Part shown: piece by piece, positions 1 to 64,000 of the stretch
How the letters are laid out: every line of letters starts with the position of its first letter
Numbering within the stretch: position 1 is the first letter of the stretch
Assembly (NCBI RefSeq): GCF_029223285.1
Contig: NZ_JARHUJ010000012.1
Span: 1 to 64,000 of the forward strand
DNA: 64,000 nucleotides
Direction of reading: 5' to 3'
DNA from: Paraflavitalea sp. CAU 1676
GTDB lineage: Bacteria; Bacteroidota; Bacteroidia; Chitinophagales; Chitinophagaceae
Translations under genes and position numbers: made by a program
The notes under the pieces: model-generated
Database searches by the model: none
Seen by the model: the letters and a program-made list of their open reading frames with translations, nothing else
What the model was told of the DNA's origin: nothing

Positions 1-87
1 CATTTAAGCCACAAAAACAATACTAAAACAACCCTCAGTCACGTCTTTTTATACAGTGCTTTTGTGGATAAACCCCACCTAAAAACT

Positions 88-128
88 GAAAACGAAAAAG
101 GGTGCCTCAAATTACTTTTGAGACACCC
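88..128 (-). terminator. Rho-independent terminator of the arsenic operon
   Basis: On the minus strand a 12-bp stem (GGGTGTCTCAAA pairing with TTTGAGGCACCC, one mismatch, loop AGTAA) at 100-128 is followed by a T-rich run at 88-99. It lies about 30 bp past the stop of the last arsenic gene. The CTCAAA/TTTGAG core recurs in the hairpin at 6067-6101. Confidence 0.8.
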
Positions 129-161
129 TCTTCTGTTTTATGCGTAATAGATGCAATCAGC

Positions 162-590
162 TTAAAGCGTCTTCACCATTACCTGGGCGCTAACCGGGCA
201 GGTGTGGCTAAATTCAGACGAAGCCTTTATTGCTTCCGGCGCCTCATCGCGCTGCAGTTTGTTAAATCCCTTGCGGATGAAGTATTCTGACGCGGTTTCT
301 GTAAGCAGGTATAATGTATGAATGCCGGTTTCAGATGCCCGGTTCTGAAGGGAGGTTACCAATGCTGTTGCAACAGATCTGTTCCGGTAGTCAGGATGTA
401 CGACCATCGAGCGTAACAAACCCAATTCCCCATAGCGCTCCATACCGATTACCCCGACTGTGCAGCCCTCGTTTTCTGCCACCAGGAAGTCTGTAAGATC
501 GGCTGGTAAATCTTCAGTTGGCAGCTTTTCAGCTTGCAGCAGCTTAATGATTTGTGGTCTTAATTCAGGGGTGGCCTGGTGGATGCGCAT
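162..590 (-). CDS. arsN2: ArsN2-like GNAT N-acetyltransferase
   Basis: A 142-residue GNAT-fold acetyltransferase. The acetyl-CoA binding region is visible around residues 60-80 (LLRSMVVHPDYRNRSVATAL), and the late segment YFIRKGF is typical of the ArsN2 branch. Known ArsN proteins acetylate arsenic compounds; the substrate here is inferred from context. It is the last gene of the operon arsR-arsM-acr3-phosphoesterase-arsN2, 63 bp after the phosphoesterase, and is followed by a terminator. Length is normal for the family. The operon position strongly supports an arsenic role, but the exact substrate cannot be read from the sequence. Confidence 0.8.
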   Translation of the reverse strand: MRIHQATPELRPQIIKLLQAEKLPTEDLPADLTDFLVAENEGCTVGVIGMERYGELGLLRSMVVHPDYRNRSVATALVTSLQNRASETGIHTLYLLTETASEYFIRKGFNKLQRDEAPEAIKASSEFSHTCPVSAQVMVKTL

Positions 591-653
591 ACTATGATGT
601 TTGATGGGTGTGTACTAATTTAGTCAATTCTGTTAAAGGCGGGTCGGATCTGG

Positions 654-1427
654 TTAAACTCCTTTTCGCAGACTTTCGGCATAAGCATCGGGTAAGGGGC
701 TATCCTCGACGGCTTTGGCCGCTTTTTCGACATCATACGGAAATCGTACAAATTCAACCCTCACCGATTCGCGTTGGTGAATACTGCTGCTTTCATCTAT
801 GTGCAGCAACACGTATCCTCCCCGCTGGTCGCCATCTTTGGGTTTGCCTACTGAGCCGATGTTGATGGCATGCCGGTAGCGTTTTGCCTCTGCTTCGTCA
901 ATCTCCAGTATGCGGTGGTAAGGTTTGTGTGTATGTCCAAAGCATAAAATGTCTGCATCTGCTTCCTGCATAATTCTCTGCAGGCTTTTTTCATCACGAT
1001 CTTCAAAGAGGTACTCGTTGATCTTGCGCGGGCTGCCATGCACCAATAAGAGGTTGAGTTTGTCATTGTTCAACTGGAACTCGAGTTTGATATGAGCTGG
1101 CAGGCTCCGCAGGTATTTTCTTTCTTCTTCCTTTACCAATTGATTGGTGAAGGAGATCGATATTGCTCCATTGGCCTTTTCCTCCTCTGTTTTATAGGCG
1201 CAACCACAATCATTGCTGGCCCTGCCGATACCGAAATCGTAGTTGCCGGCGATGGTGGGAATGCCGCGCTGCCTGATGGCATTGATCACTTCGTTGGGCC
1301 AAATATTATACCCTACCAGGTCGCCGAGGCAATAGACTGCATCGGGGTTTTGATGCTCGAGGTCGGCAAAGAAGGCCTCCAATGCGGGCAGGTTGGCGTG
1401 AATATCAGAGAACAGTGCAATTTTCAT
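654..1427 (-). CDS. Calcineurin-like metallophosphoesterase in the ars operon
   Basis: A 257-residue YfcE/MJ0936-type metallophosphoesterase. The dinuclear-metal ligands are all present: D8 and H10 (SDIH), D36 (GDLVG), N62 (GNYD), H130 (LLVHGSP) and H165/H167 (GHTH). A short SNDCGC segment carries two cysteines (C74, C76) just after the GNYD motif. The gene lies 11 bp downstream of acr3, so it is almost certainly co-transcribed with the arsenite efflux pump. The family hydrolyses phosphodiesters or phosphomonoesters; the physiological substrate in arsenic resistance is unknown. No signal peptide, so it should be cytoplasmic. Confidence 0.85.
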   Translation of the reverse strand: MKIALFSDIHANLPALEAFFADLEHQNPDAVYCLGDLVGYNIWPNEVINAIRQRGIPTIAGNYDFGIGRASNDCGCAYKTEEEKANGAISISFTNQLVKEEERKYLRSLPAHIKLEFQLNNDKLNLLLVHGSPRKINEYLFEDRDEKSLQRIMQEADADILCFGHTHKPYHRILEIDEAEAKRYRHAINIGSVGKPKDGDQRGGYVLLHIDESSSIHQRESVRVEFVRFPYDVEKAAKAVEDSPLPDAYAESLRKGV

Positions 1428-1438
1428 AATGGTAATTA

Positions 1439-2512
1439 TTAAGCGAGTTGAGTTTTTGTATAGTATTTTCTTCTAAGCCAAAAGGCAACATTGACCAAGG
1501 CTATTAGTGCGGGCACTTCTACCAGTGGGCCGATCACTCCGGCAAATGCCTGTCCGCTGTTGATGCCGAATACACCGATGGCGACTGCGATGGCCAGTTC
1601 AAAGTTATTGCCGGCAGCGGTGAATGCGATCGATGCGTTCTTCGAGTAATCGGCCCCCAGTGCCTTGGCGGTGAAAAAGCTCACCAGGAACATCAGGGCA
1701 AAATAGATGACCAGGGGAACCGCGATCCGAACAACATCCAGGGGTATCTGAACGATGAGTTTTCCTTTGAGGCTGAACATGACCACGATGGTAAACAGCA
1801 GGGCGATGAGGGTGAAGGGTGATATTACCGGGATGAACCTGTTTTGATACCAGCTGTCGCCCTTAGCTTTTCGCAACACGACACTGGTTAGTATGCCAGC
1901 GGCAAACGGTATCCCCAGGTAAATGGCTACGCTTTCGGCTATTTGCCCGATGGTGATGTTCACGGCTGCCCCTTTAAGCCCCATGAGCGGCGGTAATACG
2001 GTGATGAATACATATGCATAAACACTAAAGAATAAGACCTGAAATATACTGTTGAGGGCTACCAGTCCGGCTGCATATTCCCTGTTGCCTTCTGCCAGTT
2101 CATTCCAGACGATCACCATTGCTATACATCTTGCCAAACCGATCAATATGAGTCCGGTCATGTATTCGGGATAATCCTGTAAGAAGACTATGGCGAGCAG
2201 GAACATGAGCAGCGGGCCGATGATCCAATTGAGGAGGAGGGAAGCGCCCAAAATCTTCGTATTCCTGAATACCTCGCCCAGTTTTTCATAGCGAACTTTT
2301 GCCAGTGGCGGGTACATCATCAGGATCAACCCGATGGCCAGGGGTAGGTTGGTGGTTCCGCTGGAATAGGAATTGATCAGTGCGGGCACGGATGGCGCGA
2401 AGTATCCTAGTAATATCCCTATTGCCATTGCTCCGAATATCCATAACGTCAGGTAACGGTCGAGAAAGGAGAGTTTTTTGGGTGCTTCGGGATTGCCCTT
2501 GTTTGCGCTCAT
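1439..2512 (-). CDS. acr3: ACR3-family arsenite efflux permease
   Basis: A 357-residue integral membrane protein with about ten hydrophobic segments. It shows the ACR3 signature around [18 protein letters not shown], including the conserved cysteine used in arsenite transport. I chose the ATG at 2512 ([10 protein letters not shown]). The longer open frame to 2650 adds 46 residues of non-membrane sequence that overlap arsM and read through an inverted repeat. The family exports As(III) by proton antiport at the inner membrane. It sits between arsM and the phosphoesterase in the minus-strand arsenic operon. Confidence 0.93.
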
Positions 2513-2533
2513 GCTAATATGTTCTGTTAGGAA

Positions 2534-2566
2534 TTCCGGACAGTTTGTATGGCAAACTATCCGGAA
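2534..2566 (-). repeat. Intercistronic 14-bp inverted repeat between arsM and acr3
   Basis: The arms TTCCGGACAGTTTG and CAAACTATCCGGAA pair over 14 bp with one G-U-type mismatch around the loop TATGG. It sits in the 82-bp gap between arsM and acr3 and has no T-run on the minus-strand side. A processing, stability or partial-attenuation hairpin is therefore more likely than a full terminator. Confidence 0.7.
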
Positions 2567-2594
2567 CTCTATTTTGCTGGAATGGTGTTCATTT

Positions 2595-3440
2595 CTAATT
2601 GCAGCAACCGGGCGCGCAACAAGCCGTCTGTTCTTTCGGCTTTTCCGCATAAACGGTAATGCTGTAGATGCCGGTGTTGCTATTCCTGAATTGTGCGATC
2701 TCTTCTGCTGATAGATAGGCCGCTAATATATCGTTAGGTATGTTGATGATCTTTTCTTTCTGGATGATGATGTTGGTGAAGCCGTTTGATTCGATCAGCT
2801 CCAGGTAGACCTGTTTTTGAATGGCACCGGACACGCAACCTGCGTACATTTCTGCGGCCTCCTGAATGGCAGGAGGGAGGTGGCCTTCCAATACGATATC
2901 GGAGATGCTGAAATGAGCACCGGGTTTGAGTACGCGGTGTATTTCTTTAATGACAGCGTCTTTGTTGGGCACCAGGTTGAGGACACAGTTACTTACGATT
3001 ACATCGGCGATGTTGGCAGAGAGCGGCATTTTTTCGATATCGCCCTGGCGGAACACCACGTTGTGATAACCTAGCTTTTCGGCATTGGTTCTTGCTTTTT
3101 CGATCATGGCCGGTGTGAAGTCGATGCCGATCACCTTGCCGGTTTCACCGGTTTCGGCCCTGGCGACAAAGGCGTCGTTGCCGGCTCCGGAGCCTAGATC
3201 GACCACTACATCGCCCTTTTTGATCTTCGCAAACTGGGTGGGTAGTCCGCAGCCCAGGCCGAGATCGGCGTCGGGGTTGTAGCCTTCGAGGCTGGTATAA
3301 TCGTCGGTCATGATATTGGCCGTTTCAATGGAGCAGCAACCTGATCCGCAGCAGGAGGCTGCATTGTCGGTTTTGTCCTGCAAGGCGATCTCACTGTATT
3401 TCTGCCTTACCAGTTCTTTCAATTCTTCATTTGTTTGCAT
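2595..3440 (-). CDS. arsM: Arsenite S-adenosylmethionine methyltransferase
   Basis: A 281-residue class I methyltransferase. Motif I is [11 protein letters not shown] at about 79-89. The three arsenite-binding cysteines of ArsM are present: C64 (GLGCGLP), C152 (SNCVLNL) and C202 (AGCVSGA). Extra cysteine pairs lie near the N-terminus (SCCGSGCC, 29-36) and at the C-terminus (CCAPGCCN), as is common in bacterial ArsM. I chose the ATG at 3440; the longer frame to 3512 overlaps arsR and crosses an operator-like palindrome. ArsM methylates As(III) to mono-, di- and trimethyl products. The gene follows arsR after 58 bp. Confidence 0.95.
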
Positions 3441-3461
3441 GGCTTTACTATTTATTGGTTT

Positions 3462-3477
3462 ATTGCAATATTGCGAT
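3462..3477. promoter_or_regulatory. Second ArsR-type operator, upstream of arsM
   Basis: The sequence ATTGCAATATTGCGAT is palindromic except for one pair and matches the palindrome in front of arsR (ATCGCAATATTACGAT) at 14 of 16 positions. It lies between the arsR stop and the arsM start. This suggests a second ArsR-controlled promoter for arsM and the downstream genes. Confidence 0.65.
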
Positions 3478-3498
3478 TTATGGCGGCAAAAAAAAGGA

Positions 3499-3828
3499 TC
3501 AGCAACAGCCATCCTTGTTTACATAGGCTACAAAGAAGGCATCGAAGGCCAGTTTGTACTGTTTCCACACTTTGGGATCGATGCAATAACAAACACTGGT
3601 ACCTTCTATGGTGCCCTGGATCAATCCGGCATTCTTCAACTCTTTTAAATGCTGGCTAATGGTTGCCTGGGCCAATCCCAATTCCTCTACCAGATCGCCA
3701 CAAACACATGCCTGTGATTTGACCAGGTGTTGTATGATGGCTATACGCGCCGGGTGGGCGAGTGCCTTCATCATCTGGGCGAGCTTGTTTTGCTTGTCTG
3801 TAAATATCTCCGATTTCGTTAGTCCCAT
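3499..3828 (-). CDS. arsR: ArsR-family arsenic-responsive repressor
   Basis: A 109-residue winged-helix repressor. The DNA-recognition helix region is around 50-65 (LAQATISQHLKEL). Cysteines at C41/C43 (ACVCGDL) match the metalloid-sensing CxC of ArsR; further pairs lie at C80/C82 and at the C-terminal CC. It is the first gene of the minus-strand arsenic operon, with a palindrome 4-20 bp upstream of its ATG that fits autoregulation. Known family behaviour is derepression on As(III) or Sb(III) binding. Start ATG at 3828. Confidence 0.93.
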   Translation of the reverse strand: MGLTKSEIFTDKQNKLAQMMKALAHPARIAIIQHLVKSQACVCGDLVEELGLAQATISQHLKELKNAGLIQGTIEGTSVCYCIDPKVWKQYKLAFDAFFVAYVNKDGCC

Positions 3829-3832
3829 ATCT

Positions 3833-3848
3833 ATCGCAATATTACGAT
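3833..3848. promoter_or_regulatory. ArsR-type operator in front of arsR
   Basis: ATCGCAATATTACGAT is a near-perfect 16-bp palindrome. Read on the minus strand it overlaps a plausible -7 element (TAATATTG), so a bound repressor would block RNA polymerase. The same palindrome recurs before arsM at 3462-3477. Confidence 0.75.
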
Positions 3849-4013
3849 TGTGTTTTTGAATGACAACGATATTTCGTGGATTTTTTTATCAGGACCACGG
3901 CATCTCGTTGCGGGCAGTTGCTGGCATGCCGGGGTTCTTTATTGAATAACAGGAGATTATGCTTCTGGCATTCTATTCGTTCCCTACCCCTTTAAATAAT
4001 AAAACCTACAATC

Positions 4014-4544
4014 ATGAGCATGCAATCTTTCAACATCGTGGCCGGCCAAAGCAATATTCATTGGACGGGCAAAAAGGTTACCGGTTCTCACTTTGGCACC
4101 ATCGGCATTAAGTCTGGCCGCCTGGATATACTTGATGGTCAGTTAACCGGCGGCGGCTTTGTGGTTGACACTACCTCGATCAAGATCGATGATGTGGCGG
4201 ATGCGGCGCTGAACAAGCAATTTGCCGATCACCTGGCTTCGGACGATTTTTTCTCCACTGTCCGGTATCCGGAAGCGTTGCTGGTGATCACCGGCGTACA
4301 GGACAGCCGTGTTACAGGCGATCTTACTATTAAAGGGATCAGTCATTCGGTTGATTTTGCGGCGGAGACCCATATTACCGGTGATACGCTCAAGGCTTCT
4401 GCCACTATCGTGGTCGATCGTACGAATTACGGGATCAAATTCCGGTCGGGCAATTTTTTCCAAAACCTGGGGGATACGCTGATCTACAATGATTTTACCC
4501 TGGACGTGAACCTGACTGCTAAAGCTTTAAATACAAGTATATGA
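4014..4544 (+). CDS. YceI-like domain protein
   Basis: A 176-residue protein with the YceI lipocalin-like pattern: an early strand SNIHWTGKK, GTIGIKSGRLDI, HLASDDFFSTVRYPEALLVI at about 75-93, GDLTIKGISHSVDF, and a final FTLDVNL. Family members bind isoprenoid-like ligands and many are periplasmic. No signal peptide is visible here, so this copy is probably cytoplasmic. Either ATG at 4014 or the next at 4020 could be used. The stop overlaps the start of the following gene by 4 bp, implying translational coupling. Confidence 0.85.
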   Translation: MSMQSFNIVAGQSNIHWTGKKVTGSHFGTIGIKSGRLDILDGQLTGGGFVVDTTSIKIDDVADAALNKQFADHLASDDFFSTVRYPEALLVITGVQDSRVTGDLTIKGISHSVDFAAETHITGDTLKASATIVVDRTNYGIKFRSGNFFQNLGDTLIYNDFTLDVNLTAKALNTSI

Positions 4545-5035
4545 TAACGATCAACAAATATGAAGGTGTTTTTGGCATGCATGCGCGGTCCAGGAAAGCG
4601 GAAGCAGCGCATCGGGGATTCGAGGGCGCCCTGGCTGCGCTGGAATCTTTTTATTATGGTTTTAATAACCGGGACATTGCCACCATGCATTTTGTATGGG
4701 ATGACAGCGATGCCATCCTCCTCAACAACCCGGTAGGCAGCATGGCGAGGGGTAAGGAAGCGGTGATGGAGATATATGACAGGATCTTCTATGGCCGTGC
4801 CAGGGTATGGGTGGAACTGTCGGATATCGGGTTTTATGCAACGGACGAACTGGTGGTGTTTACAGGCACTGAATCGGGCGCTTTCACGAGCGATGGGGTT
4901 ACCATTCCGTTGAAGATAAGGACCAGCAGGATCTTCGGGTTCCAGCCGCACCATCATCATTGGGTGCAATTGCACCATCACGGTTCTATCGACAACGCCG
5001 ATGTGCTGCAGCGGTACCAGGATGCAGTATTGTGA
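4541..5035 (+). CDS. NTF2/SnoaL-like protein
   Basis: A 164-residue protein with an alpha+beta cone-fold pattern. It has a helix ALAALESFYYGFNNRD and the motif TMHFVWDDSDAILLNNPVG at about 49-67, as in YybH/SnoaL-like_3 proteins, then a conserved GKEAVMEIYDRI. Near the C-terminus is a histidine-rich run (PHHHHWVQLHHHG) of possible metal-binding type. It starts 4 bp inside the YceI gene, so the two are one operon that ends at the terminator at 5042. The enzymatic role, if any, is unknown. Confidence 0.75.
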   Translation: MITINKYEGVFGMHARSRKAEAAHRGFEGALAALESFYYGFNNRDIATMHFVWDDSDAILLNNPVGSMARGKEAVMEIYDRIFYGRARVWVELSDIGFYATDELVVFTGTESGAFTSDGVTIPLKIRTSRIFGFQPHHHHWVQLHHHGSIDNADVLQRYQDAVL

Positions 5036-5041
5036 ATATTG

Positions 5042-5066
5042 AAGCCGGCCTTGCGCCGGCTTTTTT
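5042..5066 (+). terminator. Rho-independent terminator after the YceI operon
   Basis: AAGCCGGC pairs with GCCGGCTT around the loop CTTGC and is followed by six T residues. It lies 7 bp after the stop of the NTF2-like gene. Confidence 0.9.
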
Positions 5067-5205
5067 CGTGGGATATTGTGACGTTGCCTATTCTTAAGAT
5101 ATTCAGTAACTTTATACTGCTTTATTTCCCCAAAGACGTTTCTTCCATACCTATCTCCGCCGCCAATCCGACGATAGTTCCTTTATATCACTAACAATAA
5201 AGGCA

Positions 5206-5997
5206 ATGGACAGGTCTATATTTGCAAAATTCGACGCTTCCGTAATTTGTTTTGGTCTTTTTTTGACCATGTTGCTCATGCTAAGGTTGGGTAACCGATT
5301 GAGAAAAAAAATGTGGCATGCGGGAGATACGGACACCCTTGGCGGCGTCAATGCGTTATTGGGCGCATTGTTTGGCCTGTGGGGTTTTATGCTGGCTTTT
5401 ACCTTTAGTCAGTCTGGCAACCGCTTCGAGAACGTGCGGGGTTATATTGTGGACGAAGCTAATATGCTGCGCACTACCATCCTTAAAGCCGATTTCTTTC
5501 CCGACAGTATCAGGCGGGCTTACCGTACAGAATTGCGTAGTTACCTGGAAGAACGGATTGCTTATTATGAATATGCCAATAATGAAGCAGAATTCAGGAA
5601 AAACAGGGAGGCGTTGACTAAAACAGCGCACGCGCTCTGGGCTATGACCGTTGTACATTCCAAAAATGTGCCATTAAGCAGTGCTGCGAACGGTATGGCC
5701 AGCTCCCTGACCAATTTATTCGATATCGGTATTAAAAGAGAAGTGCTGTTAAGTTCCGGCATTCCGGCCCCAATTTCGATCATGCTGATCATACTTGTAT
5801 TAGCAATATGTCTTGTCGGTGGATTTACCACCCCCACCATTAAGCGGAAAGAATGGATCGTTATTGCTGTGTTTGCCTTGCTGGCTTCGGGCATTCTGTA
5901 TATCACGATGGATCTTGCGAGACCAATGGCTGGTTTGATCAAACCAGATGCAGGACAGGCAGCCATTGTAAATTTGCGCAGCTTTTTTAATGAATAA
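5206..5997 (+). CDS. DUF4239-type (bestrophin-like) membrane protein
   Basis: A 263-residue protein with four hydrophobic segments, at about 11-30, 47-67, 187-207 and 215-236. Between them is a soluble central region with the helix YRTELRSYLEERIAYYEYANNE. The N-terminal LGGVNALLGALFGLWGFMLAFTF and the early pattern RGYIVDEANMLRTT match DUF4239 proteins, which are distantly likened to bestrophin channels. No function is established. It stands alone: a terminator closes the preceding operon and a hairpin follows. Confidence 0.75.
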   Translation: MDRSIFAKFDASVICFGLFLTMLLMLRLGNRLRKKMWHAGDTDTLGGVNALLGALFGLWGFMLAFTFSQSGNRFENVRGYIVDEANMLRTTILKADFFPDSIRRAYRTELRSYLEERIAYYEYANNEAEFRKNREALTKTAHALWAMTVVHSKNVPLSSAANGMASSLTNLFDIGIKREVLLSSGIPAPISIMLIILVLAICLVGGFTTPTIKRKEWIVIAVFALLASGILYITMDLARPMAGLIKPDAGQAAIVNLRSFFNE

Positions 5998-6066
5998 AGG
6001 AGCAATTAGAGGCAGTGCCGGACAATTGAATGTAATATTTGTGCCTGACGGGCAAGGTTCTAAAAC

Positions 6067-6101
6067 AAGTAGGACCTCAAAAGTATTTTGAGATCCTACT
6101 T
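6067..6101. terminator. Hairpin terminator between convergent genes
   Basis: AAGTAGGACCTCAAAA pairs with TTTTGAGATCCTACTT around a 3-base loop, a 16-bp stem with one mismatch. It lies between the plus-strand gene ending at 5997 and the minus-strand gene ending at 6126, so it can serve both. T-rich sequence flanks it weakly. It shares the CTCAAA/TTTGAG core with the hairpin at 100-128. Confidence 0.75.
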
Positions 6102-6125
6102 CTTGCTGTATATGCCAGCGTTGCG

Positions 6126-7655
6126 CTATTCGAATTTAAGGATCCAGCCACTTTCAAAAGTGCCGTTTCCGGTGAGGTCTCCGTCGTTACTTGTAGAAGT
6201 TCCACCCATCAAATATTTGTTGTCGGTAGTCTTTATAATAGTATTGGCATAGTCATTAAGGGTTCCTCCCAGCGCTTTGGCCCATTGTTTGTTGCCTTGT
6301 GCATTTAGCTGCAACAACCAGGCGTCCTTGCCTCCATGATGACCAGGCACGGTGGCATCGTTGCTTTGTGTAGTGGCAACGAGGTAGTAAGCGCCATCGG
6401 GGGCGATTGCCAACGCGCCTCCTTGCTCCTCCATATTTCCACCAAAGAGCTTTTGCCATGATTGGTTACCTTCTGCGTTGGTTTTGATCACCAGGATATC
6501 CATACTTTCTGTTTGTTGATTATAGGCCTTTCCCGCAACGAGGTATCCGCCGTCGTTCGTTACCACCCCGCTTCCCATATCGATATTGTTATATCCTCCA
6601 TGGGTTTGTTGCCATAAAATGGTTCCCTCGGGCGTGCATTTTGCCATCCAGGCGCGCCAGGGGCCACCTCCGCCAATGTTGCCTATCAATAGAAACTTGC
6701 CATCGTTGGTAGGGATCACGTGGCGGCCCATCAAGTCATTACCAGTTTCGCCGATTGTAAATCCGCTCAACAAATCACCATCCGGAGCTACAATTATGTT
6801 CCATGCTTTGTTGTTGACATCGGAACTTCCCCCTACCTGTCCACCGGCGCTGCTTGAATAACCAGTAAAAAAACATTTACCACCGGAAAGAGCTGCTATA
6901 CTTTGTGCGGCATCGATACCGGAGCCTCCGTACGTGCGGCTCCAGGCTATAATACCCTGGTCGTTGATCCTGGTGATCCAATAGTCGAAGTTGCCTTTGT
7001 TCCCATTTTCAATAGTTCCATCGTTGCTCCTGGTATTGCCGGCGATCATATAATTACCATCGCTGGTGGCAACGATTTTATTGAGATAATCTGCTTTTGA
7101 ACCGCCAATCAATTTCTTCCACTGTAGCGCGCCAGCACTATTAAATCTGGCAATGATGCCCTCTTCCTGAGGTTCAGTGCGCCCCGGAATCGTTCCAAAT
7201 ACAGTTCCAACCATGATGACACCACCATCTGTGGTAGCCACCCCACTGTTAAACGATATGTGGAAATTATCGCTCGCCAGTTGTGAGAAAACCTTTTTAA
7301 AGTATGGTGTACGATTGATCTTTATTGAAGTGGCTGGCACGCGCTGATCGGCGGAGGTAATAGTCAGCGTTACCTCTTCCGCTGTGCCGGCAATTTCCTT
7401 ATTGTTCTTAACATAAACTGTGGCCGAGCCACTGCCCTTTGTTGAACTAACCTGCAGCCAATCGGCCGATGGGGGCGTACTCAAACTCCACGCACCATCA
7501 CTGGTGATGCTAATACTGTCGAGCGCATCAATATATCCTTGCAGGGTAATTCCGGTCTTGTTGGTTGAGAATTGAGATAGCGGGGTGTCGTCGCTTTTGT
7601 GGCAGGCCGTGCAGCAAAGCATGGCCGCAATGACCCAGGGTAATCTGTTCTTCAT
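6126..7655 (-). CDS. Surface lipoprotein with BACON-like and propeller repeats
   Basis: A 509-residue predicted lipoprotein: signal peptide MKNRLPWVIAAMLCCTAC then HKSDD. I chose the ATG at 7655; the frame opens 17 codons earlier without a signal. Residues about 25-120 look like a BACON or Ig-like domain (SITSDGAWSLS, ADWLQVSSTKGSGSATVYV, EVTLTITS). The rest consists of repeats such as WKKLIGGSKADYLNKIVATS and WSRTYGGSGIDAAQSI, each followed by a DGGYLVAG-like strand. These are typical of Bacteroidota propeller-like proteins. It probably sits on the outer membrane; the ligand is unknown. Confidence 0.75.
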   Translation of the reverse strand: MKNRLPWVIAAMLCCTACHKSDDTPLSQFSTNKTGITLQGYIDALDSISITSDGAWSLSTPPSADWLQVSSTKGSGSATVYVKNNKEIAGTAEEVTLTITSADQRVPATSIKINRTPYFKKVFSQLASDNFHISFNSGVATTDGGVIMVGTVFGTIPGRTEPQEEGIIARFNSAGALQWKKLIGGSKADYLNKIVATSDGNYMIAGNTRSNDGTIENGNKGNFDYWITRINDQGIIAWSRTYGGSGIDAAQSIAALSGGKCFFTGYSSSAGGQVGGSSDVNNKAWNIIVAPDGDLLSGFTIGETGNDLMGRHVIPTNDGKFLLIGNIGGGGPWRAWMAKCTPEGTILWQQTHGGYNNIDMGSGVVTNDGGYLVAGKAYNQQTESMDILVIKTNAEGNQSWQKLFGGNMEEQGGALAIAPDGAYYLVATTQSNDATVPGHHGGKDAWLLQLNAQGNKQWAKALGGTLNDYANTIIKTTDNKYLMGGTSTSNDGDLTGNGTFESGWILKFE

Positions 7656-7853
7656 GAGATTTGGATTATTTGTTAGCCCAAAGATATTTTTGGCCGGGAA
7701 GTTCAAAAGTGTAATCGTCCGAAATGCCCATATGGGTTTTCGAAACGACCGATAAGATAGCCGGAAGGGTTCGTGTTGTGAACTTATTTCAAGGATGTGT
7801 AGGTTTTGGCTTATTTTTTTACTGCAAATACCCTTTCATTGCTTGATAGTCTA

Positions 7854-7861
7854 TATATTTG
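7854..7861 (+). promoter_or_regulatory. -7 box (TATATTTG) of the ATP-grasp gene cluster
   Basis: TATATTTG matches the Bacteroidota -7 consensus TAnnTTTG exactly and ends 17 bp before the ATG at 7879. I see no clear TTTG at the -33 position, so this is a partial match. It could drive all six following genes. Confidence 0.4.
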
Positions 7862-7878
7862 GTAGACAATAATCTACT

Positions 7879-8850
7879 ATGTACGCTATCTTTCATGAGC
7901 ATCCTGATTGGTTCAGGCCTTTATTCAATGAACTTTCGGCCCGCCAGATTCCCTATGTGCAGCTTGATCCTACACGACATTATTTTGATATAGAAGAGAA
8001 AACATATCCTTATGCTTTGTTCTTTAATCGCATGAGCCCTTCGGCTTACCTGCGGGATGGGGTGCAGGGCATCTTTTACACCCTCAACTTTTTGAAGCAC
8101 CTGGAAGACAACGGGATACCAACGGTCAATGGTTACAAAGCCTTTACGTACGAAACGTCGAAAGCATTGCAACTGAGTCTGCTGGAGCGACTGGGACTCG
8201 GTTATCCGAAGGCCAGGGTGGTGAACCACGTAAGTCAGCTGGCAGCGGCTGCAGAGGGGCTCCGGTTTCCGGTAGTGGTGAAGGCGAATATCGGTGGCAG
8301 CGGTGCCGGTATTACACGTTATGATTCGCTGGAAGTGCTGCAGGAGGCTGTAGTGCAAGGCGATATTTCATTTGGTATCGATCATACTGCGCTACTGCAG
8401 GAATTTATCCCGGCGCGTGGAGGTTTCATTACCCGGGTTGAGACGCTGGGTGGTAAATACTTATATGCAATCCGTGTGTACACGACCGGGGAGAGTTTTA
8501 ATCTATGTCCCGCCGACATTTGCCAAACGAACGATGGCAAAGAACTGGTACGCAATGCCTGTGCGCTGGATGCGCCGAAGAACGGACTGAAAGTAGAAGC
8601 TTATACTCCTCCTGATGAGGTGATCCAGGCGATTGAAACAATCGTGCAAGAGACGGGTATCGATGTGGGCGGTATTGAATACATCATCGATGATCGTGAT
8701 GGCTCCTTACTTTACTATGATATCAATGCGCTTTCGAACTTTGTGGCCGATGCTGATAATGTGATCGGGTTCAACCCGCACAAAAAACTGGTGGACTTTC
8801 TCCAGACGAAAGCAGCTCAAACTGTATCCCCATTAACCCACGCCCATTAA
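7879..8850 (+). CDS. RimK-like ATP-grasp ligase
   Basis: A 323-residue ATP-grasp protein. The nucleotide-binding lysine and glycine-rich loop are at FPVVVKANIGGSGAGI (about 131-146). A metal-binding and catalytic region near the C-terminus reads GGIEYIIDDRDG and then YYDINALSNFV. ATP-grasp enzymes join a carboxylate to an amine or thiol through an acyl-phosphate. The N-terminal 90 residues are not the standard RimK pre-ATP domain, so the substrate is unknown. First gene of a six-gene plus-strand cluster; only 11 bp separate it from the flavin monooxygenase. Confidence 0.8.
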   Translation: MYAIFHEHPDWFRPLFNELSARQIPYVQLDPTRHYFDIEEKTYPYALFFNRMSPSAYLRDGVQGIFYTLNFLKHLEDNGIPTVNGYKAFTYETSKALQLSLLERLGLGYPKARVVNHVSQLAAAAEGLRFPVVVKANIGGSGAGITRYDSLEVLQEAVVQGDISFGIDHTALLQEFIPARGGFITRVETLGGKYLYAIRVYTTGESFNLCPADICQTNDGKELVRNACALDAPKNGLKVEAYTPPDEVIQAIETIVQETGIDVGGIEYIIDDRDGSLLYYDINALSNFVADADNVIGFNPHKKLVDFLQTKAAQTVSPLTHAH

Positions 8851-8861
8851 TTATACTGACT

Positions 8862-9905
8862 ATGAAATATGGTTACTGGCTTCCTGTTTTTGGCGGATGG
8901 CTGCGCAATGTAGCCGACGAGCAGATGTCGCCCACCTGGGATTATGTTAAAAACCTGGCCATCAAAAGTGAGGACTGGGGATATGATGTTTCGCTGATCG
9001 CGGAGCTCAATCTCAATGATATCAAGGGCGTGCAGGGGCATTCGCTCGACGCCTGGAGTACGGCTGCTGCGCTGGCCGCTGTTACCAAACGCATTGAATT
9101 GATGGTGGCGGTGCGGCCGACATTTCATAATCCGGCTTTGCTGGCCAAGCAAGCGGCCAATATCGATCACATCAGTAATGGCCGCATCACTTTGAACGTT
9201 GTATCGAGTTGGTGGAAAGATGAGGCAGAAAAGTATGGTGTTCATTTTGAACAACATGATGATCGTTATGCCCGGACAGCCGAATGGCTAACCGTGCTCG
9301 ATAATGTGTGGAAGCGGGATGGGTATAATTTTGACGGAAAGTATTATAAAGTAAAAGATAATGTACTGCAGCCGAAGCCGGTTTCCGCTCCGCGGCCTTT
9401 CATCTATGCGGGCGGCGAATCGGATACGGCCAAAGACCTGATCTCTTCGACCTGTGATGGTTATGTGATGCATGGCGATTCGGTAGAGGTGATCGCCCGC
9501 CGAATCAATGACATGAAGGAACGGCGTGCGCGAAAGAATCTGCCCCCGATGAAATTTGGGGTAGCCGCTTACAGCATCATCCGCAACAGCGAGCAGGAAG
9601 TAAAGAAGGAGTTGCAACGTATTACGAATGTGCAGGAAGGCAGCGCGGGGTATCACAATTACCAGCAATGGATCTCGGGCACGCAGCTGGAGCAGCGGGT
9701 GTCGCTGGAAGATTACTCGGTCTCCAATCGCGGGTTACGTACGGGGCTAACCGGTACGCCTGGTAAGGTACAGGACACGATCGGCGAGTTTGAACGTATC
9801 GGTGTCGACTTCTTTTTACTGCAATGCAGTCCGCAACTGGAGGAAATGGAGCGCTTTTCGGAAGCTATTATACAACCCAGTTTTGCGGATGCTGTCACTA
9901 TTTAG
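8862..9905 (+). CDS. LLM-class flavin-dependent monooxygenase (SfnG-like)
   Basis: A 347-residue bacterial luciferase-like monooxygenase. Typical marks are KYGYWLPVFGGWL at the N-terminus, LAKQAANIDHISNGRITLNVVSSW at about 103-126, HDDRYARTAEWL, and PFIYAGGESDTAKDL. The order is closest to dimethylsulfone monooxygenase SfnG and more distantly to RutA. Such enzymes use FMNH2 supplied by a reductase, and no reductase is encoded nearby. Substrate unknown; the pairing with a cysteine hydrolase and a crotonase suggests a small-molecule degradation or tailoring route. Confidence 0.88.
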   Translation: MKYGYWLPVFGGWLRNVADEQMSPTWDYVKNLAIKSEDWGYDVSLIAELNLNDIKGVQGHSLDAWSTAAALAAVTKRIELMVAVRPTFHNPALLAKQAANIDHISNGRITLNVVSSWWKDEAEKYGVHFEQHDDRYARTAEWLTVLDNVWKRDGYNFDGKYYKVKDNVLQPKPVSAPRPFIYAGGESDTAKDLISSTCDGYVMHGDSVEVIARRINDMKERRARKNLPPMKFGVAAYSIIRNSEQEVKKELQRITNVQEGSAGYHNYQQWISGTQLEQRVSLEDYSVSNRGLRTGLTGTPGKVQDTIGEFERIGVDFFLLQCSPQLEEMERFSEAIIQPSFADAVTI

Positions 9906-9965
9906 TCAAGCTAACCTATGGCAAGAATACATCCGCTATTCCGTTAATTCAATAAGTTATTTTGT

Positions 9966-10397
9966 ATGAAGCCAATACTTTATCGCATCATGTTGCTATT
10001 GCTGGTCGCTCTGTGTAGCACCAGTATGTATGCTCAAAGCGCCAACGAGCCGGCGGTCATCGAGAATTATTACAAAGTAAAATGGGGGTATGCTGCGGAG
10101 TTCATCGAACTATGGAAGAAAAACCATTACCCCTTCTTGAAGAAGGCCCAGGAAAAAGGCGATGTGCTCACGGTGGTTGCTGTAAAGCCCAGTTTGCACG
10201 CGGGGGAGGAGACCCGGTGGGACTTTAAAGTGACCATCCGGTTCAAAAATCTGCAAGCTGCTTTCGACCCCAACCTCACTGCTCCTTATAAGAAAGCATT
10301 ATATCCCGACCTCGAGAAATTAGACAAAGACGAGCAGCACCGCTTTTCTTTATTACTGGCCCATTGGGATGTACTGGTAGAAGAGATCAAGCTATAG
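9966..10397 (+). CDS. Small secreted protein of the ATP-grasp cluster
   Basis: A 143-residue protein with a clear signal peptide (MKPILYRIMLLLLVALCSTSMYAQ) cleaved near residue 24. The mature part begins ENYYKVKWGYAAEFIELWKK, a pattern reminiscent of ferredoxin-like dimeric barrels of the NIPSNAP/EthD type, but I cannot assign a family with certainty. It is the only exported product in an otherwise cytoplasmic enzyme cluster, 60 bp downstream of the monooxygenase. Confidence 0.6.
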   Translation: MKPILYRIMLLLLVALCSTSMYAQSANEPAVIENYYKVKWGYAAEFIELWKKNHYPFLKKAQEKGDVLTVVAVKPSLHAGEETRWDFKVTIRFKNLQAAFDPNLTAPYKKALYPDLEKLDKDEQHRFSLLLAHWDVLVEEIKL

Positions 10398-10533
10398 CTG
10401 TGATATTGTTTCGCCCGCGATATGGGCCGCTTCACTTATCATATGGTCCGTTTGACCGGTGTGGTGCTTGGGCTGATCCCGCTACTACCGGAACTTTAGG
10501 TGGTGAATGTAATCATCATCTAAAAGTATCAAT

Positions 10534-11205
10534 ATGGACAAGCATACAGAAAACGGATTTGCCAGGTATGGCACCTATGAACCAACCCGTACGGGCATCT
10601 TACTCGTAGACCCGTACAACGATTTCCTGCACCCCGATGGGAAATCTTATCCCAAATCGAAGGAAGTGATCGAGGGTGTTCACTTACTCGACAATATGCG
10701 CAAGGTCATCAGGACGGCGCGTGAACTGGGTATCCGCGTTTTTTATGTTCCCCACCACCGTTCGGAACCCAACGATTTCAACAATTGGAAATATCCCACC
10801 AGTGGCCAGCTTTCAACGAAGGAGCGACAGGTTTTTGCCAAGGACTCCTGGGGCGGCACTTTTCACGAAGATTTTTTACCCCTTCCCAACGATGTGATCA
10901 TTAAGGAGCATTGGGCGCAAAATGGCTTTGCCAATACCGACCTCGATCAGCAGCTGAAGCAACATGATGTAGATCGCGTGATCCTGATCGGCATGCTGGC
11001 CAATACCTGTATCGAAGCTACGGGCCGCATGGCGATGGAGCTGGGGTATCATGTAACGCTGGTGAAGAATGCTACGGCCACCTATTCGTGGGATCATATG
11101 CATGCTGCGCATGAATTGAATGGCCCCAGCTACGCGCATGCTTTGCTCGATGCCGATGAGTTGTTGGCTATTCTACAGGGAAAGACTATTATCAAAAACG
11201 CTTAA
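10534..11205 (+). CDS. Isochorismatase-family cysteine hydrolase
   Basis: A 223-residue cysteine hydrolase. The catalytic triad is present: D26 (GILLVDPYNDF), K124 (DVIIKEHWAQNGF) and C159 (MLANTCIEATGRMA). Known relatives include N-carbamoylsarcosine amidase, RutB and nicotinamidase; all cleave amide-like bonds or isochorismate. It starts 136 bp after the small secreted protein and is followed after 10 bp by the crotonase, so it belongs to the same cluster. Together with the upstream LLM monooxygenase it recalls the RutA/RutB pairing, though the remaining genes differ. Confidence 0.88.
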   Translation: MDKHTENGFARYGTYEPTRTGILLVDPYNDFLHPDGKSYPKSKEVIEGVHLLDNMRKVIRTARELGIRVFYVPHHRSEPNDFNNWKYPTSGQLSTKERQVFAKDSWGGTFHEDFLPLPNDVIIKEHWAQNGFANTDLDQQLKQHDVDRVILIGMLANTCIEATGRMAMELGYHVTLVKNATATYSWDHMHAAHELNGPSYAHALLDADELLAILQGKTIIKNA

Positions 11206-11215
11206 ATCAAGGATC

Positions 11216-12073
11216 ATGGAATTTTTTGAAGAACATATAGCCGACTCGCCTTTGCAGCTGCGTCAGCACAATCCGGGTTTCTGGCAGGTGACGATCGATG
11301 CACCGCCGCTGAACCTGTTTGGCCCCGAACTACTGGATGGCCTGGAAGAACTGGTCAAGAGGATGCGGCAGTCACCGGAATTGCGGGTGATTGTTTTCGA
11401 TAGTGCGGTCGAGGAGTTTTTCATTGCGCATTTCGACGTGGTGAAGGGGCAGGAAATACTGAAGCGGAAAACTGCTTCGGGGATACCGCCCTGGATGGAT
11501 GTGGCGATGCAGTTGCGTGAATCGCCGGTGATCAGCATCGTGTCGATACGCGGCCGTACGCGCGGTGTAGGTATCGAGTTTGCTACGGCCTGTGATCTGC
11601 GCTTCGCCAGCGAGAAAGCAGTCTTCGGTCAATTCGAGGTAGGGGTGAGTACGATACCGGGTGGCGGTAGTATGGAGTTTTTGCCCTTGGTGGTAGGGCG
11701 CGCCCGCGCCCTCGAATTGGTTGTCGGTGCGGATGATATCGATGCGGTGACTGCCGAAAAGTATGGGCTGATCAATCGCCTGCTCCCCGACGATCAACTC
11801 GATGCGTTCGTTTTCAATCTTGCGCAACGCATCAGCCAGTTTGATCCCGTGATCACAGGACAGGCGAAAACCATGATCAACAAACGATCGCCACAACCTT
11901 CGGTGGATGATCTGAAAGATTCCCGGACTGCTTTTATCCAGTCTACGCTACGGCCCGAGCGGAAGCGGGTGAACCAGCGATTACAGGAATGGGGCATTCA
12001 GCATTACAACGATTTTGAATTAAACGTAGGCTCGTATTTAAACCGCATCGGCGACGATGGGGATGGCTTATAA
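11216..12073 (+). CDS. Enoyl-CoA hydratase/isomerase family protein
   Basis: A 285-residue crotonase-fold protein. I chose the ATG at 11216 (MEFFEEH), 10 bp after the hydrolase stop; the frame extends upstream only over the hydrolase 3' end. Crotonase marks are VTIDAPPLNLFGPEL, the oxyanion-hole segments around IAHFDVVKG and RGRTRGVGIEFATACDLRFAS, and FGQFEVGVSTIPGGG. The family acts on CoA thioesters. There is no acyl-CoA ligase in the cluster unless the ATP-grasp enzyme plays that part. Confidence 0.88.
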   Translation: MEFFEEHIADSPLQLRQHNPGFWQVTIDAPPLNLFGPELLDGLEELVKRMRQSPELRVIVFDSAVEEFFIAHFDVVKGQEILKRKTASGIPPWMDVAMQLRESPVISIVSIRGRTRGVGIEFATACDLRFASEKAVFGQFEVGVSTIPGGGSMEFLPLVVGRARALELVVGADDIDAVTAEKYGLINRLLPDDQLDAFVFNLAQRISQFDPVITGQAKTMINKRSPQPSVDDLKDSRTAFIQSTLRPERKRVNQRLQEWGIQHYNDFELNVGSYLNRIGDDGDGL

Positions 12074-12091
12074 CCTTTATAATTTATTTTT

Positions 12092-12625
12092 ATGAAACTA
12101 GCAGAACAAGTAGTGGACTCCAGCTACAGTGCAGTCATCAATGCACCGATCGAAAAGATCAATTTACCGGAATGGGCTTTTAATTTGTCGGAAAAGGATT
12201 ACCAGGAATGTTCGCCAGCGCATGTAACCGCTGCAGTGACTACCGGTCCGGATGGCAGACGAATGTCGATCAATGTAGAAGTGCTCGGTGGCAGTCCCAT
12301 GGTACAGCATTACCAGGAGGAAGTGTCGAAGCCGGATCATTTGGTGCTGACTTCTTTTTCGGATGTGTATACGCCGGCGGGCCGTATCGTGATGCACGTG
12401 CGCTGGGAGCTCATCGTGAAAAAGATCAGTGATACGCAGACAGAGTTTACCAACCACGTTACTTCCCATGCAACGGAGGATATGGTCAACAACCTGGAAA
12501 AGCAGGGCATTCCTTTTTCGCTCTTCAAGGCGCAGAGACAACCCGTTTCAACCTATCATAACCAGACGGAGACGCCGCGCTTTGCTGCCAGTATTGAACG
12601 GGCTGCGCTGCTGGCGGGGCGTTAA
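12092..12625 (+). CDS. SRPBCC-like unknown, last gene of the ATP-grasp cluster
   Basis: A 177-residue soluble protein, 18 bp after the crotonase. The order of elements (YSAVINAPIEKINLPEWAF, long antiparallel strands such as GRIVMHVRWELIVKKI, then TEFTNHVTSHATEDM and a long final helix) looks like the START/SRPBCC helix-grip fold that binds hydrophobic ligands. I do not recognise the exact family. Its place at the end of the cluster suggests binding of, or action on, a pathway intermediate. Confidence 0.6.
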   Translation: MKLAEQVVDSSYSAVINAPIEKINLPEWAFNLSEKDYQECSPAHVTAAVTTGPDGRRMSINVEVLGGSPMVQHYQEEVSKPDHLVLTSFSDVYTPAGRIVMHVRWELIVKKISDTQTEFTNHVTSHATEDMVNNLEKQGIPFSLFKAQRQPVSTYHNQTETPRFAASIERAALLAGR

Positions 12626-12722
12626 GGAGGGAGATTCTTTGCGGTTTACTTTGAAGGTCGAAACACGTTTTCCTTTGGAGCTACTTTGAAAGCCGGACAA
12701 TAAAGGAGATGTCCTTCGCAGG

Positions 12723-14099
12723 CTACTTCCTTTTCAGCCAGCTTTCGGGCAAATAGAGGATACAAATGTTCATGGACCGGTTATCGGCCGAGAGCATGGC
12801 TGACTGTATCTCGATCTTTGTGCCATCCGGACTGAAGGTAGGGTGGGGGTGATCGGCTGCCGTAGTTTTATGCCCTGCGGTGAGGGTGATCATTTCGCGT
12901 GTGCGGCGATCGATGAGGTATACGTTGCGGCTAAAGTCGTCGCCTACGGCAAAGCGACCGTCCGGTGAGCCGTGCACATGCCATAAGCCGCTGCCGGCGG
13001 GCGTTTGACCGGCGATGACAGCCTCACGGCTACGCAGGTTGACAATGGCCAGGCCGGTTGGTTTTTCGCGGGTGCCGGAAGGGCCCCAATCGGCTTCCTG
13101 GCCCGGGTTGGCGCCACCGACCCCAGTTGCGGGCGCTGCCACGCCGGTGTTGGTGCCGGGTATCTTGCGGTGGCCCATGATGGCGATGGCGACTTCATCT
13201 TTCCCAATTACGGCTTCGTGTGTTACCCATTCGTAGGGTGCTTCGGGATACAAGGGACGCAAGCCTGTTCCATCGGCCATGACCGTCCAGGTGCGCTGTG
13301 GCGATTTGCCACCGGTTTCCCAGCAGAAAACTATTTCATCGGGTTTCCAGGTATTGGCTTGTATATGTCCCACCTGGAAGGGAACTGCGATCACGTGCCG
13401 GATCTCACCCGTGTTGATATTCATGCGGGCAATGCCAGATGGACCTGCTCCCATTTTGCGGGGACCAAAGCTGGGTTCTATTTTGGCGTCGGCCGGCAAA
13501 CGGCGTGCAGCCTCTTCTTTGCCTATGCGAAAATAAACCCATTCCTCGTTAGCATCGAGGGCCATATCACCGCCGGCGCCTATTTCGGGCGGTGTGGTTC
13601 CGCATATCCGCTGATAGGCATCGGGCGCTTTCATTTTTCCTGCTTTGCTATCGGTAAATACTTTGGCCAGGTCTACTTCGATGATCTGCAGCGATCGTGG
13701 TGCTGCACCCCGTGCTGTATCGGCGCCAGCGTTCGGGTTACGCATAAAATACAGTTTCATGGAGCGCTGCGCTATGTTGAGCATGCCGGTATAACCACCT
13801 TCGGATACCTGTACGATATTGCCGGTTGTTTCATGCACGGCCAGCGCTTCACCATTGGCGAGTGCAGAGCGGAAGATGACCCATTGCCCGTCGGCCGTCC
13901 ACTGCGGATGGGTGGGATAGATCTTCGAATCGCCATGTGGCTTGCTGGTGAGGAACACGAGTCTTGCGCCCGTTTGCGGGTCCTTCATCTCTTTTCTTTC
14001 GGCGGGGAAACGTTTGCCTAGTTGGGCGGGGGCAAGGGCGGATAACAACAGCAGCGGCAATAATACAAAGCCTTTGACGGCCTGGTAAGTATATTTCAT
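12723..14099 (-). CDS. Secreted PL22-like (oligogalacturonate lyase-type) beta-propeller protein
   Basis: A 458-residue protein with a signal peptide (FVLLPLLLLSALAPAQ, cut near residue 26). It has propeller strands typical of TolB and oligogalacturonate lyases: HPQWTADGQWVIFRS at about 64-78, HVHGSPDGRFAVGDD, and HPHPTFSPDGTKIEIQSAM near the end. His-rich loops (YEWVTHEAV, GLWHVHGS) could form the metal site known from PL22 enzymes, but I cannot align the catalytic residues with certainty. The substrate may be a uronide oligosaccharide, or this may be a non-enzymatic propeller. A low-complexity Gly/Ala/Pro segment lies near 315-345. Confidence 0.65.
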   Translation of the reverse strand: MKYTYQAVKGFVLLPLLLLSALAPAQLGKRFPAERKEMKDPQTGARLVFLTSKPHGDSKIYPTHPQWTADGQWVIFRSALANGEALAVHETTGNIVQVSEGGYTGMLNIAQRSMKLYFMRNPNAGADTARGAAPRSLQIIEVDLAKVFTDSKAGKMKAPDAYQRICGTTPPEIGAGGDMALDANEEWVYFRIGKEEAARRLPADAKIEPSFGPRKMGAGPSGIARMNINTGEIRHVIAVPFQVGHIQANTWKPDEIVFCWETGGKSPQRTWTVMADGTGLRPLYPEAPYEWVTHEAVIGKDEVAIAIMGHRKIPGTNTGVAAPATGVGGANPGQEADWGPSGTREKPTGLAIVNLRSREAVIAGQTPAGSGLWHVHGSPDGRFAVGDDFSRNVYLIDRRTREMITLTAGHKTTAADHPHPTFSPDGTKIEIQSAMLSADNRSMNICILYLPESWLKRK

Positions 14100-14186
14100 A
14101 TAGCATTACGTTGGGTAGTGCCAAGGTAACCAGCCATTGCTCTTTTGCCGTCCTGTTGTGTCCTGTGCAAATGGGGTGAGCCGGGA

Positions 14187-14636
14187 TCAGGCGTCCGGTA
14201 TTTCAGGCTCTACCAGCCTGGCAAGCTTCTCGAGTGACTCCTGCCAGCCCAGGTAGCACATCTCTACTGGTATCACCGCAGGAATGCCTTCCTGAGTTAT
14301 TTTGATTTCCGTACCTGCTATCGTTTTCCTGAGCGATACAGTGGTGGTCATTTCTCCCGGCAGGTTCGGATCGTCGAATTTATCGGAGTATTTCAACAAT
14401 TCGTTGGGTTTTATCTCCAGATAAGTTCCTCCGAAGGAGTGACTATGGCCGGTGGAAAAGTTCTGGAAGGACATTTTGTGCGAACCGCCTTTTTCTACCC
14501 GCATCTCGTGTACGGTACAAAGAAAACCGTAAGGAGGCAACCACGAAGCGATCGCATTGGGTTCTGTAAATGCGCGGAATACTTTTTCCGGAGAAGTTTT
14601 AAGGACCCTGTGTAAAGAAACCGTGTTAGTTGACAT
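14187..14636 (-). CDS. AHSA1/SRPBCC family protein
   Basis: A 149-residue protein of the activator of Hsp90 homolog 1-like group. It begins VSLHRVLKTSPEKVFRAFTEPNAIASWLPPYGF, then MSFQNFSTG, GGTYLEIKPNELLKYSDKF, and a C-terminal MCYLGWQESLEKLARLVEPE helix. Such proteins often bind small hydrophobic ligands and commonly accompany ArsR-type regulators, but none is adjacent. It stands between the PL22-like gene and a divergent KirBac channel. Confidence 0.85.
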   Translation of the reverse strand: MSTNTVSLHRVLKTSPEKVFRAFTEPNAIASWLPPYGFLCTVHEMRVEKGGSHKMSFQNFSTGHSHSFGGTYLEIKPNELLKYSDKFDDPNLPGEMTTTVSLRKTIAGTEIKITQEGIPAVIPVEMCYLGWQESLEKLARLVEPEIPDA

Positions 14637-14859
14637 ATCATCAGTTTATGTTCCTACTCATCTGGCTTTTCGGTGACGCCCGTTTTTGTGGTGGTGACTG
14701 CTCCACTCAGCTTTTGTGCTGGCTGTACAAAGATGGTAAGAAGTTTTATATTGGGCAGGGGCGATATACGGCTTTTCCATGGGGTGGATGCGAGCTCGAT
14801 CAGTGGTTAGAGCCATTTTGAAATCCATATTTCATAGTTTTGCGGCAAACTGTTATGCT

Positions 14860-15810
14860 ATGTCTGTTCTTAAGTATATCAATCCCTCTACCAGGGCCAA
14901 CAATGATACAGGTTTCGGCGCCAACACGAGCAGCAGTGGCGGCCGATTTGTGAACCGGGACGGCTCTTTCAATCTTCGCAAGGTCGGTTTGCCTTTCTGG
15001 GACCGCACGAGTGTTTTTCATATCCTGTTGAACCTCTCTTCCTGGAAGTTCTTTTCAGTGATCATTCTCTTTTTTATAGGCATCAACCTGGTGTATACGT
15101 CCGTTTATTTCTGGCTGGGCGCCCAGCAGTTTACAGGTATGTTGAGCCATACCCGCTGGGAGGAGTTCAAGGAACTTTATTTTTTCAGTACGGAGACCTT
15201 TACTACGGTTGGATACGGAAGAGTTAATCCAATTGGCGACGGTGCCAATTTTGTAGCTTCACTCGAGTCGCTCAACGGTTTTCTCTCACTGGCGATATTT
15301 ACGGGTTTGATCTATGGCCGATTCTCCAAGCCGAAGGCCTACCTTGCTTTCAGTGAGCATGCAACCATCACCGCTTATAAAGATAAGACCGGTCTGATGT
15401 TTCGGTTTGTTTCCTACAAAGACCATCACACACTTACGGATGTAGAAGTTATTGTAACTGGCGCATTGTTGGTACAAGAAGACAATAAACGGGTCTACAA
15501 ATTCTTCGACCTGCCATTGGAGCGCAGCAGGATTCAAAATCTACCGATGAACTGGACGGTGGTTCATCCGATCGATGAACACAGTCCGCTGCTGGGATTG
15601 AGTGAGCAAGACGTGAAAGATTGTGATGTGGAGATCTATGTGCTGGTAAAGGGCTTCGATGATGTATTCTCAAACCAGGTGCTGAAGCGCACCTCCTATA
15701 CGCATGCAGAGATCAAGTTTAACCGAAAGTTCGTGCCGATGTACCGGGAAACCACCACTACTACGATCCTCGAGTTGAATAAGCTGGATGAGTTTGTGGA
15801 GGTAAACTAA
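14860..15810 (+). CDS. Inward-rectifier-type potassium channel (KirBac)
   Basis: A 316-residue channel. The N-terminal slide-helix region carries FVNRDGSFNLRKVG. TM1 is at about 62-85, then a pore helix and the selectivity filter TVGYG (116-120), then TM2 at about 135-150. The C-terminal half (from about 160) has the immunoglobulin-like Kir cytoplasmic domain with strands LMFRFVSYK, DVEVIVTGALLVQ and WTVVHPIDEHSPL. I chose the ATG at 14860; an upstream in-frame extension lacks Kir features. Function: potassium-selective conduction, probably gated by lipid or ligand. Confidence 0.93.
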   Translation: MSVLKYINPSTRANNDTGFGANTSSSGGRFVNRDGSFNLRKVGLPFWDRTSVFHILLNLSSWKFFSVIILFFIGINLVYTSVYFWLGAQQFTGMLSHTRWEEFKELYFFSTETFTTVGYGRVNPIGDGANFVASLESLNGFLSLAIFTGLIYGRFSKPKAYLAFSEHATITAYKDKTGLMFRFVSYKDHHTLTDVEVIVTGALLVQEDNKRVYKFFDLPLERSRIQNLPMNWTVVHPIDEHSPLLGLSEQDVKDCDVEIYVLVKGFDDVFSNQVLKRTSYTHAEIKFNRKFVPMYRETTTTTILELNKLDEFVEVN

Positions 15811-15938
15811 GGGTAAGGGAAGGTATGCTTTTTGCCCAATACAAATCCTGCGGCGACCCTTAGCGAGAAGGATATCGACCATGCCTGGGGCGTGACCGCA
15901 TGGCATCAAAATTGAAGCGTTCTGCGAAAAAGAGCATT

Positions 15939-16364
15939 ATGTACACTACAGCCATCAAATCGCAGGACGAGGCGTTGACCCATTTGTTTTTTCACTGTTG
16001 CCTCAAAGACGAAATGCTAACCGATGCGGAATTGGAAACGGTTTCCGGCAAACTGGTGGCTGCCGGCCTTAACAAGACGCTGAATTTTAAGGAAGAGATG
16101 GTCAAATACCGCGCGTATAGCCATCAGCTTACCGATGAACCTGCTTACCTGCAGTTCCTGGTGGAACAGATCAATCCTGTTAATGAGCTGGCCCTTTACT
16201 CTTATTGCGCTGAACTGGTGTTGAGTGATCAGACGTTGTCAGCAGTAGAAGAGACCCTCTTAATCAATATCGCGGCCGCTCTGGGTATCAGTCGCGAAGA
16301 GGAGGATGTTGTTAAAAGATTGATGGTGCAGCGAAGGGTAGTGGAAGCGGATAAGTTATTTTAG
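15939..16364 (+). CDS. TerB-like alpha-helical protein
   Basis: A 141-residue all-helical protein starting at the ATG 15939 (MYTTAIKSQDEALTHLF). The repeated pattern of acidic helix turns (LKDEMLTDAELETVSGKL, and later LSDQTLSAVEETLLINIAAALGI) resembles the TerB / DjlA N-terminal metal-binding fold. No transmembrane segment. It lies 128 bp downstream of the KirBac gene in the same direction and 24 bp from the convergent deacetylase gene. Role unknown. Confidence 0.6.
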   Translation: MYTTAIKSQDEALTHLFFHCCLKDEMLTDAELETVSGKLVAAGLNKTLNFKEEMVKYRAYSHQLTDEPAYLQFLVEQINPVNELALYSYCAELVLSDQTLSAVEETLLINIAAALGISREEEDVVKRLMVQRRVVEADKLF

Positions 16365-16388
16365 GTTAGCATCCATGAGCTTTAGAGT

Positions 16389-17174
16389 TCAAGGCTTCCT
16401 CATAAAGGTGGCAATGTCTATAAACGGCGCCACCCATATCTGTGCTTCGTTCTTTTTCAAAAACTGCAGCAGCTCCCGGTGTGCTTCGGCCGATACGTTG
16501 AGCGCATGCTCGCCGCCCACTCCGTGAAATACAAAAACGAGCAGCGCATGGTCCTTCATTGCTTTCTGTACGGCAGCGATGAGTTCCGCTCCGCTATTTC
16601 CTGCCGGTGCCATCCATTGGATGGTCCTGTTGCCAAAGCCGTTGACCGTATTTGCATCGGGGGTGGCATCCCGGATGCCCGTGAAATGATCTTTTACTGC
16701 GTATAGATAAGAAGAATCAGCTACTTTGGTGTCTCCACAAGGGCAGGCGAGGGTTCTTTGTTTTTTGCCATCTGTTGCTTCCAGCAGTGCATTATTGACC
16801 TTTATTTCATCTGTCATTCGTTGCAGGGTGTAGTTGTTGAGGTCGTAGTCGGGCTTTACCCACTCGCGCCCGGGCCTTTTACCATAACAGGGATGGTAGA
16901 GTGTATGGTTGCCCAATTCATGCCCTTTGGCGGCTGCTTTTCTCCAATCGCCGATACGTTGTGTAAAAGGGGCGGCTGATCCTATCAGGTAAAAGGTTCC
17001 TTTAAAGCCGGCCGAATCCAGCGTGGGTATTACCTGGTCGAGGTGTATATTAAGTGCGTCGTCGTAAGTAAGCGCCACGGCAGCTTGTTTCCTGTTCCAG
17101 GTATTTGTTTGTGCACAGGAACTGAATCCATGGCAGATCGTCAAAAGCAGGAGGGCTGGTGTTGTTATACGCAT
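16389..17174 (-). CDS. Polysaccharide deacetylase (NodB homology), predicted lipoprotein
   Basis: A 261-residue protein whose signal peptide ends in a lipobox (FSSC, C20). NodB motif 1 is ALTYDDAL with D38/D39, and motif 2 is HELGNHTLYHP with H90 and H94. A late VFVFHGVGGEHAL matches motif 5. These enzymes remove N- or O-acetyl groups from chitin-like, peptidoglycan or other glycans using a divalent metal. It is convergent with the TerB-like gene and diverges from the sulfatase by 74 bp, so the two secreted enzymes may share a control region. Confidence 0.88.
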   Translation of the reverse strand: MRITTPALLLLTICHGFSSCAQTNTWNRKQAAVALTYDDALNIHLDQVIPTLDSAGFKGTFYLIGSAAPFTQRIGDWRKAAAKGHELGNHTLYHPCYGKRPGREWVKPDYDLNNYTLQRMTDEIKVNNALLEATDGKKQRTLACPCGDTKVADSSYLYAVKDHFTGIRDATPDANTVNGFGNRTIQWMAPAGNSGAELIAAVQKAMKDHALLVFVFHGVGGEHALNVSAEAHRELLQFLKKNEAQIWVAPFIDIATFMRKP

Positions 17175-17248
17175 ATGGTGGCAACTTTGTCACTAAATAT
17201 AAGACAACTGTTGCATAACTTAGACGCTTCGTTCATTAATTGGAGAAT

Positions 17249-18808
17249 ATGAATACAACAGGAAGAACAGTTTGGGCAGTATTGGCGATGCTCGTGTTGA
17301 TGGTGGCGGGGCATTTGCGGGCTGCTGCACAGTCAACTGCCCGGCCCAATATCGTGGTGATACTTTCAGACGACCATGCCTACCAGGCCATCAGTGCCTA
17401 TGGGAGCCGGCTTACCCAAACACCGCATATCGACAGGATCGCCCGGGAAGGGGCCCTGTTTAATAAAGCTTATGTAACCAATTCCATTTGCGGTCCGTCA
17501 CGCGCTACTATCTTAAGCGGAAGGTACAGCCATAAGAACGGGTTCAAAGACAATGTGCAGAGTGATTTCAATTTCAACCAGCACATCTTTGTGAAAGACC
17601 TGCAGCAGGCCGGTTATCAAACCGCCTGGATAGGGAAGATGCACCTGGGTGACAGTACGCCGCAGGGTTTTGATTATTACAACTTACTGCCGGGACAAGG
17701 GCACTATTATAATCCGGATTTCATCGGGGTGGGCAAGGTGCGTAAGCAATACCATGGATATGTTACCAATATCATTACCGACCTGTCGGAACAATGGTTG
17801 AACGGAAGGGATAAGGACAAGCCTTTTTGCCTGGTGATCGGCCACAAGGCCACCCACCGCGTATGGATGCCCGACCTGCCCGATCTTGGCCTGTTTGAGA
17901 ACAAGACCTTCCCGCTGCCAGCGAACTTTTATGATAATTATGCCACCCGCAAAGCTGCGATGGTGCAGGATATGTCGATCGACAAAACCATGTTGATGGA
18001 TTATGATCTGAAGATGTATGATAGCGTGGCGGTGGCCGACAGGCAAGCTGCTGTTAAAAGAATGGATGCTGTACAGAAGAAGACCGTGCTGGACCACTAC
18101 AAAAAGATCTATGATGACCTGAAGGCACGCAAGCTGAGCGGTAAGGAGCTGGTGGAGTGGAAATATCAGCGGTACCTGCGCGACTACCTCGCTACGGCAG
18201 CTTCGCTCGACAGGAATATAGGCCGGGTACTGGATTATCTCGACCAGCATGATCTTACAAAGAATACCATTGTGATCTATCTATCGGACCAGGGCTTTTA
18301 TATGGGCGAGCATGGCTGGTTTGATAAACGATTCATGTACGAAGAATCGTTCCGCACCCCTATGGTGATGCGCTACCCCGGCGTTATCAAACCCGGCAGC
18401 AAGGTCAATGATTTTGTGATGAACCTCGATATTGCGCCCACCTTGCTGGATGCTGCTAAAGCCAATAAGCCGGCGGACCTGCAGGGGCTTTCATTTCTTC
18501 CTTTGTTCAACAAGGGGCACCATGCCACACGTGATGCCCTGTATTACCATTATTATGAGAATGGCGAGCATGCGGTGTCGCCGCATTTCGGGATCAAAAC
18601 CAAGCGGTATAAGCTGATCCGTTTTTACAAGCGGGTAGAGAGCTGGGAGTTGTTTGACCTGGAAAAGGATCCACACGAATTGAATAATATCTATCCCACG
18701 CCAAAGGGTAAGGAAGTGGCCGCTGGCTTGAAAAAGCAACTCGCTGCCCTGATCGATCAATACGAGGACACGGAGGCGAAAGTTATTTTTGAGCAGTCTA
18801 TTGAATAA
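17249..18808 (+). CDS. Secreted type I sulfatase
   Basis: A 519-residue alkaline-phosphatase-superfamily sulfatase. I chose the ATG at 17249 rather than the in-frame TTG at 17240. The signal peptide ends near AAAQ (28). Metal ligands D41/D42 sit in VVILSDDHAYQ. The formylglycine motif is C81-G-P-S-R85, the Cys-type consensus C-x-P-x-R, so it needs a maturase encoded elsewhere. The C-terminus carries KTKRYKLIRFYKRVESWELFDLEKDPHELNN-like spacing, standard for aryl and heparan-type sulfatases (shown here in outline). Likely acts on a sulfated glycan in the periplasm. Confidence 0.93.
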   Translation: MNTTGRTVWAVLAMLVLMVAGHLRAAAQSTARPNIVVILSDDHAYQAISAYGSRLTQTPHIDRIAREGALFNKAYVTNSICGPSRATILSGRYSHKNGFKDNVQSDFNFNQHIFVKDLQQAGYQTAWIGKMHLGDSTPQGFDYYNLLPGQGHYYNPDFIGVGKVRKQYHGYVTNIITDLSEQWLNGRDKDKPFCLVIGHKATHRVWMPDLPDLGLFENKTFPLPANFYDNYATRKAAMVQDMSIDKTMLMDYDLKMYDSVAVADRQAAVKRMDAVQKKTVLDHYKKIYDDLKARKLSGKELVEWKYQRYLRDYLATAASLDRNIGRVLDYLDQHDLTKNTIVIYLSDQGFYMGEHGWFDKRFMYEESFRTPMVMRYPGVIKPGSKVNDFVMNLDIAPTLLDAAKANKPADLQGLSFLPLFNKGHHATRDALYYHYYENGEHAVSPHFGIKTKRYKLIRFYKRVESWELFDLEKDPHELNNIYPTPKGKEVAAGLKKQLAALIDQYEDTEAKVIFEQSIE

Positions 18809-18845
18809 TGGATTATGGCAATGCCGGGGCGAGCTGGCATTAGAC

Positions 18846-18878
18846 GAACCCTTCAGGTCTTTGGGATCTGAAGGGTTC
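18846..18878 (+). terminator. Long hairpin after the sulfatase gene
   Basis: GAACCCTTCAGGTC pairs with GATCTGAAGGGTTC (14 bp, one wobble) around the loop TTTGG, 37 bp after the sulfatase stop. There is no strong T-run, but this AACCCTTCAG type of hairpin is familiar as a Bacteroidota terminator. Confidence 0.65.
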
Positions 18879-19007
18879 CTGCGTTTGGGGCTGGTTGTGG
18901 GGTGTTCAACAGTTGATGCTTTCTTTTTGCCAATTCATCTTGGCCGCTATTTTCTTCCGCTTGAATGTGAGGTAATCTTTGTCTTTCATCATTCAAATTG
19001 TGAAGTT

Positions 19008-20090
19008 ATGCGTGTAAAAAGTGTATTGTACTATCTTCTTAGCGGCGCCATCGGATGGACGTCGTGCGACAAAGATGATGCGCAAACGCCTGCTGACCCC
19101 ACGCCGGGTGATACTGAAATCACAGTGCAGGTGACGCCCGTGGCTGGCTCCGAAACGGAGTATGGATCAACGACCGACGTTGCTCCGCTGAACGCCCGTT
19201 TCTTTGGTATTACCAAACTGGCACTGGATACCCGCGACAATAAAACAGCGCTTTACCTGATCGACCAAAGTGATGCCGACCTACGCATTGTGGAAGGCAA
19301 TAAGGTAAGGACCGTGTCGAACATCATGGGTGTGTATGCGTTGGCGCAGAGCATTTGTCTGGCTCCAGGTGGAGCGGGCAAGGTGTATATCACTTCGGGA
19401 TACGGACAACTGGTACTATTTGATGTGAACCTTCCTTATGAGTGGGGCGTGAATCCGAAAGTGATCATCGATCGGAATGCGGTGAATGGAACCAGGACCG
19501 GTGTGGGTGGTACGCGGGGCATTGCCGTTGATGCCAATGGTGATATATTCCTGGGCAACGCGTATGTTAATGCGGTGACAAAGGTCAATAACAGCAGTCA
19601 TACTATTACTGCCTTTGCGGGTGTGCCGCTGCCCGATCAGGCGAATGAAACACCGCCCTTTGCAGATGGGGATGCTCTTACCAAAGCGGTGTTTGGAAAT
19701 GTATCTGATGTTTGTATCAATAAAGCAGGCAAACTGTATGTAGCGGACCGGCTTTACCGTACCATTCGTGAGATAGACGGTGGAAAGGTTAAGGCGCTGT
19801 TCACTCCATCACCCTATCCTTATGAGAACTATATACAACCTTCGGTAGATGGTGCTTTGAAGGATGCCAAATCTGCTATGATCAGCTATGTGGCCGTTCC
19901 GCAGGACAACAGTAACCGTATTTTCTTCTGCACCTCCGGTGGGCTTCGGCTTATTTTGTTGGATGAGCAGCGGGTGATCACGCTGAAGCAATTCCCGCAG
20001 GGCATCCATGGCATGGCAGTTGCGGCCGACGGTAAAACGGTGTATATCGCCAGCGGTTACGGTGTTGTGAAGGTGGCGTTGAGCAAGTAG
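19008..20090 (+). CDS. NHL-repeat-like lipoprotein
   Basis: A 360-residue predicted lipoprotein. I chose the ATG at 19008 (MRVKSVLYYLLSG) because it gives a signal peptide with lipobox WTSC (Cys at 19) followed by DKDD; the longer frame has none. The body has NHL-like strands: TRGIAVDANGDIFLGNAYVN, ISDVCINKAGKLYVADRLYRTI-type spacing, and a final HGMAVAADGKTVYIASGYGVVKV. Probably a surface propeller of unknown ligand. It ends only 5 bp before the convergent SDR gene stop. Confidence 0.7.
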   Translation: MRVKSVLYYLLSGAIGWTSCDKDDAQTPADPTPGDTEITVQVTPVAGSETEYGSTTDVAPLNARFFGITKLALDTRDNKTALYLIDQSDADLRIVEGNKVRTVSNIMGVYALAQSICLAPGGAGKVYITSGYGQLVLFDVNLPYEWGVNPKVIIDRNAVNGTRTGVGGTRGIAVDANGDIFLGNAYVNAVTKVNNSSHTITAFAGVPLPDQANETPPFADGDALTKAVFGNVSDVCINKAGKLYVADRLYRTIREIDGGKVKALFTPSPYPYENYIQPSVDGALKDAKSAMISYVAVPQDNSNRIFFCTSGGLRLILLDEQRVITLKQFPQGIHGMAVAADGKTVYIASGYGVVKVALSK

Positions 20091-20095
20091 TAATT

Positions 20096-20893
20096 CTACA
20101 AGCAACGAATGGTGCCACCATCTACCCGGATGATCGCGCCGCTGATGTAATCGGCGTAACGGCTGGTGAGGTAAGCGACTGCACCGGCGATCTCTTCGGG
20201 CTGACCGAACCTCCCGGTATCGTTGGGTATAAATTCCTGTGCTGCCCTGGACTTGATCTCTTCAATATCCGTACCCCATCCAAATTTTGGTGCTGCGTTG
20301 ATGAGCCACTCCTCCACCATCGGATTCATGATGGCGCCAGGTGATACCACATTAGAGGTAATTCCGGTTCCTTTCAGCTCCCTGGCCAGCGACACCGATA
20401 AATTGTGGCGCGCGGCCAACGTGGCATTGTAATGAGGTTGTTCTTTAATGGGTTGTATACCCAGTCCGCCCCCAATATGTATGATGCGACCCCAGCCTTT
20501 TGATTTCATCGCGGGAAGGATGCGGTGCACCATACGTACATACGACAGCACATTGGCGTTGTAGATGTTTGCCCAGTCCTGGGATGTTGCATCCGTCCAG
20601 GATTGGTGACTCACGACCCCTGCATTGTTGACCAGTATGTCGATGGGACCATCTTTCAGGGCTGCTGTAGCTACGGCGTCGGCCCCTTCGTCGGTACTGA
20701 GGTCGCCGATGGCTGTAGAGACTGAGCCTCCTGCGCTGGTTATGTTATCTGCTACCTTGTTGGTGCGATCGATATTGCGGCCATGAATGACTACTGCTGC
20801 TCCTTCTGCCGCCAGCAGTTGTGCGATCGATTCGCCCAGGCCTGCACTGGAGCCTGTTACCAAGGCTCTTTTTCCTCTTAACTGTAAATCCAT
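20096..20893 (-). CDS. SDR-family oxidoreductase with atypical active site
   Basis: A 265-residue Rossmann protein. The NAD(P) loop is TGSSAGLG (13-20), and NNAG sits at 89-92. The catalytic region reads HIGGGLGIQP then HYNATLAARHNLS. Tyr155 is kept, but the usual Ser is Gly142 and the usual Lys (Tyr+4) is Leu159, so the standard Ser-Tyr-Lys triad is incomplete. The C-terminus (IIRVDGG) is normal. It shares an upstream tandem-repeat operator and promoter layout with the aldehyde dehydrogenase at 23721-25136, which implies co-regulation and perhaps a shared pathway. Confidence 0.85.
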   Translation of the reverse strand: MDLQLRGKRALVTGSSAGLGESIAQLLAAEGAAVVIHGRNIDRTNKVADNITSAGGSVSTAIGDLSTDEGADAVATAALKDGPIDILVNNAGVVSHQSWTDATSQDWANIYNANVLSYVRMVHRILPAMKSKGWGRIIHIGGGLGIQPIKEQPHYNATLAARHNLSVSLARELKGTGITSNVVSPGAIMNPMVEEWLINAAPKFGWGTDIEEIKSRAAQEFIPNDTGRFGQPEEIAGAVAYLTSRYADYISGAIIRVDGGTIRCL

Positions 20894-20941
20894 ATTTGTC
20901 TTTTATTTTTTGCTGAATTTCATCACCCATGTAGGTGAGTA

Positions 20942-21011
20942 CAAAGTTCATGCAATCAACCTATCGGGTTGTTTGTTCAAAAGCTCAAATATGGTTTGTT
21001 AGAAAGCTCAG
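20942..21011 (-). promoter_or_regulatory. Tandem direct-repeat operator and -7 box of the SDR gene
   Basis: On the plus strand two copies of TTTGTT-N5-GCTCA start at 20972 and 20995, a 23-bp period. Read towards the gene, a GAACTTTG -7-like box (20942-20949) lies 22 bp beyond the repeats, putting them at and above the -33 position. The same arrangement occurs upstream of the aldehyde dehydrogenase (25181-25249). Direct repeats abutting -33 fit an AraC-type activator; that part is inference. Confidence 0.7.
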
Positions 21012-21086
21012 TGGCGAGCGCGAAGGAACATGTTGGTACGGAAAGCACCAAACATCAGCCGCGAAGAACTGGTTATCATCTGAGCA

Positions 21087-21896
21087 TTACCAACCCTTGA
21101 CTGCGCCACCTTTGAATGCTTTTGCGGCTGCCTGCTCGGTAGCCTGGGATTGATAGGCTTTGACAAAGTTCTTTACTTTTTCAAGGTCCTTGTTGTCCTG
21201 CCTGGCTACAATGACATTTACATAAGGTGATTCTTTCTCCTCTGTCAGGATGCCCAACTCCGCCGGATCCAGGTTGGCCTGTGCCGCAAAGTTGTTGTTG
21301 ATGATGGCTACCACTACTTCCTTGTCGTCCAGCACGCGAGGCAGCTGAGGCGCTTCAATCTCCACCAGTTTCAGCTGTTTAGGGTTTTCCAGGATATCAG
21401 TTACTTTGGGAAGCAGTCCTACACCATCTTTCAATTTCAGCAGACCGCTCTTTTGCAACAACAAAAGTGACCGCCCGCCATTGGTGGGGTCGTTGGGAAT
21501 GGCAATGGTGCTGCCGGGTTGCAGGGCTTCGATATTCTTTATTTTTTTGGAATAAGCAACGATGGGATAAACGAATGTTTTACCTACTACTGCCAGTTTG
21601 TATCCCCGCTGTTTGGATTGCGCTTCCAGATAGGGTACATGTTGAAAGGCATTGACGTCGATATCGCCCTGGTTGAGTGCTTCGTTGGGTACCACGTAGT
21701 CATTGAAGGCTACGAGTTCCACTTCGAGGTTGTATTTCTCTTTGGCTTCCTTCTTAGCGGCTTCGGCCAATTCGCGCTCAGGGCCCGATGCTATACCTAC
21801 TTTGATGTGGTTGGGGTCGTTTTTGCTGCCGGCGTTGCCGCAGGATGCGAGTACGGTTGCAGCCACAACGGCGGCAATGAATGAATGTCTTTTCAT
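21087..21896 (-). CDS. metQ: D-methionine ABC transporter substrate-binding lipoprotein
   Basis: A 269-residue NlpA/MetQ-family protein. Starting at ATG 21896 it has a lipoprotein signal ending LASC (Cys 18) followed by GNAG. MetQ hallmarks are KVGIASGPERELAEAA, NQGDIDVNAFQHVPYLEAQ and PNDPTNGGRSLLLLQKSGLL. It captures methionine (D or L) at the outer face of the inner membrane and delivers it to MetI. Third gene of the metN-metI-metQ operon, one base after metI. No terminator is obvious before the SDR promoter region. Confidence 0.95.
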   Translation of the reverse strand: MKRHSFIAAVVAATVLASCGNAGSKNDPNHIKVGIASGPERELAEAAKKEAKEKYNLEVELVAFNDYVVPNEALNQGDIDVNAFQHVPYLEAQSKQRGYKLAVVGKTFVYPIVAYSKKIKNIEALQPGSTIAIPNDPTNGGRSLLLLQKSGLLKLKDGVGLLPKVTDILENPKQLKLVEIEAPQLPRVLDDKEVVVAIINNNFAAQANLDPAELGILTEEKESPYVNVIVARQDNKDLEKVKNFVKAYQSQATEQAAAKAFKGGAVKGW

Positions 21897-21897
21897 A

Positions 21898-22554
21898 TTA
21901 TCTCCGATTGAATTTTTTAGATAGTTTATCGCCTGCAAACTGGATAGCAAATACCAAGGCTACCAGCAGGATCAGTACGGTGTTCATGATGAAGGCATCA
22001 TACCCGATGTAGCCATATTGATAACCGATCTGGCCCAGACCACCTGCGCCTACCGCGCCTCCCATGGCCGAGTAGCCGACCAGGGTGATCAGGGTGATGG
22101 TGGCATTGTTGATCAAAGATGGTAGCGCCTCGGGCATTAGTACTTTGGTAACTATTTGCAAGGGGCTAGCTCCCATGGCTTTCACCGATTCTATGAGGCC
22201 GTATGGTACTTCCAGGAGGCTGTTTTCCACCAGCCTTGCTATAAAGGGGGCTGCGCCGATGCTCAGGGGTACCAGTGCGGCCCGCATGCCAATGGAGGTG
22301 CCAACGATGCTGCGGGTGAAAGGGATCATCCAAACGATGAGGATGATGAATGGGATGGACCGGAATACATTGATTACGCCAGAAAGTATGCGATGGTACA
22401 GAGCGCTTTCCAGTAGCTGGCCTTTCCTGGTAAGGAATAACGCGATGCCTGCTGGTAGCCCCAGTACAAAGCCGAAAAAGGCTGCCGCGAAGGTCATGAA
22501 TATGGTTTCCCACAGTCCGCCCAGCAATAATGAAATGGTGTTGTTGTCAAACAT
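21898..22554 (-). CDS. metI: Methionine ABC transporter permease
   Basis: A 218-residue permease with five hydrophobic segments. The ABC-interaction (EAA) loop is GLIESVKAMGASPLQIVTKV at about 121-140. The motif TLITLVGYSAMGGAVGAGGLG is diagnostic of MetI. It overlaps the metN 3' end by 8 bp and precedes metQ by 1 bp, so the three are translationally coupled. Function: membrane channel of the methionine importer. Confidence 0.96.
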   Translation of the reverse strand: MFDNNTISLLLGGLWETIFMTFAAAFFGFVLGLPAGIALFLTRKGQLLESALYHRILSGVINVFRSIPFIILIVWMIPFTRSIVGTSIGMRAALVPLSIGAAPFIARLVENSLLEVPYGLIESVKAMGASPLQIVTKVLMPEALPSLINNATITLITLVGYSAMGGAVGAGGLGQIGYQYGYIGYDAFIMNTVLILLVALVFAIQFAGDKLSKKFNRR

Positions 22555-23575
22555 ATCCCTTGATGATGTTTTTAATGTTACGCTGGTTGAAATACTGAAT
22601 GGCCTTGTCGTTATCGGGCTTTGTGCCCTGTAAGTGCAGCAGCAGCTTGCCGACGGTCGATGGTCCTACGTTTTCGATATCGGCCTTCACCAGTTTATGC
22701 GGTACGCGCAATTGATTGTATACGGTGTCGATCAATTCATCGAAGGAGATATTGCCGGTTAATTCCAGTTCAACGAGCGGTGTATACCCGTTGGCCTCCT
22801 GCGGTTGCAGTTGCGAGAACAGATCAGGCGGCACGGTCATGTTGCCGGTGTTCATAAACTGTTGCAGTATAGGATGCGGATTGTCGATCAGCAGTTGGGT
22901 CAGTGTTCCTTTGGCGACGAGTTTACCATGGTCGATGACGGCTACATGGTTGCAGATCGCTTTCAACACGTCCATTTCATGGGTGATCAACAGGATGGTG
23001 ATCTTCAGTCGTTGGTTGATATCGCGCAACAGCTGCAGGATGGATTGCGTGGTGGCGGGGTCGAGGGCGCTGGTGGCTTCATCGCACAACAACAGCAGGG
23101 GATCATTGGCCAATGCACGTGCTATGGCTACGCGTTGTTTTTGTCCGCCCGAAAGGTTGGCGGGGTATTCACCGGCTTTATGTTCCAGGCCTACGATCTT
23201 CAGCAGTTCCTGCACTTTTCTTTCTATGGTGCCCCGGTCTGCTTTGTCGAGCTCCATCGGTAGCGCTACGTTGTCAAATACGGTGCGGGAAGCGAGGAGG
23301 TTGAAATGTTGAAAGATCATCCCGATCTTTTTACGATGTTGGGACAATTCTCTGTTGCTGAGCCTTGTGAGGTCGATGTCGTTGATCAGTATCTGTCCGC
23401 TATCCGGCCGCTCCAGCAGGTTTACGCAACGGATCAGGGTACTTTTTCCGGCGCCTGAGCTACCAATGATGCCTACGATATCGCCTTCGGCGATCTGCAG
23501 GTTAACATCATCCAGCGCTTTAAATGATTGATGCCGTTGCCGGAACGTTTTGGAGATATTCTTAATCTGGATCAT
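22547..23575 (-). CDS. metN: Methionine ABC transporter ATP-binding protein
   Basis: A 342-residue ATPase. Walker A is GSSGAGKST (about 38-46), the signature is LSGGQKQRVAIARAL, and Walker B is LLLLCDEATSALDP. The C-terminal about 75 residues form the NIL domain (LTGNISFDELIDTVY onward), which senses methionine and inhibits transport in characterised MetN. It has its own promoter and a hairpin leader between it and the upstream aldehyde dehydrogenase gene, so metNIQ can be expressed separately. Confidence 0.97.
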   Translation of the reverse strand: MIQIKNISKTFRQRHQSFKALDDVNLQIAEGDIVGIIGSSGAGKSTLIRCVNLLERPDSGQILINDIDLTRLSNRELSQHRKKIGMIFQHFNLLASRTVFDNVALPMELDKADRGTIERKVQELLKIVGLEHKAGEYPANLSGGQKQRVAIARALANDPLLLLCDEATSALDPATTQSILQLLRDINQRLKITILLITHEMDVLKAICNHVAVIDHGKLVAKGTLTQLLIDNPHPILQQFMNTGNMTVPPDLFSQLQPQEANGYTPLVELELTGNISFDELIDTVYNQLRVPHKLVKADIENVGPSTVGKLLLHLQGTKPDNDKAIQYFNQRNIKNIIKGYV

Positions 23576-23598
23576 TCAATAATTGTTCATAAAAGCAA

Positions 23599-23675
23599 AG
23601 TCCCCGGATTAATCCAGGGACTATAGGACGTGATAGTCTACTGCAAAAGTAGGGTAATATAGGCGATGGTCCAAA
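23599..23675 (-). promoter_or_regulatory. metNIQ promoter and hairpin leader (candidate attenuator)
   Basis: On the minus strand a TTTG at 23675-23672 and TACTTTTG at 23651-23644 are 20 bp apart, an excellent match to the Bacteroidota TTTG/TAnnTTTG promoter. The predicted leader of about 65 nt can form two mutually exclusive stems. One is GACTAT/ATAGTC (23619-23638). The other is AGTCCC/GGGACT with an inner GGATTAATCC stem (23599-23622), followed by TTTGCTTTT. This looks like an antiterminator/terminator choice. I cannot match it to a known SAM riboswitch class. Confidence 0.6.
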
Positions 23676-23720
23676 TCTTCTACCGCTGCAAATTGTTAAA
23701 GTGATAGGGGGTGGTGGAGC

Positions 23721-25136
23721 TTAATACATGACCGCTTTGGGTTCCAATTGTTCTTCCAGGCCAAATACGCCGCCTTCGCGGCCAATACCCGATTGTTTGT
23801 AGCCTCCGAAAGGCGCCAGGGGATCGTGCTGGATGGAATTGATCGCCACGCGGCCTGCACGTAGCTGTGCTGCCACCCGCATAGCCCGTGGCTGGTCGGC
23901 AGAACTAACGTAAGCATGGAGGCCATAGATGGTGTCGTTGGCGATCTGGATGGCTTCCGCTTCGGTTTTGTAAGTAATGACCGACAGTACTGGGCCAAAG
24001 ATCTCTTCCCGGGCGATGGTCATGTCGCTGGTGACGCCGGTAAAAATGGTTGGTTTCACAAAGTAACCAGCTGATAATCCATCGGGTCTTCCTTCGCCGC
24101 CGACCAGGAGTTCTGCTCCTTCCTGAATGCCTGCCTGTATGTAATGCTGAATGCGATCATATTGTTTGACGCTGGCCATGGGGCCGATGACGGTTGATTC
24201 ATCGTTCGGGTCGCCCACCTTCATGGACTGTACAGTGCGCAGCAGCAGTGTTTTTACCTGGGGCAGGAATTGTTCCGGTACCAGCAGTCGCGATGCGGCT
24301 ACACAGGCCTGTCCGCTGTTCTGAAAGGCGGCCTGTACGGCCATGGGGATGGCGGTTTCGAGGTCGGCATCGTCGAGGATGATATTGGCCGATTTGCCGC
24401 TGAGCTCGAGGGTGAGCCGTTTCATGGTGTCGATGGCGTTGCGGGCAATGATCTTGCCGACTGCGGTAGAGCCGGTGAAGGTGATCCTATCGATATCGGG
24501 GTGTGTAGACAGTATGGGACCCATTACATCGCCACGACCATTGATGACGTTGATAACGCCGGCGGGCAGGCCAGCCTGATCGAAGGCTTCTGTAAGCATT
24601 TGTGTTTGCAGGGCGCTCATTTCGCTGGGCTTGATCACGGTAGTGCAACCGGCCGCGATGGCGGCGGCCAGTTTAACACAGATGGAGCCTGCATTGGAGT
24701 TCCAGGCAGTCAGGATCGCGGTTACGCCTACCGGTTCCATCCGTACAGTTGTTTTGCCGGTGGTTCTTTCAAAAGCATAATCCTGCAAGATGCCTTTGAA
24801 GTCCAGGAATATCTGTGCTGCATAGCGGTTGGACCACAATGATCTTTGTACCGTGCCTCCATATTCCTCGATGGTAGCCTGTTTGAGGTCGTCTAAGCGG
24901 GCCATAATGGCATCGTGCAGTTGCTGAAGATATTGCATGCGTTGCTCGCGGGTGGTTTGTGCAAAAGTCGGGGATGCTTTTTTCGCGCTATCGATGGCGG
25001 CGAGGACATCCTGTTCATCGCCCAATACTACCTGACCAATTACCTTATTGTTAGCGGGATTTTCAATATCCATGCGTTGATGGCCGTGTGGTGTTACAAA
25101 ATGTCCGTTGATATACACCTGATCTATCTGTTTCAT
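23721..25136 (-). CDS. NAD(P)-dependent aldehyde dehydrogenase
   Basis: A 471-residue ALDH-superfamily enzyme. The cofactor segment TAWNSNAGSICVKLAAAIAAG, the general-base Glu in LELSGKSANIIL, and the nucleophilic Cys in NSGQACVAASRLLVP (about 270-284) are all present, as is PFGGYKQSGIGREGG near the end. It oxidises an aldehyde to an acid; the actual aldehyde is unknown. The promoter region carries the same tandem TTTGTT-N5-GCTCA operator as the SDR gene. The met operon follows downstream with its own promoter. Confidence 0.93.
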   Translation of the reverse strand: MKQIDQVYINGHFVTPHGHQRMDIENPANNKVIGQVVLGDEQDVLAAIDSAKKASPTFAQTTREQRMQYLQQLHDAIMARLDDLKQATIEEYGGTVQRSLWSNRYAAQIFLDFKGILQDYAFERTTGKTTVRMEPVGVTAILTAWNSNAGSICVKLAAAIAAGCTTVIKPSEMSALQTQMLTEAFDQAGLPAGVINVINGRGDVMGPILSTHPDIDRITFTGSTAVGKIIARNAIDTMKRLTLELSGKSANIILDDADLETAIPMAVQAAFQNSGQACVAASRLLVPEQFLPQVKTLLLRTVQSMKVGDPNDESTVIGPMASVKQYDRIQHYIQAGIQEGAELLVGGEGRPDGLSAGYFVKPTIFTGVTSDMTIAREEIFGPVLSVITYKTEAEAIQIANDTIYGLHAYVSSADQPRAMRVAAQLRAGRVAINSIQHDPLAPFGGYKQSGIGREGGVFGLEEQLEPKAVMY

Positions 25137-25180
25137 TGCTGTGCTTTTTTAAGTGAACTATTTATCTTTTGTTGCTGATA

Positions 25181-25249
25181 CAAAGTTCACCCAATTGCAC
25201 CCTTGCAGCTTTGTTCTATAGCTCAATGTTACTTTGTTGGGCGGCTCAG
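25181..25249 (-). promoter_or_regulatory. Tandem direct-repeat operator and -7 box of the aldehyde dehydrogenase gene
   Basis: On the plus strand TTTGTT-N5-GCTCA copies start at 25210 and 25233, again with a 23-bp period. A GAACTTTG box (25181-25188) lies 21 bp away on the gene side. The layout equals that upstream of the SDR gene to within one base. The distal repeat overlaps the last codons of the neighbouring methyltransferase gene. Confidence 0.7.
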
Positions 25250-25974
25250 GCTGGGGAAGTCCATTTGCCCGATTTTTTCAGGTATCTGATGGTGAGGTAG
25301 TATAAAAGGAGCAATGGCAGGATAGTTGCCAGTAACAGGTTTCGTTGTTGATCGTCGTTGTTGGTAAGCTGCGGATACCTAAAGAGCAGGATCAGCGTAA
25401 TACCTGATAACCAAATGAATTGGGTATTGTATTCCTTGATCAACCATCGTTTCCAGTAAAATCGCATCGACCGAAAGGTAGCTACGATACCTACGAGGGA
25501 AGGTATCCACCTATTGACACGTTGGCAATAGTTATTAAAAGCGTCGCCGAATTTATTTTTCAGAAAGTTTTCTTCCGCCAGTACGATCGCCTGGTAAATG
25601 AATAGGAAAAAGGGTATCACAATTGCAACGTAGATCAGGGAATTGGATAGTATGCCTACGCCCAGTAACATCAGTATATTTCCAAGATAGAGTGGATTGC
25701 GGCAATGGCTAAAGATGCCTGTTGTAACCAGACTTTCAGCATATACCCGTCCATCCTTGCCGCCGCGTATGATATAAGCTAGCCCGATGGTAGCTCCCCT
25801 TATAACCTGTCCGGCAAGAGTGACCAGCAGTCCGATAGTAATGGGCCAATAGTAATATCGGCCTCCCAAAGCAGCCTCCGCGAAAATCGGTGGTGATGGA
25901 ATAAAGAGTAACAGGTAAAGAAATATGAAAAGCAGGTTCCTGTACCGGAAAAAGAAGTTCCCAATGTTGATCAT
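25246..25974 (-). CDS. Isoprenylcysteine methyltransferase-like (ICMT/PEMT) membrane protein
   Basis: A 242-residue polytopic membrane protein with about six hydrophobic segments. The SAM-binding core of the ICMT/PEMT group is visible as GIFSHCRNPLYLGNILMLLG (about 83-102) and EENFLKNKFGDAFNNYCQRVNRWIP (about 130-154). I chose the ATG at 25974, which overlaps the end of the cmoA-like gene by 4 bp, so the two are translationally coupled. The family methylates lipid or isoprenoid-linked groups. Coupling to a carboxy-SAM synthase raises the possibility that it transfers a carboxymethyl group. Confidence 0.75.
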   Translation of the reverse strand: MINIGNFFFRYRNLLFIFLYLLLFIPSPPIFAEAALGGRYYYWPITIGLLVTLAGQVIRGATIGLAYIIRGGKDGRVYAESLVTTGIFSHCRNPLYLGNILMLLGVGILSNSLIYVAIVIPFFLFIYQAIVLAEENFLKNKFGDAFNNYCQRVNRWIPSLVGIVATFRSMRFYWKRWLIKEYNTQFIWLSGITLILLFRYPQLTNNDDQQRNLLLATILPLLLLYYLTIRYLKKSGKWTSPA

Positions 25975-26702
25975 GGTGTTTTTTTTGCGATGATGCCGGC
26001 AAAATTGTACCACTTGAAAAATACCTCGCATTTACGGAAACCGGCTCTTTCCAATAAGGCTATATTCTCACTCACTTTATAGGGGATGAGTACGTTTTCA
26101 AGTGCCTCCCTTTTTTGAGCATTCTCCATGTCACTATAATGATGCCTTCTTTTCATCGCATAATAAAAGTCGATAAAGTCGCGGTTGAAATTGCTGTCCT
26201 CTGCCAGCACCTTTTCAACAATTATGATTACACCATCGGTAATCATGCCGTCGAATACCTGTTTCAACAAACGTTCCCGGTTAATGGGCCTAACAAACTG
26301 GAGTGTGAGACATAGTATGACTACAGAAGCCTGGTCAACCAGGACGGAGTGGTTCAGGTCTGCTACCTGGAGGGTATACTCATGATGGAAGGCTGCCTGC
26401 TGGAGTTTTGTGCGGCATTTATCGAGCATGGCCTGGGAATCGTCTATGCCTATAAAATGAACTTCCTGCCGGACTGCCTTCTCTGCCTGGATCATGGAGG
26501 TGCCGGTAGCGCATCCGAGGTCATAAATAAAGGTATGTTCCTGGGCGTGTTTGGCTGCCAGTTCTCCGATCATCCTTTGGATCTCTCCATATAAAGGAAC
26601 GGAACGGTTAACCATGTCGTCAAAAACGCCGGCAACGGTAGGGGTAAACTGAAAATCGAACGGTTTAGGGACATGTACTTTGAAATACTCGTCCTTGTCC
26701 AT
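25971..26702 (-). CDS. cmoA: CmoA-like carboxy-S-adenosylmethionine synthase
   Basis: A 243-residue class I methyltransferase-fold protein that aligns with E. coli CmoA by eye along its whole length: VFDDMVNRSVPLYGEIQRMIG, YDLGCATGTS (motif I, about 60-69), IGIDDSQAMLDKC, LTLQFVRP, and QKREALENVL. Arg198 in the last motif corresponds to the Arg that, from memory, binds the carboxylate of carboxy-SAM in E. coli CmoA (Arg199). CmoA makes carboxy-SAM from SAM and prephenate. Its usual partner CmoB is absent here; the coupled partner is a membrane methyltransferase. Confidence 0.88.
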   Translation of the reverse strand: MDKDEYFKVHVPKPFDFQFTPTVAGVFDDMVNRSVPLYGEIQRMIGELAAKHAQEHTFIYDLGCATGTSMIQAEKAVRQEVHFIGIDDSQAMLDKCRTKLQQAAFHHEYTLQVADLNHSVLVDQASVVILCLTLQFVRPINRERLLKQVFDGMITDGVIIIVEKVLAEDSNFNRDFIDFYYAMKRRHHYSDMENAQKREALENVLIPYKVSENIALLERAGFRKCEVFFKWYNFAGIIAKKTP

Positions 26703-26756
26703 AAGTGTCGGTAATGTTTGTTAGGTCTGTAGAGCAGTATACGACCCATTTCTAAA

Positions 26757-26771
26757 GAAATTCTGAATTTC
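26757..26771. promoter_or_regulatory. Short perfect inverted repeat upstream of cmoA
   Basis: GAAATTC and GAATTTC flank a single T, about 55 bp upstream of the cmoA start. It could be an operator or a small hairpin. AT-rich palindromes of this length can arise by chance. Confidence 0.3.
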
Positions 26772-26865
26772 CGGAGCTAAGTGGCTTTTATGAGTATTAT
26801 TTGGGCAACTGTGTGTAATCCTCTACATACTGGGGGTAGTACGTGTTGGTGAACAGGGGGGGCGG

Positions 26866-27591
26866 CTATAGAAAGTTCCTTTGCCGGATAGCCAGAAAAA
26901 ATGCCTCTCTGTAAACCTCCCCGATGGGAATACCTTTCCTTTGTATGAACAGTTGTCCTTTTTCAATTGAACTAATCTTGTCAAAAGCTACTAAATAGGA
27001 TTTGTGCACCCTGATAAATCGGCCGGGCGGAAGGGATTCTTCCGTTTTTTTGAATGTTTGAAGGGTAATGATTTTTCCATGCTGGGTATGAATGGCAATG
27101 TACTCCCGGAGTCCTTCAATATACAGTATGTCATCAATTGCAACCTGTACTATTTTCTGTCCGGTTTTTACGAATATCGTTTGTGGACTGAAGTCAACCT
27201 TCTTGACGGGTATCTCAATTCGTGTCTCCGGTGCGATCAATTCTTTCGCTTTACCTATCGATTGTAAGAATCGTTCGAAAGAAACCGGCTTTAGCAGATA
27301 GTCAACGGCATCCAACTCAAACCCGTTCAACGCATATTGGGGGTAGGCTGTGGTGAAGATCACTTTACAACGGTTTTTCAGCAATTGGGAAAGCTGCAAG
27401 CCATTGATCTCTGTCATCTGAATATCCAGGAAGGCGAGATCAACGTGGTCTTTCGTAACAACAGACAGTGCCTCGATAGGACTTGAGTAGGTGCCGACGA
27501 GTTTCAGGAACGGTGTTTTTCTGATATAGTCTTCCATCAGTTCCAGGGGGAGCGGCTCATCGTCAACGACTATACATCTAATAATATCCAT
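26866..27591 (-). CDS. LytTR-family response regulator
   Basis: A 241-residue regulator. The N-terminal receiver domain has acidic residues D10/D11, the phosphoacceptor D56 (LAFLDIQMTEINGLQ) and a conserved Lys in YLLKPVSFERF. The C-terminal LytTR DNA-binding domain (about 140-241) shows IFVKTGQKIVQVAIDDILYIEG and FIRVHKSYLVAFDKI. It follows the sensor kinase by one base. Such regulators bind direct repeats and often control adjacent exporters; an ABC transporter operon lies just upstream in the opposite direction. Confidence 0.94.
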   Translation of the reverse strand: MDIIRCIVVDDEPLPLELMEDYIRKTPFLKLVGTYSSPIEALSVVTKDHVDLAFLDIQMTEINGLQLSQLLKNRCKVIFTTAYPQYALNGFELDAVDYLLKPVSFERFLQSIGKAKELIAPETRIEIPVKKVDFSPQTIFVKTGQKIVQVAIDDILYIEGLREYIAIHTQHGKIITLQTFKKTEESLPPGRFIRVHKSYLVAFDKISSIEKGQLFIQRKGIPIGEVYREAFFLAIRQRNFL

Positions 27592-27592
27592 C

Positions 27593-28594
27593 TTAAAGGA
27601 GTTGCAGTATTAATTGAACGCTGTAGTGATCGGCTTGTTTTTCAATATTTACCCCTGGCGATCCCGGGTACAGGATATTGATACGACGTTTTACATTGGC
27701 CAGTCCGACCCCATGGCCTCCATCTTTAACATGGCTGTTCATCCTGTTGCTGGTGAATAAATGCAGCCTGCCTTCGGCTATTGTTAACCGGATCAAAGCC
27801 GGATCGGTTTTGTCGTTGATCACTCCGTGTTTGAAGATGTTCTCGACAAACGGGATCAGTAGCATGGGTGGGAGCAGGTATTTCTCCGGATTTCCGGTAA
27901 TGGTGAAATCCAGCGCCATGCTTCCTTTTACCCGCAGTTGTTCAAGGGCTATCAACTGCGCGATATAATCGAGTTCTTTTTGCAGGGGAACCTTTTCCGA
28001 ATTGCTTTCATATAGCATGTATTGCATCATGCCGGATAGTTTCATGACCGCATCGGCTGTTTTTTCGGAGCGTTGGTAGGCAAGGGTGTAGATATTGTTG
28101 AGGGTATTAAACAAAAAGTGCGGGTTGATTTGAGAACGTAAAAAAGAAAGTTCGGTTTTGAGATGTTGGTTTTCTTTTTGCTCGCTCAGCCGTTCATGCC
28201 GGAACCAATCGACTGTAAACCGGTAGAGGGTGCTGGCCAGCAGAAAAATTCCACAGAAAATAAGGCTTCGTGTAAAGGTGTTGAGGATGATCAGCCGGGG
28301 ACGCTGGTACTGATATGCGTTAAAAAGATAGTTGACCAGCAAAAAGAGCAAGGTGTACAACGCAATGAGCGCCAGCCAGGCCAATAACAAGGAGACGATG
28401 CGCTTATTACGGGCCCACAATGGAATAATAATGATCAGATTGATATAGAAAGTTCCGAGGTAAAGGAGATAGGCTGTTGCCACATACGGTACGGGTTGTG
28501 TAACCCCGAATTTTATTAACGGTGTCAGCAGGAGCGCCATGGTGAGCGTCCAGCAGAAGATATGACCGATGATAAAGCTTTGCCGGGGTGTCAT
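27593..28594 (-). CDS. LytS/YehU-type sensor histidine kinase
   Basis: A 333-residue kinase with four N-terminal transmembrane segments (within about 8-135) and no large extracellular domain. The histidine box is LRSQINPHFLFNTLNNIYTLA (phospho-His in NPHF, about 158). A degenerate ATPase region follows (LPPMLLIPFVENIFKHGV, GGHGVGLANVKRRI). This is the PF06580 type that pairs with LytTR regulators. It diverges from the ABC transporter operon; the intergenic region contains several hairpins. Confidence 0.93.
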   Translation of the reverse strand: MTPRQSFIIGHIFCWTLTMALLLTPLIKFGVTQPVPYVATAYLLYLGTFYINLIIIIPLWARNKRIVSLLLAWLALIALYTLLFLLVNYLFNAYQYQRPRLIILNTFTRSLIFCGIFLLASTLYRFTVDWFRHERLSEQKENQHLKTELSFLRSQINPHFLFNTLNNIYTLAYQRSEKTADAVMKLSGMMQYMLYESNSEKVPLQKELDYIAQLIALEQLRVKGSMALDFTITGNPEKYLLPPMLLIPFVENIFKHGVINDKTDPALIRLTIAEGRLHLFTSNRMNSHVKDGGHGVGLANVKRRINILYPGSPGVNIEKQADHYSVQLILQLL

Positions 28595-28619
28595 GCTTAA
28601 AATTAGTCAAAATATTAAG

Positions 28620-28649
28620 GGCTGCGCAGCCGGTTTCAACAAACCGGCT
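28620..28649. repeat. Adjacent palindrome and hairpin between kinase and ABC operon
   Basis: GGCTGCGCAGCC (28620-28631) is a perfect palindrome that overlaps the next hairpin, AGCCGGTTT-CAAC-AAACCGGCT (28628-28649). A third possible stem, AGGCC/GGCCT, follows near 28670-28690. They could be operators for the LytTR regulator's target genes or a structured leader of the ABC operon. Confidence 0.5.
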
Positions 28650-28789
28650 TGTAGACTCAACCAACAGGCCTGCAACGGGTCATGGCCTCATTTACCTGGT
28701 TTCGTATCCTTTGCCTCGGTGCTTGGTTGAAAAAGCTTGCAGGTGGTTTTCGCGATGCTCAATTTTACGGTTCAATAAATGCCTTGGCA

Positions 28790-29518
28790 ATGTATGCACC
28801 GATAGTTAGCATTCAACAATTATCTCATCATTTTGGCGCACAGACCGTGCTGGACAATATTTCACTGACTGTTCCTGCAGGTTGTATTTACGGTTTGCTG
28901 GGACCGAACGGCGCCGGTAAAACGACAACGCTACGTTTGCTGCTAGGTTTGATCCGACGGCAAAGTGGCCATGTGCATCTGTTTGGCCAGGATATTTCCC
29001 ATAACCGGCTTCCGCTATTGCGGCAAACGGGTTCGCTGATCGAGCATCCCTCTCTTTATCTTCATCTTACGGCCCGGGAAAATCTTGAGATTTACCGGCT
29101 TGCGTATCAATGTGAGAAAAAGCGAATCGGGGAAGTACTGGATACGGTGCAGCTGGTTGATGCTGGTAAGAAGAAGGTAAAGCGTTTTTCACTGGGTATG
29201 CGTCAGCGGCTGGCTATTGCCATTGCGCTCTTACCGGACCCTCCTTTGTTAATACTGGATGAGCCATCGAATGGGCTTGATCCTATTGGTATGCTGGAAA
29301 TGCGCAATCTTTTGCTGAAGCTCCATGCCCACCATGCCAAAACCGTGATCGTTTCGAGCCACCTGTTGCCCGAGGTGGAGAAGATCGCAACCAGGCTGGC
29401 GATCATACACCAGGGAAAGGTATTGTTTGAAGGCAGTTTGCCCGAACTGCACGAGCTCAATCAAGGACATGCCGATCTTGAAAGCCTATTTATGGACATC
29501 ATCGTTAAACATATATGA
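28790..29518 (+). CDS. ABC transporter ATP-binding protein
   Basis: A 242-residue ATPase starting at ATG 28790; the longer frame adds 36 unrelated residues. Walker A is GPNGAGKTTTLRLLLG (about 38-53), the signature is FSLGMRQRLAIAIAL, and Walker B is LLILDEPSNGLDP. The sequence type is that of lantibiotic-immunity/bacitracin exporters (BcrA-like). It overlaps the permease gene by 4 bp. Divergent from a LytTR/LytS pair, which probably regulates it. Confidence 0.94.
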   Translation: MYAPIVSIQQLSHHFGAQTVLDNISLTVPAGCIYGLLGPNGAGKTTTLRLLLGLIRRQSGHVHLFGQDISHNRLPLLRQTGSLIEHPSLYLHLTARENLEIYRLAYQCEKKRIGEVLDTVQLVDAGKKKVKRFSLGMRQRLAIAIALLPDPPLLILDEPSNGLDPIGMLEMRNLLLKLHAHHAKTVIVSSHLLPEVEKIATRLAIIHQGKVLFEGSLPELHELNQGHADLESLFMDIIVKHI

Positions 29519-30291
29519 ACCTGACATTTTTATATAACACGAAAGCTGAACTCCTCAAAACGAGAAGGACATCCATAGCCTGGCTGACGGTGCTGGCGGC
29601 GGCATTTATGCCTGCCATCAATTGTGTGATCCTTTTGAACCGGCCGGATATCTTTGGCTCCAAGCTGACTGTAGTACCCTGGACGGTGTTTCTCCATATG
29701 TGCTGGAAAAACACGGCGGCCATTTTATTGCCGTTGTATGTGATACTGCTGAACAATGCCATTGCGCAGATCGAGTTCCGTAACCATGGCTGGAAGCAGG
29801 TGTATGCCCTGCCGCGCCGGTATGCTGATATATTCTTTTCGAAGTTCCTGGTAGTCGTGGTATTCCTTTTTTTATTTATGATCCTTTCAAACGTTTTTGT
29901 TCTTGCCTCGGGGTATATCGCCGGATGGCTCAATCCTGTTTATCTTTTTTCGACGCATGCAGTTCCGGTTGGCAATATACTTTGGCTTAGCGGGCGTATC
30001 GGCCTTGGTGTACTTGGTGTATTGGCGATCCAGTATTGGCTTAGTATCCGGTTCAGTAACTACATCATTCCGCTGGCTACGGGTATTGGGTTGCTGGTAG
30101 CAGGATTGGTGTTGATGGATTGGGATAAGATCATTTACTTTCCTTATGTGTATTCGATCTTTCTGTTCTTTTCGGATGCACCGGACAGGGCCGGAACTTT
30201 GATGCCCCTGGTTACTTATGCTGTGATTGCTTTTATGATCTTTTTAGCCATAGGTTTTGCAGAGGTGTATCATCGCAGGGAAAAGGGGTGA
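29515..30291 (+). CDS. ABC-2-type transporter permease
   Basis: A 258-residue permease with about six hydrophobic segments, at roughly 20-40, 55-80, 105-128, 145-170, 177-200 and 225-248. It begins MNLTFLYNTKAELLKTRRTSIAWL, typical of BcrB/SpaE-like permeases. The start lies within the ATPase stop region (ATGA), so translation is coupled. The transported molecule is unknown: it could be a peptide antibiotic or an endogenous product. Confidence 0.88.
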   Translation: MNLTFLYNTKAELLKTRRTSIAWLTVLAAAFMPAINCVILLNRPDIFGSKLTVVPWTVFLHMCWKNTAAILLPLYVILLNNAIAQIEFRNHGWKQVYALPRRYADIFFSKFLVVVVFLFLFMILSNVFVLASGYIAGWLNPVYLFSTHAVPVGNILWLSGRIGLGVLGVLAIQYWLSIRFSNYIIPLATGIGLLVAGLVLMDWDKIIYFPYVYSIFLFFSDAPDRAGTLMPLVTYAVIAFMIFLAIGFAEVYHRREKG

Positions 30292-30413
30292 ATCACGTGC
30301 GATTGTATGGCAAAAGTGACCCGCCGGTGTAATACTTACACTCAATTTACCGTCATTTCACTGTTGTCATCCGCCTGGGGCTGGTTGTAATTTCAGCGAT
30401 CAACCTTATAGTC

Positions 30414-32678
30414 ATGGAAAGTATAATGATCACTCCCATTTCTCCCGAATTGTTAACTGCCGAGCCAGGCATTCCAATGCCACCGGAATTAGAACTAACA
30501 GACCGCATCAGTCCGCAAGCGGAATTGCCAACGCCTATGAGCGCAGCGGAATTGAATGAAAGGGTACATCTCTCACTGGATTGGATCGGTGGGCATGGTA
30601 CCACTTTCAGCGGCACTTTGCCAGCTAGTGTTTCTCACCGGCAATTTCAAACTGTACCAACGTACGACCAGGATAGCCGCGGCACCTGCTGGGCCTTTGC
30701 GGGCTGTTCGGCACTGGAAGCTGCTTATGCCCGGAAGGGCGTACACGAAAAACTTTCAGAACATTACCTGGTATCACTTGTAAGAGCCTGGAGCAATCAG
30801 CAGGGGCCTCCAAGAACATCGCTGGTTGGGTTTCAGGGATCTGCCGATGTTATTCACCACCTTAGTCATATATCGGTTCCCCTTAGCCGGCATGTACCTT
30901 ATATTGATGCGGCACCCTTACAGGTTCTTGCTAATTCAATTCCTCAAACAGGTGGGGTGTTGACGCCAACACATGGATCTGGTACGCAAAGGCAATCTGA
31001 CTGGTTCGAATTCGATCTGCGCAATGTTCCGTTGATGGGCCGGTGGTTTGCTCAATATGGGGTAGCCAATTTCGGTATTCTGCGAAACTATTCCAATGAT
31101 GACCTCAAAAGAACGCTGGCTGCCGGTTACGACGTAGTGGTCGATACGCCGGGACACACTTTTTTGATCTATGGATATGATGACAACAGGCGTGTTTTCC
31201 TGATCAAGAATTCGCAGACTGTAAACAGCCCGTTTGAGACCATCCAATATGAGAATGAAACCAGGTTCCCTTTATCACGTGGTGCGGCCTATTACATTAC
31301 AGAAACAAGGCCGGTAGGCACCCAATGGGAGGCCATGTGGGTGGGACGTTGGGAAACCGATCATGATGGTTGGCGGGGCGTATTGTCCATCCGTTGTTTT
31401 ACGAACCTGATGGTGGAAGCGTCCGGTACGGATGCCGGACGTCAGATAGACCTGGGTACCTGGTATGGCGAGGATGGCCGTGAGTTGAATGTGCATGGCC
31501 ATTATGCCGAAGGTGGCCGGGGACTTATTTGCCAGATCGGTGGTCAGCCATTTGAGCTCTATCTCCACGCCCGCGATCCCTACCGTGCGGCGGGCAGGTG
31601 TTGGTGGAATAATAAGCCATTTGGTGTGGTGCTCTCACGTGGCAACATAACCGGCGCCGGTTCCGGCTTTAGCCGGGCAGAAACGGAAGGCATTTGGGAC
31701 CTGGTGCACGATGGATGGAGAGGACAGTTAAGGATCGGCGTTGACCCCTGGTATGTGCAGGCGTCGGACGGTATTATGCGCAGGGCCTGGATGGATGCTC
31801 CAGCTGTTCCCCATGTCGTGAACACCCATATAGATTTTGGTGCCGGAAATACGAATCAACGATTTGAGCTGGCCGTTCATACCCGGGAAGATGGTCTTTT
31901 AGGAGGTATCACCTGGTGGAACAACAAGCCTTTCCCAGTGGAAGGCAGGATGGCACAAAACATATACGCCATTACGCGGCAGGGTACGCTGAACTGGTAC
32001 CGTAATGTAGGTAGAGCGTGGCTGGATGGTAACTGGGAGGGGCCGAAGCCAGTTGGAGAAGGCTGGCAGCATTTTAAACACGTATTTGGCGGCGGGGATG
32101 GTGTTGTCTATGCCGTTAACCAGGAAAACAACCTGGTATGGTATTTCCACGATGGGAGAAATAAGGGAATCTTTGATTGGCAGGGCGCCAAACCAGTCGG
32201 TTACAACTGGAGCGGATTTAACATGTTATTTGCCGGTGATGGCGGCGTGATCTATGGTATTAAACCCAACGGAGAATTGGTTTGGTACCGGCATCACGGC
32301 CGGCGTGACGGTACTTTTAACTGGAGTGGCCCACTTACGGTAGGCTATGGCTGGACCAGCTTTCGTACCGTTTCGGCTGGGCCGGATGGTTGCCTGTACG
32401 GGTTGTTGCCCAATGGTGACCTTCTCTGGTACCGGCATTATGGTTACGATCATGGATTTCCCATTTGGCATGGCCCGATTAAAGTGAACAGTGGCTGGAA
32501 CCATATCGACCAGTTCTGGTGCGTCGGCAATGGCTTTATATACGGCCGCGGCACAAATGGTGTGCTGTTTTTGTGGCGGCACCATGGATTTCTTACGGGG
32601 GAGCGCAGCTGGACGCGTATGCAGCCGGTGGGCCAGGGATGGAGCACTGATGCTGCCTTTAAGATCTTTACCACCTGA
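30414..32678 (+). CDS. Papain-like cysteine protease with tachylectin-like propeller
   Basis: A 754-residue modular protein with no signal peptide and a proline-rich start (about 1-45). Residues about 65-300 form a C1-type peptidase: Q86 and C92 in DQDSRGTCWAFAGCSALE, H248 in TPGHTFLIYGYDD and N266 in LIKNSQ. Two similar modules follow (about 305-410 and 425-510), each with HDGWRG near its start and WWNNKPF at its end. Residues about 515-750 are a five-bladed tachylectin-2-type propeller (GDGVVYAV, NLVWYFHDG, VGYGWTSF). It lies 122 bp after the ABC permease. Confidence 0.85.
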   Translation: MESIMITPISPELLTAEPGIPMPPELELTDRISPQAELPTPMSAAELNERVHLSLDWIGGHGTTFSGTLPASVSHRQFQTVPTYDQDSRGTCWAFAGCSALEAAYARKGVHEKLSEHYLVSLVRAWSNQQGPPRTSLVGFQGSADVIHHLSHISVPLSRHVPYIDAAPLQVLANSIPQTGGVLTPTHGSGTQRQSDWFEFDLRNVPLMGRWFAQYGVANFGILRNYSNDDLKRTLAAGYDVVVDTPGHTFLIYGYDDNRRVFLIKNSQTVNSPFETIQYENETRFPLSRGAAYYITETRPVGTQWEAMWVGRWETDHDGWRGVLSIRCFTNLMVEASGTDAGRQIDLGTWYGEDGRELNVHGHYAEGGRGLICQIGGQPFELYLHARDPYRAAGRCWWNNKPFGVVLSRGNITGAGSGFSRAETEGIWDLVHDGWRGQLRIGVDPWYVQASDGIMRRAWMDAPAVPHVVNTHIDFGAGNTNQRFELAVHTREDGLLGGITWWNNKPFPVEGRMAQNIYAITRQGTLNWYRNVGRAWLDGNWEGPKPVGEGWQHFKHVFGGGDGVVYAVNQENNLVWYFHDGRNKGIFDWQGAKPVGYNWSGFNMLFAGDGGVIYGIKPNGELVWYRHHGRRDGTFNWSGPLTVGYGWTSFRTVSAGPDGCLYGLLPNGDLLWYRHYGYDHGFPIWHGPIKVNSGWNHIDQFWCVGNGFIYGRGTNGVLFLWRHHGFLTGERSWTRMQPVGQGWSTDAAFKIFTT

Positions 32679-32798
32679 TAAAAGCGCTACCGATGAATGG
32701 CCGGTTTTCGACACAGATTTACCTAAACGGGCAGGTTTTTTTGTTCAAAATGGTGGCGTTGGCGGCTTGGTGGTGTCTTGCTGGCAGGGATAGGCATC

Positions 32799-33602
32799 AT
32801 GCACAAGTTATTACCCATCATTTTGTTGTTATCGCTAAGAGCGCCAGCCGTAATGGCGCAGGCCGATGAGCCGCCGTACACGTTTGGATTTGTTCCGGCA
32901 TCGATTGCTGAAGTAGACCTTTCATTCAATTTATACAAAAAATGGCATTTGAGCGGCCAGACAGATGTGCAGGTGGTGACCCAGGGCTCCTATACAGAAC
33001 ACAATCCATTTGCGTATGTACAGCGATTTGTGGTGCGACCGTGGATCATTTACTCCGGCCTGGAACGGGTGAAGATCTATCTCGGCTATGCACGCAATCA
33101 AAAGTACGCGGTCGATAAAGCCGGCAACTACGAAACGCTGGAACGCCGGTTGATCGTGATGGGCGCTTATTCGCAAAATATGCCCAAAGGGACCATGTTT
33201 GAACAGGTTCGTTTTGAAGTGAAATTTTTCGACGATAGAAACGGCGTTGCCCGGACCGTTCCGCGCCTCCGGGCCCGGTATGGCATTAATCATTACCTTA
33301 AGCAAAAGAAGGAAAGGCCTTTCTTCATTGCGCCCAATATGTCTTACTACGCCGAACTGATGCTGAAGTTTCCCTCCAAAGAATATGCAAAGGAACGCTT
33401 CGATATATTCCGTCAGTCGGTTTACTACAGCGCCGGCATTACCCAAAACTTTCACATCATGGCGGGCGTCATAGCGCAAATGCAGCTGCGTACCAATGGT
33501 AAGCAGTTTGATATCTATTACGGACCGATCATGGCGCTGAAATACAATTTTCATCACAAAGGGCGGGAGACCTTCGATCATGTGGATGGCGGGGCCGACT
33601 AG
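32799..33602 (+). CDS. DUF2490-type outer-membrane protein
   Basis: A 267-residue protein with a signal peptide (MHKLLPIILLLSLRAPAVMAQ). The mature sequence begins FGFVPASIAEVDLSFNLYKKWHLSGQTDVQVV and alternates hydrophobic strands to the end (LRTNGKQFDIYYGPIMALKYNF), as expected for a beta-barrel. DUF2490 proteins are common in Bacteroidota and uncharacterised. It follows the protease gene in the same direction after 120 bp. Start chosen at ATG 32799. Confidence 0.75.
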   Translation: MHKLLPIILLLSLRAPAVMAQADEPPYTFGFVPASIAEVDLSFNLYKKWHLSGQTDVQVVTQGSYTEHNPFAYVQRFVVRPWIIYSGLERVKIYLGYARNQKYAVDKAGNYETLERRLIVMGAYSQNMPKGTMFEQVRFEVKFFDDRNGVARTVPRLRARYGINHYLKQKKERPFFIAPNMSYYAELMLKFPSKEYAKERFDIFRQSVYYSAGITQNFHIMAGVIAQMQLRTNGKQFDIYYGPIMALKYNFHHKGRETFDHVDGGAD

Positions 33603-33680
33603 ATGTTCAGGCAATGGCAGTGAGAACCCGACCACGGTTTTTGCATCCGGATGCGCATATCGTTTCACTGAATCTGCGGT

Positions 33681-34730
33681 TTAAGTAGTCCGCGACAAGA
33701 GAATATTGATCGCTTCCCATTCGTTTACCCTGTTAACCACCAGTTTGAGAATGGCGAGAAAGGGTATGAAAAGGATCATCCCCGAAATACCCCAAAGCAG
33801 ACCACCGGCTACGATCGCTACGAGGGTTGCCCAGGTACTTACGTTCAATTGCGCAGCCACTACTTTCGGGAAGATGAGGTTGGCTTCAAGATATTGAACC
33901 ACGGCAAAGATTGCAATCACCCCTATCGGGTACCATACGGAATCTTTGGTAAGCCAGGCAACCGATATCGGAAGCAATGCACTAACTATAATGCCTACGT
34001 AAGGTATAATGGTCATGATGGCCGTGAGCATGCCGAAGAGTATGGCATGTGGGATTCCTAACGCCAGGAGGCCGATACTGTTGAGTATGCCAACGATGAC
34101 ATAGACCTTTATCATACCTTTTATGAATCCATAATAAGTGTGGATCACTTCGTTCAGTAATTGAGGTAGTTGATCCTTATAGCTTTCTCCGGCAATGCTT
34201 TTCAGGAATGCCAGGAATGTACTCCTGTTGTATAAGAACAATGCAGCGTATACCGGGATCAGGAAAAATGAAATGATGGTGGTGGTTGTAGCACTTACGG
34301 AATTGCCAGCCAACCGGACGATATTTCCCTGGGCCCCTGCGATCGACTGCTGCCACCAGCTTTCCTGCTGATCGGTTGTAAGATGAAGTCGTGTGCCAAT
34401 GGCCTTGCGAAGGTCCTGCAAGGCGGGTGTAAGCTTGTCAAGCAGGTCGGGCAGGTCTTTGAGAAAGACATTCAATTGAAGTGCCAGCAGTGCCAGTAAT
34501 GCCAGGAACAATACGATCACCCCGCCAAGACTCACCCCGATGGCCAGGTTGCGGGGCCAGCCACGAATTTCCAGCTTTCTGCATACAGGATACAGGACGA
34601 TGGCTACCAACAAGCCATAACTCATCGGCACCAGCAACGGTTTGCCGAAATAGGCAACCACCAGCAACAGGATGATTCCCTGTAAGGTTAACCAGTTATT
34701 AGCTGTGACGAGTTTGGGTAAGCTACGCAT
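33681..34730 (-). CDS. AI-2E family transporter
   Basis: A 349-residue polytopic membrane protein with about seven to eight hydrophobic segments and a central soluble part (about 95-150). The late segments GILNSIGLLALGIPHAILFGMLTAIMTIIPYVG and GGLLWGISGMILFIPFLAILKL are typical of the family (written here in pieces of the protein at about 220-330). Members export signals, ions or other small molecules. The gene diverges from the universal stress protein gene, and the shared 195-bp region holds two CRP/FNR-like sites. Confidence 0.9.
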   Translation of the reverse strand: MRSLPKLVTANNWLTLQGIILLLVVAYFGKPLLVPMSYGLLVAIVLYPVCRKLEIRGWPRNLAIGVSLGGVIVLFLALLALLALQLNVFLKDLPDLLDKLTPALQDLRKAIGTRLHLTTDQQESWWQQSIAGAQGNIVRLAGNSVSATTTTIISFFLIPVYAALFLYNRSTFLAFLKSIAGESYKDQLPQLLNEVIHTYYGFIKGMIKVYVIVGILNSIGLLALGIPHAILFGMLTAIMTIIPYVGIIVSALLPISVAWLTKDSVWYPIGVIAIFAVVQYLEANLIFPKVVAAQLNVSTWATLVAIVAGGLLWGISGMILFIPFLAILKLVVNRVNEWEAINILLSRTT

Positions 34731-34784
34731 AGGCTGTTTCTTGTTAAAATTGACGGGTTGCCCTTTGCAGTCCCCGGGGCAGCC

Positions 34785-34859
34785 TGATACTATTCAAGGT
34801 ACATATCGCCCGGGCCTTTTGCGAAGAACCTGCATCAGGGTTGTGCATGATAGAGGTCA
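34785..34859. promoter_or_regulatory. Two CRP/FNR-like sites (TGA-N6-TCA) between AI-2E and stress-protein genes
   Basis: CCTGATACTATTCAAGG carries TGA-N6-TCA at 34785-34796. CATGATAGAGGTCATTA carries it at 34848-34859 and is part of a longer ATGA/TCAT palindrome. Both lie in the 195-bp divergent region. A third copy lies upstream of the baeRF-flavodoxin operon (40182-40193). Confidence 0.5.
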
Positions 34860-34925
34860 TTAAAGGAGAGGGAGCATATCATAGGCTTTTGCCTGGAGTA
34901 AGGGTAAATTTGAATAAAATGACCT

Positions 34926-35767
34926 ATGCGAAAGATACTCATGGCCCTTGATGGGGCTGATCTCTGTAAGGAGAGCCTGGTATTCGGTATTTACCTTTCG
35001 CGCCTCACGCATTCGGGGATTACGGGGTATTTCTTGAAAATCAACCGGAGGATGAGTTTCCTGTGATGAAAAAAATGTACGACGGTACCTATATCGAATG
35101 GGAGGTGGATCGGCAGTCTGGATCGTGGAAAGAAAAAATGCAGAAGATAGCATATGGAATCGAGCAGTTCAAGGCTTATTATGATAATCATGATATTCCG
35201 GCTGCTGTTCTTCGCGATAAGGGAGTACCCATTGATGAAGTCGTCTACGAGTCGAGGTATGCCGATCTGCTGGTGGTGGATGCCGGGTATTCCCCAGGTA
35301 AAGATGCTGCCAGAACCCCCACTACTTTTATAGAAGAATTGTTGACGAAGGCCGAGTGTCCGGTTATAATTGCTCCGGATGATTTTAAAGGAGTAGAAGA
35401 AATTGTATTTGCATGGGACGGAAGTGCTTCGGCAACCTTTGCCATCAAGCAGTTTACTTATTTGTTGCCGGAGTTGCGTGAAAAGAAAGTTTCGATCATA
35501 CAGGTGAGAGAAGATGAACGTGATCGGGGTGCGGCAAAGCAACGGTTGAGTGAGTGGCTTTCCAATTATTATACGCACGTGGGCTGGGATGAGCTCGATG
35601 GGCCCGTAAACGCTGTTTTACTCGAATACTGCCTTGGGAAAAAGGGGGCTTTTGTCGTTTTTGGTGCCTATGGCAGAAGCATGATGTCGAGGTTTTTCCA
35701 GCGTAGCCGGGCTGAACAGGTTATTCGTACTGTTGCACAGCCTTTCTTTATTGCTCACCACTCATGA
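34926..35767 (+). pseudogene. Tandem universal stress protein, frameshifted near 35032
   Basis: The ATG at 34926 opens MRKILMALDGADLCKESL, a normal Usp N-terminus, but this frame stops at 35064. Homology continues in the -1 frame from about 35033 (LENQPEDEFPVMKKMYDG) to 35767. One missing T in the TTT run at 35030-35032 would explain the break. The second half is a complete Usp domain (VEEIVFAWDGSASATFAI, VVFGAYGRSMMSRFF). A GTG at 35063 or ATG at 35066 could still start a 233-234-residue truncated product. It could be a sequencing error, recent decay or phase variation. Neighbours are a P-type ATPase and other stress genes. Confidence 0.75.
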
Positions 35768-35938
35768 ATACGGGGCAAATCTAATAGGTGTTTTTCTTTA
35801 TGGCCGAGGTGAATTTGCCAATGTTCATTACGTTTGATTTTGTTGAGATTTTTTCGCTGGTATGGCCATTTGGAAATTTTGGCAGACCATCCAATCGGAA
35901 GCTATTCTGCGCAGGCTGTTTTTTCTTAACTTGTTTAC

Positions 35939-38446
35939 ATGGAGAAACTGGTAATCGACCAAGGGCTTACCACCGAAGAGGTGATGGTTAGCAGGCGCAG
36001 GTTTGGCGCTAATATTACTCAACAGGAAAAGCGTTCTGTGTTTTGGCGTGTATTGTTAGGTATCGTTAAGGAGCCCATGTTCCTGTTGCTGGTGGTGACG
36101 TGTATTATTTACTTTGCTTTGTCGCAAACGCAGGATGCTTTCATTATGCTGGGGGCTTTGCTGTTGGTAAGCGGCATTTCGCTATTTCAGGATTATCGCA
36201 GCAGCAATGCTGTAAAGGCGCTCAATAAGCTGGCCGCTCCACGCGCAAAGGTGATCAGGGATGGGAAATCCGTGTCGATCCCTGCCGAAGAGATCGTGAA
36301 AGGTGATTGTGTGGTACTGGAAGAAGGTATGGTCATTCCGGCCGACGGGCAATTACTTTCCTCCAATGATCTGTCGGTCAATGAATCGCTGCTGACGGGT
36401 GAGTCCTTCTCCATTGCAAAGACACCAGAAGGTGACAACCAGGTTTTGAAAGGAACACTTGTTACGTCGGGAGGCGGATTGATGGAAGTACAAGTCGTGG
36501 GACAACTTACGCGTTTTGGACAAATCGGGGAGTCGCTTGCGCACGTTGCAGTGGAAAAAACACCCTTACAGAAACAGATAAACCGTTTTGTGCGGAGGAT
36601 GGTGATGGCAGGCATCGCTGCCTTTGTGGTGGTGGTTGGATTTAATCTATACCTGAGTGGCCATTTCAATGAGGCATTTCTGCAGGGGCTTACACTGGCC
36701 ATGAGCATCTTGCCCGAAGAGATCCCCGTAGCATTCTCTACATTCCAGGCATTGGGCGCTTACCGGCTTCTTAAAAAGCAGGTGATCGTGAAGCAGCCTC
36801 AGTATGTGGAGACACTGGGCGCGGCAACTGTGATCTGCGTTGACAAGACGGGGACACTCACCTGCAATAAAATGGAGATCGTTCAATTGTATGATGTTGC
36901 TACGGGTTGTACGTTGTCTGTCGCCGGTAATGCAAATATGCCTTTGGAGCTGGTGGAATATGCCATGTGGTCGAGCGAAACGGCGCCTTTCGATCCTATG
37001 GAAAAGTCGATTCATGCCCTGTATAAACGAACGGCATCAACCGATCTGAGGTCGTTATTCGATCAGGTACATGAATATCCTTTGGGTGGCGTGCCGCCTA
37101 TGATGACCCATGTGTTCCGGAATGCTGCGGGGCGCACCGTGATCGCGACCAAGGGAGCGCCAGAGGCTGTGTTGCGGAGCAGTAGCCTTTCCGGGGCTGA
37201 ACGCCTGCGATACCTGGAAAAGAGTAAGGAATTTGCACGTCTGGGATACCGGGTACTTGCAGTCGGAAAAGCGGAGGGTGAATACATGACGTGGCCTTCC
37301 CGTCAGGAGGATTTCGTATTTACCTTTTTGGGCCTTATCGTTTTCGAAGATCCTATTAAGCCTGGCATAGCTGATACGATAGCGGTGTTTCGCCAGGCTG
37401 GGGTACGGGTTAAGATGATCACCGGTGATTATGCCGAAACAGCGCTGGCCATCGCCGCGCAAGCGGGTTTGGAGGCGGATGGAAGGGTGCTAAGTGGTAC
37501 AGATGTGCTGAACATGAGCACCGTTGAGCTAAGGCGGCTGTCGGTGAGTACAAATGTCTTTGTGCGCATGTTCCCTGAAGCAAAACTGAAAGTGATCAAT
37601 GCCCTCAAGGATGCCGGAGAGGTGGTAGCCATGACCGGTGATGGCGTCAATGATGCCCCTGCCCTTAAAGCGGCACACATTGGTATTGCCATGGGGCAAC
37701 GCGGAAGTGAAGTGGCTAAGAGCGCGTCATCGCTCATCCTGGCAAATGATGATCTGGCGGGTATGACGGCTGCCATTTCACTTGGCAGAAAGATCTATGA
37801 TAACCTGAAGAAAGCGATCCGCTATATTATTTCTATTCATATCCCAATCATTTTGATCGTTATGATACCATTGCTGTTGGGATGGTCCTTTGCCGGCATT
37901 TTTTCGCCGGTGCATGTGATTTTCCTGGAGCTGATCATGGGGCCTACCTGTTCGATCATCTATGAAAATGAACCGGCAGAACCTGGCACGATGGAGCGGC
38001 CGCCGCGAAAGATGACGTTTAATTTTCTTACGTTCAGGCAGTTGCTGGTTAGTTTATTACAGGGGCTGGCTATCACAGCGGGGTGTCTGGGGTTGGGATA
38101 TTATTACCTGCAGGCCGGTACGGATCATACTACCGTTCGCACTGTGATATTTATCACTTTGTTATGCTGCAATATTTTTCTCACACAATTGAACCGGTCA
38201 TTCGTGCATTCGGTTTTCAGAACCATGCGGTACAGGAATAGGCTGGTGCCGGTGGTTATTGGTGTTACCCTGGTATTTATTGCGTGTTTACTGTACGTTC
38301 CGGCAGTGCGGAGTTTGTTTGCTTTGGGTGAACTATCGGGCAGCCAGCTGGCCCTTTGCGTAGCGGTTGCTTTCGTGTCAACCTGTTGGGTCGAGTTGGG
38401 GAAACTCTATATTCGCAAGATGGATGGTATCAAAGCTTATCAATGA
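35939..38446 (+). CDS. Cation-transporting P-type ATPase (P2, calcium-pump-like)
   Basis: An 835-residue P-type ATPase. TGES is at 153-156, the M4 motif is PEEIP, the phosphorylated Asp302 is in DKTGTLT, and the hinge is MTGDGVNDAPALKAAHIGIAMG. It has ten predicted membrane segments, with TM1-2 after a short N-terminal domain. The type fits P2 pumps (Ca2+, or mixed cation), but PEEIP instead of PEGLP leaves the ion open. The N-terminal cation-ATPase domain (TTEEVMVSRRRFGAN) is intact. It lies in a group with a universal stress protein, a flavodoxin and a baeRF protein, and its stop overlaps the convergent flavodoxin gene by 7 bp. Confidence 0.94.
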   Translation: MEKLVIDQGLTTEEVMVSRRRFGANITQQEKRSVFWRVLLGIVKEPMFLLLVVTCIIYFALSQTQDAFIMLGALLLVSGISLFQDYRSSNAVKALNKLAAPRAKVIRDGKSVSIPAEEIVKGDCVVLEEGMVIPADGQLLSSNDLSVNESLLTGESFSIAKTPEGDNQVLKGTLVTSGGGLMEVQVVGQLTRFGQIGESLAHVAVEKTPLQKQINRFVRRMVMAGIAAFVVVVGFNLYLSGHFNEAFLQGLTLAMSILPEEIPVAFSTFQALGAYRLLKKQVIVKQPQYVETLGAATVICVDKTGTLTCNKMEIVQLYDVATGCTLSVAGNANMPLELVEYAMWSSETAPFDPMEKSIHALYKRTASTDLRSLFDQVHEYPLGGVPPMMTHVFRNAAGRTVIATKGAPEAVLRSSSLSGAERLRYLEKSKEFARLGYRVLAVGKAEGEYMTWPSRQEDFVFTFLGLIVFEDPIKPGIADTIAVFRQAGVRVKMITGDYAETALAIAAQAGLEADGRVLSGTDVLNMSTVELRRLSVSTNVFVRMFPEAKLKVINALKDAGEVVAMTGDGVNDAPALKAAHIGIAMGQRGSEVAKSASSLILANDDLAGMTAAISLGRKIYDNLKKAIRYIISIHIPIILIVMIPLLLGWSFAGIFSPVHVIFLELIMGPTCSIIYENEPAEPGTMERPPRKMTFNFLTFRQLLVSLLQGLAITAGCLGLGYYYLQAGTDHTTVRTVIFITLLCCNIFLTQLNRSFVHSVFRTMRYRNRLVPVVIGVTLVFIACLLYVPAVRSLFALGELSGSQLALCVAVAFVSTCWVELGKLYIRKMDGIKAYQ

Positions 38447-38985
38447 TTCTTCATATTGGGAGTATGTTCAGGCGGCTCGGTGATGGAAGATTTTACTGCC
38501 AGAATGATTGGGGTGAGGTGGTCGGCTTTCACTTCGTCGAAATTGCGTAACATATTGTTTTTTGCTTCAGGGTCTTTGGTGAACGCGGCACCCATCCTGA
38601 GTAGCAGCCGATCTTTAAATGATAGGTTCTCTTTGATCATTCTGCCTTTTAGGAAGAATAGGGATAAGTTGTGGCGGAGTTCTGCCGGGATATTTCGATC
38701 GATCAGGGTTTTTATAGCCTGCTGGTCGGACAAGGGCGTACCACAAACAACAAACAGATGCAGTTGCTTTTGTTCCAGGATAGCTTTGTGCTTGTGCAAC
38801 CATGCCGATATCATCAAGCGACCAATATAAATAGCGCTGCCTGCAATCACTATGTTTGCACTGCGCAGCATGGCATCGTCCGTGACGGAAGCATCGACCG
38901 ATGTTGTGTTGAGGGTTTGGGCCAATAATTGTGCATATTGGCGGGTAGCTCCATATTTCCCCTTGTAGATAATGATGGTATTCAT
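38440..38985 (-). CDS. Flavodoxin-domain protein (HemG-like)
   Basis: A 181-residue protein. It begins MNTIIIYKGKYGATRQYAQLL, the FMN phosphate-binding loop, followed by VIAGSAIYIGRL and LHLFVVCGTPLSD. These match flavodoxin-like proteins such as protoporphyrinogen oxidase HemG. The end is rich in Lys and His. It is the second gene of the baeRF operon, 18 bp downstream, and converges with the P-type ATPase with a 7-bp overlap of coding ends. Likely a redox protein; the partner is unknown. Confidence 0.85.
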   Translation of the reverse strand: MNTIIIYKGKYGATRQYAQLLAQTLNTTSVDASVTDDAMLRSANIVIAGSAIYIGRLMISAWLHKHKAILEQKQLHLFVVCGTPLSDQQAIKTLIDRNIPAELRHNLSLFFLKGRMIKENLSFKDRLLLRMGAAFTKDPEAKNNMLRNFDEVKADHLTPIILAVKSSITEPPEHTPNMKNH

Positions 38986-39003
38986 CTTGGGCGATTGGGT
39001 TGA

Positions 39004-40071
39004 TTAATGGTCGTCTGTGTGCGAAGAGGAGTGCCGCATCATCGGGCCGGTCAATGGTATATGATGAGCTTCGATCAATGCGATCTGTTGATAGGCTTCC
39101 AGCGATCCTGCTGGCAACAGTTCGACTTCTCCTCCGTCTTTCAGTACTTTTTCAATGATATCGTTAACGACATCCTGTTGGTTAAGCGGATCGATAGAGA
39201 GAGGTTCCTGTAGTTCTTCTTTGTCATGGTTGCAGGATATAAAGCGTACCAGGTTTTCCTCTACTGCCAATAAGATCGACCGGCGGTGGGTCGCTGCCTG
39301 CCACGCACCGTCAATGCCGCAGTGCAGCGTACAGGCTTTGTGTGCGTTGTTGAGTTTTTGAAGGATCAATTCTTTCCTATGATGAGGCCAATGATTCAAT
39401 GCTGGTTGCAGTATGGTAACATACTCGTTTTCGGAACCCTGCCTGGGATCAACCGGCAGGTAATCCATAATATGTGCTGCATGTTCCGTCTCTTTTTTAG
39501 AGACTTCCAGCAATTCTTTCTCTCCCAATACAAAAACAGGCAGGTGGAAAGCCTCGAGTATCAAGCCGAGTCCACGATCTATCTGGGGTACAAAACCGAG
39601 GTGCGACCAGGCGTTGTGCTGTATCAATGTTAAATGGGTATTATTGCCTTCGTAGAGGTTTATGTACTGACTTTCCAGGACGAGCGCCAGGTAATGCGGG
39701 GCATTGCTTTTTGCCTTGATTATATTCTTTACGTCGAGGTCTTCACCGGTTCGGATCATCTCAATGACCGGAAAGTCGAGGTAAAAGAGTTTCGATCGGT
39801 AAGGAGTGGCCAGGAGCGCGATGCTTTTCCTGTAGTTGTAATAAGATATTTCCTTCAGGAGCTGTTGTATCCTGGCTATGACAGGCAACGCCTTGCGGTT
39901 TGAGTATTGTTGAAGCAGGCGGCTTTCGGCCTTCGATATCATTCGTTTCAATCGGCTTTCGATCGATGCTTTCTCATTGACCTGGGGCTCAAAGGGAAGC
40001 GCCATGCAAACGGCCGGAGTTTGCCCTGTTTCATGGATCAGTTCTTCCGGCAATGAAAGGACCTGGATCAT
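39004..40071 (-). CDS. baeRF-type (eRF1-like, family 3) protein
   Basis: A 355-residue protein starting at ATG 40071 (MIQVLSLPEELIHE). The middle segment (YLALVLESQYINLYEGN, about 130-146) and the C-terminal half (RRSILLAVEENLVRFISCN, DVVNDIIEKVLKDGGEVELLPAGSL) correspond to the eRF1-like fold of bacterial/archaeal baeRF proteins. These are predicted to act on ribosomes or peptidyl-tRNA. A family relative, Rv2629, belongs to the mycobacterial dormancy regulon together with Usp and P-type ATPase genes, the same companions as here. Confidence 0.75.
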   Translation of the reverse strand: MIQVLSLPEELIHETGQTPAVCMALPFEPQVNEKASIESRLKRMISKAESRLLQQYSNRKALPVIARIQQLLKEISYYNYRKSIALLATPYRSKLFYLDFPVIEMIRTGEDLDVKNIIKAKSNAPHYLALVLESQYINLYEGNNTHLTLIQHNAWSHLGFVPQIDRGLGLILEAFHLPVFVLGEKELLEVSKKETEHAAHIMDYLPVDPRQGSENEYVTILQPALNHWPHHRKELILQKLNNAHKACTLHCGIDGAWQAATHRRSILLAVEENLVRFISCNHDKEELQEPLSIDPLNQQDVVNDIIEKVLKDGGEVELLPAGSLEAYQQIALIEAHHIPLTGPMMRHSSSHTDDH

Positions 40072-40181
40072 AACAAAAGTTTTAATGAATGATGTAGGAA
40101 GCATACTGCAGGCAGGGTAGGAGCTATTGAATCTTTGACTGTTACAATGCCAAAAATATACTGCTCCGGGAAGCTTTTAGC

Positions 40182-40193
40182 TGACAGATATCA
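40182..40193. promoter_or_regulatory. CRP/FNR-like site upstream of the baeRF-flavodoxin operon
   Basis: GCTGACAGATATCAGG contains TGA-N6-TCA in a longer CTGA/TCAG palindrome, about 110 bp upstream of the baeRF start. It matches the two sites at 34785 and 34848. Confidence 0.5.
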
Positions 40194-40316
40194 GGAAGTT
40201 ATATGAGTGCTGTCAATGTAGTGCTATTTGTGCCTGCACACAATGATGCCGGTCGTTGTCTGTTCTGACGCATCTAAAGTGCTTCGCGCTATAAATTTGT
40301 TTTGGGCCGAGGATGA

Positions 40317-41570
40317 TCAGGCACTTGCCAGTTTCACTTTGATCGTTACTGGCGCAGCCTCTGGTGCATCGCCGGATGGTTTGGCCCTGTCGTGTTTCCA
40401 CTTCGTTTTAACCAGTAAGAGAAATACCCCCAGCGCAAGAATGCCATAGGATACGCCCAGTACAGCCTGGTTGGTGATAGAAAGCAGGCTGGCGAGTAAG
40501 GAGCTTATGATTGAAGTCACTATCGCGAAGCCGCCGCCGGTGAGTCCGCTCGCTTTGCCGGCATATTGGGGAAAGCGTGTAAGGTTATATGACATCAGGT
40601 TATTGAAGATGAACCCACCCATACTATGCAAGAGGAAAACATACAGCAACAGCGTGAAGATGTTCTGATAGTGCATCGTTAGCGGGATCAATAGTGCTGT
40701 GGCCAGGAGCTGCACGCTGCTCGCGATGAGCAGTTTCTTCATAAAGGGCCGTTGTATGAGCATGCGTGACAAGGAGCCTCCGATAAATACCGATACACCC
40801 GAGAACAAAGCGCAATAGCCTGTTACGACTGGTGAATATTGCATGCGCTGCTCGATGAGGAAGGGACTTCCCATGCCATATACCAGCAACATGGCATACG
40901 TGAGGCCGAGTATGATGAGCGCGGCCCCGAAGTCGGACGCTTTCAACATATGCGTATAACTGCCGATGAAGTTGCGGACACTAAATGGCTGTCGTGCTTT
41001 GATCGACTCGCCACCGATCCATAATTCGATGAGGAGGAAGAAGAGTCCGAAGTAGCCGAGGAACATGAAGTTTGAGCTCCAGCCCCATTGGGTTTGAAAG
41101 AAGCCTCCCAGGAATGGTGCTACGATCGGAGCAATGGACCATATCACTGAGAATAAGCTGGTATATTTCTTCAGCTGATCTCCGCTGTACCGGTCTACAA
41201 AAAATGCCCTTTTACTCACTACGATGGTCGCTACCGTAATTCCCTGGATGACCCTCAGCCCGTAAATCAACTGCAGGTTGTTCGTGTAAGCAATGGAGAA
41301 ACTGGCGATGCTGAATATGGCCAGGGAGATCAGGCTGGGCCAGTAACGGCCAAAACTATCGATGAGGCCTCCGACCAGTAATTGTGAGACCCCAAAGCTA
41401 ATAATGAACAAGGAGAGCGTGAGTTGTATGGCTGCCGGCGTTGTGTGCAGTTGTGCCGCCATATCCGGCAGTGAGGGGATAAACACATCCATGGCGAACC
41501 CGGATAAGGGGATAAGTCCCAATGCTACAATAGTATTCCAGCCCACCCGGGCGTCTTTGATTGTTTTCAT
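40317..41570 (-). CDS. MFS drug exporter (Bcr/CflA type)
   Basis: A 417-residue protein with twelve predicted membrane segments. The TM1 region GLIPLSGFAMDVFIPSLPDMA and the loop after TM2 (GGLIDSFGRYWPSLISL) match Bcr/CflA transporters. RVIQGITVATIVVSKRAFFVDRY is typical of TM4-5. These proteins export drugs such as bicyclomycin or small metabolites by proton antiport. The AraC regulator gene ends-on upstream in the same direction (83 bp gap), so that regulator may control it. Confidence 0.92.
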   Translation of the reverse strand: MKTIKDARVGWNTIVALGLIPLSGFAMDVFIPSLPDMAAQLHTTPAAIQLTLSLFIISFGVSQLLVGGLIDSFGRYWPSLISLAIFSIASFSIAYTNNLQLIYGLRVIQGITVATIVVSKRAFFVDRYSGDQLKKYTSLFSVIWSIAPIVAPFLGGFFQTQWGWSSNFMFLGYFGLFFLLIELWIGGESIKARQPFSVRNFIGSYTHMLKASDFGAALIILGLTYAMLLVYGMGSPFLIEQRMQYSPVVTGYCALFSGVSVFIGGSLSRMLIQRPFMKKLLIASSVQLLATALLIPLTMHYQNIFTLLLYVFLLHSMGGFIFNNLMSYNLTRFPQYAGKASGLTGGGFAIVTSIISSLLASLLSITNQAVLGVSYGILALGVFLLLVKTKWKHDRAKPSGDAPEAAPVTIKVKLASA

Positions 41571-41653
41571 GACCTGCTACTTTTTTGTAGCGTTAAAAGT
41601 AGTGCACGCCATGTTTTCTGGAGTTATACGATTCAAAGGCATGCTTATAGAAA

Positions 41654-42601
41654 TCAAAGGGAGTCCGTAAGGGCCGGTTGCTGGCTGTTCCGGAACTCGA
41701 GCGGGGTGAGGTTGGTGAACTGTTTAAAGTATTTATTGAAATGCGAAGGATACTCGAAGCCAAGGGCATACGCGATCTCGGCAATATTCCAGTTGGTATT
41801 GCGCAGAAGGGCCCTGGCCTCGGCGAGTACGCGCTCCTGGATAATGGCGCGGGTGGTTTTGCCCGTGTGTTTTTTTATGACGGAATTAAGGTAGTTGACA
41901 TGCACATGTAACTGATCGGCAAAATGGGCCGGACTGAGCAGTCCGAGAGAACTTTCGGCTGAATCGACGGGGAAGTGCTGATTGAGTGAGGTCATGAATG
42001 CATCGACAAGCCTGTCGCGCACGGGGGCTGCATAGGTTATCTGCTGCTGGTGCAGGCGGATCCCTTCATGAATAAGCAACTGTACCAGGTTGCGGATCAT
42101 ATCCCACCTATAGGCGTAGTCGGATTCGCGCAGGCTTTGCATTTCATTGAAGATCATGCTGAGGCGGTCTCTTTCCGTTTTCGTGAGCAGTACGACCGGG
42201 TGCAGGGAGGAATTGAAGAGCGGACTGGCATATTGTACATCACCTGGTATATGACCTTCTATGAATGCTTTGTTGAAGATGGCCTGGTAGCGGCTGATGG
42301 GGTTGTCCATGATCTCGATGGAGGCGGGCACGGAAGGATGAGTGAAGAGCAGGCAGGGCTGATCGAGTGGTATCTCCTGTTCGTTGTAGATAAGCCTGCC
42401 ATCGCCGCGTCCCATATTGCTGCTGAGGCAGATCTTATAATAATCGCGCCGGTTGAAGGGCGTGCGTGGGGTTGCGGAAGTGGTTTCGCGGATAGTGAAA
42501 AAAGGTTGGCTGTCGTTGCCGGGCAGTAGTTCGGAAGGTATAGGCTGTCCGGTACGTTGCAGGTACTGCAACAGGCTTTCTGTTGGGATCTTCTTTTCCA
42601 T
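41654..42601 (-). CDS. AraC-family transcriptional regulator
   Basis: A 315-residue protein starting at ATG 42601 (MEKKIPTESLLQYLQ); the longer frame adds 66 residues rich in Pro and Ser with no domain. The C-terminal about 100 residues carry the double helix-turn-helix: HFADQLHVHVNYLNSVIKKHTG and WNIAEIAYALGFEYPSHFNKYFKQFTNLTPLEFR (in outline, about 210-300). The N-terminal part is a cupin-like effector domain. It lies upstream of the MFS exporter in the same orientation, a common regulator-transporter pairing. Confidence 0.92.
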   Translation of the reverse strand: MEKKIPTESLLQYLQRTGQPIPSELLPGNDSQPFFTIRETTSATPRTPFNRRDYYKICLSSNMGRGDGRLIYNEQEIPLDQPCLLFTHPSVPASIEIMDNPISRYQAIFNKAFIEGHIPGDVQYASPLFNSSLHPVVLLTKTERDRLSMIFNEMQSLRESDYAYRWDMIRNLVQLLIHEGIRLHQQQITYAAPVRDRLVDAFMTSLNQHFPVDSAESSLGLLSPAHFADQLHVHVNYLNSVIKKHTGKTTRAIIQERVLAEARALLRNTNWNIAEIAYALGFEYPSHFNKYFKQFTNLTPLEFRNSQQPALTDSL

Positions 42602-42770
42602 AACCTCGATGTTTGTTGAGCGGCTAGTGCTTGCGCGATTATACAAATCAAAGGTAGGGGATTTTGGGAGAATACCCGAAGAGGGAGGGTGAGGCGGCCT
42701 TGGTGGGTTGGCCATGAAGAGGTTATTAAAGCAGGCTATCTCCTGCCTTGTAACTTTTAAAATCTGAACT

Positions 42771-43070
42771 ATGGCTAGAAGTAAGAACTTTCTGCTCAAA
42801 AACCTTTCTGGTCACCTGGGTAAGCAATTGGTCTTCAAACAGTATGGAGACTTGACAGTGGTAAGCAGGTATCCCGATATGGAGAAACGGATATTCTCCG
42901 ACCGGCAATTGCAGAACCAGGCTGTTATGGAAGCGGCCAATGAAGAAGCGAAAAGGATCATGGCCGATGATGCCTTGCGTCATGCGGCGCAGGTCAGGCT
43001 CAACGTTACTGCCAATAAATTGTATACGGCCCTTGTCAGAGAGCTCTTTGCGAACGTCAGGAAGGCCTGA
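42771..43070 (+). CDS. Small conserved basic protein, unknown
   Basis: A 99-residue, Lys/Arg-rich protein (MARSKNFLLKNLSGHLGKQLVFKQYGDLTVVS). The short strand pairs followed by YPDMEKR resemble small Bacteroidota proteins of unknown function that contain GKQLVFKQYG-like motifs. The C-terminal half is helical (MEAANEEAKRIMADDALR). It diverges from the AraC gene. No signal or membrane segment. The stop codon lies inside a short hairpin (CCTGAA/TTCAGG). Confidence 0.65.
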   Translation: MARSKNFLLKNLSGHLGKQLVFKQYGDLTVVSRYPDMEKRIFSDRQLQNQAVMEAANEEAKRIMADDALRHAAQVRLNVTANKLYTALVRELFANVRKA

Positions 43071-43165
43071 ACCCTTTCAGGGGATTGGGGTATGTTCGGC
43101 GCAGGATTAGTCATCGCATGCTGCTCCGATGGTACGGTCAATGAACTTGGACTTAAGTACATCGC

Positions 43166-44683
43166 TTATTTTATCAAGGCAGAAAAGGGAACACCCACCT
43201 TGAACTTAGCAGCGAAATAGTCCCACGCATTTTTATTAACCGGTGCGTCCATGAATCCAACTTCAACTCCTATGCTACCTTTTGAAATATCTGTGTCCTT
43301 TTTGAGCCTAAAGGCAGGGCCGATGGTTATTGAATAGGTAGCGGGATACGAAGAGCTGGTAAGCCAATCAGGCTTTTTAAAGGGAAGCTTAGTGTCTGCC
43401 CGGAATTCAACTCCCAAGACTTTGTTTTTACCCCAAAACGTACTGACATACAGTCCAGGCTCGAACGCAAGGATATCAGGTTTTAAATCCTGATAGTAGC
43501 CCAGGGTATCTGAATTCTCATTAATTAAGAGAAAATCTTTTTTAACGCCGTCGTATTCGGTGAAAGGCTTTTTTATAGCGGGGTGATCCATATAATTGTG
43601 TAAGCCAAGGTCGGCTCCAATTCGGAAAAATAGTAAGTAGGTCCTGCCTTCTTTGATTACGTTCATGTTTAAGCCAAATGATGCCTTTAAAAGATTTTTT
43701 GACTTAAAGGTGGATTTTACCGTTGCGTCAAGTGAGTCCGTAGAAGGGCTAATTGAGTTGTTGGATATGGAGCCTCTTAATGAATACCATCGAACATAAT
43801 ATCCTGTATAGATGTCGTTTTTTACTTCAAATAATGCCATTAGAGAATCTACGACATTGTTGTAAAATGTACTATTTTTCACATCACACTGTTGGGGTGT
43901 CAATGATGCCGCCAAACGTGCAAGTGAATCTGCTGCCATGAATGTGCCTGAGAGTTTTGCATAATCAGTTGCGCTGTCCTGGAAATTGCTGCCCAGGCTT
44001 CTCCATTTTGCATCTATTCTGTTTTTAAGAGAGTCCCGAAGGTGTAAAATGCTGTCCCGTTGATAACTCAATTCCGATAGCTTTGAAAGAATTGCGAAAT
44101 AGTATCGTTCTCTGGAGCCAGATTTGCTCAAGCTGTCACAAGCCTTGATTTGGAAATTTCTGCCGCGCGCCCTCGTCCAGGAATATGATAAATTTGTTCC
44201 AATATCAGCACTCCAGGAACCTGTAGTATAAATCCCGAATAAGCCATTTGTTGCTTTCGAAAAAACACCGAAGTTTAAAAAGCCTTTTCGTTTTGGAGAA
44301 ACAAACGCCGAATAATTAATTGATAACGTTCCTTTTTCTGCGTCCTGCACAAAGCTTGTAGCCGGGCCGTCTTGTACGAGGTCGTTTGATCCGATAAATA
44401 CATTACTTAAAATAGGTTTAAATAAGGAGTCAAAAGCCCGGTCACCTGAAAGATTGGGGTCAGGATTCGTTTTATTCTTAAGCGGAGAAAAGGCGTTCTT
44501 TTTAAACTCGTCGCGAATTCCACAGTTGTATGTTTCGTGATATCTTTTGAGTACGTTGGTGAATGAGTCAATGACAATCTTTTTATATTGATCTCTTTGA
44601 AGTGGAGCTTGCGCAAGCAAAATGTTGTTGATGCTGCAAAGAATAAAAATGAAAATGGATGTGAGTAAAGGAGCTTTTCTCAT
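43166..44683 (-). CDS. Secreted protein of unknown function, probable outer-membrane protein
   Basis: A 505-residue protein starting at ATG 44683 (MRKAPLLTSIFIFILCS) with a signal peptide cut after LLAQ. The frame also extends two codons to a TTG. The C-terminal half has many alternating hydrophobic strands (YLLFFRIGADLGLHNYM, GPAFRLKKD, GVEVGFMDAPV) that suggest a beta-barrel. The middle is helical with LSELSYQRDSILHLRDSLKNRI. I do not recognise the family. The gene is AT-richer in look than its neighbours. Confidence 0.65.
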   Translation of the reverse strand: MRKAPLLTSIFIFILCSINNILLAQAPLQRDQYKKIVIDSFTNVLKRYHETYNCGIRDEFKKNAFSPLKNKTNPDPNLSGDRAFDSLFKPILSNVFIGSNDLVQDGPATSFVQDAEKGTLSINYSAFVSPKRKGFLNFGVFSKATNGLFGIYTTGSWSADIGTNLSYSWTRARGRNFQIKACDSLSKSGSRERYYFAILSKLSELSYQRDSILHLRDSLKNRIDAKWRSLGSNFQDSATDYAKLSGTFMAADSLARLAASLTPQQCDVKNSTFYNNVVDSLMALFEVKNDIYTGYYVRWYSLRGSISNNSISPSTDSLDATVKSTFKSKNLLKASFGLNMNVIKEGRTYLLFFRIGADLGLHNYMDHPAIKKPFTEYDGVKKDFLLINENSDTLGYYQDLKPDILAFEPGLYVSTFWGKNKVLGVEFRADTKLPFKKPDWLTSSSYPATYSITIGPAFRLKKDTDISKGSIGVEVGFMDAPVNKNAWDYFAAKFKVGVPFSALIK

Positions 44684-44985
44684 AAACAAGGTTTGCCAAT
44701 TAGTTTTGTCTTTGTTCGGGGGTTAACAGTTGGTAAAGTAATAATTAGTTTTCAGTTTTTTGAAACGCAATAATCAGGCTCCCATTTATTTGACTCATGT
44801 CAATGAGTAGTCTTGAACCCTATTGTTGAGGCGGGGCTAAGGTATTTCAACGGCCCGATAGGCGTATAGGGTCAAACAGCGCCTTGCTATCAGGTGCGTT
44901 TTAACAATTTCTTGGTCGGGACGAATGATTATTTGCTCTACTTTTAAGCTAACGGCCGATTTGTAAACCTTGTCAACTTCCCGCC
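44684..44985. other. Intergenic region between divergent genes
   Basis: About 300 bp without a supported gene. It separates the minus-strand OMP-like gene from the plus-strand DUF3592-like gene and must hold both promoters. I see a weak hairpin GCGCCT/AGGTGC followed by GTTTT at 44879-44900 and no convincing TAnnTTTG box. Confidence 0.5.
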
Positions 44986-45456
44986 ATGACGCTTAGCCGA
45001 AATGCCTTCTTTTTGCTGCTGCTTATTATTGGCTGCAGTCCCTTTATTATCTGGAAACTGGTTTGGCTGTCGAAGACAACGGTTACCAACGGCAAAGTTT
45101 GGTACAATGGCCATACGCTGGAGCTGGATGGCAGCATCAGCACGCACCTGGTGGTACTCTTCAAGGCAGGCAATGATTCCATCAGTTTTAATGCACCCAC
45201 CAATATACCTTTTAAGGAGGGCGATGCAGTGAGCGTTCGATATGTGAAGAACGAGCCATCTGCAGCACGGGTCAATACGCCGCTTCGCATTTGGGGCGAT
45301 ACGCTGGTGTACAGCCTATGGCCAACGCTCGTATTACTGGTGATCTATTTCCTGCCAAACTCGCTCGATCCCATCGTGCCCAGGAAAAGTAAGATCAGGC
45401 TCACCAGGAGAAAGTTCGTGGAAATTGTTCAGCCTGAGGTGCAAGTCGTGGTGTAG
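44986..45456 (+). CDS. DUF3592-like membrane protein
   Basis: A 156-residue protein with two membrane segments, at about 7-28 and 108-122, flanking a soluble part (KTTVTNGKVWYNGHTLELDG, FKEGDAVSVRYV). The pattern of DUF3592 is a TM, a small beta domain ending in a VRYxxxxP-like turn, then a second TM. The tail is basic (RKSKIRLTRRKF). Function unknown. It stands alone and converges on the sugar dehydrogenase gene, with a terminator between them. Confidence 0.7.
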   Translation: MTLSRNAFFLLLLIIGCSPFIIWKLVWLSKTTVTNGKVWYNGHTLELDGSISTHLVVLFKAGNDSISFNAPTNIPFKEGDAVSVRYVKNEPSAARVNTPLRIWGDTLVYSLWPTLVLLVIYFLPNSLDPIVPRKSKIRLTRRKFVEIVQPEVQVVV

Positions 45457-45499
45457 CTCCCCGTTGACGTTTTGATGGACAGCTCTTATGGCATATAAA

Positions 45500-45535
45500 A
45501 AAATAAAGGCCGCCTGCATGTTTTGCGGCGGCCTT
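45500..45535 (-). terminator. Terminator of the sugar dehydrogenase gene
   Basis: AAGGCCGCC pairs with GGCGGCCTT (45506-45535). On the minus strand it is followed by a T-rich run (TTTATTTTTTTATA). It lies 28 bp past the stop of the minus-strand gene and may also stop the DUF3592-like gene in the other direction. Confidence 0.88.
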
Positions 45536-45562
45536 CACTTGTATGATTGAGTTCAATCTCTT

Positions 45563-46771
45563 TTACTGACGGCTGATGCGGTACAGGTTACCTGAATCGG
45601 TCACCACATAGAGCGCTTGATTAAAATAAGCCAAGTCGCGGATACGCTCCTTTTTATCTTCCAGCAATCTTTCTTCTCCCACTACCTTGTTGTCTTTGAT
45701 CACCAGGCGGGTGAGTTGCGTACTGCTGAGGCCTGCAATAAACAGGTTGCCTTTCCATTCGGGAATGGCATCACCCTCATAGAAGCACATACCGCTGGGA
45801 GAGATCACCGGATCCCAATAATAAACAGGCTGCTCGAGGCCTTCTTTTTGCTGAATGCCTTGTCCCACCTTTTCACCACTGTATTCGATACCGTACGTGA
45901 TCTCGGGCCAGCCGTAGTTCTTACCACGCTTCACGAGGTTCACTTCATCACCACCACGGGGACCAAATTCAGCTTCCCAGAGTTCATTGGTAGTAGGGTC
46001 GAACGCGAGGCCTTGTGGGTTGCGGAAACCATAAGCCCAGATCTCCGGCATAGCGCCTTTGGTATTTTCGAAAGGGTTGCCCGGTGCGGGTTTGCCCTCT
46101 TTGGTTACACGGAAGATCTTGCCGAGGCCTGCATCGAGCTTGGGAGCTTGCACTCTGCCATCGAGGTTGGAGCGTTCGCCGGTGGAGAAGTACAGGTATC
46201 CATCCTTGCCAAATGCGATGCGGCTGCCGAAGTGGAGGCTGCTTTTCAGTGCTGGTGTAGCCCTGAAGATCACAGTGGGGTTTTCAATGGTCCCTTTAGC
46301 CTCGTCGAGTGTTCCTTTTGCAAGGGAAGTAAGGTTGCCGTCGGCGTATTTCTCAGCATAGGTCCAGTAGATGATCTTATTCTTGCTGAATTCGGGGTCG
46401 AGGGCCACATCCAGTAAGCCGCCTTGTCCGCGGGCTTCCACGGCGGGGAACCCGGTAATGGCTTTGGCCAGGCTGCCATCGGCATTACGCACCTCCATAG
46501 AACCTCCCTTGAGCGTTACGAGCAATTTTCCATCGGGCATGGGAACGATGGCCCAGGGGCTTTTCAGTTGTTCCGCGAGCTTGTCGGCCTTGAAGGAGGT
46601 GTTGGTCTTAACACCGCCGATACGTGTCTGGCCGGCAAAGGCAGGCTTGTAATCACTGTTGGGTGCCTTTGTTTCCACAGGTGGAAGGCCGGATTGTGCG
46701 TTTGCGCAACCTAATACGCAGGCAAGCAGGGCAGTACTGGGAGTAAATCGATACAGCCGGTTCATTTTCAT
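45563..46771 (-). CDS. PQQ-dependent sugar dehydrogenase (soluble aldose type)
   Basis: A 402-residue protein starting at ATG 46771, or two codons later at 46765. The signal peptide ends in the lipobox-like VLGC. The propeller of the GDH-B/Asd family is visible: LKSPWAIVPMPDGKLLVT, GGLLDVALDPEF, HFGSRIAFGKDGYLYFSTGE, GFRNPQGLAFDP and GGDEVNLVKRGKNYGWP. Known members oxidise aldose sugars with PQQ and Ca2+ in the periplasm. The 5' leader contains a three-way-junction RNA and an exact -7 box. Confidence 0.9.
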   Translation of the reverse strand: MKMNRLYRFTPSTALLACVLGCANAQSGLPPVETKAPNSDYKPAFAGQTRIGGVKTNTSFKADKLAEQLKSPWAIVPMPDGKLLVTLKGGSMEVRNADGSLAKAITGFPAVEARGQGGLLDVALDPEFSKNKIIYWTYAEKYADGNLTSLAKGTLDEAKGTIENPTVIFRATPALKSSLHFGSRIAFGKDGYLYFSTGERSNLDGRVQAPKLDAGLGKIFRVTKEGKPAPGNPFENTKGAMPEIWAYGFRNPQGLAFDPTTNELWEAEFGPRGGDEVNLVKRGKNYGWPEITYGIEYSGEKVGQGIQQKEGLEQPVYYWDPVISPSGMCFYEGDAIPEWKGNLFIAGLSSTQLTRLVIKDNKVVGEERLLEDKKERIRDLAYFNQALYVVTDSGNLYRISRQ

Positions 46772-46795
46772 TTGTTGATTTTTTCTTGTTTGATA

Positions 46796-46874
46796 GGTCT
46801 CGGATCGGCGCGGATGTTCGAACCCGCGTAGCTGGCCATCAAGTCCTTTGGGTGGCCGGTTGCCCCGAGATGCC
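46796..46874 (-). ncRNA. Candidate three-way-junction leader RNA of the sugar dehydrogenase
   Basis: P1 is TCTCGG/CCGAGA (46865-46870 with 46798-46803), extended by an outer GG/CC across a 2-nt bulge. Inside lie two hairpins: an 8-bp stem ACCGGCCA/TGGCCAGC (46853-46860 with 46831-46838) and CGCGG/CCGCG (46809-46813 with 46824-46828) whose loop contains TTCGAA. Junction strands on the minus strand are GGCA, TA and CCGAT. The element starts where a transcript from the upstream -7 box would begin and ends 24 nt before the start codon. Confidence 0.55.
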
Positions 46875-46876
46875 GA

Positions 46877-46884
46877 CAAATATA
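46877..46884 (-). promoter_or_regulatory. -7 box (TATATTTG) of the sugar dehydrogenase leader
   Basis: An exact TAnnTTTG match on the minus strand, placed so that transcription would start at about 46870-46873, the first bases of the structured leader. No clear TTTG at -33. Confidence 0.5.
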
Positions 46885-46982
46885 ATTAGCGATCCTGACC
46901 TACGGGAGCCTAATAGCCGGCAACCTGACAATTATTTTTTAAATGGAAAATTAACACCATGGATGCAAGAGGCGAATGGTTG

Positions 46983-47996
46983 TTAGTTGCCGATCGTCAT
47001 CACCAGTTTTTTGCCAAAAGTCTGGTTAGCTTCCATCAGGTGATGGGCAGCTTGAACAGTATCTACACTGAGATTGCCTACCACCTGTATTTCGGTAGGG
47101 CTGATCACTTCCTGCTCGATCTTGCTGAAAAGTTCGCGCAGCGAATGACCGTAATAATCCAATGCGCCCGTACTGTTTTTTAATGTCATGGCGTAGTTGG
47201 CTACATGGATGACCGTTGTTGCTTTGTTAAATAATAATTCTCTCGCTTTTTCTGTTTCCAGCGCGGTGACGTTTACATAGATGCCAAACACTTCCACTAA
47301 TCCGGCACTGATCTCCGACATCGTTCCGCCTACGAGGTCTATTACTATATCAAAGAGGTTTTGATTGTTTTGGGTCTTTACCGTTTCCTGCCAGCCGATC
47401 TTCGTATAGTCTATGATATGGGATTTGGCCAGGCCGATCTGGAGAAGGTGGTTGGTGCTTTTGCTGCTTCCGGCCGTGGTGTAGAGGTTGTGGTGCCCCT
47501 GCGAAAGCAGCAGTTTGATGAGGATGGTTCCCACGCCACCTGCGCCACCACTGATGAAGATGGACGGGTGTCGCGCCAGGTCGATCCTTCTGACGCATTG
47601 CAAAGCGGTCAGGCCCACGAGTGGTATGGCTGCTGCCTGTTCGAAACTGAGTTGGGCTGGTATCTTTGCTATCAATGGCACGGGTACACTGATCAATTCG
47701 GCGTAGGTGCCGTTAGAGGCAATGCTGGCCACATAGGCGGCCACCTTATCGCCCACAGCGAATGATTGTACACCAGGCCCCAGTTCCACAATCTCTCCGG
47801 AAAGTTCTCTCCCCAGGATGGGTGATCGTAGTAACTTACTTTCATTGAGGCCCTGCCGCATCTGGTAGTCGATCGGATTGAAGGCGGTGGCCCTGATCCT
47901 GATCAGTACTTCATTGGGTTTGGGTTGCGGTGATGCATAGTCTGCCAGTTCAAAATTGCCTGTGCCGCCAAATTGCTGTAAGATGATTGCTTTCAC
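46983..47996 (-). CDS. Zinc-independent alcohol dehydrogenase/quinone oxidoreductase (MDR family)
   Basis: A 337-residue medium-chain dehydrogenase with a GTG start at 47996. The N-terminal GroES-like domain has EVLIRIRATAFNPIDYQMRQG and ILGRELSGEIVELG. The NADPH loop is ISGGAGGVGTILIKL at about 148-162. The zinc-ligand cysteines of classic ADHs are absent, as in quinone oxidoreductases. Probably reduces quinones or enones with NADPH. It stands between the sugar dehydrogenase and the divergent giant-gene operon. Confidence 0.9.
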   Translation of the reverse strand: MKAIILQQFGGTGNFELADYASPQPKPNEVLIRIRATAFNPIDYQMRQGLNESKLLRSPILGRELSGEIVELGPGVQSFAVGDKVAAYVASIASNGTYAELISVPVPLIAKIPAQLSFEQAAAIPLVGLTALQCVRRIDLARHPSIFISGGAGGVGTILIKLLLSQGHHNLYTTAGSSKSTNHLLQIGLAKSHIIDYTKIGWQETVKTQNNQNLFDIVIDLVGGTMSEISAGLVEVFGIYVNVTALETEKARELLFNKATTVIHVANYAMTLKNSTGALDYYGHSLRELFSKIEQEVISPTEIQVVGNLSVDTVQAAHHLMEANQTFGKKLVMTIGN

Positions 47997-48280
47997 TATT
48001 GATAAGTTGGTTTACATTCACTGCTTCTACGAAAAAATACCACTTTACGGTAACATTCTGCATTTTTAATTCCCTTACCTTCACGGCTCATTCCTATTAA
48101 CACCTCCCTTTACCGAGAAACGCACGTAGCACTGTGCGCAAACGTATCCTAAGGCAACACGGTAACGCACCATCCATTAGTATCCCGCATGGAGTATAGC
48201 GATATACTTCAACTTCTTATTGCTGTAATCCTTCAAAGGACTATGGCCCTCAATCTTATTGCTCACTAAAACCGCCTATC
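47997..48280. other. Control region upstream of the giant-gene pair
   Basis: 284 bp without a supported gene between divergent transcription units. It contains a short perfect inverted repeat AGTATA-GCGA-TATACT (48193-48208) and two CGGTAAC copies (near 48049 and 48160). I find no strong TAnnTTTG promoter. Any regulation of the giant pair should reside here. Confidence 0.45.
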
Positions 48281-51200
48281 ATGACTCAGGATCAATTGTC
48301 GCGCCTGCTGGAAAATCTCACTGCCCGTTTGCAGCCTGCTGCTCCGCAACAGGAACAGCAATTGAAGCGGGCGCAGGAACTGATCGCTTCTTCCGTGATC
48401 AAAGGTGATATTCCGTATGCAGGCGAGCAGGTCGTCTTCAACAGCGCTCAACTGTTTGCGGCTGCCGATGTGACCAGGGCCTCGCTCGATCAGATCAAGG
48501 CCATCGCCACGGAGACCGTTGCTGCCAACAAAGATCCGGAGACCCGTTTCTTCATCCGCCAAACACCCGTACGCCAGTACGAGGTGGCGGGCAGCGTGCC
48601 CGACTGGGCTGTCGGCAGTAATCCGGTTGAATCGCTGGGACCTTTCCTCAACGAACAAGGCATCGAGATCTGGATCGATTTCTATAAGATCGTGAAGCTG
48701 GTGACGCTTTATATGAATGGTGCACCTGCTATACTTTTCAAGACCACGGTGCGTGGCATTCCCATCGGCATCAACACGCCGCCGCCCCTGCTGCAACAAT
48801 ACACGTTGAATGCGGGCAGCATCTGGATCAATGCGCGCCTGCTTTCGCCAGCAGCGCCCAATAATAAGTATGTCGGCCTTAAGATAAAGGACGGAACGCT
48901 CAATACCTCTATCGCCCCGGTGTTGCAGAATAACCAGGCTGTGTTGAATCCCGCCACCGTGCTGACCCTGGCGCTGGACATAGAACAGCCTACGGAAAAC
49001 TTTGCCGGTGACGGCAGTGGCTATGGCGATGATGCGCGAAAAGCAACTTACCAGTTGCCCACTTCTTTGCAACTCGTGTGGCAAAACAATAAGGTCGATA
49101 TAACGGGTATCGGTGAGGCGGGTTGTACGGTATTTGGCCAGGCACTTAGTTTTGCCAATACCAACCAGGCCGCTATTAGTCTCGAGTACAATGCACTCAT
49201 GAGTAAAGTGCTGATACCCTGGAATGCCTCGCCGGTTGATTTTGTGGTGACGGATTCGGTGAGTCCGGCCTTTAAATTGTCGGGACAGGCTACCATTACC
49301 CAGGCTTATTGGGGCTTGCCGGCGGCTGCACTCGACGTGGCCAATCCCGTACAGGCCGATAGCGGCGGTTCGGTGGTATTGGTAACCGGCAAAGGACTAA
49401 TCGCTACCTGGCCCGGATTGCAATACGAATCGTTGCGCCTGCAGGCGACCATCATCAACGCAGAGCCCGGCATGGTAGCGCTCCTCGACCTGGCGGCTCA
49501 GGGCCTTGGCGCCATGCAGTATTTTGATTTATGGAAGGAAGGCCAGCGGCCGGCTTCTACTGCTACCATTACTTATTTACAGGCCGCGCCTTTCATGCTG
49601 GCTATCTCTGCCGAGCAGAACCAGGAGATGATCACCATTTTTGCGGATGCGGATATTCAGGCCGACAGGCCACTGAAAGTAAACAGCAGTCCGTTTGCTA
49701 TTCGTTCACGCGCTTCGGCGCTGGCGTTGATGGCCAACAAGGATCGGCGGTTGATCATGTTGTTTGACGACAATTTATTGTGGGATAATAAGAAACCGGA
49801 AGATAAACAGCCCCTCTTCAAATGGGAGGCCATTGCTTTGGAGAATGCCTTGTTCACCGTATCGCCGGTGGCGGGTTTTATGCTGTTTGGTGAATTGAGC
49901 GATTCGTGGAAGAAGGTGACGCGGGCGAATTTCTTCCTCGTATTTGGTTTATCCACTTACCTGCCCACTTTGCCCGATCCCTATGTAGGCAATTTCGGGC
50001 TGTGGATACGCCGCTTTGCGAAGCAGCGGGTGGCCGGCAACGATGCGGGCCTCGCGGCCACCGGCTCGCTGCAGCAGTTGCAAACGATGCTCGTGTGTGC
50101 GATACGGTATGCTAAGGGAGCTGCGGGCGACGATGTGACGACCGATTTTTATTTTGGTACAGTGCCGCCTGCCTGGACCGAGCTGCCCGAAGAGCAACCC
50201 GCGCAACCTGTCCAGCCTGCACAACCCGGCAAGCCGAAGCCGGTTCAGCCCGTACGGGAGGGTGGTGGACTGACGCCCGGCGGCGGTGTTCATGTAATAC
50301 GCCGGCCCGTGCTCGTAGACCTGACATTGAAAGCCGTGAGACTGATGGAGGGCGCCCGCCTGGTGCAGTTCAAGAACGCGACGCGCATTAAGGTATCTGA
50401 CCTGCTCACGGAAAGGGTGGTCAAGCATGCGGTGAGCGATTTGTTCATCCCGAAAAAGAAGTTACCACAATTACCGGCTACCAAAACTGTACTGGATACG
50501 GTGGCCGAAGGAGAGGAGCTGAAACACAAACGACTCGCCTTGCGGCAAACAAATGACTATACGGGCTTTTGGGATAACGATATTATCGGCAGTGGCCTCG
50601 ATAACGATGTGTTCGCTTTGCTCGATGTAAGCAGCAATGCCCACCAGATGGGTATCAGTATCAATCCCACGATGTTGTTTGTGCAAACCGGCACGGTGGT
50701 ACCCGGCGTGGCGGGCGATCACGCCGTGAACATGGCTTCGACGCGGGTGGCTGCCAACAATGCTTTTCCTTTCGTGGTGGAAGGCATGCAGGTAAAGTCG
50801 CCCTCGCGGCTGGTAAAGAGTTTTACCTTGCCGCAGATCGCTTGGGAACCGGTCATCAACCTCACAGCGCCCGATAGGGAGCCGCCTGGAGGTCCCAAAC
50901 TGGCCATGGATCCAGAAGCAGGGTTTATTTATTTTGCCAATGATGGCGGCGCTACCCGGCTCTGGAACAACAGTACACAACTGGTGGCATTGGCGCCGAT
51001 ACCGGTGGTGGATGCACTGATCAAAGACTTCAAAGAGAACACGGCCAATTATACGGTGGCTTCCTTTACGATGCCCTTCGGGTTGAAAGCCATCAGCTAT
51101 GTTTCCAAAAACTTTGTAGAGCCGGTAAAACCCGATATCACCAACCTGCGGCCACTCTTCCGCAAGCAGGAGGATGGCAGTCATAAGCTGGAAGGCGGTA

Positions 51201-53908
51201 TACAAATACAGTTCACAGCCGGCCAGTTTGGCAAGCCGGTACCTACACCGGCCGAAAAGGATTCGCCGATGTTCCCTGGCTATACGATTCAACTCAACAA
51301 CCTGCTCGATATGGTGGGCATCGCCAAGGGAGAAAGTAACCTGGGGCACCGGGTTACGGAGATCTTCAACAACGAATTCCTGGTACAGCCGCTTGGCACA
51401 CCGGGCCTCGAAAAATCGCGTGGGGTACCCTTGACGCGCATGGACGTTACCGGGTATGGCGCTAATATCTTCAGCAAATGGCTGAGCCCTACGGCCGCGA
51501 TCGCGCAAACCAGTCAGGCGCGTTTTGATGTAATGCTGGGCCGTACGGCGCACGAAGTGATACAGGTGAAAAGCATTTTATACCCCTGGGGTATCCGGGT
51601 GGTGCGCACGATCACCGTGTTTCGCACCAGTACCGGTTATGTATACCGCGTAGACAGCGGCTGGAAAGCAGAGAGCGATGGCCTGTTCGATTTCTCGTAC
51701 CGGTACCTTTTGCTGGGCAAAGATCCGTTTGCTGATGATCTGAAGGATAGTGATTTCAAGACGGTCAAGGCGCCTTATGACATTCACCCGGGTATCGTAC
51801 GCGGTCTCTTCAATATCCGCAACATCAAAGATGCAGCTTCAGTGGCTGAATTCACCGATTCCAACTTTTATCCGGGCGGTCTGCCTTATGTGAATGGCGT
51901 GAAAGGGATGGAGATGATGGCCGATCCCGGTGGTATTACTGAGCCTGTGAAATGTGGCGCCGTGTATTTCGATGCCGATGTGGAGATTGAAAATGTAGTG
52001 CAGGGCCATACGAACAAACGGGTAGTTTCTAAAAAGATACTGGGTTATGTACAGGTGGCACCGGCTGGTGTTCCACTAACGCCGCTGCAATTGCGTGGCC
52101 TGCTCGACCTGCATGGCGGCAGCATCGGCGGTGACCTAGATTGCGTGATCGATATCGCACAGAGCAATCAGCAGATGAAGCTAACACGCTTTGATTGTAA
52201 TGTGTCTATCGATGGCAGCAAGCCGGTATTCGTATTGGCGGGCCGGGGACAGGTCATATTACCCAAAGATGGCAGCTGGACAATGGTGCAGCACGAAGTG
52301 GGCACCGGCGATGTGGCGCCCCTGGCGGCAGGTACTACGGTACCGCTTATCCGGAAGGGTTTATGGCAGAAAGAAACGGTCGTGAACCAAACGGATGTGG
52401 AGCAGCAGTTGCTGCGTATTGCGCATCCCAAAGAGATCATCCGCGAAGCAACTAGTGATACCATCAACTTCGGTTTTCTGCAAAGTACGGCAACGCAAAA
52501 GGCATTGTTCCTTACACCAGCTTTTGGCTTTATGAAAAAGCAATTGCTGAGTAAAACGCCGCCCATTTTTGCCGATGCCTACCGGTTGATGACGGGCAAT
52601 GGTATTTTCCCCAACGTAGGCAATGCCATCGATAATTTCGGGAAGGCCATGCCACTATTCCATGGCAAGCGGCCCGACGATTCTTTGTTCGATGCTTTCA
52701 ATACCAGTGCGTTGAAAGATGGGCTGACGAATGTACTGGAGCTGATGGAGATCACCCCGGTGAAAGCAGGAGAGGTGATCGTAGAGCAGGGAATGAGTTT
52801 GTTGCAGAAAGGCGCAGCAGGTGTACTGGACAAGGCCATGAAGTTTGATGTGCCGCCTTTTGAAATACCGCTGGTGGATACGGACGGTTTACGGATTTAC
52901 ATTGAGTATGCAGCGAAGAAGAAAGACAAGGACCCGAAGGGCGATGCCGCGCGGCTGAACTTCGATGTGACCTCGCTGGCCAATGACCTGGGCGATCAAT
53001 GGAAGAGCCGGCTCAACAACCTTGCGATGGTGGTAGACCTTGGTGATATGAAGCGCCTCATGATCATCAAAGGGAATTTCGATAGTAAGAAAGGTAAGGA
53101 AACCGGCTATGAAGGTGACCAGGGAGGTGATGGCTGGCCTACACCTGAAATAGAGTTCAGCGATGCCCTGAAACCGGTGATCGATATATTACAGGTGCTG
53201 GCGAAACTGAGCAGCGGCGACTATGCAGCTGCTATGAAGAAGGGATTGCAGATCGCGATGAGCAATAGCGGTGAGATCTGGGAATACAAGTTTGAAGCTG
53301 GTAAAGAAATACCGCTCGTACGGTTCCCGCCAACGGACGAATTGTACAATAGTGCGCAAACGCCGTTGAAGCTGGAGGCCTCGCTGGGTATAGGGGTTTA
53401 TTTCAATGCGGCGCTGAAGGTGACCACCGATCCCAAGCAATTGTTGCCAACTGCCGGCGCTTACATCAAGTTCCATGGAGGGCTGAAGGTAATGTGTATG
53501 TCGGTGGGCGTGGGGTCGATCTTCGCCATCGGTACGGTGGATGTGAAAGTCGCCTGCGATACGAAGGTGGGGCCGAGCCTGGCGCTCGACTTCGGCTTCG
53601 GCATCGAGATCGTAGTGAGTTTGCCGGTAGTGGGCAATGCGAGCGTGAGCTACCTGGTGGGGGTGCAGATGTATGCCGATAAGAACAAGGTGATCGTGGC
53701 GGCACTGATGCGCTTCCGCGGGCATGCCGAATTATTGGGTGGCCTGGTGGCGGTGACCATCACCATCGAAGCCAAAGGCATTATCGTACGGGAGAACGAG
53801 CAAACGGATTGCTCGGCCCAGGTAACCTTTGCCATCGATATCAGCATCTTCCTGATCATCGACATCAGTTTCTCGAAGACCTGGGGCGAAGACCGCCAGA
53901 TCGCTTAA
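48281..53908 (+). CDS. Giant protein of unknown function, first of a pair
   Basis: An 1875-residue protein with no signal peptide (MTQDQLSRLLENLTARLQ) and no domain that I recognise. It is beta-rich throughout. A proline/glutamine-rich linker (PAQPVQPAQPGKPKPVQPV, about 642-660) divides it into two parts. A compact aromatic-rich stretch at about 1046-1150 (MDVTGYGANIFSKWLSP, VKSILYPWGIRVVRTITVF) looks like a folded core. The last about 175 residues alternate small hydrophobic strands (GGLVAVTITIEAKGIIV, FAIDISIFLIIDISF), resembling a fibre or membrane-inserting module. It ends 29 bp before the second giant gene. Translated without interruption; the long antisense frames are shadows. Confidence 0.85.
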   Translation: MTQDQLSRLLENLTARLQPAAPQQEQQLKRAQELIASSVIKGDIPYAGEQVVFNSAQLFAAADVTRASLDQIKAIATETVAANKDPETRFFIRQTPVRQYEVAGSVPDWAVGSNPVESLGPFLNEQGIEIWIDFYKIVKLVTLYMNGAPAILFKTTVRGIPIGINTPPPLLQQYTLNAGSIWINARLLSPAAPNNKYVGLKIKDGTLNTSIAPVLQNNQAVLNPATVLTLALDIEQPTENFAGDGSGYGDDARKATYQLPTSLQLVWQNNKVDITGIGEAGCTVFGQALSFANTNQAAISLEYNALMSKVLIPWNASPVDFVVTDSVSPAFKLSGQATITQAYWGLPAAALDVANPVQADSGGSVVLVTGKGLIATWPGLQYESLRLQATIINAEPGMVALLDLAAQGLGAMQYFDLWKEGQRPASTATITYLQAAPFMLAISAEQNQEMITIFADADIQADRPLKVNSSPFAIRSRASALALMANKDRRLIMLFDDNLLWDNKKPEDKQPLFKWEAIALENALFTVSPVAGFMLFGELSDSWKKVTRANFFLVFGLSTYLPTLPDPYVGNFGLWIRRFAKQRVAGNDAGLAATGSLQQLQTMLVCAIRYAKGAAGDDVTTDFYFGTVPPAWTELPEEQPAQPVQPAQPGKPKPVQPVREGGGLTPGGGVHVIRRPVLVDLTLKAVRLMEGARLVQFKNATRIKVSDLLTERVVKHAVSDLFIPKKKLPQLPATKTVLDTVAEGEELKHKRLALRQTNDYTGFWDNDIIGSGLDNDVFALLDVSSNAHQMGISINPTMLFVQTGTVVPGVAGDHAVNMASTRVAANNAFPFVVEGMQVKSPSRLVKSFTLPQIAWEPVINLTAPDREPPGGPKLAMDPEAGFIYFANDGGATRLWNNSTQLVALAPIPVVDALIKDFKENTANYTVASFTMPFGLKAISYVSKNFVEPVKPDITNLRPLFRKQEDGSHKLEGGIQIQFTAGQFGKPVPTPAEKDSPMFPGYTIQLNNLLDMVGIAKGESNLGHRVTEIFNNEFLVQPLGTPGLEKSRGVPLTRMDVTGYGANIFSKWLSPTAAIAQTSQARFDVMLGRTAHEVIQVKSILYPWGIRVVRTITVFRTSTGYVYRVDSGWKAESDGLFDFSYRYLLLGKDPFADDLKDSDFKTVKAPYDIHPGIVRGLFNIRNIKDAASVAEFTDSNFYPGGLPYVNGVKGMEMMADPGGITEPVKCGAVYFDADVEIENVVQGHTNKRVVSKKILGYVQVAPAGVPLTPLQLRGLLDLHGGSIGGDLDCVIDIAQSNQQMKLTRFDCNVSIDGSKPVFVLAGRGQVILPKDGSWTMVQHEVGTGDVAPLAAGTTVPLIRKGLWQKETVVNQTDVEQQLLRIAHPKEIIREATSDTINFGFLQSTATQKALFLTPAFGFMKKQLLSKTPPIFADAYRLMTGNGIFPNVGNAIDNFGKAMPLFHGKRPDDSLFDAFNTSALKDGLTNVLELMEITPVKAGEVIVEQGMSLLQKGAAGVLDKAMKFDVPPFEIPLVDTDGLRIYIEYAAKKKDKDPKGDAARLNFDVTSLANDLGDQWKSRLNNLAMVVDLGDMKRLMIIKGNFDSKKGKETGYEGDQGGDGWPTPEIEFSDALKPVIDILQVLAKLSSGDYAAAMKKGLQIAMSNSGEIWEYKFEAGKEIPLVRFPPTDELYNSAQTPLKLEASLGIGVYFNAALKVTTDPKQLLPTAGAYIKFHGGLKVMCMSVGVGSIFAIGTVDVKVACDTKVGPSLALDFGFGIEIVVSLPVVGNASVSYLVGVQMYADKNKVIVAALMRFRGHAELLGGLVAVTITIEAKGIIVRENEQTDCSAQVTFAIDISIFLIIDISFSKTWGEDRQIA

Positions 53909-53937
53909 CCGAGTTCCTTCAACTTAAACATTTCGAC

Positions 53938-56900
53938 ATGGAAGCTAATAGAAAATATACAACGATGGTGTTTCCGCAGGGATTCGACGGTACCCATCTC
54001 CTCCTGCATATTGTATTGATACCCCGCAACCAGGATCCCTTTAAGATATGGCCCACAACTGTGACAGACCATGAAGAATCAACACCTTTTGCCGACCTGG
54101 TGCCGCAATTTGAAGTGGCGATCCACAAGGGGCTGGAAGAATGGCCCATCGGCAATGTGGGCACCATTGTGAAGCTGCCGGTGACGGTTGATGAAGCCGT
54201 CAATAAGAAAGCGGCACTGGATGGCATTGCTGTGCAACTGGGCGCTAAGATCAATATGGATGGATCAACCGCGGCAACGACCGATAAGGCGCCGGATACG
54301 CCGTTGCCCGAAAACCAAAGTGTACAGAAATACCTGCCGGAAACCTACCGCACGGCGTTCAATTTTACCAATCCCAGGCATCCTAATGCCAAACTGGATG
54401 ATAGCTATCATTGCGCCATCAAGAAGGATACCCCTAAAAAGAAAGACTGGAAGAACGACGATAACCTGAGCTGGGGCCAGGTGTTTGCCCATATTCTACG
54501 CCAGCCGATGCTGGCGCGTGGCTGTGGAATGATCTACACCGCTTCGGTTGACCTGACGCCCCATGCTGAGCTGTTGGAGAAGGGTGGCTTTGTGCATGTG
54601 AACATGGTTGATACGCAGACAGCGGCCATTCAAAAGGCGTTGTTGGAAGATGCGCAGGGACCATTTGTGAAACGATATGCTGCCCGCATTCCTGCGCTGA
54701 CCCTTGGTACGGGCAGGCCGGTGTTTGCACCCATGCTATTCCCGGTATTGCATAAGAAGACTGCCGATCCTGCTGATCCGGTACCGCCCCCTGCGGAATG
54801 GGATAAGATATTTGCTGAACTGAATGAATACAACGATGGTTATGCGAAGATCGTGCATGCCGGCCAGCAGGTGAGCAGCAATCTGCTGAGTGAGCGGCAG
54901 GATGGTCCGGGCCCGCAAAGCGATACCGGCATCCGCCTGGCCTGGGATGATGAGCAGATCATGATCTGGTATCTACGGCAACTAAGTGCCAACCCGATGG
55001 ATGCCGGCAAGCGGCTGGATGTGCCCATGGGTGTTTATGGTTACCGCATCGACGTACGCAAAGATGAAGTGGGCAGTGAATGGAAAAGTCTTAACACGGT
55101 ACAAAGCGATCAGCCGCTGATGATCGGCGATGCCAACCTGGGCACTACGCCTGCGGGTGGTCTTGAATTGCCTTTCCAGGTATTCCCTTCACAGCTCGAC
55201 AATAATACCAATGCACCATACTGGCTGCCCATGTATTTTACGAACTGGATTGGCCGGAGCGTGGTGTTGAAAGATATAGATGCCATTCGCATCAATCGCC
55301 ATGCCGATGGGCAAAAGAGTCCGCTCGATAACACAGCGAAAGCGGTCGATACGGCTTCTCCCTATACCGAGATACCCTCTGGTGTAGACCTGCGGTATGG
55401 ACAAGGTTATCAGTTCCAGGTGCGGATGATGGACATCAGTGGCGGTGGACCGGTGATCGGCGCCCCGATAGTTAACAATGCGCCATCACCATCGGCCAAA
55501 CATACTTTTAAACGCTACATAGCTCCCGACCTTTGCCGGGTGGAGCAACCGGAAAAGCTGCGTACGGGTCTCTCTTCCTATTTCAACAAAGAGGATATGG
55601 ATGAGAACAGTGTATCGATACCTAACCCTGCATTACAGATCAGGCGGCCATTGCTGAACTATCCGGCGGTGCTATTTACCGGTAAGTACCAGGCCATCGG
55701 TCAAAACCCGGTAGACCTGCTGATCGCAGCTACGGGCGATGCAACCCTCAATAAGATACCGGGTATTGCCGATCCGGATGTAACGCATGTGGAGATCAAA
55801 GTAGAGATTGAGACGCTCAAGCTGGACAACTTGTTGAGCGAAAGTGGCAGGGAGAATTATATCACGTTATATACAACGACGCGTGCTTTTCCCGCGGGCT
55901 TCGACGATGAGTTGTCGCTGCCGGTCGTGTTTCACGATGTGCCGGTGTTGCTGGCTGGCAACGTGGATGATCCATTTAACCGGCCAGACCTGAACAAGGC
56001 GGCCATCGATGGCATGACAGACATTCCATTGCCTACGGCGCGCCGCATCCGGCTTACGCTGCGGGCCGTGTGTGCTGAACAGGCTGGTTATTTCGGATTC
56101 AGTAACCCGGCCAATAAGGATATGGATACGCGCTATGGCAAAACGACGCAATGCTGGTTCCATCAGCCCTCTACCGCTGAGGAGACATTGCTGTTGCCGG
56201 CGGTAAATGTGCCGCCGCTGCAAGGCATTTACCTGCAACCGGATCCTCCAATGTTGAACAGCGGCGTACTCTCTACTTTTTTCCTCGCCAGGGAGGCGCA
56301 AAATAATATGCCGGATATTGTACAGCGCTTTGCACAGAAGCTGGGATTGCGGAACAATGGCCTGACGCTGATGGGGCGCAAGGGCGAACGCGTGGTGTTT
56401 GGTTGCAGCAACCGCATCCGCCATCATTTGTCGCCCGATCATGGCAGCATCACTTTCTCTTCGAAAGGAGACCTCTGCAACCATTGGTTGGGTTGTATCG
56501 TGTATCGGCTGAACCGTGACTGGACCTGGAATGCGTTAGAAGACGTGAGCTTCCAGGTAAAGCGCTGGCGGAAGTTTGAACGCGATAAAGACGAAGAGAC
56601 GGAAGTGATCAAGGTATTGGGCGATATTGAAATAAAACGATCAGCTTCTTTCGAGTGTTTGCAGGAAGATGAATTTGGCGAAGTAAACCGTGAATACACG
56701 ACGCTCATATTCATCGATGCGATAGAGCCGAAATCGGTATTGGAAAAAACAGGCGGCGGCTTGCGATTCCCCGATGAGCTGAATGCTGAATACGAATTGA
56801 CACCGCGCTTTCGTCCGAATCATGGTGCGCCGGCTCCTTTTAAAACAGATTTATTACACCTGCCCACTACGATCATTCCCGCGCAGGTGCCGGAGATCGC

Positions 56901-58317
56901 GAGCGTCGGTATTGCATTTTCTCCCTACCTGGCCAATGAACGATACAGTGCTACTGAACCCAGGCAGCGCTACCTGTGGGTGGAACTGAAAGAACCCGTA
57001 AAAGACCCGCATGATGCGTTGTTCTGCCGCGTGCTGGCGTATGCACCCGACCAATTGCTGAGCCATAGCCGGGGCGGCATTATGACCGAAGTGCCGGAAG
57101 AGCCGGCCTTGCCGATCGATCCGGAATACATTCGCGCGATAACGCCGGGACAAACAGATGATATGGCCGGTATGGGAGCTATGCAGCCGATGGAGCGGGC
57201 GAGTGGCAAAGAAGGTCTTCATTACTTGTTGCCACTACCGCCAGGTTTGCATCCGGAAAGTCCCGAATTGTTTGGCTTCTTCACCTACGAGTTCAGAATT
57301 GGCCATGCACATGGGCATATGCTGAAGCGCGATCCCAAGGGTGATCTATGGAGTACAGCGCAGGGAAGATTCGGACGTCCGCTGCGGGTAACGGGTATGC
57401 AGCATCCGGCGCCGAACTTACTGTGTAATGTAGATAGAGATAAAGACCGGGTGTATGTTACGGCGACGTATGCCAAAGCTGTATGGCAGGGGCGCAATGT
57501 AACCTGCGATCCACCGCGTACACAATTGCATGGGCTGCTGTATGCACAGGTGCGTCAGGCGGATGGCAATGGGTATCGCAATATCCTGCTCGATGAGCGC
57601 CTGATGGTGTTGGATAAGCCTATCAAAAGAGCACCTGGTTTGTTCCTGCAGGAATTCCATGCCGCTCAGTTGCATACGGCGCGCTGGACGGCCGACCAGG
57701 TAGCGGTGAGCGAGAAGGCGAATGTGTTGATCAGTCACTTGTCGTTGCTGGAGGAAAAAGAACTGACTGTATTGCGCCTTAACCCGGCGGTGAACAGGAA
57801 ACTGGCGGCTGTAGTAGTGGCGCGCAGGCTGGGTAAGATCGAGCGGCTGGATGCGCAGACAGCTGCCCAGTTGGTGAGTGCTTATGAGAAAGTGAGTTGG
57901 AAAGATAGCCTGGCACCGGCGGTTGCGGTGAATGCCGGTGACAAGTTTACCCAGGCGAGTCTGGTGGCGGGCGCCAAGCTGGCCATCTTTAAAGATGCGC
58001 CGAAAACAGCGACTATAGCCTGGACAAACAAAGAGATATCGCTGATGCTATATCAATTGGGTTTGCCACAGGATGCTTCCCTGAGCGTGCTGGTGGTGGA
58101 AGTGTTTGGTAATATCACCAGTGTATTTGAACAACTGGGCATGCCGATGGATCAATTGGAAGTATTGATGCACCAGCGTCCGGATGTGGTGAACGCTATT
58201 AAACAGCGACAACAAATGCAACAGCAAGCATTATCGAGTCAGTTGGGCAACTATCGAATTTTGCGCACCTCACCGCTGACGGAAGTGCCGTTTGTGTGTT
58301 GCACGACCTGCGGGTAA
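53938..58317 (+). CDS. Giant protein of unknown function, second of a pair
   Basis: A 1459-residue protein starting at ATG 53938 (MEANRKYTTMVFPQGFDG); the frame extends upstream only over the end of the first giant gene. No signal peptide, membrane segment or known motif is seen. It is rich in aromatic and polar beta-strand patterns (RIRLTLRAVCAEQAGYFGF, LCNHWLGCIVYRLNRDWTW). The C-terminal about 220 residues turn helical (AAQLVSAYEKVSW, IKQRQQMQQQALSSQ). The protein ends in a cysteine-rich tail, VPFVCCTTCG. Co-directional with the first giant gene and followed by a strong terminator, so the two form one operon. Confidence 0.85.
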   Translation: MEANRKYTTMVFPQGFDGTHLLLHIVLIPRNQDPFKIWPTTVTDHEESTPFADLVPQFEVAIHKGLEEWPIGNVGTIVKLPVTVDEAVNKKAALDGIAVQLGAKINMDGSTAATTDKAPDTPLPENQSVQKYLPETYRTAFNFTNPRHPNAKLDDSYHCAIKKDTPKKKDWKNDDNLSWGQVFAHILRQPMLARGCGMIYTASVDLTPHAELLEKGGFVHVNMVDTQTAAIQKALLEDAQGPFVKRYAARIPALTLGTGRPVFAPMLFPVLHKKTADPADPVPPPAEWDKIFAELNEYNDGYAKIVHAGQQVSSNLLSERQDGPGPQSDTGIRLAWDDEQIMIWYLRQLSANPMDAGKRLDVPMGVYGYRIDVRKDEVGSEWKSLNTVQSDQPLMIGDANLGTTPAGGLELPFQVFPSQLDNNTNAPYWLPMYFTNWIGRSVVLKDIDAIRINRHADGQKSPLDNTAKAVDTASPYTEIPSGVDLRYGQGYQFQVRMMDISGGGPVIGAPIVNNAPSPSAKHTFKRYIAPDLCRVEQPEKLRTGLSSYFNKEDMDENSVSIPNPALQIRRPLLNYPAVLFTGKYQAIGQNPVDLLIAATGDATLNKIPGIADPDVTHVEIKVEIETLKLDNLLSESGRENYITLYTTTRAFPAGFDDELSLPVVFHDVPVLLAGNVDDPFNRPDLNKAAIDGMTDIPLPTARRIRLTLRAVCAEQAGYFGFSNPANKDMDTRYGKTTQCWFHQPSTAEETLLLPAVNVPPLQGIYLQPDPPMLNSGVLSTFFLAREAQNNMPDIVQRFAQKLGLRNNGLTLMGRKGERVVFGCSNRIRHHLSPDHGSITFSSKGDLCNHWLGCIVYRLNRDWTWNALEDVSFQVKRWRKFERDKDEETEVIKVLGDIEIKRSASFECLQEDEFGEVNREYTTLIFIDAIEPKSVLEKTGGGLRFPDELNAEYELTPRFRPNHGAPAPFKTDLLHLPTTIIPAQVPEIASVGIAFSPYLANERYSATEPRQRYLWVELKEPVKDPHDALFCRVLAYAPDQLLSHSRGGIMTEVPEEPALPIDPEYIRAITPGQTDDMAGMGAMQPMERASGKEGLHYLLPLPPGLHPESPELFGFFTYEFRIGHAHGHMLKRDPKGDLWSTAQGRFGRPLRVTGMQHPAPNLLCNVDRDKDRVYVTATYAKAVWQGRNVTCDPPRTQLHGLLYAQVRQADGNGYRNILLDERLMVLDKPIKRAPGLFLQEFHAAQLHTARWTADQVAVSEKANVLISHLSLLEEKELTVLRLNPAVNRKLAAVVVARRLGKIERLDAQTAAQLVSAYEKVSWKDSLAPAVAVNAGDKFTQASLVAGAKLAIFKDAPKTATIAWTNKEISLMLYQLGLPQDASLSVLVVEVFGNITSVFEQLGMPMDQLEVLMHQRPDVVNAIKQRQQMQQQALSSQLGNYRILRTSPLTEVPFVCCTTCG

Positions 58318-58352
58318 TAAATATCTATTGTAGTTGATAGCAATTCTAAGTT

Positions 58353-58384
58353 AGAAAGCAGGTACAGTCCTGCTTTCTTTTTTT
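58353..58384 (+). terminator. Strong terminator closing the giant-gene operon
   Basis: AGAAAGCAGG pairs with CCTGCTTTCT (10 bp, loop TACAGT) and runs into seven T residues. It lies 36 bp after the stop at 58317. Confidence 0.95.
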
Positions 58385-58415
58385 GCAGGATGTCAAGGTG
58401 GCCATCAGTATTTGT

Positions 58416-59120
58416 CTACTGCTCCAACTGGATGGCTTTCGGAAACAGGATATTGTTCTCCAGGTGAATGTGCAGGTGCAGGTCTTCCTCAAATTCTTTC
58501 AACAACGCGAATGTAACCTTATACGTATTGCAGGCGTCTGCCGGCGGAGTGTAGTTGTTGGTGAGGGCTGCAATGCGCCGGAAACGTTCGCCTTCGTTGT
58601 CGTGTTCCTGCTTCATCATCTCAATGGGGTTCTGTACCGTGCCAAAGGGGGCAGGTACGTGCCTGCCGCTGCCGGCCAGCATTTTACGGATATAGGGAAA
58701 CAGTACCAATTCTTCCTTTTGCATATGGGCTGTTAGTTCTCCGGCACTCTCGTTGAACAACTTTTCCACTTCTTTCAGTTCCGGATGCCGGTCGCCATGT
58801 ACTCTCGACACTTTGTGCAGGAAAGGGGTGATTTCCTTTATTCGGGTGGTTACATAGCGGTGGTGTTTTTTCTCGATATAATCGGCCAGCAGGTCGAGGG
58901 GCCAGGTATTGAAACCGGGGTCTGTTGTGCTGGGCTGATGCGTAGTTTGCTGCAATTCGCTGATAACACCTTCTATGTCCAGTTGTTTTTTAAGGCAGGC
59001 ATCTGCGATGCTGCGATTGCCGTTGCAGCAAAAGTCAATACCGTGCTTTTTGAAAACAGGGGCTGTGCGGTAGTTGTTGGCAACGAGTTCGCCAATAATG
59101 GATTGTTCTGTTATATTCAT
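58416..59120 (-). CDS. ric: Iron-sulfur cluster repair di-iron protein (Ric/YtfE/ScdA)
   Basis: A 234-residue protein. The N-terminal ScdA_N domain carries HGIDFCCNGNRSIADAC, with the CC pair at C31/C32. The hemerythrin-like domain (about 75-225) supplies the expected His and Glu ligands: EKKHHRYV, HMQKEELVLFPYI, MKQEHDNEGERF and LHLHIHLENNILFP. Ric proteins restore Fe-S clusters damaged by nitric oxide or oxidants. A perfect 9-bp inverted repeat overlaps the start codon, suggesting direct control of this gene. Confidence 0.95.
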   Translation of the reverse strand: MNITEQSIIGELVANNYRTAPVFKKHGIDFCCNGNRSIADACLKKQLDIEGVISELQQTTHQPSTTDPGFNTWPLDLLADYIEKKHHRYVTTRIKEITPFLHKVSRVHGDRHPELKEVEKLFNESAGELTAHMQKEELVLFPYIRKMLAGSGRHVPAPFGTVQNPIEMMKQEHDNEGERFRRIAALTNNYTPPADACNTYKVTFALLKEFEEDLHLHIHLENNILFPKAIQLEQ

Positions 59121-59142
59121 GATCGCTGATTTTAGCGATCAT
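59119..59142. promoter_or_regulatory. Perfect inverted repeat at the ric start
   Basis: ATGATCGCT and AGCGATCAT are separated by GATTTT, with 9-bp arms and no mismatch. The repeat overlaps the ATG of ric. It could be an operator for a nitrosative-stress repressor or, in RNA, a hairpin hiding the start codon. Confidence 0.65.
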
Positions 59143-59268
59143 AAAATTACCGGCGTCTGTAAAGGGAACCTATGAGGCCGGTCAACCTGGATAGTGAGTA
59201 TAATCAGCTGCCCCTGCTTCAGGGCGCTGAACGCAGGTGCAGAAGCACTTGTGTGACTTAAGTATGAC

Positions 59269-61197
59269 TTAGTTGCCGGTGTTCTTCCACCTCAACTGTA
59301 CACCACCCATGAACCAGCGGCCCGGCATAGGGGTACCCAGCAGGTCGCTGTATTGGCGATCGAAAAGGTTATCGACCTGCGCAAAGACGGCGATCATCTT
59401 ATGCAGGAAAGCGTACTGCACCCTTGCATTGGCGAGGAAATAGTCGGGTGAAAGGGCAGCGTTGATGGCGGCTGCTTTTTGTGCCTGCCTTTTCTTATAC
59501 AAGCCATTGGCGCTGATGAGCAGGTTCTTCCACTCATAGATCACGGAAAAGTTGGTCAGGAATTTGGCATGCGATGAAACATAGAATGAGGGCGTAGTAT
59601 CGCTGCTGGTACTCGACAGCCAAACGAGACCGGCGCCAGTGGTGAGTTTGTGTCCATGGCCGAGATCGTGTATGTACTGCACATCCGTTTCAAATCCGGT
59701 CGTATTTACTTCCGCGATGTTTTTAGCCAAAGCATAAGTGCCGGTGGGAGAGAGGTTGGATTTGCGTGGCATATCGGCATAAGCGGTGGTGCTATAGTCG
59801 ATCAACCGTTGGTGAAAGCGCTGGAAAAAAGTAGATGATAGTTTCAGTTTGTCTTTCCAGAACCAATCGGCTCCAGCTTCATAACTCACCGACCGCTCGG
59901 CCCGGAGATCGGGGTTGCCGACGCGGCCGCTTGTTACCAGGGCTTTGTTATAATTGTTATACCGCTCCGTGAAATCGGCATCGCGGATCGTTTTGCCTAC
60001 GCTTCCCCTTAGCTGCCAACTGCCGATCTTCTGCGACAGGTCGAGCTGTGGCACCAGCTCGGAGCTGATGTTTTCGAAATAGACCCATTGCAGGGAGGGA
60101 CGCATGGTGAATCCTTCCCAAAGCTTTTGTGATACAGAGACGAAGGGCGATACCTGGTAGAGTGTATGATGCCCCCGGTCGTTGGAGGCGATCTTCTTCT
60201 CCAGGAAGTTTACACCAGCCACCAGGCCGGTAAGCTTGTTAGGTCTGTATTCATACAGCAACCTTGACTGAAATAACTTCGATTCGCTGCTGTTGGGCGG
60301 CGACAACTTGTTGAAGGCATAGCGGTCGGTAACTGATTTGTACCCCGCATCGAATGAAAAGCTCGCTTTGGCCCCTTCGTATGCGATGCGTAGCTGGTGC
60401 CAGCGTGATGTTACCTTCTCTTTGGCAGTATCTGAAAGAAAGGTGGTGTAATAGTTTTGCGCGGCAAAATCGCGGGTATCGTAGGCAAAGCGATAGGCAA
60501 CGTTCCATTGGGCGTTGAGGTAGTAATTAGCCGATACCGAGGCAGTGGTGTTGTTGAAGTAACCGGTGGTACCACGCTGCTGCACTCCATCGGCCTGGTT
60601 TTTAATTACACCGCCTGCTACATGTAGTTTGTTGTGGCTATATACAATGCCGGCATCTGCCCCCCAAAGGCCATATTCGCCGCCATGGGCGCCTGCTGTT
60701 ATTCTAGTTCCTGTTTGCCCCATTTTCGCGGCAAAGCTTTTGGTAATGATGTATACAACGCCGCCTACTGCATCGGCTCCATAAATGGCGGAAGAGGCGC
60801 CTTTCAACACTTCAATACGCTCGATCTCGGCAGGAGCAATGGGTATATAGCTATTAAAGTGACCGGTATTGGGGTCGTTGAGGCGCATGCCATCGAGTAT
60901 GACGAGCACCTGCTGAAAAGTTCCACCGCGCAATACGATATCGCTTTGAGAGCCCATGGGGCCACGTGCCTGTATTTCAACCCCGGGTACATACCGCAGC
61001 AATTCGTCGAGTGAATGTACGGGCAGGTCTTTAAAGCGATCGCCGGGTACGATGGTGATGTTGCGACCGGTTTCTGCCGCCCGTTGCCGGCTTAAGGAGG
61101 CTGACACGGTTACCGGATTGAGGGTGGACTCCTGTGCGGTGATGGTAAGTCCGCCCAGGCAGGAGCCAATGAACAGCAGTAAGTACTTTTTTGGCAT
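59269..61197 (-). CDS. TonB-dependent outer-membrane receptor (BtuB-like)
   Basis: A 642-residue receptor starting at ATG 61197 with signal peptide MPKKYLLLFIGSCLGGLTITAQ. The plug domain shows RNITIVPGDRFKDLPVHSLDELLRYVPGV, DIVLRGGTFQQVLVILDG and RIEVLKGASSAIYGADAVGG (in pieces, about 45-150). A 22-strand barrel follows, ending in MGGVQLRWKNTGN with an aromatic near the end. The layout resembles BtuB-type receptors, but I see no cobalamin riboswitch upstream, so the ligand is uncertain. It lacks the carboxypeptidase-like extension of SusC proteins. Confidence 0.92.
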   Translation of the reverse strand: MPKKYLLLFIGSCLGGLTITAQESTLNPVTVSASLSRQRAAETGRNITIVPGDRFKDLPVHSLDELLRYVPGVEIQARGPMGSQSDIVLRGGTFQQVLVILDGMRLNDPNTGHFNSYIPIAPAEIERIEVLKGASSAIYGADAVGGVVYIITKSFAAKMGQTGTRITAGAHGGEYGLWGADAGIVYSHNKLHVAGGVIKNQADGVQQRGTTGYFNNTTASVSANYYLNAQWNVAYRFAYDTRDFAAQNYYTTFLSDTAKEKVTSRWHQLRIAYEGAKASFSFDAGYKSVTDRYAFNKLSPPNSSESKLFQSRLLYEYRPNKLTGLVAGVNFLEKKIASNDRGHHTLYQVSPFVSVSQKLWEGFTMRPSLQWVYFENISSELVPQLDLSQKIGSWQLRGSVGKTIRDADFTERYNNYNKALVTSGRVGNPDLRAERSVSYEAGADWFWKDKLKLSSTFFQRFHQRLIDYSTTAYADMPRKSNLSPTGTYALAKNIAEVNTTGFETDVQYIHDLGHGHKLTTGAGLVWLSSTSSDTTPSFYVSSHAKFLTNFSVIYEWKNLLISANGLYKKRQAQKAAAINAALSPDYFLANARVQYAFLHKMIAVFAQVDNLFDRQYSDLLGTPMPGRWFMGGVQLRWKNTGN

Positions 61198-61317
61198 AAG
61201 CCGCAAAAGTAGTCGATGTACAGTGAATGGTGAAATCGATGGCGATGGCAAGTTGAGCCGGGTAAATCATTGCCGGAAGGGCTGTGTGGTTTATCTTGCG
61301 GGTTTTAATCTTGGTAC

Positions 61318-61557
61318 ATGGCTGATAAATTAACCGCGCATTTCGAAAACAGGGAGTATTTTTTTGTGTTGTTGGGTAAACGCCCCGCCGATCGTACCGC
61401 TGCAGCTGCAGAGGAGGTACAAATTGATATGTACGGCACCCTGTATGTATTTATCAAGCGTGATGGTAAATGGGTCAATAAATCTGGTAACAAGATGAAT
61501 ATGGTTGGCGGTTTGATCGAAGCGGTCATTGCTGCCCTGGATTTGGCGGGTCATTGA
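61318..61557 (+). CDS. Small conserved protein, unknown
   Basis: A 79-residue soluble protein (MADKLTAHFENREYFFVLL). It has short strands (VQIDMYGTLYVFIKRDGKW) and a C-terminal helix (GGLIEAVIAALDLAG). It diverges from the TonB receptor gene by 120 bp. No signal or membrane segment. I do not recognise the family; codon use looks normal and the frame is clean, so it is probably real. Confidence 0.55.
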   Translation: MADKLTAHFENREYFFVLLGKRPADRTAAAAEEVQIDMYGTLYVFIKRDGKWVNKSGNKMNMVGGLIEAVIAALDLAGH

Positions 61558-61727
61558 GCTGGCTTATATCGATGAGGTGCCATGTCACTATGTGGTTATT
61601 CCCAGGCAATAGAATTGCAGGCAAACGCAAATCTGTTAATTGATGGAGGTTCTTTATATTCGTATGTGTTTTTTTGCGTATGTGAAATTGGCAATTTATC
61701 AGTGTTTGTAAAAATCCTAATTCATCT

Positions 61728-62345
61728 ATGAAGTATCTATTGTACGCATTGGTGTTGATGACTGTTTGTATTGCCTGCAGCGATACTGCGCAGGATAGTA
61801 AAGCAAATGGCAGCGATTCGAGTGCCCTTCAGCAAACGGACCAGGCTGCGGCGGACTCTGCCGCAAGGGCAGCAGCAGATATCACGGTTTCCAATCCAAC
61901 TTTAACAGCTACCGCTGCTTTGGTGCGGGACAGGCTTGCCAGCTTGTATCGAAATGACCTCGACAAGGGACTGGTAGACACCTTCAGCCGTCACTTTATT
62001 TATGCGGAGGCCGACCTCAACGGAGATGGGACAAAAGAGATATTGGTAGGAACGCGTGGCCCGTTTTTCTGCGGATCCGGTGGCTGTACGATCCTGTTGC
62101 TGGATGCCAGCGGTAAAACCATCAATAAGTTCTCGGTTTCTCATTATCCGGTAACGATCGACGATCAAAAGTCGAATGGCTGGAATAACCTGCTAATACC
62201 AAGTGGTGGTAAATTGCGTGTGCTCCGGTTTAACGGACAGCATTATCCTACCAATCCGTCGGTCGCTACGCAATACCAGGGAACACAGGCCGATAACCTG
62301 CCCAAAGTGCTGGAGCCTGCCAGTAGCCAGTGGATCGTGTTTTAA
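61728..62345 (+). CDS. Lipoprotein with FG-GAP-like motif
   Basis: A 205-residue predicted lipoprotein. The signal peptide is MKYLLYALVLMTVCIAC, with the lipid-attached Cys at 17, then a Ser/Asp/Ala-rich linker to about residue 50. The segment EADLNGDGTKEILVG is a calcium-binding, FG-GAP-like loop, followed by FFCGSGGCTILLLD with two cysteines. Similar proteins bind ions or glycans at the surface; function unknown. Upstream are two CGTATGTG direct repeats 16 bp apart (61661 and 61677). Confidence 0.65.
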   Translation: MKYLLYALVLMTVCIACSDTAQDSKANGSDSSALQQTDQAAADSAARAAADITVSNPTLTATAALVRDRLASLYRNDLDKGLVDTFSRHFIYAEADLNGDGTKEILVGTRGPFFCGSGGCTILLLDASGKTINKFSVSHYPVTIDDQKSNGWNNLLIPSGGKLRVLRFNGQHYPTNPSVATQYQGTQADNLPKVLEPASSQWIVF

Positions 62346-62401
62346 TGCTGACCGGTGATATTTTTACCTAATTTGCGCCTTTTTATTTCAAGTAACTGAG
62401 G

Positions 62402-63172
62402 ATGGTTTTACCAATAGGAAGTGTTAACCCCACGAGCAGATTCTCCAACCGGGCAGAAAACTATGCAAGATTTCGTCCGGGATACCCCGATGGTCTATTC
62501 GCTTTTTGGGAAACGGCGATGAGTATCAAGGCCAGTGATTGTATTGTAGACATTGGTTCGGGTACGGGTCTATTTGCCGAGCCTTTTCTGAAACGTGGAT
62601 TCAGTGTGGTATGTATCGAGCCGAATGACGACATGCGAAAGGCTGGGGAAGAGCGTTTGAAGAAATATGTGGCCTTTCAAAGTATCGGTTCTACGGCGGA
62701 AGGCACGGGATTGCCCGATGAAAGTGTGGACCTGATCACAGTAGCGCAAACCTTCCATTGGCTTGACCCGATAGGGGCCAGACTCGAAACCAAACGGGTT
62801 TTAAAGCCCGAAGGTCAGGTGGTGTTGGCCTGGAACCGCCAAACCAGCCAAAGTGAATTCGAGAAAAAATACACGGCTTTACGCAACCAATACCGCATTG
62901 GGGAGCCGGGGCCGGTACAAATAGACCCGGTTGCCATCCAGCAATTTTTTGCGCCTGCAGTGCCAGTTGTCAAAACATTCGAGAACGAGCAACTGCACGA
63001 TTTTGAAGGATTGAAAGGGCAATTGTTATCGAAATCCTACATTCCCCTCCCCGGCCATGAGTCGTACGATGCCATGATCACCGACCTCATTAAGCTGTTT
63101 GTGAATTATAACGAAGGTGGCCTGGTGCGCATCCGCTATGAAACCCTGGTGTATTATGGACGGCCGGGTTGA
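62402..63172 (+). CDS. Class I SAM-dependent methyltransferase
   Basis: A 256-residue methyltransferase. Motif I is VDIGSGTGLFAEPFL (about 47-61), motif II is CIEPNDDMRKAGEERLK, and the post-motif segment DLITVAQTFHWLDP is typical of the Bacteroidota/Actinobacteria methyltransferase_11 group. The N-terminus RFSNRAENYARFRPGYPDGLF is characteristic of the same group. The substrate is unknown. It lies 56 bp after the FG-GAP-like lipoprotein gene, possibly in the same transcript. Confidence 0.88.
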   Translation: MVLPIGSVNPTSRFSNRAENYARFRPGYPDGLFAFWETAMSIKASDCIVDIGSGTGLFAEPFLKRGFSVVCIEPNDDMRKAGEERLKKYVAFQSIGSTAEGTGLPDESVDLITVAQTFHWLDPIGARLETKRVLKPEGQVVLAWNRQTSQSEFEKKYTALRNQYRIGEPGPVQIDPVAIQQFFAPAVPVVKTFENEQLHDFEGLKGQLLSKSYIPLPGHESYDAMITDLIKLFVNYNEGGLVRIRYETLVYYGRPG

Positions 63173-63570
63173 CGTGAACCCCGTGGGGTGGAGTAAAAGC
63201 GATCAACTATTCTTGTTATATGTTCGTTTACGCTGAAAGGTGATACTTTTTGGGAATATTGAAATGGCCCAAAATGAACCGTTCAGCAATAGACGAACAC
63301 GTTAGTTTTTTATCTAAAGCGGCCTTTTTTCGCTCCTTTTCTCATATGTTGTTATTTTATCTTCGTTAGGAATCCTGTTCAAATTAGCCTCCGTTTTGCC
63401 GCATAATCGCAGTGCATTTTTTTTGTACCTATTATTGTCTGCTTAAAAGCCTGTTAGTATTTAGAGAAAAAAAACCTGTGTTGGGATGGCGTGTCCCTAT
63501 TCTTTTCTTGATAAAATAAAGTTATATTTATCTTGATTCGATAGTTATTCATCTCCAAACCAAAACACAC
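63173..63570. other. Long leader region of the SusC-like gene
   Basis: Nearly 400 bp without a gene. It is AT-rich, especially from 63420 on, with poly-A/T runs. TATATTTA (near 63522) is one base off the -7 consensus; I see no matching -33. Long untranslated leaders are common before SusC genes. No structured RNA or operator is clear to me. Confidence 0.5.
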
Positions 63571-64000
63571 ATGAGAAAAAAACTGCTAAGTTTTTTACTG
63601 GCATTGCTATGCTTTGCAATGACCGGTAAAACACAGGTCCTGTCCCTCTCCGGCAGGATTCTCGACGAAAAAGGAGCTCCTATTCCTTTTGTTTCCATCG
63701 TTCTTAAAGGCAAAAAGTCCTCAGGTACCACTTCCGACCTGGAAGGCAGGTTCAAACTTCCCGCTGCTAAAGGTGATGTGTTGGTCGTTTCCGGGGTAGG
63801 TTATGTGACCAAGGAGGTAGCGGTTGGTGCAAACGCAGCCCTGGAGATCATGCTTACCAGTGGTAAAACCGACTTGTCGGAGGTCGTAGTAACGGCTATG
63901 GGCATCAGGCGTTCGGAAAAGGCATTGGGTTATGCTGTATCGAAAGTTGATCCCAGCACCATGCTGCAGAAGTCGGAGCCCAATATCCTCAACACGCTGG
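63571..64000 (+). CDS. SusC/RagA-family TonB-linked outer-membrane protein (5' part)
   Basis: The gene runs off the right edge; 143 codons are visible. A signal peptide (MRKKLLSFLLALLCFAMTGKTQ) is followed by the carboxypeptidase D-like domain: LSLSGRILDEKGAPIPFVS, GTTSDLEGRFKLPA and DVLVVSGVGYVTKEV. The spacer then reads LSEVVVTAMGIRRSEKALGYAV, the TonB-box-containing signature of SusC/RagA proteins. With a SusD partner these import glycans or other oligomers; the partner would lie beyond the window. Confidence 0.93.
   Translation, partial: MRKKLLSFLLALLCFAMTGKTQVLSLSGRILDEKGAPIPFVSIVLKGKKSSGTTSDLEGRFKLPAAKGDVLVVSGVGYVTKEVAVGANAALEIMLTSGKTDLSEVVVTAMGIRRSEKALGYAVSKVDPSTMLQKSEPNILNTL

What the first reader, a model, noticed from the sequence alone, without database searches (positions are those of the whole stretch)
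48281..58317. Pair of giant orphan proteins in one operon
Two adjacent genes of 1875 and 1459 codons, 29 bp apart, share one strong terminator and fill 10 kb without any domain I can recognise. Neither has a signal peptide or T9SS-type C-terminus. The first ends in about 175 residues of small alternating strands; the second ends in a Cys-rich tail (CCTTCG). Equal codon quality throughout argues for selection. They could be subunits of a large cytoplasmic assembly, a toxin pair or components delivered by a contractile or lytic route; all of this is inference.
Basis: partly seen in the sequence, partly recalled or inferred. Interest (0 to 1): 0.85.

Follow-up and report, generated by a model that had tools for sequence, protein, structure and literature searches.

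The report
Obligate pair of giant all-beta proteins
Two very large bacterial proteins of unknown function turn out to be a tightly linked gene pair found in scattered species of many bacterial groups and unlike any protein family we could match, most likely two halves of one large protein complex.

Summary
The genes are real: A (48281-53908, 1875 codons) and B (53938-58317, 1459 codons), 29 bp apart, one terminator, dN/dS 0.08 and 0.06. Neither matches Pfam, NCBIfam, PHROGs, PADLOC or the PDB credibly; fold searches found no good match. They are not orphans: a genome scan gave 148 B relatives, 80 kept. Of 85 loci examined, 82 have A just upstream of B; in the other 3 the contig begins inside B. 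A and B distances co-vary (r = 0.96). The module is patchy (A in 18 of 294 family genomes), occurs across phyla and has no fixed neighbours. A deeper branch, A'/B', is related by profile and paired in 18 of 18 loci; 11 of 18 A', but 0 of 19 B' frames, pass a strict Tat-signal test. A ends in eight long amphipathic beta-strands, a pattern shared with A'. Best reading: A and B form one giant, mostly beta complex built in the cytoplasm, with a lipid or other hydrophobic ligand at A's end; sister lineages export it folded. Pairing is shown; complex, ligand and place of action are inferred. A toxin pair or injected cargo is not supported.

The parts
48281..53908 (+). Gene A, 1875 aa: N-terminal part about residues 1-640, variable Pro-rich linker about 641-769, conserved C-terminal part 770-1875
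   Evidence: ORF; conservation over 68 relatives; dN/dS by part
50588..53905 (+). A residues 770-1875: predicted mostly beta, best conserved part of A (mean pLDDT 81.9, pTM 0.69)
53366..53848 (+). A residues 1696-1856: eight predicted amphipathic beta-strands of 15-19 residues; its second half overlaps the stretch homologous to the C-terminus of A'
53909..53937 (.). 29-bp A-B spacer
   Evidence: median A-B gap in 82 loci 26 bp with mechanical starts
53938..58317 (+). Gene B, 1459 aa; conserved core about 1-1225, variable segment about 1226-1350, conserved tail about 1351-1459
54907..55518 (+). B about residues 324-527: the stretch shared with the distant B' family (ends approximate, read from the alignment)
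58294..58314 (+). B C-terminal VCCTTCG, CC conserved
58353..58378 (+). Intrinsic terminator after B

Best explanation
A and B are the two subunits of one giant, mostly beta-structured complex (1875 + 1459 residues), encoded by a self-contained two-gene module that moves between bacteria. They are probably made from one transcript and assemble in the cytoplasm. B is a chain of beta-sandwich-like domains that serves as scaffold; the C-terminal end of A is a long amphipathic beta-sheet or barrel whose hydrophobic face holds a lipid or other hydrophobic ligand, or touches a membrane. In the window's branch neither protein shows an export signal, so the complex acts inside the cell; in a sister branch the A partner often has a Tat signal, so the complex, or A alone, is exported already folded. 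Shown: the pair, its conservation and co-variation, its scattered spread, the relation to A'/B', the Tat-type N-termini of A' and the amphipathic strands. Inferred: co-transcription, physical complex, ligand, place of action, function.
For: Pairing: A just upstream of B on the same strand (gap at most 764 bp) in 82 of 85 loci, the other 3 contigs starting inside B; in the family survey A and B share 17 genomes, one is A-only (A runs off its contig), two are B-only (one starts at a contig edge, one is a 57-residue match at E 4e-5). Co-variation of A and B distances r = 0.963 over 68 loci, best of 500 permutations 0.15. Conserved exact C-termini. Spread: the quick B tree needs 8 label changes for Bacteroidota, 3 Acidobacteriota, 2 Pseudomonadota, 2 Cyanobacteriota. 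Distant branch: A vs A' E 1.2e-6 (probability 90.8), B vs B' E 2e-11 (97.3), crossed A vs B' 0.11 and B vs A' 0.43; a B' profile has a match of 44-166 profile positions in 13 of 14 genomes known to hold B, in frames of 1329-1498 residues. Tat, strict test: 11 of 18 A', 0 of 19 B' frames, 0 of 68 A, 0 of 82 B, 5 of 601 neighbour frames. Amphipathic strands: mean beta-moment 1.35 at A 1696-1857 against 0.61 +/- 0.10 in shuffles, 1.25 against 0.61 in A'. Models.
Against: No experiment and no co-fold: the complex is inferred from genetics. B was modelled in a homologue 46% identical to the window's B; A 1-769 was not modelled. The A-A' link covers about 130 residues and B-B' about 205, so function need not be shared. 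Many of the 85 loci are close kin. Neighbours give no pathway. The Sec-signal test was crude, and the three A' Tat N-termini score only 1.35-1.63 by the same measure.
Confidence: 0.48

Rival explanations
1. The pair is an exported or released structural layer or filament, with B as a string of Ig-like domains and A as a barrel-like base.
For: B hits in Foldseek are tandem Ig/FnIII chains and an S-layer protein, all weak; A hits include SlpA, LptD and porins, all weak; 11 of 18 A' have a Tat-type N-terminus.
Against: In the window's branch 0 of 68 A and 0 of 82 B pass the Tat test and only 1 of 68 A has a strongly hydrophobic N-terminus; the A C-terminal stretch has W+Y 0.026 against 0.084 in the window's own TonB-receptor barrel and holds a conserved Cys, unlike an outer-membrane barrel; an A' with the same C-terminus occurs in Streptomyces.
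Confidence: 0.15
2. A and B are two separate proteins that only share regulation, not one complex.
For: No direct interaction evidence.
Against: Pairing across phyla, co-varying distances, Tat signal on A' but not on B'.
Confidence: 0.15
3. The pair is a toxin or predation complex released by lysis or another route.
For: Giant size, patchy spread, plasmid copies; in two Tat-type loci (L233, L235) a gene with a protease domain overlaps the end of B' if mechanical starts are right.
Against: No toxin or catalytic domain in A or B; conserved C-termini; a same-strand gene within 100 bp downstream in only 9 of 74 loci of the window's branch.
Confidence: 0.12
4. The pair is an anti-phage system.
For: Self-contained, patchy, mobile; of 10 annotated plasmid regions opened, one pair is one small gene away from dpdE-J (L206) and one lies within about 10 kb of a type I-D CRISPR locus (L197).
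Against: PADLOC finds nothing in A or B; among 130 neighbour proteins no PADLOC family of the 25 shown (of 124) is hit by more than 2 members, though no background control was run.
Confidence: 0.1

Closest known systems
A'/B' pairs of Rhizobiaceae, Burkholderiales, the family of a Phenylobacterium genome, Streptomyces and one other Bacteroidota-phylum genome (where annotated: hypothetical proteins)
   Same: Giant gene pair, A before B; homologous C-terminus of A and homologous central stretch of B
   Different: Elsewhere no profile match was found; A' reaches 3056 aa; strict Tat-type N-terminus on 11 of 18 A'
Tat hitchhiker complexes such as E. coli PaoABC (only the search listing with abstract opening was seen, PMC4273604)
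   Same: One subunit carries the Tat signal, partners have none
   Different: No redox or cofactor domain found here; far larger subunits; the comparison concerns A'/B', not the window pair
Large amphipathic-beta lipid carriers (apolipoprotein B, LptD and kin)
   Same: Long amphipathic strands; both appear among weak Foldseek hits
   Different: No Pfam or sequence link; a vitellogenin-shell Pfam hit in one A' has E 0.19 and is not significant; fold scores too low for membership
Tc toxins, polymorphic toxins, contractile-injection cargo
   Same: Size and operon pairing only
   Different: No family hit for A or B, conserved C-termini, no recurrent injection genes nearby

Membership tests
Tc toxin complex (TcA/TcB-TcC) | TcA, TcB/SpvB or RHS-repeat domains (features recalled) | tested here: not met
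   0 Pfam and NCBIfam families at E<=1 for A and B; none among the 2 families found in 27 A members or the 25 shown of 34 in 32 B-set members
Polymorphic toxin | Conserved body with swapped C-terminal toxin domain plus immunity gene (recalled) | tested here: not met
   C-termini of A and B are well conserved; no conserved downstream gene outside genus-level synteny
Contractile injection or phage-derived component | Phage-type domains or tail/sheath genes nearby | tested here: not met
   PHROGs 0; no B relative in viral contigs or phages and no B' in phages; no recurrent neighbours (only 25 of 202 Pfam families shown)
T9SS cargo | Sec signal and T9SS C-terminal domain (recalled) | tested here: not met
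   No NCBIfam hit, no strongly hydrophobic N-terminus in window A or B (crude measure)
Outer-membrane beta-barrel | Signal peptide, aromatic-rich lipid face (recalled) | tested here: not met
   No signal; hydrophobic face 1% Y, no W; W+Y 0.026 against 0.084 in one comparison protein
Amphipathic-beta lipid carrier or transfer protein | Continuous hydrophobic groove or cavity of beta-strands | tested here: inconclusive
   Strand pattern present; geometry not testable without coordinates; fold matches weak
Amphipathic-beta lipid carrier or transfer protein | Bound or transferred lipid | not testable with these tools
   Needs purified protein
Known anti-phage systems | Match to a described defence protein | tested here: not met
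   PADLOC 0 at E<=1 for A and B
A'/B' giant pair superfamily (named here) | A upstream of B, homologous A C-terminus and B centre | tested here: met
   E 1.2e-6 and 2e-11, crossed controls 0.11 and 0.43; 18 of 18 distant loci paired
A'/B' giant pair superfamily (named here) | Tat signal on A (present in part of the superfamily only) | tested here: not met
   0 of 68 A in the window's branch against 11 of 18 A'

The most novel reading that the evidence does not exclude
An undescribed class of two-subunit giant beta-protein machine, scattered by gene transfer over many phyla, fully assembled in the cytoplasm around a lipid-handling amphipathic sheet; sister lineages export the pre-folded complex by Tat (A' up to 3056 and B' up to 2002 residues in one locus), which would probably make it one of the largest folded cargoes of that pathway.
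Probability: 0.25. Interest if true: 0.85.

Novelty: categorically new. Interest (0 to 1): 0.62.

Why it matters
Ten kilobases of strongly selected coding sequence, in a tightly linked pair carried by scattered members of eight phyla by record title (some are metagenome bins), match no family, fold or system that we could search. If the pair forms one complex it is a new large cellular machine; the Tat-bearing relatives give a handle on the size limits of folded-protein export, and the amphipathic sheet makes a lipid role testable.

Tried and rejected
Domain libraries on A and B: nothing. Pfam on 27 A members: two isolated weak hits (E 0.049 and 0.099). Pfam on a 32-row B set (it also held both L107 proteins and the L200 fragment): 34 families, 25 shown, each in one member; most are coiled-coil hits of the L107 A'; an FG-GAP hit (E 2.6e-9) lies in one member that was not identified or followed up and is not in the window's B. 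PDB sequence and profile searches: best E 0.02 (a chromosomal protein against the B' profile), not credible. Foldseek PDB for both models and viral for A only: generic hits. Common origin of A and B: probability 0.1. Defence or pathway from neighbours: of 177 eligible proteins (two nearest on each side, 90-900 aa, 49 chosen loci of the 85) the first 130, from 35 loci, fitted one scan; no Pfam family in more than 4 of 130 among the 25 shown of 202, no PADLOC family in more than 2 among the 25 shown of 124; no random-gene control was run. Empty-site test in the genus: the GSDH gene lies beside the pair in window and G002 and is also in G003, which lacks the pair; the TonB-receptor gene was found on the other side in G002 but not within the 20 kb taken from G003, so no empty junction was shown: inconclusive. 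Metagenome contigs: cap 0. On recount the anti-phage odds went from 0.08 to 0.10 (2 of 10 annotated plasmid regions, not of about 100 loci) and the best reading from 0.50 to 0.48.
Full report
Observation. The two frames are as described: A 48281-53908, B 53938-58317, 29 bp between them, a 10-pair stem and T run at 58353-58378. Against the same-genus copy the proteins are 86% and 84% identical with dN/dS 0.077 (A) and 0.056 (B); the C-terminal part of A is the most constrained (0.049) and the Pro-rich linker the least (0.137); dS of 1.2-2.1 is near saturation, so these are rough. The pair is richer in G+C than the window (0.541 and 0.532 against 0.498), and on average 3.2 points richer than its surroundings in the loci compared. 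Neither protein matches Pfam, NCBIfam, PHROGs or PADLOC at E<=1, nor any solved structure by sequence or profile at a credible level.

Relatives. A is in 2 of 5 genomes of the genus, the own one included. In 294 genomes of the family A is in 18 and B in 19; 17 are shared. The A-only genome has A running off its contig, one B-only genome has B at a contig edge, and the other is a 57-residue match at E 4e-5. In 395 genomes drawn from the phylum B is in 11, the own one included; one of them (G663) is a very weak match that proved to be the distant branch. A pattern scan of bacterial and archaeal genomes gave 201 candidate stretches, 148 with a B relative, 80 kept. B has no relative in viral contigs or phages; A was not searched there. 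Plasmids gave 4 records for B, three with the pair (A in two frames in L199) and one with a B fragment.

Pairing. In the 80 loci plus three plasmid loci, the second copy of this genome and the window, A lies just upstream of B on the same strand in 82 of 85; the other three contigs begin inside B. The gap is 26 bp at the median and 764 bp at most, with mechanical starts. Many loci are close kin (19 rows of Cyclobacteriaceae alone). Identity distances of A and B correlate at 0.963 over 68 loci, with 0.15 the best of 500 permutations. No other gene recurs widely: of the 15 neighbour clusters printed, those above 3 loci are made of Algoriphagus and near kin, with single genes of Gelidibacter and Ferruginibacter; a first, partly overlapping set had two 5-locus clusters at varying distances. 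A same-strand gene within 100 bp follows in 9 of 74 and precedes in 4 of 68. The B tree (quick method, some long branches) interleaves phyla: Bacteroidota 59 rows with 8 changes, Acidobacteriota 5 with 3, Chlorobiota 4 with 1, Pseudomonadota 3 with 2, Cyanobacteriota 2 with 2, single rows of three more groups, 6 of 82 rows ungrouped; some rows are metagenome bins, so transfer is likely but single events are not proven. A second diverged pair sits in the same genome, G000 C12 about 825-834 kb (L096; 27% and 35% identity).

Distant branch. The weak G663 hit led to a pair (L107) whose A' is cut by the contig start. Its B' and A' found 14 and 13 plasmid records (the Borrelia hit of A', 86 residues in a repetitive protein, was dropped); seven of the 14 B' records were opened (L201 carries no annotation). 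Profile searches, centre genomes aside, gave 1 further genome of 150 in one family, 4 of 349 in a phylum and 5 of 119 in another family; all ten were taken. In these 18 loci A' lies upstream of B' on the same strand in 18 of 18, with A' in two frames in L204 and B' in two frames in L206, the first of which has no profile hit. Profiles of A and A' match over about 130 residues at the C-terminus (E 1.2e-6, probability 90.8), B and B' over about 205 central residues (E 2e-11, 97.3); the crossed comparisons give 0.11 and 0.43. A B' profile matches over 44-166 positions in 13 of 14 genomes known to hold B, E 7e-14 to 8e-4, in frames of 1329-1498 residues; the fourteenth gave none.

Export. A strict twin-arginine test (RRx[FLVMIW], uncharged hydrophobic stretch, AxA) is met by 11 of 18 A', 0 of 19 B' frames, 0 of 68 A, 0 of 82 B and 5 of 601 neighbour frames (the neighbour set holds mechanical ORFs of 60 aa or more). 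L107 A' is cut and only the second frame of L204 A' was tested, so 16 were fully testable; the first L204 frame shows no such signal. In some rows the motif lies far from the mechanical start (position 110 in L241), so the true start is probably later. L238/L239 and L240/L241 are near copies, so the 11 are not independent. A looser RR pattern flags 12 of 18 A' and 2 of 18 B' frames with a profile hit. In Sinorhizobium a tatA gene follows B' by 49 bp; in L233 and L235 a gene overlapping the end of B' has a trypsin or Aspzincin_M35 domain. These facts concern A'/B'; nothing of the kind was seen in the window's branch.

Structure. AlphaFold2: A 770-1875 with 66 sequences, mean pLDDT 81.9, pTM 0.69; B core of L167 (46% identical to window B) with 77 sequences, 82.5 and 0.65. 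Both are mostly beta. Foldseek against the PDB gives only generic partners: tandem Ig/FnIII chains, arrestins, complement and an S-layer protein for B; LptD, ushers, porins and apolipoprotein B for A; TM by query length at most 0.15 and 0.13 in the rows shown. The viral library, searched for A only, adds nothing. The last part of A is striking: eight strands of 15-19 residues at 1696-1856, one face Kyte-Doolittle +2.2 to +3.0, the other -0.7 to -1.6 in seven of the eight and 0.0 in one. The mean two-fold moment there is 1.35 against 0.61 +/- 0.10 in 2000 shuffles (largest 0.97), and 1.25 against 0.61 (largest 1.03) in the corresponding stretch of A'. The hydrophobic face is V, A, L, I, F with 1% Y and no W; W+Y over the stretch is 0.026 against 0.084 in the window's own TonB-receptor barrel, the only comparison made. 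So it does not look like an outer-membrane barrel, and an A' with this C-terminus occurs in Streptomyces.

Interpretation. Pairing, co-variation, conserved exact C-termini and a Tat signal on one partner only are what a two-subunit complex assembled before export would leave (inference). The amphipathic sheet suggests a hydrophobic ligand or membrane contact (weaker inference). Toxin and injection readings lack positive evidence; an anti-phage role has only two suggestive neighbourhoods among 10 annotated plasmid regions.

Noticed in passing
G000 C12 about 825400-834500 (L096 5393-14505): Second, strongly diverged A-B pair in the same genome (27% and 35% identity to the window's).
   Followed up: partly
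L206 (Agrobacterium vitis CG957 plasmid), 3337-31916: A' and a B' in two frames lie one small gene away from dpdE-J genes (7-deazaguanine DNA modification, function recalled).
   Followed up: no
L205 (Sinorhizobium meliloti LMB1 plasmid pC), 18424-18591: A tatA gene follows B' by 49 bp on a conjugative plasmid; A' there has a Tat-type N-terminus.
   Followed up: partly
L233 39-1190 and L235 1042-1737: Genes overlapping the end of B' (mechanical starts) with trypsin or Aspzincin_M35 protease domains; a possible third member in Tat-type loci.
   Followed up: partly
window 58416-59120 (-): Protein resembling RIC/ScdA iron-sulfur repair proteins (recalled, not tested) next to the pair; found in 1 of 5 genomes of the genus, the own one.
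   Followed up: partly
L197 12170-14344 and L199 25095-27215: A catalase-peroxidase or catalase gene within 2 kb of the pair on two unrelated plasmids.
   Followed up: no
L091 6017-11455: B of 1812 aa, about 350 residues longer than the window's B.
   Followed up: no
P0004 745-753 and the ends of the other four A': These five A' end in or near a W..(Y/H/R)C.AFA motif, while A ends in RQIA and B in a CC..C tail: three conserved C-termini of unknown use.
   Followed up: no
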